29,788 nt of DNA, from IMG/VR virus record IMGVR_UViG_3300025138_013301, positions 1 through 29,788 of that record; one strand, 5' to 3'. Each line of letters starts with the position of its first letter. Position 1 is the first letter of the stretch. Position numbers and translations under genes: made by a program. A model generated the notes under the pieces. It was not told where the DNA came from, did no database searches, and worked only from the letters and a program-made list of their open reading frames with translations. Source of the stretch: a virus. Positions 1 to 29,788 of this stretch are shown piece after piece.

Positions 1-2013
1 CATACCAGTATTATCCTCCATATCATATGCAAGAGTGTACTTATTTTTATATGAAGTGTAGTTCGGCACGATGACCGGTAACGTACGAGCTTTAGATTTC
101 TTATAGGTAATATAAGATCTAATAGGTTCTATGCCATTGGTAGAGCACTGAATTACCGAAGAGCTCTCGCACGGCATTATAGCTGATACAGTACTATGCC
201 TTAGTCCAAACTCTTTTATTCTAGCTCGTAAGCCTTCCCAGTCCATACTATTTTTTCTTGTAACAAATTCGTCAATTTCTTTCTTATAATTATCAATTGG
301 TAACCAACCTTGACTATACTTTGTCTTATTAAATTTAGGACATCTACCCTTCTCACTCGATAGATCACAAGAAGAACTTAATAGATAGTACTGTACCTTC
401 TCCATTAACTCATCTGCAACATTAGGAGCTTCGTCATCTGTATACTTTACTCCATGTTTTGCAAGATATGCAGCAAAGTTAGTAATACCGATACCTAACG
501 ATCTACGATTCTTAGTAAAGTTTTCAGCAGCAGGTAAGAAGTAATCTTGGTAATCGATTAACTGATCCAAAATACGTACAATAATATCACATACCTTTTC
601 CATTTCTGCATCAGATTGAATCTCTAATACATTAATAGCAGAAAGAATACAAATACCAATTTCAGCATTCTTATCATCTGTATGCTGTAAAGGTTTGGTA
701 GGGTGTAATACTTCAACACAAAGGTTAGTCATCTTAATATCATCATCCCAAGCTGATCTTTGATTGCAATGATCTATATTCATAAAGTAAATACGACCAG
801 TCTCTACTCTTTCTTTAATAAACAACGACATTAACTTTCTTGCTTTAACAGTCTTCTTAAACTTAAGACTTGTCTTACGTTCATACTGCTCGTACAACTC
901 ATCAAAATTTTCATGACCGAAAGCATCATATAACTCTTTAGCCTCATGAGGAGAAAAAAGAGTTATATCTTCATTCTTTAAAAATCTCTTATAAAATAAC
1001 TCACTGAACTGAATACAATAATCTAATTTACGAACACGATTATCATCAGTACCAGAGTTATTTTTTAGTACTAACATATCTTCCGCTTCATAATGCCAGA
1101 AAGGAAAGTTAACTGTAGCAGACCCTCCACGAATACCATTCTGATGACATGACTTGACTGTTGATTCCATCAACTTAAGAAAAGGTATTACCCCAGTATG
1201 AACAACTTCACCATTACGAATAGGGGAGTTAAGGGGACGTATACGTCCCATATTTAAACCAATACCATAACGAGACCCTGTAGCATACCCAGCAGCAGTA
1301 GACGAAGAAAAGATAGAAGGTAATGTATCATCCACATCAATTAAGCAGCATGATGCATATTGTCTAACTTTACTTCGTACCCCAGCCATTAAAGGTGTTG
1401 GTAAATTAATCTTAAACTTAGAAAAATAATCATAAGCTTTTTTAACATAAGAGATACGAGCAGATCCTTCATATTGACCGAAACATACCATAGCTATAAT
1501 CATATACGCAAATTGAGGCGTTTCATATATCTTAGTTTCAGACCTATCCTGAATTAGATACTTATCACATAACTGACGAATACCTGCATAAGTAAAATTA
1601 TTATCTCTAGAGTGATCTACATACTCATCAAGTTTATTAATTTCTTTATCGGTATATAGCATTAAAATATCTTCATCGTACACATCATTTTCATGCACGT
1701 TTTTGTTAACAAAGTCGACTAACTTAGGAGGATTCTTACCACCCCATACATCTTTACGTAACTGGTAAGATAGTAATCTTGATGCAACATATTGATAATT
1801 AGGTGATTGTAGTGATATTAGATTAACAGCAGAATCAATTAACACATTGTGTATCTCTCGCGTTGTTATTCCTTCTTTCATCTGAAGCTTAGCATTTATT
1901 TCAATATCAGAAGCTGTTACACCTTTGATGTCATTAACTGCCCAACCTACAACCCTATGTATTCTATCAACATCAAACGGTACGGTTTCACCAGTTCTCT
2001 TTACTATATTCAT
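1..2013 (-). CDS. nrdA: Class I ribonucleoside-diphosphate reductase, alpha subunit (C-terminus cut by window edge)
   Basis: This is the catalytic large subunit of aerobic class I ribonucleotide reductase, which reduces ribonucleoside diphosphates to deoxyribonucleotides for phage DNA synthesis. An ATP-cone-like region occupies roughly the first 90 residues. The loop YASCCLIDVDD carries the first redox cysteine. NLCVEVLHPTKPL matches the NLCLE active-site segment (Asn, Cys, Glu), and GICILSA carries the partner cysteine. MPCESSSVIQCSTNGIEP matches the family's conserved MPSETSS...TNGIEP loop. Compared with E. coli NrdA, about 90-100 C-terminal residues, including the radical-transfer tyrosines, lie beyond base 1. 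Two in-frame ATGs exist (2019 and 2013). I prefer 2013 because a TTTAAATA element (2020-2027) would then lie 6 nt upstream, as for other genes here. The small subunit NrdB is not in the window. The identity is secure; the exact start is not. Confidence 0.95.
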   Translation of the reverse strand, partial: MNIVKRTGETVPFDVDRIHRVVGWAVNDIKGVTASDIEINAKLQMKEGITTREIHNVLIDSAVNLISLQSPNYQYVASRLLSYQLRKDVWGGKNPPKLVDFVNKNVHENDVYDEDILMLYTDKEINKLDEYVDHSRDNNFTYAGIRQLCDKYLIQDRSETKIYETPQFAYMIIAMVCFGQYEGSARISYVKKAYDYFSKFKINLPTPLMAGVRSKVRQYASCCLIDVDDTLPSIFSSSTAAGYATGSRYGIGLNMGRIRPLNSPIRNGEVVHTGVIPFLKLMESTVKSCHQNGIRGGSATVNFPFWHYEAEDMLVLKNNSGTDDNRVRKLDYCIQFSELFYKRFLKNEDITLFSPHEAKELYDAFGHENFDELYEQYERKTSLKFKKTVKARKLMSLFIKERVETGRIYFMNIDHCNQRSAWDDDIKMTNLCVEVLHPTKPLQHTDDKNAEIGICILSAINVLEIQSDAEMEKVCDIIVRILDQLIDYQDYFLPAAENFTKNRRSLGIGITNFAAYLAKHGVKYTDDEAPNVADELMEKVQYYLLSSSCDLSSEKGRCPKFNKTKYSQGWLPIDNYKKEIDEFVTRKNSMDWEGLRARIKEFGLRHSTVSAIMPCESSSVIQCSTNGIEPIRSYITYKKSKARTLPVIVPNYTSYKNKYTLAYDMEDNTGM

Positions 2014-2030
2014 ATTCATTATTTAAATTA

Positions 2031-2540
2031 TTATGTTATTATCAACGCTATAATAGATCCAAATTTTTGAAAATCAAACTTACTTTCATCTATATTAAGC
2101 ATATGTTGTAATATTTTTTTATCTTTTGATATTTTATCGTCTGTTAAATATCTAAATTTTTTAAAATCTATTGGATATATACCACTTTTGAAGTAAGCAT
2201 AGCAATCATTACATGTAAGATTAAATTCACTTAATAAATTTTGATATACGACTAAATTTATATCGTATGATTTTTCTTGATCACTTATTGTTTTAATAAT
2301 ATTATCACCTATATCATTAGGTTTAAGACAGATTCCGTATAGTGGTAACATATTACTTTTATTTTCAGTTTTATATAACCTAAAAAATTTCTTTGGATTA
2401 TACTTTTCGTTTATTTCTAACCGCTTATTATCATATTCATTTTTTATAATAAAACCTAAAAATATTGATGGTTCAAGAGGGGTTCTATACGAAAACTGTT
2501 CACCCTCTACCGGGGACTCTACTAAAGATACGTCTATCAT
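2031..2540 (-). CDS. Hypothetical protein, 169 aa
   Basis: I do not recognise this protein. It is a soluble-looking, Lys/Asn/Asp-rich protein with no signal peptide or membrane segment. It has a CNDC pair (NLTCNDCYAYF) that could bind a metal but is too short to call a zinc finger. The start ATG overlaps the stop of the upstream 74-aa gene by one base (TAATG), which points to translational coupling. It ends 17 nt before the nrdA start, so it may be cotranscribed with nrdA. Confidence 0.7.
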   Translation of the reverse strand: MIDVSLVESPVEGEQFSYRTPLEPSIFLGFIIKNEYDNKRLEINEKYNPKKFFRLYKTENKSNMLPLYGICLKPNDIGDNIIKTISDQEKSYDINLVVYQNLLSEFNLTCNDCYAYFKSGIYPIDFKKFRYLTDDKISKDKKILQHMLNIDESKFDFQKFGSIIALIIT

Positions 2541-2764
2541 TATAGATTTATTTCTCTTTTTAAAGTTGCACCTTTAAGGCTATATACTCTAATCTTATCT
2601 TTACCCCCGTTCTTAGGGTGAATCGTAACTGTCACAGTATCACCTGTTACAATCGGTCCACTATAAGTACATGAACCAGGTAGTTCAGCTGTATGTTGTA
2701 TTGAACCGTTTTCAGCATTGAAAATGATAAGTTTACTTCCTTCTATTCTTGGTACTAAATTCAT
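2540..2764 (-). CDS. Small beta-rich hypothetical protein, 74 aa
   Basis: This 74-residue protein is not recognised. It has alternating hydrophobic/polar stretches with Gly and Thr (for example TGDTVTVTIHPKNGG) that suggest a small all-beta fold. No catalytic motif, signal peptide or membrane segment is visible. It overlaps the stop of the 120-aa gene upstream by 4 nt and the start of the 169-aa gene downstream by 1 nt, so the three are probably one translationally coupled unit. Confidence 0.65.
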   Translation of the reverse strand: MNLVPRIEGSKLIIFNAENGSIQHTAELPGSCTYSGPIVTGDTVTVTIHPKNGGKDKIRVYSLKGATLKREINL

Positions 2765-3123
2765 ACTTTAATTATATATTTATTTATGAAAGATTCAACT
2801 TCAGGATCGGATTTATTATAAGTAAATGAAGATAAATTTTCATTTATTGTTGGTATTTTTAAACTACCCGTTTTAAACCTTTCTTCAAGTTGAGTAACTA
2901 TAGTTTCATTTGGAATTTCAATATCATCTGATACATTTAAGATATTTCTAATTTCCATTACACCATAACCTCTTTTAAACAGAGTTTTTACATCTCTACT
3001 TATATAGAGTCGTTGTAACGTTTCAACATCTTTATATTCTTCTATTTTCTTTCTTAAATAATCACCAGAAAATAAACTTTCTTTATTTGTAACTATACAC
3101 TTAACCTTTAAGGATTTAACCAT
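2761..3123 (-). CDS. Hypothetical phage protein, 120 aa
   Basis: This is a Lys- and Glu-rich soluble protein that I do not recognise. The segment KTLFKRGYGVMEIRNIL has the look of a small helical recognition region found in unassigned phage proteins, but I cannot name a family. It is the first gene of the coupled minus-strand run 3123-2031. It is divergent from the plus-strand gene at 3146 across only 22 bp, which contain TATAAATA on the plus strand and an AT-rich element TATAATAA on the minus strand. Confidence 0.65.
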   Translation of the reverse strand: MVKSLKVKCIVTNKESLFSGDYLRKKIEEYKDVETLQRLYISRDVKTLFKRGYGVMEIRNILNVSDDIEIPNETIVTQLEERFKTGSLKIPTINENLSSFTYNKSDPEVESFINKYIIKV

Positions 3124-3130
3124 ATCTTAT

Positions 3131-3138
3131 TATAAATA
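3131..3138 (+). promoter_or_regulatory. T4-type late promoter, exact TATAAATA
   Basis: An exact TATAAATA lies 7 nt upstream of the ATG at 3146. In T4 the late sigma factor gp55 recognises this octamer at about -10, so the transcript would start about 2 nt before the start codon. The assignment rests on the exact match and on the same geometry at several other genes in the window. Confidence 0.6.
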
Positions 3139-3145
3139 TAATTAT

Positions 3146-3373
3146 ATGAAATTCAACGCTTTAGTTAAAAATATATTAGAAGATTTTAAAGCTCCAACTG
3201 ATAGTAAAAGACGAACTAAAAGGTCTAAAGGTAAGTATGGTACTGTTAACCCTCAATTAAACGATCCACATAGTACTAAAGCTATTTCCGGATTTAAAGG
3301 TCAACCAGGTGGTAAACAACATACACTAAAATTTTCGTTACCTAATAAAAAGAAGACTAAAAAGCCATCTTAA
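3146..3373 (+). CDS. Small basic protein with putative capsid-targeting N-terminus
   Basis: This is a 75-residue, very basic protein (Lys/Arg clusters such as SKRRTKRSKGK and a KKKTKKPS tail), consistent with DNA binding or packaging with DNA. Its N-terminus MKFNALVKNILED resembles the T4 internal-protein targeting peptide (MKTYQEFIAEA type). It has an I-L-E triplet at residues 10-12, where a gp21-like prohead protease would cut after Glu12. The near-identical start MKFNTLVEKILLEA occurs in the 120-aa gene at 20221. It is a single gene with its own late promoter, and its 3' end overlaps the convergent hydrolase gene by 17 nt. The internal-protein role is inferred from the peptide pattern and not from recognised homology. 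Confidence 0.7.
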   Translation: MKFNALVKNILEDFKAPTDSKRRTKRSKGKYGTVNPQLNDPHSTKAISGFKGQPGGKQHTLKFSLPNKKKTKKPS

Positions 3374-3863
3374 CGCCTTTTTCAATATCAGCGTCAGAAA
3401 TCTTAGCAGCTTCTTTTCGACCATTTTCAAATTGAAAAATTGGTCTCATTAATTTCATTAAAACTTCCGGGTCATTTAGATCAATTTTTTCATCAACATC
3501 ATACCCTGATCCGCTTGAAACGTGTCTTGCATAGTTAGCGTTATTTGGATTATTATCTTCTGGAGGAGCATACCTATCAATAATTTTTTTAATAGTATCT
3601 ATACCATATTTTTTACCGTATGTTCTTAAAATCCTAGCTGAAGCTCTAACTCCCATATGCATATCACTAAACCTCTCAAATTCTTCACCAGGTTCAGTTA
3701 CCTCACCATTCCAATTTGTAGGTGATGTTCGTATATTTCCAGGGTTATTGTTAAATATAGATGCGTTCGCAGACGATGCCATTAACCCCGCTGCTAATGC
3801 ACCAGTTGCTAATGCTTTACTAAATTTACCTTCTTCAATAACATATTCTTTAAATGTTTGCAT
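3357..3863 (-). CDS. Virion-type peptidoglycan hydrolase-like protein
   Basis: From residue ~37 the protein carries NNNPGNIRTS, a signature I associate with phage structural lysozyme/transglycosylase-like proteins, followed by RFSDMHMGVRASARILRTYG and later YARHVSSGSG. The role would be local cell-wall degradation during entry or egress. The N-terminus is composite. MQTFKEYVIEEG resembles the T4 internal-protein targeting peptide with an IEE cleavage triplet at 9-11. Then comes a signal-peptide-like stretch (KALATGALAAGLMASSANA). Either the first part is removed by the prohead protease, or the hydrophobic part drives export. The start overlaps the helicase stop by one base. Enzyme class is likely; exact chemistry is not determinable here. 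Confidence 0.65.
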   Translation of the reverse strand: MQTFKEYVIEEGKFSKALATGALAAGLMASSANASIFNNNPGNIRTSPTNWNGEVTEPGEEFERFSDMHMGVRASARILRTYGKKYGIDTIKKIIDRYAPPEDNNPNNANYARHVSSGSGYDVDEKIDLNDPEVLMKLMRPIFQFENGRKEAAKISDADIEKGVKMAF

Positions 3864-5491
3864 TATACGAATCTTTCTATAAAGTATTTAGGCAACTTGG
3901 TTTTATTTCGAATAATAGCTTCATATACACCTGCATCTAAAATATAAGTCTTACAATGATCTTGTTTACTTCGGATACCTCTACCGCATTGTTGTACAAC
4001 GTTACTTAACATCTTATTTGAATACCATGCTTTATCTAATTCAAATAACTTCTTAATTCTATTATCACCTAACGGTAAGTAAGGAGCTTTAATTACTATT
4101 TGAAATCTAGCTAGATCATCTTTTAAGTCAATACCTAAACCTAAAGATGGGCTTACTAACACAGTCGGGTTCTTACTTTTTGAATGCTGTCTTAATATTT
4201 CTTCATTTCTAGTTTCTTTATCTCTATATAGAAAGCGTCTACTCTTTAAATTGTTCTGTAAGTATGAAGCAATAAATCCAGTATGGGTATGTATAATACC
4301 TTTTTCAAATTCATGCTGATTACATATCTCTTCTATTTGCTTTACAATCTTCGGTAGGGTCTTTTTAAGATTGTAATGGTTAATCTTTTGCTTAGTATTA
4401 ATATAGATAGGAGCTTTTTGAGCATCGAAAGTACTATCAGACTCTACATATTCATATTCCTTTATACCTAAGCTCTTTGCAAAATGCTTATGATCAATAA
4501 TAGTAGCAGACATTAACAATACATTATCAGCATACTTAAAGATATACTTCGACAATACGTCTACCTTCAAAGGCATAACTCTAGCAGTCTTACCATCTCG
4601 TTGTACAACATACTCACATTCTTCCCATGTTTCAGTTATTAAGTTTAGACTCCTATGAAGATTTTTTAAATAACTTAGCTTAATATTTTCACTATTACTG
4701 AGCTGTATATTTTTATTATTACTTTTATTAGTTAATGTATTTATATACTCACTAACTTCTAGGATACATGAACAGATCCATTTATATATTGCATCTTGTT
4801 TTTCAGAATATAAACTCGGTACGCTTACACCTAATAACTTTAAACGATCAGGGTCAATAAAAACTGAATATTGTTTTACTATCTCATCCTCAAGTTCAGA
4901 CGCCTCATCACATATAATAAAGTTTTTACGTTTCACATGCCCAGGCAAGGCTAAAAACATCTTATAATTTAACACACCAAACTTATCGACTAAACCCCGA
5001 TTACGGGCATTATGATAATTACACTTATGAGCTTTTCTATGTTCATCTAATACCTTACGAGGCATGACAGATGTTTCCATTTCAACATCAATATCGGGGT
5101 TTAGAGTACTGGTATAATTACTCTTACCTTTCATAACTATACTATCATCAAACAATTCATAATACTGATCTTGTAATGATTTTGTTATAGTTAATGCAAA
5201 TGCACCGCTAGCTGGTTCGTCTAGGCATTCAGGCTCGTTAGTATAATTGCCAACGTTATCCATTTTAAACGCGTCGTAGTTATTAATTAACTCTTTAAAA
5301 TAATCAGTAGACTCATTCGATACATTAGCTAATGTCTTTGATATAAAACTCTTACCACTGCCGGTAGGGGCACTACAGATAACAAACTTATGACCTTTAT
5401 TGAAGGCATGCTCGATCTTTTTAATTATATTGATCTGCTGAGTACTCGGATTATATCCGTCAGGAAATTTATTAAGGTATTTACTCAGCAT
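3863..5491 (-). CDS. DinG/XPD-like superfamily 2 DNA helicase
   Basis: This is a predicted ATP-dependent DNA helicase of 542 aa. Walker A is PTGSGKS (42-48). Walker B is CDEAS (194-198), a DEAH-type variant. LLMSATI is motif III. GLGIDL and QQCGRGIRS near residue 505 are motifs V and VI with the arginine finger. Between Walker A and B it keeps the DinG/XPD layout (KGKSNY, then KCNYHNAR, then NYKMF). Of the four cysteines that normally hold a 4Fe-4S cluster there, only Cys157 remains, so the cluster is probably lost. It likely acts in phage replication, recombination or repair. TATAATTA 4 nt upstream of the ATG may be a promoter. The 3' end is coupled to the hydrolase gene. Confidence 0.85.
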   Translation of the reverse strand: MLSKYLNKFPDGYNPSTQQINIIKKIEHAFNKGHKFVICSAPTGSGKSFISKTLANVSNESTDYFKELINNYDAFKMDNVGNYTNEPECLDEPASGAFALTITKSLQDQYYELFDDSIVMKGKSNYTSTLNPDIDVEMETSVMPRKVLDEHRKAHKCNYHNARNRGLVDKFGVLNYKMFLALPGHVKRKNFIICDEASELEDEIVKQYSVFIDPDRLKLLGVSVPSLYSEKQDAIYKWICSCILEVSEYINTLTNKSNNKNIQLSNSENIKLSYLKNLHRSLNLITETWEECEYVVQRDGKTARVMPLKVDVLSKYIFKYADNVLLMSATIIDHKHFAKSLGIKEYEYVESDSTFDAQKAPIYINTKQKINHYNLKKTLPKIVKQIEEICNQHEFEKGIIHTHTGFIASYLQNNLKSRRFLYRDKETRNEEILRQHSKSKNPTVLVSPSLGLGIDLKDDLARFQIVIKAPYLPLGDNRIKKLFELDKAWYSNKMLSNVVQQCGRGIRSKQDHCKTYILDAGVYEAIIRNKTKLPKYFIERFV

Positions 5492-5506
5492 ATAATAATT
5501 ATAATA

Positions 5507-5848
5507 TCAGACTGCTGATAAAACAACTATGTTATTGTATAATTTACTTTTCTTTTCAAAGTTTAAAACTTTGGTTTTGAAATAAACAAACTCATTATTT
5601 TTAGCAAATTCCTCTATTCTATAATCAAATTTAAGATGCATATGACCTACTTCAGAACTAAAAGGAAAGGGAATTTCATATTGTTTCAAATCACCCTTTT
5701 CGTTTTCTAAAGATAAACTAAAATAAAAATCTTTAACTTTAAAAAGTTTTAATTTACCTTGCTTTAAAGGTTTAGCGGGGTTAATATAGATAACGATATT
5801 ACGTAGTAATAAATTAGTTAAGTCTTTTTCTATCTTTTCGAACTTCAT
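5507..5848 (-). CDS. Hypothetical protein, 113 aa
   Basis: This is not recognised. It is soluble, with alternating hydrophobic and charged residues in the middle (FYFSLSLENEKGDLKQYEI) that suggest beta structure, and a basic N-terminus. No catalytic motif is seen. The start overlaps the stop of the SH3-fold gene by 4 nt, and 15 nt separate its stop from the helicase start, so it sits in the same transcription unit. Confidence 0.65.
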   Translation of the reverse strand: MKFEKIEKDLTNLLLRNIVIYINPAKPLKQGKLKLFKVKDFYFSLSLENEKGDLKQYEIPFPFSSEVGHMHLKFDYRIEEFAKNNEFVYFKTKVLNFEKKSKLYNNIVVLSAV

Positions 5849-6219
5849 GTACCCATATAGTTCCTCTTTTCATCCGCAGACATTGGATATATACTTTTGT
5901 TAAAATATTCAAAAAATTCATCTTCAGGTATGGTATTTACTATTGCACAATTATCCATACTAACCATTCTCCAACCCTGCATCATAATATCCCATACCGG
6001 TAATAAATTTTTACTAGCGGGGTTATATTTTGGAGGACCTGCTGGTGGTTTATAATTTAACGTTAGCCGACCGTTGACACTATTGAGTAAGCTCTCGTCC
6101 AGAGTACATAACATTCTTCTTTGAGAACTGTCACCTGGTTTTGGTCTCCGTTTCTCAAAAATTATTTCACAGACATTACCCTGCAAAGTATTTTTAAGAT
6201 TCGGTAGACTTACTTTCAT
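5845..6219 (-). CDS. SH3 beta-barrel fold protein (DUF2693-like)
   Basis: The segment LKNTLQGNVCEIIFEKRR...RRMLCTL, ending in a WDIMMQGWRMVSMDNC motif, matches a small SH3-like barrel family common in T4-like phages (DUF2693). In that family an opening beta-hairpin is followed by a conserved W-D...GWR segment. The molecular role of the family is unknown to me. I chose ATG 6219, which gives MKVSLPNLKNTL, over the ATG at 6255. The longer form would add 12 basic residues and overlap the GroES-like gene by 62 nt instead of 26. It lies between the co-chaperonin and helicase genes. Confidence 0.65.
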   Translation of the reverse strand: MKVSLPNLKNTLQGNVCEIIFEKRRPKPGDSSQRRMLCTLDESLLNSVNGRLTLNYKPPAGPPKYNPASKNLLPVWDIMMQGWRMVSMDNCAIVNTIPEDEFFEYFNKSIYPMSADEKRNYMGT

Positions 6220-6724
6220 CTTTCTTTTTTGATTTTTCTGCTTCGCTCTTAGCAATTGCTTTCAAACGATTCTTCACAGTATTAACTTCTTTTTTATTAG
6301 GCTTCTTTACTGACTCTTTTTTAGATGCTATACCAAATAATCTATTTTCATTTAAGAAAACCCCTTTATTAAGTTTACCATATCCTGATATGTCTGCATT
6401 TGCAATACCTACCCCAAGATTATTTGGAAAGATTACTATTTCCCCACCTTTAATATATTTACATTCAGGTCCTGCTAATATTACTTTAGCTTTTCTCCAT
6501 GCCCTTTGTACAGCATTAGTAGGTATATAAACCCCGCCTCTCATAATAGCATCTCCTTGACCATCTGAAACTTCATCGATATATTCTACTAGAATAATAT
6601 CATCAAAGATGAAACCTAATTCATAATCTTGATCAATAATACCATCTAAAGAATTATTATGTGAATCTGTTAAGTCAATTAAACTCCTTTTCGGAGCTAA
6701 TACATCAATGCTTGCTTGTGCCAT
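6194..6724 (-). CDS. GroES/gp31-like co-chaperonin
   Basis: The central region (FIFDDIILVEYIDE...GGVYIPTNAVQRAWRKAKVILAGP...GEIVIFPNNLGV) matches the GroES 10-kDa chaperonin barrel. It has the D-x-I-L-V-x strand, a mobile-loop region (EVSDGQGDAIMRGG) and the GD/GE-x-V strand. Phage versions (T4 gp31) cap host GroEL to fold the major capsid protein. At 176 aa it is longer than GroES (~97 aa), with about 35 extra residues before the barrel and a Lys-rich, probably disordered tail from ~135 onward. CGTAAATA 5 nt upstream of the ATG is a candidate late promoter. Confidence 0.75.
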   Translation of the reverse strand: MAQASIDVLAPKRSLIDLTDSHNNSLDGIIDQDYELGFIFDDIILVEYIDEVSDGQGDAIMRGGVYIPTNAVQRAWRKAKVILAGPECKYIKGGEIVIFPNNLGVGIANADISGYGKLNKGVFLNENRLFGIASKKESVKKPNKKEVNTVKNRLKAIAKSEAEKSKKKDESKSTES

Positions 6725-6729
6725 ATAAC

Positions 6730-6737
6730 TATTTACG
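6730..6737 (-). promoter_or_regulatory. Possible late promoter (CGTAAATA)
   Basis: The TAAATA core lies 5 nt upstream of the co-chaperonin ATG, the same spacing as the exact TATAAATA elements at csgF and the curlin gene. Two of eight positions differ from the T4 consensus, so support comes mainly from position. Confidence 0.3.
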
Positions 6738-6763
6738 AAAGAATATTTTTAGTTCAACAGCAA

Positions 6764-7723
6764 TTACTGCCATTCAAAGTTTGAGGCCATATGTCCCCAT
6801 TTTGATGTTTGAGCAAATATTGGTGTGTTTAATTTTAAAAATTTAATAATACCTTGAGGTGATAAATCGTAATCTTTTATTTCTATTTTTTCACCATTTA
6901 CTGTAGCTGTTGCCTGTAATGGTTGGTCATACCCAATAGCATATGCTAATTCAACTTTAACCTCACTATTAGTTCTATTCTTTTTAAGCATATCAACTGC
7001 TATATACCTGGCCATATATGCAGCTCCTCTATCAACTTTTGTACAATCTTTACCACTAAAAGCTCCTCCTCCTAAAGGCACTCTAGGACCATAATTATCT
7101 ACAGCTAACTTTCTACCAGTTACCCCTGCATCAGCCTGAAAACTGCCTATACTCCAATCCCCTGCAGGATTACAATGTAAAGATTCTATTTCATATGAAT
7201 AGCTATTAAAAAAATCTTTTGTAATTTTTTCTAATTCAACTTTAGGTGCATTTTGAAATGAGCATACAACCCTTATTTTATTACCATTTAATGTAATTTG
7301 GGTCTTACCATCAAAAGGGTAGTCTTTATAAATTCGTTTATTTAATTTTCTAGCAAGATAGTATTCTTGCGGCATAAACTCTTCATTATCTCTACATGCA
7401 TACCCGATCATAATACCTTGATCACCTGCACCACCTACATCGACGCCGCGACTAATCTCAGGCGATTGTTCAATAATATTAATAATTACATCAACATTAT
7501 CATCTTCAGCAATCTCTCTTACGATTGTTTCTATTTCATTATTGTCAATTTTATAATTACTAGTTACCTCACCAGTTACCATTACTTTACCATGGCCACC
7601 GCAAGTTTCAATAGCACACCTCGAATTATTATCATTAGAAAGATATAAATCTAAGATTGTATCCGATATTCTATCACATAATTTATCCGGATGTTTTGGG
7701 GAAACGAATTCAGCTGTTTTCAT
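6764..7723 (-). CDS. metK: S-adenosylmethionine synthetase
   Basis: This enzyme makes S-adenosylmethionine from methionine and ATP. The three signature blocks are intact: SPKHPDKLCDRISD (8-21) with the catalytic His11, GAGDQGIMIGYA (98-109) binding ATP, and GGGAFSGKDCTKVDR (218-232), the phosphate-binding glycine-rich loop. The C-terminal KWGHMASNFEW matches the family's YGHF...F.W end. At 319 aa it is shorter than E. coli MetK (384 aa), with loops missing rather than a domain. It could supply SAM for the QueE-like radical SAM enzyme at 27720 and the methyltransferases of the glycan cluster, or for DNA methylation. AGTAAATA lies 5 nt upstream of the ATG. Confidence 0.93.
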   Translation of the reverse strand: MKTAEFVSPKHPDKLCDRISDTILDLYLSNDNNSRCAIETCGGHGKVMVTGEVTSNYKIDNNEIETIVREIAEDDNVDVIINIIEQSPEISRGVDVGGAGDQGIMIGYACRDNEEFMPQEYYLARKLNKRIYKDYPFDGKTQITLNGNKIRVVCSFQNAPKVELEKITKDFFNSYSYEIESLHCNPAGDWSIGSFQADAGVTGRKLAVDNYGPRVPLGGGAFSGKDCTKVDRGAAYMARYIAVDMLKKNRTNSEVKVELAYAIGYDQPLQATATVNGEKIEIKDYDLSPQGIIKFLKLNTPIFAQTSKWGHMASNFEWQ

Positions 7724-7727
7724 TATG

Positions 7728-8090
7728 TTATTTACTTAAACTATTATTAATTTCAACAAGATTTTTATATTCCTGTTGACTGTAAAATTCAGGTACTAAC
7801 TGTTTTTCTTCTTTAGTTTTCTTCTCTTTTTTAATCTTTTTAATATAGTTTAATCTTTTAAATTTCAATCTAGGCAATATAGAATAGATGTAATTATATT
7901 GAGATAACTTATCATCAAATAAATTCCAATATTTATTAGTAGTTTCATTTATATATTCATTTAACTCTTTTGAATACATACTAGTCCATCTATTAACCAT
8001 AAATAGATTAAACTGCGATTCATCATCGCAGTTCATATCTATCTTTTTCTTACTAAACAGTAAGCTATTTATATATTGAAATATTGTCAC
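7728..8090 (-). CDS. Hypothetical Lys-rich protein, 120 aa (GTG start)
   Basis: This protein is not recognised. It is charged, with a strongly Lys-rich block (KKIKKEKKTKEEK) and several aromatic residues. The predicted start is GTG at 8090, overlapping the DUF366 stop by 4 nt (GTGA). An alternative ATG lies at 8036. An exact TATAAATA (8066-8073, minus strand) falls inside the first codons and would allow a separate transcript using the ATG at 8036, but its 29-nt spacing is unlike the other late elements. Confidence 0.55.
   Translation of the reverse strand: MTIFQYINSLLFSKKKIDMNCDDESQFNLFMVNRWTSMYSKELNEYINETTNKYWNLFDDKLSQYNYIYSILPRLKFKRLNYIKKIKKEKKTKEEKQLVPEFYSQQEYKNLVEINNSLSK
7729..7736 (-). 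promoter_or_regulatory. Possible late promoter (AGTAAATA)
   Basis: The TAAATA core lies exactly 5 nt upstream of the metK ATG, which repeats the spacing of the exact late elements. The first two positions of the octamer do not match T4, so this is tentative. Confidence 0.3.
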
Positions 8091-8674
8091 AGATTAATCT
8101 TAGTAGTTGCAATAAACATATCATCATTCATTGCATAAAATAAATCAATAATATCTTGCATAAACTCTTCAACCTGTTCATCGGTAAGTTTAGTACTGTA
8201 AGCAAAGTTAGGAGCTTTCGGTCCTGCATTTACATTAATACCAGTATGGCCGATAGCTACATTATCCTTTGAATAAGTAATGCTGACACTACATTTACCA
8301 ACGGTTTGTAGGCTACCATCACTACCTTCGAACTCATCGTGTACCATTAGATCATCACCATCTACTTCAATAGGCTTTTTAATATACTTTGAAGATAGGA
8401 TATTAGCAATCTGGGTATTTAAAAGTCGCTGATACGCTACAGCACCAAACTTATCCAAGTTAGGAATTTCCCAACAAAAACTAATTGCATCATCACTTGC
8501 AATATAATCGTTTTGAAGTACATCTTCTTGATCGATCATACCATCGATACCTACATTCATATAACCTCTAAAGGCTATAATATTTCCAATAGGTAAAGTT
8601 TTCTTTCGAAAGAAATTATACGCAAAACGTTTATGAATTAAATCACCGTCATAATTAAGATTCTTAATAATCAT
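8087..8674 (-). CDS. DUF366 family protein
   Basis: The overall pattern matches my memory of DUF366. The parts are an N-terminal YDGDLIHKRFAYNFF, then IIAFRGYMNVGIDGMIDQEDV, a YQRLL segment, GDDLMV, KCSVSITYS, a HTGINVN stretch and a terminal ATTKINL. The family is distantly related to biotin/lipoate ligase folds and has no firm function. I recall it near queuosine/7-deazaguanine genes, which would fit the QueE-like gene at 27720, but I cannot check that here. The 195-aa length is about right for the family. No signal peptide or membrane segment is seen. It heads a coupled pair with the 120-aa gene downstream. Confidence 0.65.
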   Translation of the reverse strand: MIIKNLNYDGDLIHKRFAYNFFRKKTLPIGNIIAFRGYMNVGIDGMIDQEDVLQNDYIASDDAISFCWEIPNLDKFGAVAYQRLLNTQIANILSSKYIKKPIEVDGDDLMVHDEFEGSDGSLQTVGKCSVSITYSKDNVAIGHTGINVNAGPKAPNFAYSTKLTDEQVEEFMQDIIDLFYAMNDDMFIATTKINL

Positions 8675-8708
8675 ACGTCAATTATATATTATTTCCTCTT
8701 TATTTCAA

Positions 8709-9086
8709 TTATTTTCTTAAAATATCGTAAAACTTATTTTTATCTAAAATATAATCTTCAAAATTATATTCAGTATTAGCAAAAACTAACATAACATCAT
8801 CATCAGTTAAAAATTGTTGAGAATCCCAAACTAGTTTATCAATAAAAATACTATCACCTTTCTTAAGAATAGTTTCAGTAATTTCGTTTTCACCGGATTC
8901 AAGCATTACTTTTATTATACCTTTAACGCAAACTAAATATTGTTTGGTTTGATGGTGAGCATGCTCACCTCTTACTGTATTTTTTGGTACATTATAAATT
9001 GTAAAAACTCTTTTTACATCAAACGGAATTTCTTTTAAATTAATTGGTAATAAACTACCCCTCTCATCTTCAAATATATTATTCAT
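8709..9086 (-). CDS. FdtA/WxcM-like sugar 3,4-ketoisomerase
   Basis: This is a 125-aa single-domain cupin. DERGSLLPI, then VPKNTVRGEHAHHQTKQYLVCVKG, and GDSIFIDKLVWDSQQF match the FdtA/WxcM C-terminal family. Those enzymes isomerise dTDP-4-keto-6-deoxyglucose to the 3-keto sugar. The conserved histidines of the active site (GEHAHH) are present. In bacteria the next step is a DegT-type aminotransferase, and one is encoded in the same cluster at 10755. No RmlA/RmlB is seen here, so the nucleotide sugar would come from the host or another part of the genome. The start overlaps the upstream gene by 8 nt. It is the last gene of the glycan cluster. Confidence 0.8.
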   Translation of the reverse strand: MNNIFEDERGSLLPINLKEIPFDVKRVFTIYNVPKNTVRGEHAHHQTKQYLVCVKGIIKVMLESGENEITETILKKGDSIFIDKLVWDSQQFLTDDDVMLVFANTEYNFEDYILDKNKFYDILRK

Positions 9087-9882
9087 AGGTTTTATATGTA
9101 TCCATTAAATGCTTTGAACCTCCTTGAAAATGAATTGACTTGAACTGAATCTTTTTATCTAAAACTGGACTGTAACAAAAAGGCTTTTTATCTACAAACT
9201 CTATCTTTTTTATACCATCGAATTCATACATATTATCTGAGTCATTTATATTATGGTCGTATGTCGTATTATCCCGAATATTAGATAGTTCTCCAACACC
9301 AACTGAACATTTATATCTTGCAAAATATTCAAATAAAGTCATATCGCATACACCACCTGGTAGATTAAATTCCTGTCTAACTTTATAGTGCGATGCAATT
9401 TTAGCAAATTCGTAGCTATTTTTTTGTTGATATATTTCAAAAAGAAACTTGCAGAACATTTTTAAACCCTCAGTCGTAAAATATGATGTGCATCCTACTG
9501 ATCTTAGTATTAACGTAAATATATAATTCTTAAAAAATTCTATATCATCTGTAACATTATGATATAATAGAACATCTGAGTCGATATAAAATACGTTATC
9601 AACATTTTCTTTTGTCATATATTCATATAAAATAAACCACCTTAAAAAGCAAAACAGTTCATAATCCCCCAACGTTGATAGTGGGGTATAATATTTTCTA
9701 AACTCATCAGAGTGGGTTGTATACTCGAGTATATTAACATTATCACAGTTTTCATACTCGCTATCAGAAATAACAATTACCTTTTCATTGTAAAATTTTG
9801 CCTGATTAATACAGGTCTGAACATAATCATGCTTACCTCTATGTATTAATATTACCGGTATCTTTGATATTTTTTGCGACAT
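9079..9882 (-). CDS. Glycosyltransferase-like protein (DXD type)
   Basis: This 267-aa protein begins with an alternating beta/alpha region (IPVILIHRGKHDYV...KVIVISDSEY) and has NVFYIDSDVLLY, a DXD motif typical of GT-A glycosyltransferases that bind a metal-nucleotide-sugar. LRWFILYEYM just before the motif and GGVCDMTLFEYF after it fit family 8-like folds, but I cannot assign a family. No membrane segment is seen. It overlaps the exostosin-like gene by 44 nt upstream and the FdtA-like gene by 8 nt downstream, so translation is probably coupled. Confidence 0.65.
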   Translation of the reverse strand: MSQKISKIPVILIHRGKHDYVQTCINQAKFYNEKVIVISDSEYENCDNVNILEYTTHSDEFRKYYTPLSTLGDYELFCFLRWFILYEYMTKENVDNVFYIDSDVLLYHNVTDDIEFFKNYIFTLILRSVGCTSYFTTEGLKMFCKFLFEIYQQKNSYEFAKIASHYKVRQEFNLPGGVCDMTLFEYFARYKCSVGVGELSNIRDNTTYDHNINDSDNMYEFDGIKKIEFVDKKPFCYSPVLDKKIQFKSIHFQGGSKHLMDTYKTYE

Positions 9883-10768
9883 AATCTTGTATATATTTTA
9901 ATGTAAAATATTTTTTATTCAAGTTCAAATTTTTACTTAGTTTATCAGTATCGACTGAATCTAACGTTTTTAATACTTCTGGATAATTTATAACGTTACC
10001 ACATTTAATAAAAACTGAAAAAGTATCATAATCAAGAAACTCTTCATATGGTAAGCATATTTTTTCAGTAAATAGTACCGGTATAGTATTGCAAAACATA
10101 CTTTCAAAAAATCTATAAGAGCTTAAACCACAACCTCTTGGGCATAAATTAAAAACAAAGCTACTAATTGTTTTATAAAAATCTTCTGGTGGTATGTTAT
10201 TAGAATTAAAAAAGTATTTATGGTGAGAGAATTTTTTTAGTATATCATGTCTAACTGGGTGAGTTACATTACCTATAAAACCGTAATTATATGTTTTAGC
10301 TTCATCATACGATTCTTGATTTATAGCAAAAAATGGAACTACTATATCATTAGAAGTTTTATGACTAGTATTAAAATTTATTATTTTTAAATTCTTATAT
10401 TGTTCTATAAACTGATTAAAAACTGAAAAATCATTATCATGGTTATAAAATGCGACAACAATATTATCTTTATATAAATTGCAATAATAATCAATTACGT
10501 AGCACATATATTGAGGTTTATAACCAAAAATTAATATTTCTAAATATAATCCAATAACGATTACCGTATCTTTATCTACCTTATCTACTTTTTTAAAATC
10601 TTTAAAACTATTTTCAACATCTTTAGTTCTACAATTTGGTGCAAACAGATCAATGTTTTCAAGCACATCAGGCCTACTGCTTAAATAATCCTTTAAATCA
10701 ATTTCATCTTCGAATCCGGGAAATTTTTTAAGTATTTCTGTATAGTGAATTTGCTTATATTTTAGCAT
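9839..10768 (-). CDS. Exostosin-like (GT47-type) glycosyltransferase
   Basis: The C-terminal half matches the exostosin domain best known from heparan sulfate and plant glycosyltransferases. YGFIGNVTHPVRHDIL is followed by FNLCPRGCGLSSYRFFESM and IPVLFTEKICLPYEEFLDYDTFSVFI, the classic CPRG-x-GxxSYRxFE and P-xxxxLP-xE-xxLD segments. The predicted role is transfer of a sugar in glycan assembly. It is 309 aa with no signal anchor, unlike eukaryotic exostosins. It overlaps the aminotransferase gene upstream by 14 nt. Confidence 0.75.
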   Translation of the reverse strand: MLKYKQIHYTEILKKFPGFEDEIDLKDYLSSRPDVLENIDLFAPNCRTKDVENSFKDFKKVDKVDKDTVIVIGLYLEILIFGYKPQYMCYVIDYYCNLYKDNIVVAFYNHDNDFSVFNQFIEQYKNLKIINFNTSHKTSNDIVVPFFAINQESYDEAKTYNYGFIGNVTHPVRHDILKKFSHHKYFFNSNNIPPEDFYKTISSFVFNLCPRGCGLSSYRFFESMFCNTIPVLFTEKICLPYEEFLDYDTFSVFIKCGNVINYPEVLKTLDSVDTDKLSKNLNLNKKYFTLKYIQDYVAKNIKDTGNINT

Positions 10769-11675
10769 TTTCCTTTATTAAATTAACTATAAACTCTCGC
10801 TGATTATATGTAAGCTTTTCATTAAATGGTATGGAGATAGTTTCTTCACTTTCTAATTCACTATTTTTTAAAATAATATCTTCCCTAAAGCATACCGTTT
10901 TATGCTGACAATAGTAATGGATACCGTAACTAACTTTATTCTTATTAAATACCTCTATTAATTGATTTCTATTTTTTACTCTAATTCTATATAAATGGTT
11001 TGATGTATTGTTTAAATTTAGTTCATCATTATAATACTCTTTTACTATCTTTAATTTATAAAGTTTATTTTCATATTTTTCAAAATTTGTATTTATGATT
11101 GATGCATTTATTGCTGGTAGATAAAATTTATAACCAGGTCGTTCTTGTACTCGGTCCCAACTATTTTTTTCTTGTGACATACCATTGTATGCAAGTGATC
11201 TAATTTTATCTATTTTTGATTTGTCATTAGAAACAATAATTGACCCATCTACCCCTCCTAAAGGTTTGGTTGGGTAGAAACTAAATATCATTAAATCATT
11301 ATCATTACATTCATTTGTAAATTGATTTTTTTCTAATTTTTGAGCTGAGTCAATTATTTTATAATCATCAAATTCAGCAAAAGTATAACTGTCACCGACC
11401 CATTCAGTATTATCATTAAATGAAATATTATTACCACTAGTAATTACAGCATTGCATACAACTGGTGGTATCATAGTAGGTAAATTTATTGTTACCTCTT
11501 TATTTAGAATAGATAAAAATAAAGCATTAGTAGCTGAATTAATACCTACACCATATTTTGCTCCTACAAAATTAGCTATTTTATTTTCTACTGTATTAAC
11601 TACCTTATCGTGTAGTGTATGGTTAAAATAACTAGTATCTATATTGTAATTGGGTAAATTAAATAATTCAATCAT
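10755..11675 (-). CDS. DegT/DnrJ/EryC1/StrS-type sugar aminotransferase
   Basis: This is a PLP-dependent nucleotide-sugar aminotransferase. GVGINSATNALFLSIL matches the family's G-x-x-SGTxAL phosphate-binding loop. DSAQKLEKN matches the D-x-AH/Q strand under the cofactor. SFYPTKPLGGVDGS carries the Schiff-base lysine, and HYYCQHKTVCF near the C-terminus fits the family's H-Y-P...H pattern. At 306 aa it is shorter than the usual ~370 aa, mainly in the middle, but key residues remain. Together with the FdtA-like gene it could make a 3-amino-3,6-dideoxyhexose. It overlaps the methyltransferase-like gene upstream by 8 nt. Confidence 0.8.
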   Translation of the reverse strand: MIELFNLPNYNIDTSYFNHTLHDKVVNTVENKIANFVGAKYGVGINSATNALFLSILNKEVTINLPTMIPPVVCNAVITSGNNISFNDNTEWVGDSYTFAEFDDYKIIDSAQKLEKNQFTNECNDNDLMIFSFYPTKPLGGVDGSIIVSNDKSKIDKIRSLAYNGMSQEKNSWDRVQERPGYKFYLPAINASIINTNFEKYENKLYKLKIVKEYYNDELNLNNTSNHLYRIRVKNRNQLIEVFNKNKVSYGIHYYCQHKTVCFREDIILKNSELESEETISIPFNEKLTYNQREFIVNLIKENAKI

Positions 11676-12390
11676 CTTTCAATGTAACATATGTATGCCA
11701 TCTATAATTATGCATATCATTAGCAAAAACTTGTAACGAATCATCTTTAACTTCAAAAATAGGTTTTTCTTTAATATAAGAATTTTCCATCGTTACTGCT
11801 TCGGTATACGGTAACACGGGAGGCAATATTGTATATGTTTCAATTATATTTTTTAAGCTTTCCATCGCACCATATGGTATTTCGAACCCAGGATCATGTT
11901 TATCGTTTAATACAGCAGCTAATGATAAATGCCTCTTACCAGAAAATTCTGGATAATTGTCATCAAAATAAAAGTTTTTAAATCCTAATTTTTCAGCATG
12001 CATAATTCTTTTATATGCATCTTGATGGTCATCAAAAATAACTAACGTTTCTTTTGCTTTATTTTTTGATATAAAATCATTAGTTAAATTTAAAAAATCT
12101 GTAGTTATATATTTTGAATTTTCACCTTTATATACAACTTGCTGTAAAAATGGTTCAATGCAAACAATTTTTGTTTCAGGTAACAATTGATTAATTAACC
12201 ATGTTGTTTGACCTTTAAAGACTCCACTTTCAATTATAGTTGACGGCTTATATTTCTTTAAAATATAAAAAAGGTGAAATAGGTTAACTGATAATGTACC
12301 GCCGCTATTCTCTTTTATCGGTCTACTATCATATATTTCTAAAAATTCTTTTATATAATTCTTTATATCGGATGTATCTTGTGTTTTCAT
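11668..12390 (-). CDS. Class I SAM-dependent methyltransferase-like protein
   Basis: TIIESGVFKGQTTWLINQLLP followed by KIVCIEPF fits motif I and motif II of a Rossmann-fold methyltransferase. LVIFDDHQDAYKR follows as the post-motif acidic strand. The pattern resembles the Methyltransf_24/CmcI-like group, some members of which modify sugars. The 240-aa protein has no membrane segment. It sits inside the glycan cluster, so O- or N-methylation of a sugar is the natural guess. A nucleotide-sugar or lipid substrate cannot be told apart from sequence alone. Confidence 0.6.
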   Translation of the reverse strand: MKTQDTSDIKNYIKEFLEIYDSRPIKENSGGTLSVNLFHLFYILKKYKPSTIIESGVFKGQTTWLINQLLPETKIVCIEPFLQQVVYKGENSKYITTDFLNLTNDFISKNKAKETLVIFDDHQDAYKRIMHAEKLGFKNFYFDDNYPEFSGKRHLSLAAVLNDKHDPGFEIPYGAMESLKNIIETYTILPPVLPYTEAVTMENSYIKEKPIFEVKDDSLQVFANDMHNYRWHTYVTLKDD

Positions 12391-12391
12391 A

Positions 12392-13009
12392 TTATTTTTT
12401 TATAAGGTATTCGTTACCTATATTATATACTATTTTATAGCCATTATCCAGTATTGTTTTATGAAACTTATCTTCATTATGTTCATATCTATAAGTGGTA
12501 GCGGTATCATATGCGACATATGTAGAACAATGAAATGGGTTTTGAGTTTTAAGTATTTTTAAAAGTAATAAATTAGGTATATCTAAAGATAGTAAATATT
12601 CTAATGCTTCATCACCATTAGGTAGGACATTTGTTAAAGCACTAATAATACCATAATCAAAATTATTAGTAAAATCTTTAGTTAGTTTATTATAACTTTT
12701 AGTATAAAAATTGCCTGGAAAGTTTTCCTTGGCTATTTTAATTGCATTTTCTGAATAATCTACACCAGTATAATTTGACCCTTCTACTTCAGTTTCGTTT
12801 TTTAAAAGTAAATTTAAAAAACCGCACCCACAACCTATATCTAATATTTTCGTTTCTTTATTAAAATTTTTTTTACCCACCTCAAGCAAAAAGTTCCAGT
12901 GTTGAGGCCACCCGGTTGATTGATACTCATGTGTATTCAATGCAAGTTGTTTTTCATGTAGTTCTTTTATTTTCCAACTATTTAGATGGTTGTATTTTTC
13001 TTCTAACAT
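12392..13009 (-). CDS. SAM-dependent methyltransferase
   Basis: KILDIGCGCGFLNLLL is a textbook motif I for class I methyltransferases, followed by YTGVDYSENAIKIAKENF (motif II region) and FDYGIISALTNVLP (motif IV region). The 205-aa protein is a single Rossmann domain. It is embedded among glycosyltransferase genes, overlapping the upstream gene by 32 nt and leaving one base before the next, so methylation of a glycan is likely. The acceptor is unknown. Confidence 0.75.
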   Translation of the reverse strand: MLEEKYNHLNSWKIKELHEKQLALNTHEYQSTGWPQHWNFLLEVGKKNFNKETKILDIGCGCGFLNLLLKNETEVEGSNYTGVDYSENAIKIAKENFPGNFYTKSYNKLTKDFTNNFDYGIISALTNVLPNGDEALEYLLSLDIPNLLLLKILKTQNPFHCSTYVAYDTATTYRYEHNEDKFHKTILDNGYKIVYNIGNEYLIKK

Positions 13010-13904
13010 AATTTAATTCTTCTTTAAAAACTTTATTCAATTTATCTAATGATTTTTCTATATATAGCGGATGTTCCCCATTAAATGTGTCACTATAGCA
13101 TGGTCCTCTGCCGGCTGGTAAATATTCATGGACACCTATAAATCGGTCTTCAATTTTTTTCTTTTCATCATTATTACCAATAACCCATGGGTAAAATACT
13201 TCAAAGAAATAGTTAGGTATTCTATTACCTGAACCTCCTATATTCCAATAATATTCCATCTTCTTATAGACTTGCTTAGGAAAAACGTATGAGTAATGAT
13301 ACATTTCAACTCCATGTTTATCAAAAAGTGTTTTACTATCTAAATGTTTTGCTGGTAAGGTAGTAGTACCTATAGGTGGTTTAATAGTTGGTGGTCGGTG
13401 AGTAGCCCATTTGCAGTTAGGGTACGATTTGAATATTCTTAAAAAATTATCTGTATTTTGTTCAAAACCTGTCAAGTAATGATCAAATCCCCCGAAAAAG
13501 GATTTACTTTGAACTCCAACTGAAGTATATTTTTCATCAAATAATAGTTTATTAATTTTTTCTAGATCACCTTGTTTATATATTTCATCACAATCCAAAT
13601 TCCATACATAATCTATATCACTATTTAAATGTTCCATATATGCATTACATTGTGAATCCTTTTCATTGTATTGGCTATGTATAATTTTAATTTTATTTTT
13701 AGGGTCTGGAAAATTATCTAATATATAATTAGTTTTATCAGTGGATGTTGTTAAACCTTTATCTTGCCAATATTTTACCGGTCCTTCTGCAATTAATATT
13801 TGAGATGCAAAATCATATACACTATTTAAACATTCTTCTAAAATATAATCCCCGTTTAAGACTATCATACCGAATGCTACTTTTTGTTGATGTTTTATAT
13901 TCAT
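12978..13904 (-). CDS. Family 2-like glycosyltransferase
   Basis: The N-terminus (VAFGMIVLNGDYILEECLNSVYDFASQILIAEGP) is the opening beta-alpha unit of a GT-A glycosyltransferase of the GT2 type. DYVWNLDCDEIYKQGDL provides the DXD motif. The rest includes a His/Trp-rich region (KCKWATHRPPT-like) seen in glycan-modifying enzymes. At 308 aa it has no membrane segment, so it would act in the cytoplasm on a lipid- or protein-linked acceptor. It overlaps the genes on both sides by 4 and 32 nt. Confidence 0.7.
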   Translation of the reverse strand: MNIKHQQKVAFGMIVLNGDYILEECLNSVYDFASQILIAEGPVKYWQDKGLTTSTDKTNYILDNFPDPKNKIKIIHSQYNEKDSQCNAYMEHLNSDIDYVWNLDCDEIYKQGDLEKINKLLFDEKYTSVGVQSKSFFGGFDHYLTGFEQNTDNFLRIFKSYPNCKWATHRPPTIKPPIGTTTLPAKHLDSKTLFDKHGVEMYHYSYVFPKQVYKKMEYYWNIGGSGNRIPNYFFEVFYPWVIGNNDEKKKIEDRFIGVHEYLPAGRGPCYSDTFNGEHPLYIEKSLDKLNKVFKEELNYVRRKIQPSK

Positions 13905-14800
13905 AAATTATAGGTAACTTTTATATTATAACATTGATTAAAATAATCAATATATATTTTTTGCAAATGTCTATCGTTAAATAAAAGATCATTATATGTA
14001 TGGTCTTTATAATTTGCCCCGGTATATTCAAAAGTTTTATTTTCAAAGTTAGGTGTAAATTTTGAAAAATGATTGAAAACAAATGGCTGTTTCTTATCAC
14101 CCCATATAACATTTTTTTCCCTTTCAAAGAAATCAAAATTTAGATATTTATAATGCCATGGAGCTCCGTGAGATATATCTTTATCCCCGATGTATATTTG
14201 TTCTTGCGGTATAATACCAAATATACCTTCTAAAAACTTTTGATCACCACATGTTGCTAAATGTTTAGGCATTTTTGTAAATACTGCGTCTCTCCACCAT
14301 TTTAAAGCTTTTTTACCATTATCAGTATTTTTAAACACTACAACTCCTACATTAAACAATCCATCTACATTATTGGTAACAACATGTTTATGTCTAAACA
14401 TACAAACATCTTTATCCTTCATATTGTTTAGAATAATATTAAAATCTTGATAAAAATAAATATCGGAATCGATATATGAAATATCTATTTCCTTTTCATT
14501 TAATAAATAATAAGAGAAAAATGATGCTAATGACCAAATAAAATCATTTCTATTTCCTCCGCCTAATTCAGGGTTTGTTTTATCTTTTAATTCAAAAAAA
14601 TCTTTATCTACCTTAACTAAATCATCAATAAAATACGGTTCAATTTCTGGTAAGTTTAATTCTTTAATTTTGTTAAAAGATTTTTCACATAAACAAAGAT
14701 AATGTAATTTAAAATCACTAGTAGTCTCTTTTAACGATTTATATAATGTTAAACCGTAAAAAAGGTAATTGAAGTCTGATAATGTACATATATTAATCAT
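13901..14800 (-). CDS. Glycosyltransferase-like protein (nucleotide-diphospho-sugar transferase type)
   Basis: INICTLSDFNYLFYGLTLYKSL is typical of the start of a family 8-like or nucleotide-diphospho-sugar transferase. ISYIDSDIYFYQDF contains the DXD metal site. LFNVGVVVFKN and TCGDQKFLEGIFG match the conserved acceptor-side motifs (N-x-G and DQ). The C-terminal FNHFSKFTPN suits the family's His-containing end. The protein is 299 aa without membrane segments. It overlaps its neighbours by 4 and 8 nt. Confidence 0.75.
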   Translation of the reverse strand: MINICTLSDFNYLFYGLTLYKSLKETTSDFKLHYLCLCEKSFNKIKELNLPEIEPYFIDDLVKVDKDFFELKDKTNPELGGGNRNDFIWSLASFFSYYLLNEKEIDISYIDSDIYFYQDFNIILNNMKDKDVCMFRHKHVVTNNVDGLFNVGVVVFKNTDNGKKALKWWRDAVFTKMPKHLATCGDQKFLEGIFGIIPQEQIYIGDKDISHGAPWHYKYLNFDFFEREKNVIWGDKKQPFVFNHFSKFTPNFENKTFEYTGANYKDHTYNDLLFNDRHLQKIYIDYFNQCYNIKVTYNL

Positions 14801-15692
14801 AAAATTTTTCTTTTAATTTTTTATCGATAATTTTTTCAAGTTTATTAAATTTTGAATCTTCAACTATTTCATCTTTTTTATGCGAACTATTATGCCAATG
14901 CCATGTGAAGGCAGATATAAATAGATGGTCATTATTTTCTAAAGGTTTGGAAAACCACTGCGCTTCAATAACATCACCAGCACCGGGATATTTATAATTA
15001 ATACCCCATTCAGTATTAAAATAAGCACATGGTAAAATATCAAATTTCATCTTATTTTTATACACCGAACCAAATAAACTTTTACCCCAACATGTTGAAT
15101 TTGAAACCATTGGAGAATTTTGAATTTCTTCTAAAAATAGTTGACCTAATTTACTTCCCTTTTTAAGATTCATTACCGTACCACAACAACCTTGCTCTTC
15201 AAAATTCAAATCAGATCCCCATACATATAGAAACTCATCTTTTAATAAGCAAGACATATCTCTTAAAAAAACTATATCCATATCGACCCAACACCCTCCG
15301 TATTTATAACAGCATAATAATCTTAATAAATCAGAATTTAAGTAATAAAGGTTATCTCTTTGATTTATAAAACTCTTACCTTCCACAGGGGTATCTTTTG
15401 AAAGTTCAACCGGGTCATAAATTCTAAAATCTATATATTCTTTAAACGGTTTAAGTAATTCATTATCTGTAACATCATAATCTGACCATAAAACTAATTT
15501 ATGTTTTTTATAATCTTGAGTTGCAAAATATGATTTAATACATAATAGTTCTTTTCTATTTTTTATTTCAGAATAAATGTGAAAATTATTACTTTCATTA
15601 TTTTTAACATTTATATCTAAATTCTTTAAATGTTCTAAACATTTCTCATAATCATGATATAAATCCGGAGTATTTTCTATACTTATTTTCAT
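14793..15692 (-). CDS. Glycosyltransferase with DXD sugar-binding motif (GT32-like)
   Basis: SDLLRLLCCYKYGGCWVDMDIVFL closely fits the Gly_transf_sug motif, in which S-D-x-x-R-x-x-x-L-x-x-x-GG-x-x-x-D-x-D holds the nucleotide sugar and Mn2+. TWHWHNSSH near the end is the family's C-terminal His cluster. These enzymes usually add mannose, galactose or glucose to surface glycans. The protein is 299 aa, cytoplasmic, with no signal peptide. It overlaps the upstream gene by 1 nt and the downstream gene by 8 nt. Confidence 0.8.
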   Translation of the reverse strand: MKISIENTPDLYHDYEKCLEHLKNLDINVKNNESNNFHIYSEIKNRKELLCIKSYFATQDYKKHKLVLWSDYDVTDNELLKPFKEYIDFRIYDPVELSKDTPVEGKSFINQRDNLYYLNSDLLRLLCCYKYGGCWVDMDIVFLRDMSCLLKDEFLYVWGSDLNFEEQGCCGTVMNLKKGSKLGQLFLEEIQNSPMVSNSTCWGKSLFGSVYKNKMKFDILPCAYFNTEWGINYKYPGAGDVIEAQWFSKPLENNDHLFISAFTWHWHNSSHKKDEIVEDSKFNKLEKIIDKKLKEKFYD

Positions 15693-16441
15693 TATTTGTT
15701 TGTATCTACTTTATCCCAATCAGGTTCAAGTTTTAAATATTCTGCTAGCTTTTTTACATCAGCTATTCTTTCATCAACCAATTTATACCATAGATCATCA
15801 CTTTTTTTATCATGTTGATCACTTAACATTCTTTCAGCTACTTTATCTTTTGGTCTTTGACCAAATACCCAATGATTGTGTTGTATATGTATGTCTCTTA
15901 TATGTTTAACTCTATCAAAGGCTTTAAAAGTTTGATACATCCATTGATCTGACCAATTGATTAAAAATTCCCCTCTACACATATAACCTAAAACTTCTGT
16001 ATATTTTTTATGAATAAATGCATTTACACTAATCTCATCTTTATCTCTATAACCATCATAACAATGAACTAGTTTAATTTTATCAGTAGGTAAATTTTCA
16101 TTATTAAATTCTTCTAATATTTTTTTATCCCAATTGCTAGTTTTAAATACCATATCATCACCAATGTAACCTAAAATATTACCTTCAGCATGTGGGTAAA
16201 GCATATTCCATATTTTATTGATACCAATAAATTTTTTATCATTTTCAATAACTATAATTTTTACAAAAGGTATGGAATCAGCAATTTTCTGAACTATTTC
16301 TAGCGTAGGATCGTCTGCATCAATACCAAAAATTAATTCAACATTATTAATATCATCGACTGATGTTATGATTGAACTAATTAAAGTTAATTTTAAATTA
16401 AGTCTTTCTCGACTTGGTACTAGTAAGCTTATTTTATTCAT
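15692..16441 (-). CDS. GT-A fold glycosyltransferase
   Basis: The N-terminal ISLLVPSRERLNLKLTLISSI and ELIFGIDADDP form the first strands of a GT2-like Rossmann domain, and NILGYIGDDMVFKTSNWD holds the acidic metal-binding triad. The rest is Lys-rich with aromatic residues (QWMYQTFKAFDRV), and I recognise no acceptor domain. At 249 aa it is compact. It sits second in the cluster and overlaps both neighbours by 1-8 nt. Confidence 0.7.
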   Translation of the reverse strand: MNKISLLVPSRERLNLKLTLISSIITSVDDINNVELIFGIDADDPTLEIVQKIADSIPFVKIIVIENDKKFIGINKIWNMLYPHAEGNILGYIGDDMVFKTSNWDKKILEEFNNENLPTDKIKLVHCYDGYRDKDEISVNAFIHKKYTEVLGYMCRGEFLINWSDQWMYQTFKAFDRVKHIRDIHIQHNHWVFGQRPKDKVAERMLSDQHDKKSDDLWYKLVDERIADVKKLAEYLKLEPDWDKVDTNK

Positions 16442-17222
16442 TTTTTAAATTTTTTAATATTTGTATTACTTCAGGTAAACTGGTATCAGGAACACAGTCT
16501 TTCCAAGCAGGTAAATAGCCGTGTTTATTTTTAAATATTTCAGCACTATCCATTATTTTTTGCTGCCAATTATCACCCCGACGTATAGATGAATTATCTT
16601 CACTACATGCTTGTTCTTCGATATAATCACAACTATTAGCTAAATCAGACCACCACCAATATGGTGTACTATAACCAGCTTTAGCTAAACTATAAGAATG
16701 TTCAACATGTTCAAAATTATTTTTATCAAAATTTTCATCAAATAATCCTACCTTTTTTAGGCATTCTTTAGTGTAAAAGCAAACTGCGCCGACACAATGC
16801 TGATTTAACGCTAATTTAAAATTACCATAATCTATTATTTTACGAGGTTTAGGATTACCTTTACTAATATTACCTTTATTAGCAGGTCCATGATACCCAA
16901 ACATCATATGGTGTATACCTGTCTTTTTGTGAGCATCGATATAAGCTTTAAAAACATTATCTTTAAACATCATATCATCTTCAATTATGAAAATATAATC
17001 ACACCTAGTTTCTAATAAATGTCTAAATAATTTATTTTTACTTTTGCATACACCAATATTTTTTTCATTATTAATTATGTTATATCCAGCATTTTGTAGA
17101 GGTATTTCACCATCATTCACCACAACCATTTCATCATACCAATCGGTTTTTATACTTTTAATACACTTAGTAAAAAAATTATTCCTATTACATGTTACAA
17201 TACCTATACCAATCTTTGACAT
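16434..17222 (-). CDS. Family 2-like glycosyltransferase, first gene of glycan cluster
   Basis: MSKIGIGIVTCNRNNFFTKCIKSI is a classical GT2 N-terminus. CDYIFIIEDDMMFKDNVFKAYI carries the EDD metal site. Later come HCVGAVCFYTKECLKKVGLFDENF, the acceptor-side strand common in GT2 enzymes, and EHVEHSYSLAKAG. I chose the ATG at 17222. The frame is open for 55 more codons upstream, but that stretch runs antisense through the plus-strand gene at 17251 and has no glycosyltransferase character. The 28-bp divergent gap contains TATAAAATA-like sequence on this strand that could drive the cluster. Confidence 0.8.
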   Translation of the reverse strand: MSKIGIGIVTCNRNNFFTKCIKSIKTDWYDEMVVVNDGEIPLQNAGYNIINNEKNIGVCKSKNKLFRHLLETRCDYIFIIEDDMMFKDNVFKAYIDAHKKTGIHHMMFGYHGPANKGNISKGNPKPRKIIDYGNFKLALNQHCVGAVCFYTKECLKKVGLFDENFDKNNFEHVEHSYSLAKAGYSTPYWWWSDLANSCDYIEEQACSEDNSSIRRGDNWQQKIMDSAEIFKNKHGYLPAWKDCVPDTSLPEVIQILKNLKNE

Positions 17223-17236
17223 TATATATATTTTAT

Positions 17237-17244
17237 AATAAATA
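17237..17244 (+). promoter_or_regulatory. Probable late promoter (AATAAATA)
   Basis: One mismatch to TATAAATA (first position), 6 nt upstream of the ATG at 17251. The spacing fits the exact elements at 3131 and 28561 (7 nt). It shares a 28-bp divergent region with the glycan cluster. Confidence 0.4.
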
Positions 17245-17250
17245 ATATAT

Positions 17251-17592
17251 ATGTCAACTGAAATAAGTATTAAACAGATACCACTGGTAACAGAAATTAA
17301 TAATAATGATTTATTACTGGTGCAAACAACAAATGCAACTAATTCGCTAAAATTTGAAAACTTTGTTGTAGGTTTAGAAAATACCACATTTGCACCTACT
17401 ATTAGTGCTAATTCAACAAATATTGGTTATGTAAGTTCAGTAATTGGTGATACGTTTTTTGAACCTACAACGATACTTGAAGGACCTACTACTGTTACGA
17501 CCGGTACTAAAATGTTACCGATAATTATAACATCGGGGGGAGAAAGAAGAACTTATCATTTCTTAATATCGGCAGGTGATCTTGCTACGTAG
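17251..17592 (+). CDS. Tail-fibre-like small virion protein
   Basis: This is a 113-aa, Thr/Ser/Asn-rich beta protein. The opening (ISIKQIPLVTEINNNDLLLVQTT...LKFENFVVGL) resembles the N-terminal module of phage tail fibres and other virion proteins, which often starts 'ISELP...ND-LLLV...' before a framework region. The rest (TTILEGPTTVTTGTKMLPI) is consistent with a short beta-sandwich. No catalytic motif is seen. It has its own probable late promoter, and its end overlaps the convergent kinase gene by 8 nt. The structural role is an inference from composition and motif. Confidence 0.5.
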   Translation: MSTEISIKQIPLVTEINNNDLLLVQTTNATNSLKFENFVVGLENTTFAPTISANSTNIGYVSSVIGDTFFEPTTILEGPTTVTTGTKMLPIIITSGGERRTYHFLISAGDLAT

Positions 17593-18343
17593 TTAAATCG
17601 TCAAGCTTTTTAATTTTTTCTAATTGCTCTTTAAACTCATCTTCATCCTTTTTCGAAAGGCCTTGAGATTCTAACAATTTTTCCATAATATCAATATTTT
17701 GTGGATTAAAAATTTCCGAACCACCGTCACCGCCAATAATATCCCCTTCTGCATCGATATAAAGTCTAATCATTTGCATACGTTCTTGTTTATTGCCAAA
17801 AACTTCAATCAATGCTGGTGAATCGTCCCTAGGAAAGAATGGATTATCTTGAGGATTTTCATGATAATGTCTCTGCAATACTTTAAAAAAGCTATCAATT
17901 TCTTTAATATAAGTTTCATCAACTTCTCTGATTCCATTATCTTCAACTTTAATATCATTAAATTTAGTCATTGGTATAAAGAAAATAATGTCTAAATTAG
18001 TTAAAGCCTCTCTAACAATAGGAATACACTCATCAATAAAGTCTTCATCTATATCATTACCTTCTTGGCTCATAGCCCACATAGAGTAAACTAAATTATC
18101 TAAAGGGCATCTATCAAAAATAACTTTATCACCGCTCCTAAATTCTTTTAAGGTTTCAACCATATAATCGAGAATAGCTTTTTGTGATTCTTTAGTAGTT
18201 TGTTTACTATGAGGTAAACCTTTTTCATTTAAGACGTCTCTATACGTCTTTACCTCACGACCGTACGTATCCCACTCTTGTAAAAAATCATGTATTAACG
18301 TACTTTTACCAACATTTGCTGTACCACAGATTGCAATTCTCAT
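17585..18343 (-). CDS. P-loop nucleotide/nucleoside kinase-like protein
   Basis: GTANVGKS at residues 6-13 is a Walker A loop right at the N-terminus. KVIFDRCPLDNLVYSMW is the D-R-x-P-x-D region typical of AAA_28/NadR-like and deoxynucleoside-kinase-like proteins, with a likely catalytic Asp. KTYRDVLNEKG fits a substrate-binding segment. The C-terminal ~50 residues are acidic and Lys-rich without a recognisable domain. The expected role is phosphorylation of a small nucleoside-type substrate. It is 252 aa with no membrane segment. It is divergent from the nuclease at 18400 across 56 bp of AT-rich DNA. Confidence 0.65.
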   Translation of the reverse strand: MRIAICGTANVGKSTLIHDFLQEWDTYGREVKTYRDVLNEKGLPHSKQTTKESQKAILDYMVETLKEFRSGDKVIFDRCPLDNLVYSMWAMSQEGNDIDEDFIDECIPIVREALTNLDIIFFIPMTKFNDIKVEDNGIREVDETYIKEIDSFFKVLQRHYHENPQDNPFFPRDDSPALIEVFGNKQERMQMIRLYIDAEGDIIGGDGGSEIFNPQNIDIMEKLLESQGLSKKDEDEFKEQLEKIKKLDDLTT

Positions 18344-18399
18344 ACTATTATTTTATAATAAAAATTTGATATATCAAGTCTATATACTATAATTAATAT

Positions 18400-19107
18400 A
18401 TGATTACGTTTGATGAAAAGTCCCATACTTACAAATGCAGTAAAACTGGTAGAGAATTAATATCTGCAACTACATTAATAGGTAAGTATAAAAAGCCATT
18501 TGATAAAATGGAAAATGCAACTCGAGTAGCTAATAGAGAAGGTTTAGATGTCGACTTTGTATTAGATATGTGGGAGACAGAAAAGAATAGAGCTTGTGAT
18601 TACGGTACTAGTATCCATAAAGTCATGGAAGACTACTTAACTGAAGGGGTTGAAGAAGAAGAGCATGAATCTTTGTATTCTTCTTTTAATAAGTGGAAGC
18701 ATATCTTTAAGAAGTTTCCCACTTTATTATGTGAAGAAAAATTACATGATTTAGACAATTTCATTGCAGGTACAGCAGATTTAATTTACGAAAATAAAAC
18801 CCATTTCATGGTTGGTGATTTTAAGACTAATAAAGCGTTTAATTTCTTCTCTCAATATAATGAGTTTATGCTTAAACCGATGGACCATTTAAGTGTGTGT
18901 GAATTCAATACATACGGCTTGCAATTATCGTTATATGCTTATTTACATGAAAAGAGTTCAGGTAAAAAATGTACAGGGTGTGTTATATTCTATAAGGATA
19001 AAGAAAATAAGTTTTATCCTATCCGGGTGAATTATATGAAGAATGAAATTATTGCATTAATTGAAGATTACAATAATCCCAATTCACTATCTTCAAAAAT
19101 TGCTTAA
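18400..19107 (+). CDS. PD-(D/E)XK nuclease (Cas4/RecB-like)
   Basis: The core motifs of the PD-(D/E)XK fold are present: YGTSIHKVMEDYL (His), then CEEKLHDLDNFIAGTADLIYENKTHFMVGDFKTNK (Glu; G-x-AD; D-x-K), and YGLQLSLYAYL (Q-x-x-x-Y). The N-terminal FDEKSHTYKCSKTGRELISATTLIG is often seen in phage versions. It likely processes DNA ends in replication or recombination. It is 235 aa, and no Cys cluster for Fe-S is seen. It is the only plus-strand gene between 17592 and 20253. Its last 59 nt overlap the SOD gene tail to tail. Confidence 0.8.
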   Translation: MITFDEKSHTYKCSKTGRELISATTLIGKYKKPFDKMENATRVANREGLDVDFVLDMWETEKNRACDYGTSIHKVMEDYLTEGVEEEEHESLYSSFNKWKHIFKKFPTLLCEEKLHDLDNFIAGTADLIYENKTHFMVGDFKTNKAFNFFSQYNEFMLKPMDHLSVCEFNTYGLQLSLYAYLHEKSSGKKCTGCVIFYKDKENKFYPIRVNYMKNEIIALIEDYNNPNSLSSKIA

Positions 19108-19672
19108 TATACTTTTCTCTGTTAGGTCCATACTTTTTATAATAAGCATGCTCCCAAACATCTATACCAAGTAGTATAGTTACGTCTGAATCCATTAAAG
19201 GGTTATCTTGGTTATTGGTAGATATTAATTCTAATTTATTACCTTTCTTAACTAACCATAACCAACCTGAACCAAAATGAGCTAAAGCTTCATCAACAAA
19301 TTTAGCTTTAAAATTATCTACACTCTTATATTGTTTTTCTATTAACTCTTTAACAGGTCCCGAAATTGTTTTCCTATCAGGTGACATCATATTCCAGAAT
19401 AACTGATGATTATACGCGCCTCCTGCATTATTACGAATTGCATCTTTTTTAGATTTAGCTTTTTTAACTATTGATAACAAATCTTGCTTATTAGTAGCTG
19501 GTAATGCTGCATTTAATTTTTTAACATAACCTTTATAGTGTTTATTAAAATGCAAGTTCATTGTTTCAGCATCTATACTAGGCTCTAAAGCATCTAGAGC
19601 ATATGGAAGCTTTATAGCTTTAATACCTTCAACACTTTCTAAAATAATATCTGCTAGTTCATCATAATTCAT
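19049..19672 (-). CDS. Fe/Mn superoxide dismutase with capsid-targeting-like N-terminus
   Basis: This enzyme dismutates superoxide. The four metal ligands are in place: His41 (MNLHFNKHYKGYV), His89 (GGAYNHQLFWNMM), Asp171 and His175 (GIDVWEHAYYKKYG). The active-site Tyr49 and FGSGWLWLV are also kept. Homology to SodB starts only at about residue 18 (KAIKLPYALDALEP). The preceding MNYDELADIILESVEG is extra and contains I-L-E at 10-12, a candidate prohead-protease cleavage site like the T4 internal-protein peptide. The gene overlaps the small basic protein gene by 4 nt (ATGA), and an SD-like GGTGG lies upstream. Packaging into the head is inferred, not proven. Metal preference is unclear by eye. 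Confidence 0.9.
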   Translation of the reverse strand: MNYDELADIILESVEGIKAIKLPYALDALEPSIDAETMNLHFNKHYKGYVKKLNAALPATNKQDLLSIVKKAKSKKDAIRNNAGGAYNHQLFWNMMSPDRKTISGPVKELIEKQYKSVDNFKAKFVDEALAHFGSGWLWLVKKGNKLELISTNNQDNPLMDSDVTILLGIDVWEHAYYKKYGPNREKYIKQFLKIVNWDYCNLQLMQ

Positions 19673-19866
19673 TTTTTACCACCTTTCATATTAGCGCACC
19701 AATGATACATTTTACCCTTTTCCCCGCCGGATTTTTTAGCTTTACGTCTTAGTTCAGTTACCGAACCTTTACAACTAGCTCCTGATTTTTTTACTCTACC
19801 TGGTCTACTTTTACCTTTAACTTTTTTATCAGCGTAGTTTTCAAAATATGTACTAAAATTAATCAT
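19669..19866 (-). CDS. Small basic phage protein, 65 aa, with two cysteines
   Basis: This very basic protein (KKVKGKSRPGRVKKSG) has a C-terminal segment SCKGSVTELRRKAKKSGGEKGKMYHWCANMKGG that I associate with small conserved T4-like and cyanophage proteins ending in a K-x-x-WCAxM-K motif. Two cysteines 29 residues apart could bind a metal. The N-terminus MINFSTYFENYADKK resembles the targeting peptides next door but lacks a clear (I/L)xE triplet, so internal-protein status is less certain. It overlaps the 120-aa gene by 8 nt and the SOD gene by 4 nt. Confidence 0.65.
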   Translation of the reverse strand: MINFSTYFENYADKKVKGKSRPGRVKKSGASCKGSVTELRRKAKKSGGEKGKMYHWCANMKGGKK

Positions 19867-20221
19867 TTTCTTTCATTCTTTGGGTTTTCTTTTTACTTGC
19901 TTCCTTCTTTTTACTAATATATTTAAATGCAGAACGTAAACTTTTCTTCTTTTTTGTGTCTTTAGTTCTACTTACTGCAGCTCTAACTCTTTGATGTATT
20001 AGATTAATAATTTGTGATTGTCTTGCATGTGATTTAGATTTAAATGATCTTTTATTTAAAGTATCTCTTACATCAGCTACAGTACTAAACTTTACACTAA
20101 CTGTATCTTTAGGGTTTTCATCAGTATACAGCCTTCTACTTGAACCTTTAGGTTTTTTACCGGTTCCTTTCTTGGGATCAGCCTCTAATAATATTTTTTC
20201 TACTAAAGTGTTAAACTTCAC
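19859..20221 (-). CDS. Basic protein with putative capsid-targeting N-terminus (GTG start)
   Basis: This is a 120-aa, highly basic protein (KKGTGKKPKGSSRRLY, a KDTKKKKSLR block, a KKKEASKKKTQRM tail) with no recognised domain. Its start, MKFNTLVEKILLEADP, is almost the same as the 75-aa protein at 3146 (MKFNALVKNILEDF). It contains L-L-E at 11-13 for cleavage by a prohead protease. The start codon is GTG, with ATTAAATA 5 nt upstream. It heads a three-gene operon with the 65-aa protein and the SOD, all linked by overlaps. A DNA-binding or packaged internal protein is the best inference. Confidence 0.65.
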   Translation of the reverse strand: MKFNTLVEKILLEADPKKGTGKKPKGSSRRLYTDENPKDTVSVKFSTVADVRDTLNKRSFKSKSHARQSQIINLIHQRVRAAVSRTKDTKKKKSLRSAFKYISKKKEASKKKTQRMKEND

Positions 20222-20226
20222 CTAAA

Positions 20227-20234
20227 TATTTAAT
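20227..20234 (-). promoter_or_regulatory. Possible late promoter (ATTAAATA)
   Basis: The TAAATA core lies 5 nt upstream of the GTG start at 20221, so it could drive the three-gene unit ending in SOD. Two of eight bases differ from TATAAATA. Confidence 0.3.
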
Positions 20235-20252
20235 AGAAATATATAAAATGTC

Positions 20253-20735
20253 ATGTTTGGTCTTATTACAATGTTACTTACAACGCTCGGTGCAACAGGC
20301 ATGGGGTCTATGCTCAAAATTGTTGGTGGTCTTTTCGCTGGTATATCAGATGCTAAAGAAGCAAAACATAAAAGAGAGCTTATTAGAGATATGCAGCTTC
20401 AAAAAGCTGATCTCGAATTTCAAAAAGCCGTCTTCGGTGACATGGATAAAGACACATCTGTTTTTACCAGGGGTACTCGCCGGCTCATTGCTCTTATCGG
20501 GATGTGTAACTTTTTCGTCATCTCGGTCCTCTGCACCCTCTGGCCAGGAGTCGAGCTCATTACCTTCACCCCTCCAGAAAACAAAGAGTCGATCAAACTC
20601 ATCTGGGGATTGGTTACTTTCCCCTCAGGAGCAGACATTACCACCGCAATTACAACGGGGCACATTGCTTTGGTATCAATCGCCACTCTGGGAGCGATAA
20701 TTGGATTTTACTTTACACCAGGTGGTAAAAGATAA
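20253..20735 (+). CDS. 3TM-type holin-like membrane protein, GC-rich
   Basis: The 160-aa protein has an N-terminal hydrophobic/amphipathic region (LITMLLTTLGATGMG...IVGGLFAG), a charged helical middle (SDAKEAKHKRELIRDMQLQKADLEFQKAV), and two further membrane segments (RRLIALIGMCNFFVISVLCTL and TGHIALVSIATLGAIIGFYF). This matches the phage/GTA holin family with three segments, which permeabilise the inner membrane for lysis. From about 20430 the DNA is much richer in G+C than the surrounding AT-rich genes, so recent acquisition or special selection is likely. ATG 20253 is preferred. The ATG at 20248 opens a different frame. It converges on the cyclase gene. Confidence 0.65.
   Translation: MFGLITMLLTTLGATGMGSMLKIVGGLFAGISDAKEAKHKRELIRDMQLQKADLEFQKAVFGDMDKDTSVFTRGTRRLIALIGMCNFFVISVLCTLWPGVELITFTPPENKESIKLIWGLVTFPSGADITTAITTGHIALVSIATLGAIIGFYFTPGGKR
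20437..20700 (+). CDS. Possible embedded lipoprotein (Rz1-like o-spanin candidate)
   Basis: In the second reading frame inside the holin-like gene, a GTG at 20437 opens an 87-aa frame. It begins VTWIKTHLFLPGVLAGSLLL and continues SGCVTF, a lipoprotein signal with charged start, hydrophobic core and lipobox L-S-G-C. The Cys would be residue 23. The rest is Ser/Pro-rich, as in small outer-membrane spanins. However, no clear ribosome binding site is seen, the usual host for such embedding is an inner-membrane spanin rather than a holin, and GC-rich DNA produces long shadow frames. It is kept as a low-confidence candidate. Confidence 0.2.
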   Translation: MTWIKTHLFLPGVLAGSLLLSGCVTFSSSRSSAPSGQESSSLPSPLQKTKSRSNSSGDWLLSPQEQTLPPQLQRGTLLWYQSPLWER

Positions 20736-20744
20736 TGGAAGTAA

Positions 20745-22793
20745 TTATTTACTGATTGCTCTATAAACTTTATCCCAATCTTCCCCTGGATCGTTTTCCT
20801 TTAGATCAGCAACCCGATCTTTCATCATATTATAGTAGAATTCCAACTCTGTATTTTCTTTTATTGAATCTTTAAGAGTATTTTCTGCTTTTAACCAATC
20901 TCGATTTTTATAATGCTTTAAGAATGTGTCATGTAGCATATAATTAAATTGGTCATTTAATACTGTATAAACTGTTATACCTTCTTTCTTACCCTTGACA
21001 GCAATTTTATCTAATTCTATAAATTTAAACTTATTACGTATAAGGTTAATAGTTTCTTGACCTAATAGGATACCAACACCATATGCTTTGGTTTGACCTT
21101 CAAGTCTTGCAGCTAAATTAACTCCATCCCCTAAGCACGTATAATCAAATCTTTGATCTGAACCCATATTACCTACAACAACTCTACCGGTATTGATACC
21201 GATACCAATTGCTAATGGTTTTTTACCCTCTTCAATTAACTGTATATTAAGGTTAGAAAGTTCTAATTGCATTTTTATTGCAACTTCAATTGCTTTAACA
21301 CGGTGAGATATCTGATCTTCTGGTAAAGGAGCATTCCAAAATGCCATTAAAGCATCGCCGATATATTTGTCTATTGTACCTCCGGATTCCATAACTATCC
21401 TAGTCATGGGTGTAAGGTATCTATTAATGAGATATGTTAAACCCTGGGGGTTATCTTTAAACTGCTCACTGATTGTAGTAAACCCTCTTATATCAGAAAA
21501 TAATATAGTTAAGTCTTGTGTATCACCGCCAAGTTTCAGCATATTAGGGTTCTTTTGTAGTTTCTTAACTATTTCAGGAGCTAAGTAATGCTCAAACTGC
21601 TTTTTAATTAACATTTTACCTTTATATTCATGTATAAATCTAAAGAATATAGCTAATGTAAATACTATAAAAATACTATAAACGGGGTATGTAAAATCGT
21701 ATAATAAATTATGATTACTGAATAACCAAAATCCATATACAGGTAAACTAATTATCACTACACTTATCAGTAAACTGTTAATAACCCATAGAAACCTAAG
21801 CGCACATAGCGTCAACAGTAAGCTCAGTGCTAAAGTAAATAGTATTTCATATAGGGTTGCTTCAACCGGTCTCACTAAAGCATTATTATTCGCTAAAGTT
21901 TCTACAACTTGCATGTTTAATTCATGACCATTGCTAACTCTTATAGGTGTTGCTACTGAATTAGATAAACCTTCTGCTGTTAATGCAATTACTGCTATAG
22001 TATCCTTTACAGTAGACCAATCTTCATTTGTTAATGAAATTTTATTAAACTCAGTATCATAATTAATCCATACTCTAGCATTTTCATCAGTTTCAAAAGT
22101 ACCAACATTTCTTAATCTAATAGCACTTACACCTGCATGATCTACTTTAACTTGATAGGATCTATCATCTACTAAAGTTCTTAAAATTTCTAAAGGTAAA
22201 GTTGGGTATACCTCATCTTTAACTTGTATCATTAGGGGCATACGTCTAACAACACCATCAAGCTCCGGAGCTGTAACAGTCATACCTACTCCTTTAGAAA
22301 ACATACCCACACTTTCAATAGGACCGATACCATTTGGGTAGTCAAATAACCAATCAGTTAACCTTACCGAACCAATAGTCGTTATATTTTGTTTAACTAA
22401 ATCTCCTTTACCTTGTAATGCAGCAGATTGAGTTGTTACAACCGGGTAATGGTATAAAATATCAGTAAAGGTTTTATCTCCTCCTAATCTATCTTCTTCA
22501 GCAAATAAAATAGGTAATACTACTAAACCTGCTCCATGATAATATGCTTTCTCTATATAATGTGATAATACGTCTCTTTTCCAAGGCCATTGACCATATT
22601 TTTCTAAACTAGCTTCATCTATTTCTATAATAGTAAATAAATCCGATGTTTTTGTATTTTGGGTTTTTTGATAATAATCTAAACCTTTCAATCTTAAGAT
22701 TTCTACTGGATATGGGTCATATATTCTTAAGACTGAAAATAAGACTGCAGCAATAGTGCAATATATGAATGGTTTAAATTTATTAAGTTTCAT
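20745..22793 (-). CDS. CHASE2-domain class III adenylate/guanylate cyclase
   Basis: The protein is 682 aa. TM1 spans ~8-24. A periplasmic CHASE2 sensor follows at ~27-305 (IDEASLEKYGQWPWKRD...LDGVVRRMPL...GLSNSVATPI). Three TM helices lie at ~313-334, 336-356 and 368-385, and a cytoplasmic class III cyclase domain at ~425-610. The cyclase residues are present: metal-binding Asp434 (LFSDIRGFT) and Asp480 (DKYIGDALMAF), substrate Lys476, Thr552, and the transition-state pair Asn559/Arg563 (NLAARLEG). It should make cAMP or cGMP in response to an envelope signal. Lys476 with Thr552 leans towards ATP. The ATG overlaps the FecR stop (ATGA), and an exact TATAAATA lies 10 nt upstream. It ends the curli-like cassette. 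Confidence 0.88.
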   Translation of the reverse strand: MKLNKFKPFIYCTIAAVLFSVLRIYDPYPVEILRLKGLDYYQKTQNTKTSDLFTIIEIDEASLEKYGQWPWKRDVLSHYIEKAYYHGAGLVVLPILFAEEDRLGGDKTFTDILYHYPVVTTQSAALQGKGDLVKQNITTIGSVRLTDWLFDYPNGIGPIESVGMFSKGVGMTVTAPELDGVVRRMPLMIQVKDEVYPTLPLEILRTLVDDRSYQVKVDHAGVSAIRLRNVGTFETDENARVWINYDTEFNKISLTNEDWSTVKDTIAVIALTAEGLSNSVATPIRVSNGHELNMQVVETLANNNALVRPVEATLYEILFTLALSLLLTLCALRFLWVINSLLISVVIISLPVYGFWLFSNHNLLYDFTYPVYSIFIVFTLAIFFRFIHEYKGKMLIKKQFEHYLAPEIVKKLQKNPNMLKLGGDTQDLTILFSDIRGFTTISEQFKDNPQGLTYLINRYLTPMTRIVMESGGTIDKYIGDALMAFWNAPLPEDQISHRVKAIEVAIKMQLELSNLNIQLIEEGKKPLAIGIGINTGRVVVGNMGSDQRFDYTCLGDGVNLAARLEGQTKAYGVGILLGQETINLIRNKFKFIELDKIAVKGKKEGITVYTVLNDQFNYMLHDTFLKHYKNRDWLKAENTLKDSIKENTELEFYYNMMKDRVADLKENDPGEDWDKVYRAISK

Positions 22794-23731
22794 TGTTGAA
22801 TAATATTTATAGATACGCTACCACCAGCGTTTAAAACACCTTCAGTTACAGTTCCTTTATTGTTATAGTTTAAAGATACATCTGAAACTGAAGGTACAAT
22901 TAATTTAATTTTATTTTCATTATCTGAAGTAAAAGTAGCTTTATCATCTTCAATTTTAAAAATTGAGTCTGTTTCTTCTCCTCCAAAATCTATATAAGAA
23001 GCTTCTTCTAATAAATCTTCTTGGTTATCGTTTTCAGCCTGTTCATCATCAGTATTTTCATTTATTTCAGACTCTATTCTAACTATATCATTTTTTCTAT
23101 CATTATCTACGGTAGGTTTAGATGGGGAATTAAATGATGATGAAACTGATGTAACTTCAAAAGCTTGTGTTAAAACAACTGACCCTATATCATTAAAAAC
23201 TTCAATAGATCCAACATATCGATTACCATTACTATCTTCTGATGGTAATAATGTAAAAGTACTTTTACCCGATTCTTTAACCACTACTTCAAAGTCAGTC
23301 CCTCTAACTGATACTGAAGCAGTAGGGGTAGTTATTTTAATATTTTCTTTATTATTCTTTGCTATTAGACCTGATGTATATCTTAGAGTACCGAATGATG
23401 CTTTTAAATTAACTTTACCTTTTTTTGTATTATTATCATAAACAAATTCATCAATTATTAACGTTGAATATTTTGAAATAGAAACTTTAGTTTCATCTAC
23501 GAATAAAATTTTAACTGTCCCGTCTAAAGTTTCTATTTCATCATACATTTCAACCGGTGTACCAACACTAGTTAGTATTTTTTCATCACCTCTTACAATC
23601 TGTGCAGATTGGGACTGAAAGGAAACCTCCCCAACTTTAGCTAAAGCAGAGGAGGTTATTAAAAAGAAAACAAATAATAGATTACGGTTGTACGAAATCA
23701 GGTATTGTAACACCTTGTGTATAGTTTCCAT
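22790..23731 (-). CDS. FecR-domain periplasmic protein
   Basis: After an N-terminal signal peptide (RNLLFVFFLITSSALAK) the protein has a FecR domain. RGDEKILTSVGTPVEMYDEIETLDGTVKILFVDETKVSIS is followed by KKGKVNLKASFGTLRYTSGLIAKNN and the hallmark TPTASVSVRGTDFEV (residues ~45-150). The C-terminal half is acidic and Ser/Asn-rich, ending in a short beta-rich tail. FecR-domain proteins next to CHASE2 cyclases are a common bacterial pairing, suggesting a shared sensing module. The ATG at 23731 overlaps the curlin gene by 50 nt. A GTG at 23713 is an alternative giving a shorter n-region. The DNA is as AT-rich as its neighbours. Confidence 0.85.
   Translation of the reverse strand: METIHKVLQYLISYNRNLLFVFFLITSSALAKVGEVSFQSQSAQIVRGDEKILTSVGTPVEMYDEIETLDGTVKILFVDETKVSISKYSTLIIDEFVYDNNTKKGKVNLKASFGTLRYTSGLIAKNNKENIKITTPTASVSVRGTDFEVVVKESGKSTFTLLPSEDSNGNRYVGSIEVFNDIGSVVLTQAFEVTSVSSSFNSPSKPTVDNDRKNDIVRIESEINENTDDEQAENDNQEDLLEEASYIDFGGEETDSIFKIEDDKATFTSDNENKIKLIVPSVSDVSLNYNNKGTVTEGVLNAGGSVSINIIQQ
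22804..22811 (-). promoter_or_regulatory. T4-type late promoter, exact TATAAATA, upstream of cyclase
   Basis: This exact octamer sits inside the last codons of the FecR gene, 10 nt upstream of the cyclase ATG. If it works as in T4, transcription starts about 5 nt before the ATG, giving the cyclase its own late transcript besides read-through. Confidence 0.5.
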
Positions 23732-24446
23732 TAAAATTACTTATAACATCAAGCCCTTCCAATCCAGCAGTATAAGTACCGTCGGATTGAATAATAGTAA
23801 AGGTTGTATCACTACCATAATGTGTAAGCTCTATTGTTTGATGTTCTGATCCAGACTGCACTAGGTTAAGATCATTACTATCACCTTGAAGTTGGATGGT
23901 TTGGCTATGACCAATACCAAAATTACCACCTTCTTGAATCGATGTAATTTGATTACCATTACCTATTAATGAAACATCAGATACTGCTCCGAGATTATCA
24001 TTGAGATAAAAATCTAATATATTACCATTACCAATAATGAAGTTTTTCAGGGTTTGTTGTGATATAACTGAAGCTTCTGATGATGTATCGTCTTTTTGGA
24101 GTGAAATAACATTACCGTCACCAAGAATAGTATTGGTAAATGTATTTTGATCACCATTTACTATAATATCTTGTGTATTACCATTACCTTCAATATATAG
24201 ACCAAAAGTAGTTTGATCTCCATCCCACTGAATATCTAATGTGTTACCATTACCAATTTGTGAAATATCGAAATCACTACTATCCCCTGCTATAGTAGAA
24301 ATATTGGTTGATGTACCGATTTTATTACCAGAACCAACTTGAGTGATGTCAAACGTTCCGGTAGATCCGTCTTGTTCTAAGTATATTTCATTATTTGCAA
24401 ATGCAATAGTACTTGTTAATAATAATGCTAGTAGTGTTGTTTTCAT
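23682..24446 (-). CDS. Curlin-like repeat protein (CsgA/CsgB type)
   Basis: This 254-aa secreted protein has a signal peptide (KTTLLALLLTSTIAFA) and then about seven repeats built around G-N/S/D-G/S-N: GSGN 38-41, GNGN 65-68, GNGN 87-90, GDGN 109-112, GNGN 139-142, GNGN 162-165 and GDSN 188-191. The spacing is 22-30 residues. Several are preceded by F-D-I-x-Q-x-G and followed by a Gln, the curlin (Sx5QxGxGNxAx3Q) pattern for stacked beta-turns. It is the likely substrate of CsgG/CsgF next door and would polymerise as a surface fibre. I chose ATG 24446: the ATG at 24470 would place the late promoter inside the coding region and put eight residues before the signal peptide. Confidence 0.85.
   Translation of the reverse strand: MKTTLLALLLTSTIAFANNEIYLEQDGSTGTFDITQVGSGNKIGTSTNISTIAGDSSDFDISQIGNGNTLDIQWDGDQTTFGLYIEGNGNTQDIIVNGDQNTFTNTILGDGNVISLQKDDTSSEASVISQQTLKNFIIGNGNILDFYLNDNLGAVSDVSLIGNGNQITSIQEGGNFGIGHSQTIQLQGDSNDLNLVQSGSEHQTIELTHYGSDTTFTIIQSDGTYTAGLEGLDVISNFNGNYTQGVTIPDFVQP
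23940..24335 (-). repeat. Repeat region of curlin-like gene (GNGN repeats)
   Basis: On the plus strand the DNA shows recurring TTACCATTACC-type blocks (for example near 23953, 24022, 24176 and 24243), each the complement of codons for Gly-Asn-Gly-Asn. They are a protein-level repeat of the curlin fold and not a CRISPR or other DNA repeat, since the sequence between blocks diverges. Confidence 0.7.
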
Positions 24447-24451
24447 ATGAA

Positions 24452-24459
24452 TATTTATA
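24452..24459 (-). promoter_or_regulatory. T4-type late promoter, exact TATAAATA, upstream of curlin gene
   Basis: This exact octamer lies 5 nt upstream of the chosen ATG at 24446. With T4 geometry, transcription would begin at or next to the A of the ATG, a leaderless message. It partly overlaps the hairpin that follows csgG, so one unit appears to end where the next begins. Confidence 0.65.
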
Positions 24460-24478
24460 AAAAACAACACTGTTTTTT
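24459..24478 (-). terminator. AT-rich hairpin between csgG and curlin gene
   Basis: On the minus strand AAAAAACA and TGTTTTTT form an 8-bp stem with a GTGT loop, one base after the csgG stop codon. The 3' arm itself is U-rich and is followed by ATAAAT. A weak Rho-independent terminator or processing site would separate csgF-csgG messages from a more abundant curlin message. Confidence 0.45.
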
Positions 24479-24479
24479 A

Positions 24480-25268
24480 CTATTCAACAAAATTCCACAA
24501 ACCTTTTTCGTCCCCTTGCAGCATTAAATCAATAATACACGCATCTATAGCTTTTCTTGTAGCAATTGAAACTCTTTCATTTCTTGCATAACCAATTTCA
24601 GCTTCTCCATAATCATTAAATTCTCCTAAATTTAATTCATCAGTATCAAAATATTTAAAAAACGTAGCACCGGTGCCAACACTTAGTATAGTTTTACTAA
24701 CCGTTGAAGATAATAATATTTGACCAGAATTAACACTAACAAATCTCATCGAAACTGTTACGTTATCTTTTCTATACTGTTTAGAAAACCCGATACCTAA
24801 ATAACTAGCTCCTATACCACCTGATACGATATTACTTTCGTATGAAATAATACCACCTTCAACTATCATACCAGCAAATAATAAAGCTCCTATACTTTCT
24901 TCAGTATCATTAAAAGATTTCCTATTAGTTTTAATAATATTTCTTTCATTTAATAAGTTAGCAAGATTTGCCCTTTCGACTACATTAAACCATTTACCAT
25001 TACCTGCTTCTATTAATGATTCTATTACCCAAGCCTCTCCACCTTGTGTAACTGCAGATGAAAAAGATGCATAATTATCAGCTGTTTTTCTTTGACCAGT
25101 TTTATCATCAAAAGAGTAAACTGCAACAAATATTGGTGCTTCCTTTACGCCTTTCATATCTCCTTGATCAATCATATATGGGGGTTTCTGCACCCAAGGT
25201 GGATTTTGAACAGGTGTAGAAACACATCCCACCATTAGTAGTAAAGTTAAACTAATTAAAAATTTCAT
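24480..25268 (-). CDS. csgG: Curli secretion pore lipoprotein CsgG
   Basis: This is the outer-membrane nonameric pore that exports curli subunits. A lipobox (LLLMVGC, lipidated Cys15) leads into APIFVAVYSFDDKTGQRK and then YASFSSAVTQGG, the constriction-loop region (a Phe is kept in the position of the E. coli Phe56 gate). LLNERNIIKTNR, AGMIVEGGIISYESN, SGGIGASYLGIG, SSTVSKTILSVGTGA and YARNERVSIATRKAIDA all follow E. coli CsgG in order, and it ends like it (GLWNFVE). At 262 aa it is about 15 aa shorter, at the C-terminus. It overlaps the csgF stop by 1 nt and shares a transcript with it. No CsgE cap gene is present nearby. Confidence 0.93.
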   Translation of the reverse strand: MKFLISLTLLLMVGCVSTPVQNPPWVQKPPYMIDQGDMKGVKEAPIFVAVYSFDDKTGQRKTADNYASFSSAVTQGGEAWVIESLIEAGNGKWFNVVERANLANLLNERNIIKTNRKSFNDTEESIGALLFAGMIVEGGIISYESNIVSGGIGASYLGIGFSKQYRKDNVTVSMRFVSVNSGQILLSSTVSKTILSVGTGATFFKYFDTDELNLGEFNDYGEAEIGYARNERVSIATRKAIDACIIDLMLQGDEKGLWNFVE

Positions 25269-25732
25269 TATGGTGTATCGGTCGATGCTGGTGGTATATA
25301 CAGTGAACCTATAGGTATAACTATACTAGTTGTTGAACCGTCAATTAAATCGTTAATAGTAATATAAATTTGATCATCAGAAGATTTATACCAAGTTAAT
25401 TCACTGTCTTCTATTGCAAAAGTACCTGTATCTAAACCATCATCTGCAAATAATTGCTCTGTTACTTGTTTAGCTAATTCAGAATAAATTCTTGCTTGTA
25501 AGCTTGATAAAAAAGTATTAACAGCAGATCTTTCATCGGCCAATTCAGCTTGTATTTGAGCTGATTCAATTTCATCTTCGATAGCTTTTTTACGATTAAA
25601 TGAGATTTGCTCTAAAGTTAATTTATGAGCAGAATAGCCTACCCCAGTAAATGTTGGTGATTTAAATTGAAATACAATCTCACTACCAAATAACATACAA
25701 GGTAGTAATAAACAAAGAAAAATATTTTTCAT
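25268..25732 (-). CDS. csgF: Curli assembly factor CsgF
   Basis: CsgF is the exported partner that plugs the CsgG channel and couples export to fibre nucleation. A signal peptide (KNIFLCLLLPCMLFG) is followed by SEIVFQFKSPTFTG, matching the CsgF N-terminus (TFQFRNPNFGG) that inserts into the CsgG pore. FLSSLQARIYSELAKQV matches the family's central helix, and the C-terminal half ends in the beta-rich YITINDLIDGSTTSIVIP. It is 154 aa (E. coli 138 aa). The order csgF then csgG on the same strand, with a 1-nt overlap, and a TATAAATA 5 nt upstream of the ATG support a dedicated late unit. Confidence 0.85.
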   Translation of the reverse strand: MKNIFLCLLLPCMLFGSEIVFQFKSPTFTGVGYSAHKLTLEQISFNRKKAIEDEIESAQIQAELADERSAVNTFLSSLQARIYSELAKQVTEQLFADDGLDTGTFAIEDSELTWYKSSDDQIYITINDLIDGSTTSIVIPIGSLYIPPASTDTP

Positions 25733-25737
25733 AAAAC

Positions 25738-25745
25738 TATTTATA
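25738..25745 (-). promoter_or_regulatory. T4-type late promoter, exact TATAAATA, upstream of csgF
   Basis: This exact octamer lies in the 15-nt gap between the coiled-coil membrane protein gene and csgF, 5 nt from the ATG. It is the same arrangement as at the curlin gene, so csgF-csgG would be transcribed late with essentially no leader. Confidence 0.65.
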
Positions 25746-25747
25746 TA

Positions 25748-26056
25748 CTATTTCTTATTTTTCAATAATTCTTCTTCTTTGCGTTTGTATTCGTTTTCCA
25801 TTATTTCTCGTCTATCTTTTTCTTGAAGTATCATTTTCAATTTTATATTAAGACGTATCATATCATTATCTAACATTCTTACTTTATCAATTAATTCAAT
25901 TAGCGTTTTTTTAGATGAACTTATTGTAGGTGATATATCTTTAGTTACCCATTGCCATACATAATAAACAAAATAACCTAAACCTATGGCTGCAATAACT
26001 GGAAACCCAAAGTCCTGTACAAGCTTCGAAAAGTGATCTATCATTTGATCATTCAT
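25748..26056 (-). CDS. Small membrane protein with C-terminal coiled coil
   Basis: This 102-aa protein has one membrane segment (FGFPVIAAIGLGYFVYYVWQW, ~17-37), then a charged coiled coil (LIELIDKVRMLDNDMIRLNIKLKMIL...EKDRREIMENEYKRKEEELLKNKK). The opening of the membrane segment (FGFP) resembles the GFP start of the upstream neighbour's segment, so the two may be distant paralogues. There is an SD-like GAGGAAAG before the ATG, two bases after the neighbour's stop. Position suggests a link to the curli cassette or to envelope/lysis functions. I cannot assign a family. Confidence 0.6.
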   Translation of the reverse strand: MNDQMIDHFSKLVQDFGFPVIAAIGLGYFVYYVWQWVTKDISPTISSSKKTLIELIDKVRMLDNDMIRLNIKLKMILQEKDRREIMENEYKRKEEELLKNKK

Positions 26057-26058
26057 AA

Positions 26059-26340
26059 TTAATCTTTCCTCGCATCTTCTTTACCTTCAGAAGCTGCTAT
26101 CCTATCTAAATTTGGTTCAACGTTAAACGCATGGGATATTAAAGTGTCAATTTTAACTATTTCATTTGTCATAACGTCAACCCTATTCTGCAAACTACTA
26201 ATCATAGCTCCTAGACCAGCTACCGAACCTTTAACACCATTAAGTATAAATTTTAGAATAATAAATATAAATAGTCCTCCAGATAAAGCCCCTGCAATCG
26301 GAAACCCTACTTCAGTTAAAAATCTAATAAACCCACCCAT
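26059..26340 (-). CDS. Small membrane protein, first gene of the curli-like cassette
   Basis: This 93-aa protein has a single hydrophobic segment (GFPIAGALSGGLFIFIILKFIL, ~12-33), followed by an amphipathic helix (MISSLQNRVDVMTNEIVKIDTLI) and an acidic/basic tail. It resembles short holin- or spanin-like membrane proteins but has no diagnostic motif. It starts 6 nt after an AATAAATA element and is divergent from DUF3307 across 80 bp. Placing it first in the cassette is based on strand and spacing only. Confidence 0.55.
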   Translation of the reverse strand: MGGFIRFLTEVGFPIAGALSGGLFIFIILKFILNGVKGSVAGLGAMISSLQNRVDVMTNEIVKIDTLISHAFNVEPNLDRIAASEGKEDARKD

Positions 26341-26346
26341 ATAGAA

Positions 26347-26354
26347 TATTTATT
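26347..26354 (-). promoter_or_regulatory. Probable late promoter (AATAAATA)
   Basis: One mismatch to TATAAATA, 6 nt upstream of the ATG at 26340. It would start the whole 26340-20745 unit. Confidence 0.45.
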
Positions 26355-26420
26355 AAAACCAGATGGTTGAAATATATATTATAACAAGTAAATATTAGCA
26401 TTAAATAAAAAACTGGGTAT

Positions 26421-26801
26421 ATGGAACAATTAATTTTACATTTAACAGGTGATTATCTGTTACAAAGTGACTGGATGGCACTTAATAAGATTAAGAATAG
26501 TAGAGCAGCAGCAACGCATGCTTTAGTTTATTCAATACCATTTTTATTATTACAACCATCTTTAGAAGCTTGGTTTATAATCTTTTTTACTCACTTTTTA
26601 ATTGACCGTTTTGCAATTGCAAAGTATATAGCATTTGCTAAAACTAAAGTAGCTCCTTGTAAGTGGTGGCCATCGTGGAAAGATTGTCATGTTAATGGTT
26701 ACAATAAAGATATACCTGTTTGGTTATCAACTTGGTTGTTAATTATTACTGATAATACAATCCACTTAATTATTAATTACTTAGCGTTAAAGTACCTATA
26801 A
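26421..26801 (+). CDS. DUF3307 family membrane protein
   Basis: HLTGDYLLQSDWMALNKIKNSRAAATHALVYSIPFLL matches the DUF3307 opening (H-x-x-x-D-x-x-LQ-x-x-x-x-A-x-x-K, then the A-x-x-H segment), with HFLIDRFAIAKY as the second conserved His-Asp. The family is made of small membrane proteins of unknown function. About three or four hydrophobic segments are visible in 126 aa. It is a single plus-strand gene between two minus-strand units and ends at a bidirectional hairpin. Confidence 0.7.
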   Translation: MEQLILHLTGDYLLQSDWMALNKIKNSRAAATHALVYSIPFLLLQPSLEAWFIIFFTHFLIDRFAIAKYIAFAKTKVAPCKWWPSWKDCHVNGYNKDIPVWLSTWLLIITDNTIHLIINYLALKYL

Positions 26802-26803
26802 AA

Positions 26804-26829
26804 AAACTCTACTATTGCTAGTAGAGTTT
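26804..26829. terminator. Bidirectional hairpin between convergent genes
   Basis: An 11-bp perfect stem (AAACTCTACTA with TAGTAGAGTTT) and a 4-base loop TTGC are flanked by an A-run on the left. This gives a T-run for minus-strand transcripts from 27058. The plus-strand gene ends 3 nt before the stem. It probably terminates both units, more efficiently on the minus strand. Confidence 0.75.
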
Positions 26830-26851
26830 GTATAAAAAAATAATTAATAAA

Positions 26852-27058
26852 TTATTTCTTAGCTTTAGTAGCTGGCTTCTTTGCCTTTTTAGGTGCAGGC
26901 TTTTTTACCTTAGCTTTTAGTTCTTTTAGCTCAGCTTCTGCCTTTGCCGCAAGTTCTTTTGCTTCTTCAACTACTTTATTAACTTCGTCTTGATTATTTC
27001 TCGTTACGAGTGCGCCGACGACGAAACCGACGACTAGTATTGCTATGTATATGATCAT
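26852..27058 (-). CDS. Small membrane-anchored protein with histone-H1-like tail
   Basis: The 68-aa protein has one N-terminal membrane segment (IIYIAILVVGFVVGALV), then a coiled-coil-like stretch (VVEEAKELAAKAEAELKELKAKV) and a repetitive KPAPKKAKKPATKAKK tail like histone H1/AlgP tails. It could tether DNA or a polyanion to the membrane, but this is only an inference from composition. Its ATG is 8 nt downstream of a TAAATA core that lies in the end of the upstream gene. Confidence 0.6.
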   Translation of the reverse strand: MIIYIAILVVGFVVGALVTRNNQDEVNKVVEEAKELAAKAEAELKELKAKVKKPAPKKAKKPATKAKK

Positions 27059-27065
27059 AAGAATA

Positions 27066-27716
27066 TTATTTAGTTACCCCTTCTTTTGTTTTCCAGAAAT
27101 ATTCGTCAGTATCTCCAAGACGGTATTCAAATCCATTTTCGACTTGATAAAATTCTGTACTAACCATAAAATCAGGGGTTTTAGGTGTTTGTGGAGTTAA
27201 AGAATTATCATATACTCTCATTCTGTTATTTGGATATAAAGCATATTGACCATTTTCTAATTCTATAACATTAAATGATTTATGTTCAGCTGGTACTTCA
27301 GCTGTTGAGTAGTCAGGTTGATCGGTATTCACATGATAATTATCTAAAGTAAACATATAAGTACCTTTTACTATGTCATGTGTTCGGGTAAACACTTCAA
27401 AATCCATACTACCAATAAATTGTTTGTAAATACACGTTACACCATAATCCATACAATTCCAAAACTGTAAATTTGGTAAATCATAATCAGGTGTTGGGGT
27501 CTCAGGTGATGAAACAAACGCGGTAATAGGAAGTTTATCAAAAACAGCTCCATATTCAGGTAAAAAGGTTTCAAAGTAAAAAGCTCTACCTGGAATACTT
27601 TTTGCAGTTACCCAATGGCCTTCTACAAATTCACCATGACCATCTTTTCCATCTCTAAGATATTCTTTTCTAACATACACTTTCGTGTTCGGTAAATTAC
27701 ATATTAATTGACTCAT
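27066..27716 (-). CDS. Hypothetical protein, 216 aa
   Basis: This is a soluble, aromatic-rich protein I do not recognise (SIPGRAFYFETFLPEYGAVFDKLPI; NLQFWNCMDYGVTCIYKQF). Its beta-rich character and absence of motifs give no function. It starts 3 nt after the QueE-like stop, so it is likely cotranscribed with it, and it ends just before the small H1-like gene. Confidence 0.65.
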   Translation of the reverse strand: MSQLICNLPNTKVYVRKEYLRDGKDGHGEFVEGHWVTAKSIPGRAFYFETFLPEYGAVFDKLPITAFVSSPETPTPDYDLPNLQFWNCMDYGVTCIYKQFIGSMDFEVFTRTHDIVKGTYMFTLDNYHVNTDQPDYSTAEVPAEHKSFNVIELENGQYALYPNNRMRVYDNSLTPQTPKTPDFMVSTEFYQVENGFEYRLGDTDEYFWKTKEGVTK

Positions 27717-27719
27717 AAA

Positions 27720-28460
27720 TTATACTTTTAATGCCATATCCCAAATGACTAATTGCAATCTTGGACTAAATTTAAGGTTATGTTTCTTACATAACTCAGC
27801 CACCATAGCTGATTTAGCTGTATGTTCATCTCTACTACCAGCACAAGGCATTAACCATACATTATCCGGATTTACTAGACCGTTATCAATATATTTTTCG
27901 AATAATTCCTTTTCATCTTCTTCATTATTAATAACAAATTTAAAACATTCATTATGACTATTATGGTGAGATATAACATCAGGTTTATATCGACGACCTT
28001 CAGGGTCTCCATTATTACTCATTTTAGGTGATAAAGTAAAATCAGCATTAAAATCATCATACCATCTATCTAAAGGTTTAAGAGTACTATTTGATTCAAA
28101 ATCTATTTTAGGTATAAAACCAAATCTTTCAACAAACGTATCCATCCATGATAACAATCTTTTTTGTTGTAAAAGAGGTTCACCTCCAGTAATTTTTAAT
28201 AATGCTCCTCTTTTTAACTCTTTATCAAAACCATTTTTTTCATAAAAATCATTAAGTTCATCATATGTATATCGATTTTTAATAGACCATGATACAAATG
28301 AATCACAACCATGAGGTGAATCTGCAGATGCAAAACCTTGACAAGTTAAATTACACATAGCAAGTCTCATAAAGACTGAAGGCCAACCAATATATTTACC
28401 TTCACCTTCTACAGTATAAAATACATGATCATCACTTAATGATAAAACGTCTTTGCTCAT
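27720..28460 (-). CDS. QueE-like radical SAM enzyme (7-carboxy-7-deazaguanine synthase family)
   Basis: FYTVEGEGKYIGWPSVFMRLAMCNLTC is the typical QueE opening (T-x-x-GEG...G-x-PSVFxRxxxCNLxC), with Cys36 and Cys40. TGGEPLL (91-97) is the SAM-binding GGEP motif, and later DFESNST and LSPKMS fit the family's strands. The product makes CDG, an early precursor of queuosine and of 7-deazaguanine DNA bases. The third Fe-S cysteine is not at +3 from Cys40. Cys52 is the next one, giving CX3CX11C, so the cluster site is altered. It might pair with DUF366 and MetK. TATAATTA lies 4 nt upstream of the ATG. Confidence 0.8.
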   Translation of the reverse strand: MSKDVLSLSDDHVFYTVEGEGKYIGWPSVFMRLAMCNLTCQGFASADSPHGCDSFVSWSIKNRYTYDELNDFYEKNGFDKELKRGALLKITGGEPLLQQKRLLSWMDTFVERFGFIPKIDFESNSTLKPLDRWYDDFNADFTLSPKMSNNGDPEGRRYKPDVISHHNSHNECFKFVINNEEDEKELFEKYIDNGLVNPDNVWLMPCAGSRDEHTAKSAMVAELCKKHNLKFSPRLQLVIWDMALKV

Positions 28461-28560
28461 ACTATAATTATATAACAGTTCCTTAGTGATATCAACATAG
28501 AGTATATTATTTATTGTCTTTTAACCTATTTTTTTAACTATTTGTATGTATGGTTATACC

Positions 28561-28568
28561 TATAAATA
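28561..28568 (+). promoter_or_regulatory. T4-type late promoter, exact TATAAATA, upstream of phoH
   Basis: An exact octamer 7 nt upstream of the ATG at 28576. It lies inside the longer frame that starts at 28546, which argues that the real start is 28576. Confidence 0.6.
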
Positions 28569-28575
28569 TTTGTAT

Positions 28576-29343
28576 ATGCCAAAAACAACAGCTACCCGTA
28601 AAAGGGTAAAATCGGTGAAGAGAAGAGTTAATATTGTTGATTCACTCTCAGATATAACAGTCGAAAAACCTGATAAAAATTGGGATTTAGACTTCAAAAT
28701 AAACGAAGAATATAAATTAACACCTAATCAGGTAGAATTTTTAGTTAAATCATTACAACAAGATACCCGAATGTGTATGGTCGATGGTCCAGCAGGTACT
28801 GCTAAAACTTATTTAGCTGTATTAACTGCATTAAAAATGCTTAATAGAAAACAAATAGATAATATAATTTATATAAGATCTATTGTTGAAAGTGCTTCGC
28901 GAAGTATGGGAGCTTTACCAGGAGAGTTAGAAGAAAAGTTTGCTCCCTGGTCAATGCCGCTAGTTGATAAACTTGAAGAAATCACAACTGCAGGTGCCGG
29001 CAGTAATTTGATGAATAAAGGTTATATTAAATGTATACCTGTTAATTTTACTAGAGGTCTTACATTTAAAAATGCTTGTGTTATTATTGATGAAGCTCAA
29101 AATATGACTAATTCTGAACTAACTACAATTTTAACAAGGTTTGGTGAAAATAGTAAGTATCTAGTTGTTGGAGATACTTATCAAGCTGATATTGGTGAAA
29201 AAAGTGGTTTTAAAAATATTTTTAAAGCTTTTAATGATCCGATTTGTGAAGATCAAGGTATTATATCATTTAAGTTTAATGAAGAAGATATTGTTAGAAG
29301 TGAAATTCTAAGATTTATCGTCGAGAGACTCAACACCGTTTAA
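28576..29343 (+). CDS. phoH: PhoH-like ATPase
   Basis: This is a P-loop ATPase/helicase-like protein common in marine phages. VDGPAGTAKTYLAV is Walker A. VIIDEAQNM is Walker B (DEAQ), followed by ELTTILTRFG and YLVVGDTYQADI, then the family's GFKNIFKAF. NNIIYIRSIVESASRSMGALPG is the other diagnostic PhoH stretch. It is 255 aa from the chosen start, with a basic N-terminus (KRVKSVKRRVN). The ATG at 28546 is rejected because the promoter octamer overlaps it. It is the only gene in its unit, since a strong terminator follows. Its exact role in phage is unknown. Confidence 0.92.
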   Translation: MPKTTATRKRVKSVKRRVNIVDSLSDITVEKPDKNWDLDFKINEEYKLTPNQVEFLVKSLQQDTRMCMVDGPAGTAKTYLAVLTALKMLNRKQIDNIIYIRSIVESASRSMGALPGELEEKFAPWSMPLVDKLEEITTAGAGSNLMNKGYIKCIPVNFTRGLTFKNACVIIDEAQNMTNSELTTILTRFGENSKYLVVGDTYQADIGEKSGFKNIFKAFNDPICEDQGIISFKFNEEDIVRSEILRFIVERLNTV

Positions 29344-29577
29344 TAATTCTTTCAAGGCTTGTTCAAGTCCAACCGAACCTATATTCTGAATCGGTTGGAC
29401 TTGTTTTTCCTCTGACGGTGGAGGTGAAGAGACTTCATTCATCTTAGCAAATACATCTTGTTCAAGTTTTATTGATTTTGGGTCTCTTTCACGTGTAGAA
29501 GGTATACCACCTGACATACCTGTTTGGTTTATTGAAGTTTTATTTACATTATTCTGATATATGTCTTCTAACCCCAT
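29308..29577 (-). CDS. Hypothetical protein, 89 aa
   Basis: This is not recognised. It is a Ser/Pro/Glu-rich, mostly disordered-looking protein with a helical C-terminus (GLEQALKELLNGVESL). It overlaps phoH tail to tail by 36 nt, and the phoH terminator hairpin lies within its codons. It overlaps the upstream gene by 10 nt. Confidence 0.55.
   Translation of the reverse strand: MGLEDIYQNNVNKTSINQTGMSGGIPSTRERDPKSIKLEQDVFAKMNEVSSPPPSEEKQVQPIQNIGSVGLEQALKELLNGVESLDDKS
29364..29408 (+). terminator. Strong Rho-independent terminator of phoH, inside the convergent gene
   Basis: CAAGTCCAACCGA (29364-29376) pairs perfectly with TCGGTTGGACTTG (29391-29403), a 13-bp stem with a 14-base loop, followed by TTTTT. 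It sits 21 nt after the phoH stop codon and lies inside the coding sequence of the 89-aa gene on the other strand. Confidence 0.85.
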
Positions 29578-29788
29578 GATGTACCTTCAAATGGGTTACC
29601 TATACCACTCGTTACTTTACTGTTTAATGGTGGTACACGAGGACTTTCGTCTGATACTGGTTCATTTTTAACTTCATCATTTTCGATTGCATTAGCTTCA
29701 ATTTCTCTTTGTTTTAAATCACTTAAAGATACAGTCTCTTCATCAACCATCATACCAGGATTTAAAGTAATATGACCGATATCATGAG
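29568..29788 (-). CDS. C-terminal part of an unknown protein (5' end beyond window)
   Basis: An ATG exists at 29753, but the frame stays open to the window edge, adding HDIGHITLNPG before MMVDEE. So this is probably the end of a longer gene and not a 61-aa protein. What is visible is acidic and low-complexity (ENDEVKNEPVSDESPR), ending in NPFEGTSWG. No domain is recognised. Confidence 0.5.
   Translation of the reverse strand, partial: HDIGHITLNPGMMVDEETVSLSDLKQREIEANAIENDEVKNEPVSDESPRVPPLNSKVTSGIGNPFEGTSWG

Follow-up and report, generated by a model that had tools for sequence, protein, structure and literature searches.

Why should a phage superoxide dismutase (SOD) begin with a dozen residues that its bacterial counterparts do not have? 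The question is raised by a gene of a T4-like aquatic phage, on the minus strand of a viral DNA fragment in IMG/VR, 29,788 nucleotides (29.8 kb) long, which was analyzed as a whole and is referred to here as the window. Its SOD carries an N-terminal extension of 12 to 15 residues that is absent from bacterial SODs and retained by viral relatives in IMG/VR. In the original prediction, the extension was taken as a sign that the enzyme may be packaged in the phage head. The features of the gene and its product are listed below; here and in the text, a slash within a sequence marks the putative cut.

19049-19672, minus strand: SOD gene, encoding a 207-residue precursor (PF02777/PF00081, NCBIfam, AF2 model).
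19679-19684, minus strand: Shine-Dalgarno-like AGGTGG ahead of the SOD ATG, read from the sequence.
19637-19672, minus strand: predicted capsid targeting propeptide, residues 1 to 12, MNYDELADIILE (absence from bacteria, conservation in viruses, L11/E12, pN/pS, pLDDT).
19636-19637, minus strand: predicted gp21 cleavage point between E12 and S13 (L/I-X-E rule and gp22/gp23 sites of relatives).
19052-19636, minus strand: predicted mature SOD, residues 13 to 207 (first residues matched to solved SODs: 15 to 16, aligned with chain residues 1 to 2).
19550-19552, minus strand: metal ligand His41 (invariant column; role taken from known Mn/Fe homologues).
19406-19408, minus strand: metal ligand His89 (invariant column).
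19160-19162, minus strand: metal ligand Asp171 (invariant column).
19148-19150, minus strand: metal ligand His175 (invariant column).

The open reading frame matched Sod_Fe_C (118.5 bits, 1.5e-34) and Sod_Fe_N (90.4 bits, 1e-25), in both cases above the curated Pfam cutoffs of 20.9 and 27, respectively. Its top NCBIfam match was to Mn SOD, with a score under the equivalog cutoff. An AlphaFold (AF2) model of the protein had a mean pLDDT of 88.8 and matched S. aureus SodA with a Z score of 29.3 and an rmsd of 1.2 Å at 46% identity. Across 20 viral relatives, none of the four ligands varies, nor does any of the active-site residues Y49, Q155, W173, and E174. Judged by its sequence, the window protein is a Mn-type Fe/Mn superoxide dismutase with its ligands intact, and the invariant ligands and second-shell residues predict an apparently intact, active enzyme.

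The start of the SOD gene can be fixed because AGGTGG precedes the ATG and no other ATG, GTG, or TTG lies between the start of the frame and the SOD domain in the window sequence. A wrongly chosen start codon is thereby ruled out, and the extension reads as translated. SOD homology had been placed at about residue 18, close to residues 15 to 16, where the structural match to solved SODs opens; a cut after E12 would therefore leave about three extra residues, and nine residues would remain before LPY. Residues 1 to 10 of the model had a mean pLDDT of 51. The packaging proposal had been staked on the extension being absent from bacterial SODs, and we found it to be so: 70 of 79 start 7 or 8 residues before LPY (63 and 7 proteins, respectively), several of the remainder resemble signal-peptide forms, and a chance [LIV]xE occurs in four bacterial SODs, in some of them upstream of the probable start. 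Unlike its nonphage homologues, the window SOD carries at its N-terminus a short extension that closes with (L/I)-x-E. A secretion signal was ruled out by eye, the extension being acidic and devoid of a hydrophobic core. Recent acquisition of a host SOD together with a stray upstream frame was also ruled out: in a tree with 45 bacterial SODs, all T4-like phage SODs are separate (branch support, 99/95), and the extension is kept.

Scans of IMG/VR yielded 30 viral loci in a first round and 80 (overlapping) in a second, profile-based round. In the window's own clade, the extension takes forms such as MNYDKLADLILEEVGG, MRFSKLSNIILEQADG, and MSYDSVTELFLEKYEG. Because L11 and E12 show 0 changes each on a phylogeny of the SOD body, versus 2 to 10 at the other columns from 2 to 15 (9, 2, 7, 10, 5, 7, 6, 4, and 4 at columns 2 to 10; 10, 8, and 8 at columns 13 to 15), the I-L-E motif of the SOD exceeds chance. 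Strong purifying selection acts on codons 10 to 12, whose pN/pS was 0.14 and 0.02 in two sets of close relatives; that of the flanking codons on the two sides was 0.67/0.56 and 0.14/0.33, values that come from nonindependent sequence pairs and small counts. Among 26 representatives spanning two clades, 25 have an aligned [LIV]xE 8 to 14 residues before LPY (L193 was read by eye), and shuffled upstream stretches carried the motif in a mean of 6.6 of 26 (about a quarter) and in at most 16, a comparison that involves a short motif ([LIV]xE or (L/I)xE) and viral sequences that share ancestry and hence are not independent samples. The one exception, L005, has F-L-E. A strict L or I at P3 does not extend to all viral relatives: L020 and L026 carry V there, and L005 carries F. 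With I at this position, the window SOD itself keeps to the strict form.

In T4, gp21 cuts after L/I-X-E, and the internal proteins carry targeting propeptides of 10 to 19 residues (PMC9026906). The I-L-E of the SOD fits this rule and also fits the apparent sites in gp22 (MDIKQILSE/A) and gp23 (CLNE/AGPN, CIEE/AN, and HLINE/AS, that is, LINE/A) of relatives. An S77 prohead protease (gp21) and gp23 were found in many relatives, mainly on long contigs; one of these relatives is G002, which has an SOD 87% identical to that of the window. Records of relatives with no S77/gp23 match are fragments; the window is itself a fragment in which gp21 and gp23 are absent. The named phages nearest by gp23 are only about 34% identical. 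In four records (L018, L019, L030, and L165, the first two being near-copies), the SOD gene directly follows that for gp23, the major capsid protein.

The genes around the SOD and at the other end of the window add the following features.

19669-19866, minus strand: 65-residue basic protein, MINFSTYFENYADKK; overlaps the SOD start by 4 bases; no strict (L/I)xE.
19859-20221, minus strand: 120-residue very basic protein, MKFNTLVEKILLEADPK (MKFNTLVEKILLE/ADPKK); N-terminus of the SOD class; its gene opens the operon.
20227-20233, minus strand: TTAAATA, late-promoter-like, at -12 of the operon's first start codon (from the sequence).
3146-3373, plus strand: 75-residue basic protein, MKFNALVKNILE/DFKAP; same N-terminal class as the SOD.
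3357-3863, minus strand: lysozyme/transglycosylase-like protein, MQTFKEYVIEE... (PHROG 873, head and packaging, E 5e-42).

The SOD had been described as cotranscribed with two small basic proteins of the same class. Two such genes do lie immediately upstream, with an overlap of 4 bases between SOD and the 65-residue gene and of 8 bases between that gene and the one for the 120-residue protein, and the latter protein belongs to the class; the 65-residue protein, whose gene is a conserved upstream neighbor of SOD in many relatives, lacks a strict (L/I)xE, and in this respect the claim went too far. That I-L-E occupies residues 10 to 12 in both the SOD and the 75-residue protein was correct as claimed. 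ATAAATA is present at 3132-3138, ahead of the gene for the 75-residue protein, and in the relative L011 at the place matching TTAAATA of the window. In G001, a 185-kb relative, 25 of the 36 open reading frames having ATAAATA in the 40 upstream bases have it at -12/-13, including gp21 and the gene that opens the SOD operon, and an N-terminal (L/I)xE occurs in 14 of the 36 ATAAATA frames versus 31 of 188 others (Fisher p = 0.005). The sharp -12/-13 placement of ATAAATA in G001 (L045 to L054) also implies very short leaders on late genes.

Beyond the SODs, nine nonredundant proteins fell into the same N-terminal class, seven of them with a charge of +11 or more; this count is post hoc, as a relaxed N-terminal pattern was needed to catch basic proteins. 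The strict shared pattern caught SODs only and no other proteins. Most of these other members are small and very basic. A NUDIX hydrolase (L006:8836-9435, plus strand; net charge, +24) has an N-terminus of the SOD tag class, MIFNDLVEFILNE/DRS, and an untagged NUDIX gene lies near SOD in other relatives. A 68-residue protein (L026:11394-11600, plus strand) starts with MSYNNEVNLILEKF, nearly the tag of the L167 SOD, MSFKSQVNLILEKN, which suggests that the tag may move between cargoes. The lysozyme-like protein at 3357-3863 is a possible head cargo as well, although the case is weaker. Its N-terminus, MQTF[KN]EYVIEEGK, is found both in the window and in L046 (G001 37863-38414) on proteins with apparently different C-terminal parts, and it looks like a shuffled tag.

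In the second clade, which is T4-like and, as judged from contig origin, mostly freshwater, a coiled-coil-like stretch or an HExxH metallopeptidase-like domain stands ahead of the SOD, and in some members a further domain comes after it. Here [LIV]xE lies 8 to 12 residues before LPY (FLLE, LINE, IISE, ILTE, and TIQE), and (L/I)xE is often present downstream of the fused SOD (QLNE/A, IINE/G, FLTE/G, and IILE/G). In a model of the L182 protein, a short low-confidence linker at residues 154 to 161 separates two well-predicted domains; the SOD structural match starts at 159 to 163, and the predicted cut would fall after 160. A protease that frees the domains would be a simple explanation of the border motifs; an ordinary linker could contain such motifs too. 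The HExxH metallopeptidase-like domain (LAHEWVHAHQR...NEDEANAFAG) precedes SOD in L182:4551-6677, L169, L177, and L188 (all plus strand). In L193, L205, L212, and L214, the C-terminal part is a conserved, possibly nuclease-like domain that contains QIKPF or QVKPF and is separated from the SOD by (L/I)xE. Pfam and PHROG returned only weak matches for the N- and C-terminal domains of the fusions, and the C-terminal part of the L182 fusion was modeled poorly.

A further case comes from the cultured Pseudomonas phage PA5oct, which encodes an S77 protease and an SOD-like protein, EST35_0261, with I-A-E nine residues before IPY (MNDSIKKYISIAE/AASSVKKIPIPY, junction /AASS). The protein resembles the window SOD in its site before the domain and differs in its identity of about 25% and very long branch. 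It carries an ESI-MS/MS flag, which covers most structural genes of PA5oct and omits a scaffold-like gene. The flag is also on ribonucleotide reductase, thymidylate synthase, DNA ligase, and ClpP; with such obvious nonvirion enzymes flagged as well, we did not accept it as proof of packaging, and it favors packaging without proving it. For MIJ3, a close relative of PA5oct, the published paper reports four major proteins only.

The original prediction of a head-packaged SOD thus finds support in the conservation of the site, the selection on codons 10 to 12, the gp21 and gp23 of relatives, and the adjacency to gp23 in four records; the sites at fused-domain junctions and the similar site in PA5oct point the same way. 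We infer, with a probability of roughly 0.78, that the SOD is a precursor of phage-head cargo, its targeting, its cut by gp21, and its packaging in this phage all being deduced from sequence patterns. The precursor would be made late in infection, and residues 1 to 12 would act as a capsid targeting sequence that recruits the SOD to the prohead core. Cleavage by the prohead protease gp21 after E12, the last residue of I-L-E, would then release the Mn/Fe SOD (residues 13 to 207), which would be retained in the head with the DNA, to be ejected with it or to be protective inside the particle. The most likely role, which we place slightly short of even odds, is that the SOD travels into the host alongside the DNA and clears superoxide in the first minutes; the next, in itself rather unlikely, is protection of the DNA inside the particle in sunlit water. 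Because the T4 portal is about 30 Å wide, ejection would need unfolding or passage as a monomer; this width is not prohibitive, because T4, whose tags package foreign enzymes, delivers packaged beta-galactosidase (PMC9026906).

The rival that survives best is an ordinary auxiliary metabolic gene, whose SOD would be confined to the cytoplasm of infected cells, lowering respiration-derived superoxide, with an extension that is neutral or regulatory. We regard it as improbable even though the active-site residues are intact and SODs are also carried by further large phages, one of them Vibrio phage 2.275.O, whose copy lacks such an extension: it leaves unexplained the invariant L-E, the purifying selection on codons 10 to 12, the border sites in the fused forms, and the tag on small basic proteins, and the late-promoter-like element at -12 fits late synthesis, which would offer little early protection unless the enzyme is packaged. 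Alternatively, the SOD could be packaged and its activity incidental, as a DNA-associated or structural filler or a manganese store. The small, very basic, DNA-binding-looking products of its close neighbors would suit such a part, yet the metal ligands and second-shell residues are all invariant across the viral set, which predicts activity, and we consider this version very improbable. Least credible of all is an uncut N-terminal helix that docks on or oligomerizes with another phage or host protein, for although residues 3 to 13 of the model are predicted to be helical and some fused forms have coiled-coil-like N-termini, only L-E is fixed and most extension residues vary freely, whereas docking helices usually conserve a whole face.

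Both halves of the head-cargo reading are already known separately, as T4 tags and as the packaged viral SOD of PBCV-1. T4 IPI, IPII, IPIII, and Alt (PMC9026906) likewise have a short N-terminal propeptide ending in (L/I)-x-E and belong to a phage with gp21 and gp23; the T4 cargo is a small basic inhibitor or an ADP-ribosyltransferase, whereas here it is an SOD whose packaging is predicted. The Cu/Zn SOD A245R of the chlorovirus PBCV-1 is expressed late, packaged in the virion, and proposed to lower early superoxide, and cells infected with PBCV-1 accumulated less superoxide than those infected with virus lacking SOD (PMC7019647). This virus-encoded enzyme sets a precedent for a role in early infection but differs in its unrelated fold, its Cu/Zn metal, and its origin in a eukaryotic algal virus. 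We know of no prohead-protease tag on it. Bacterial Mn/Fe SODs (SodA/SodB) have fold and ligands in common with the window SOD but start 7 to 8 residues before LPY, and the T4-like phage SODs are separate from them on the tree. In the open-access literature, we found no phage SOD described as packaged, no Mn/Fe SOD described as T4-type head cargo, and no description of prohead-protease-like sites at the domain borders of SOD fusions. If the head-cargo reading is true, this phage would be, as far as we found, the first for which head packaging of an antioxidant enzyme had been demonstrated. The implication would be that, in sunlit water, superoxide genuinely endangers phage DNA or the opening minutes of an infection. 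An (L/I)xE just before a known domain or at fusion borders would then allow head cargo to be read from sequence, singling out proteins that one would normally class as ordinary metabolic genes. Tentatively, and with the odds somewhat against it, one may envisage an antioxidant cargo system in T4-like aquatic phages, comprising head-tagged SOD (with NUDIX in one relative) and freshwater polyproteins (HExxH metallopeptidase-like domain, SOD, and C-terminal domain) that would be split by the prohead protease in the capsid before injection.

Elsewhere in the window, at 20745-25732 on the minus strand, the phage carries a run of genes for a CHASE2-adenylate/guanylate cyclase, FecR, a curlin-repeat protein, CsgG, and CsgF. 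The run is conserved in the 185-kb relative L011, and the window CsgG is 40 to 43% identical to CsgG of Methylophilales phage Melnitz and Pelagibacter phage HTVC008M.
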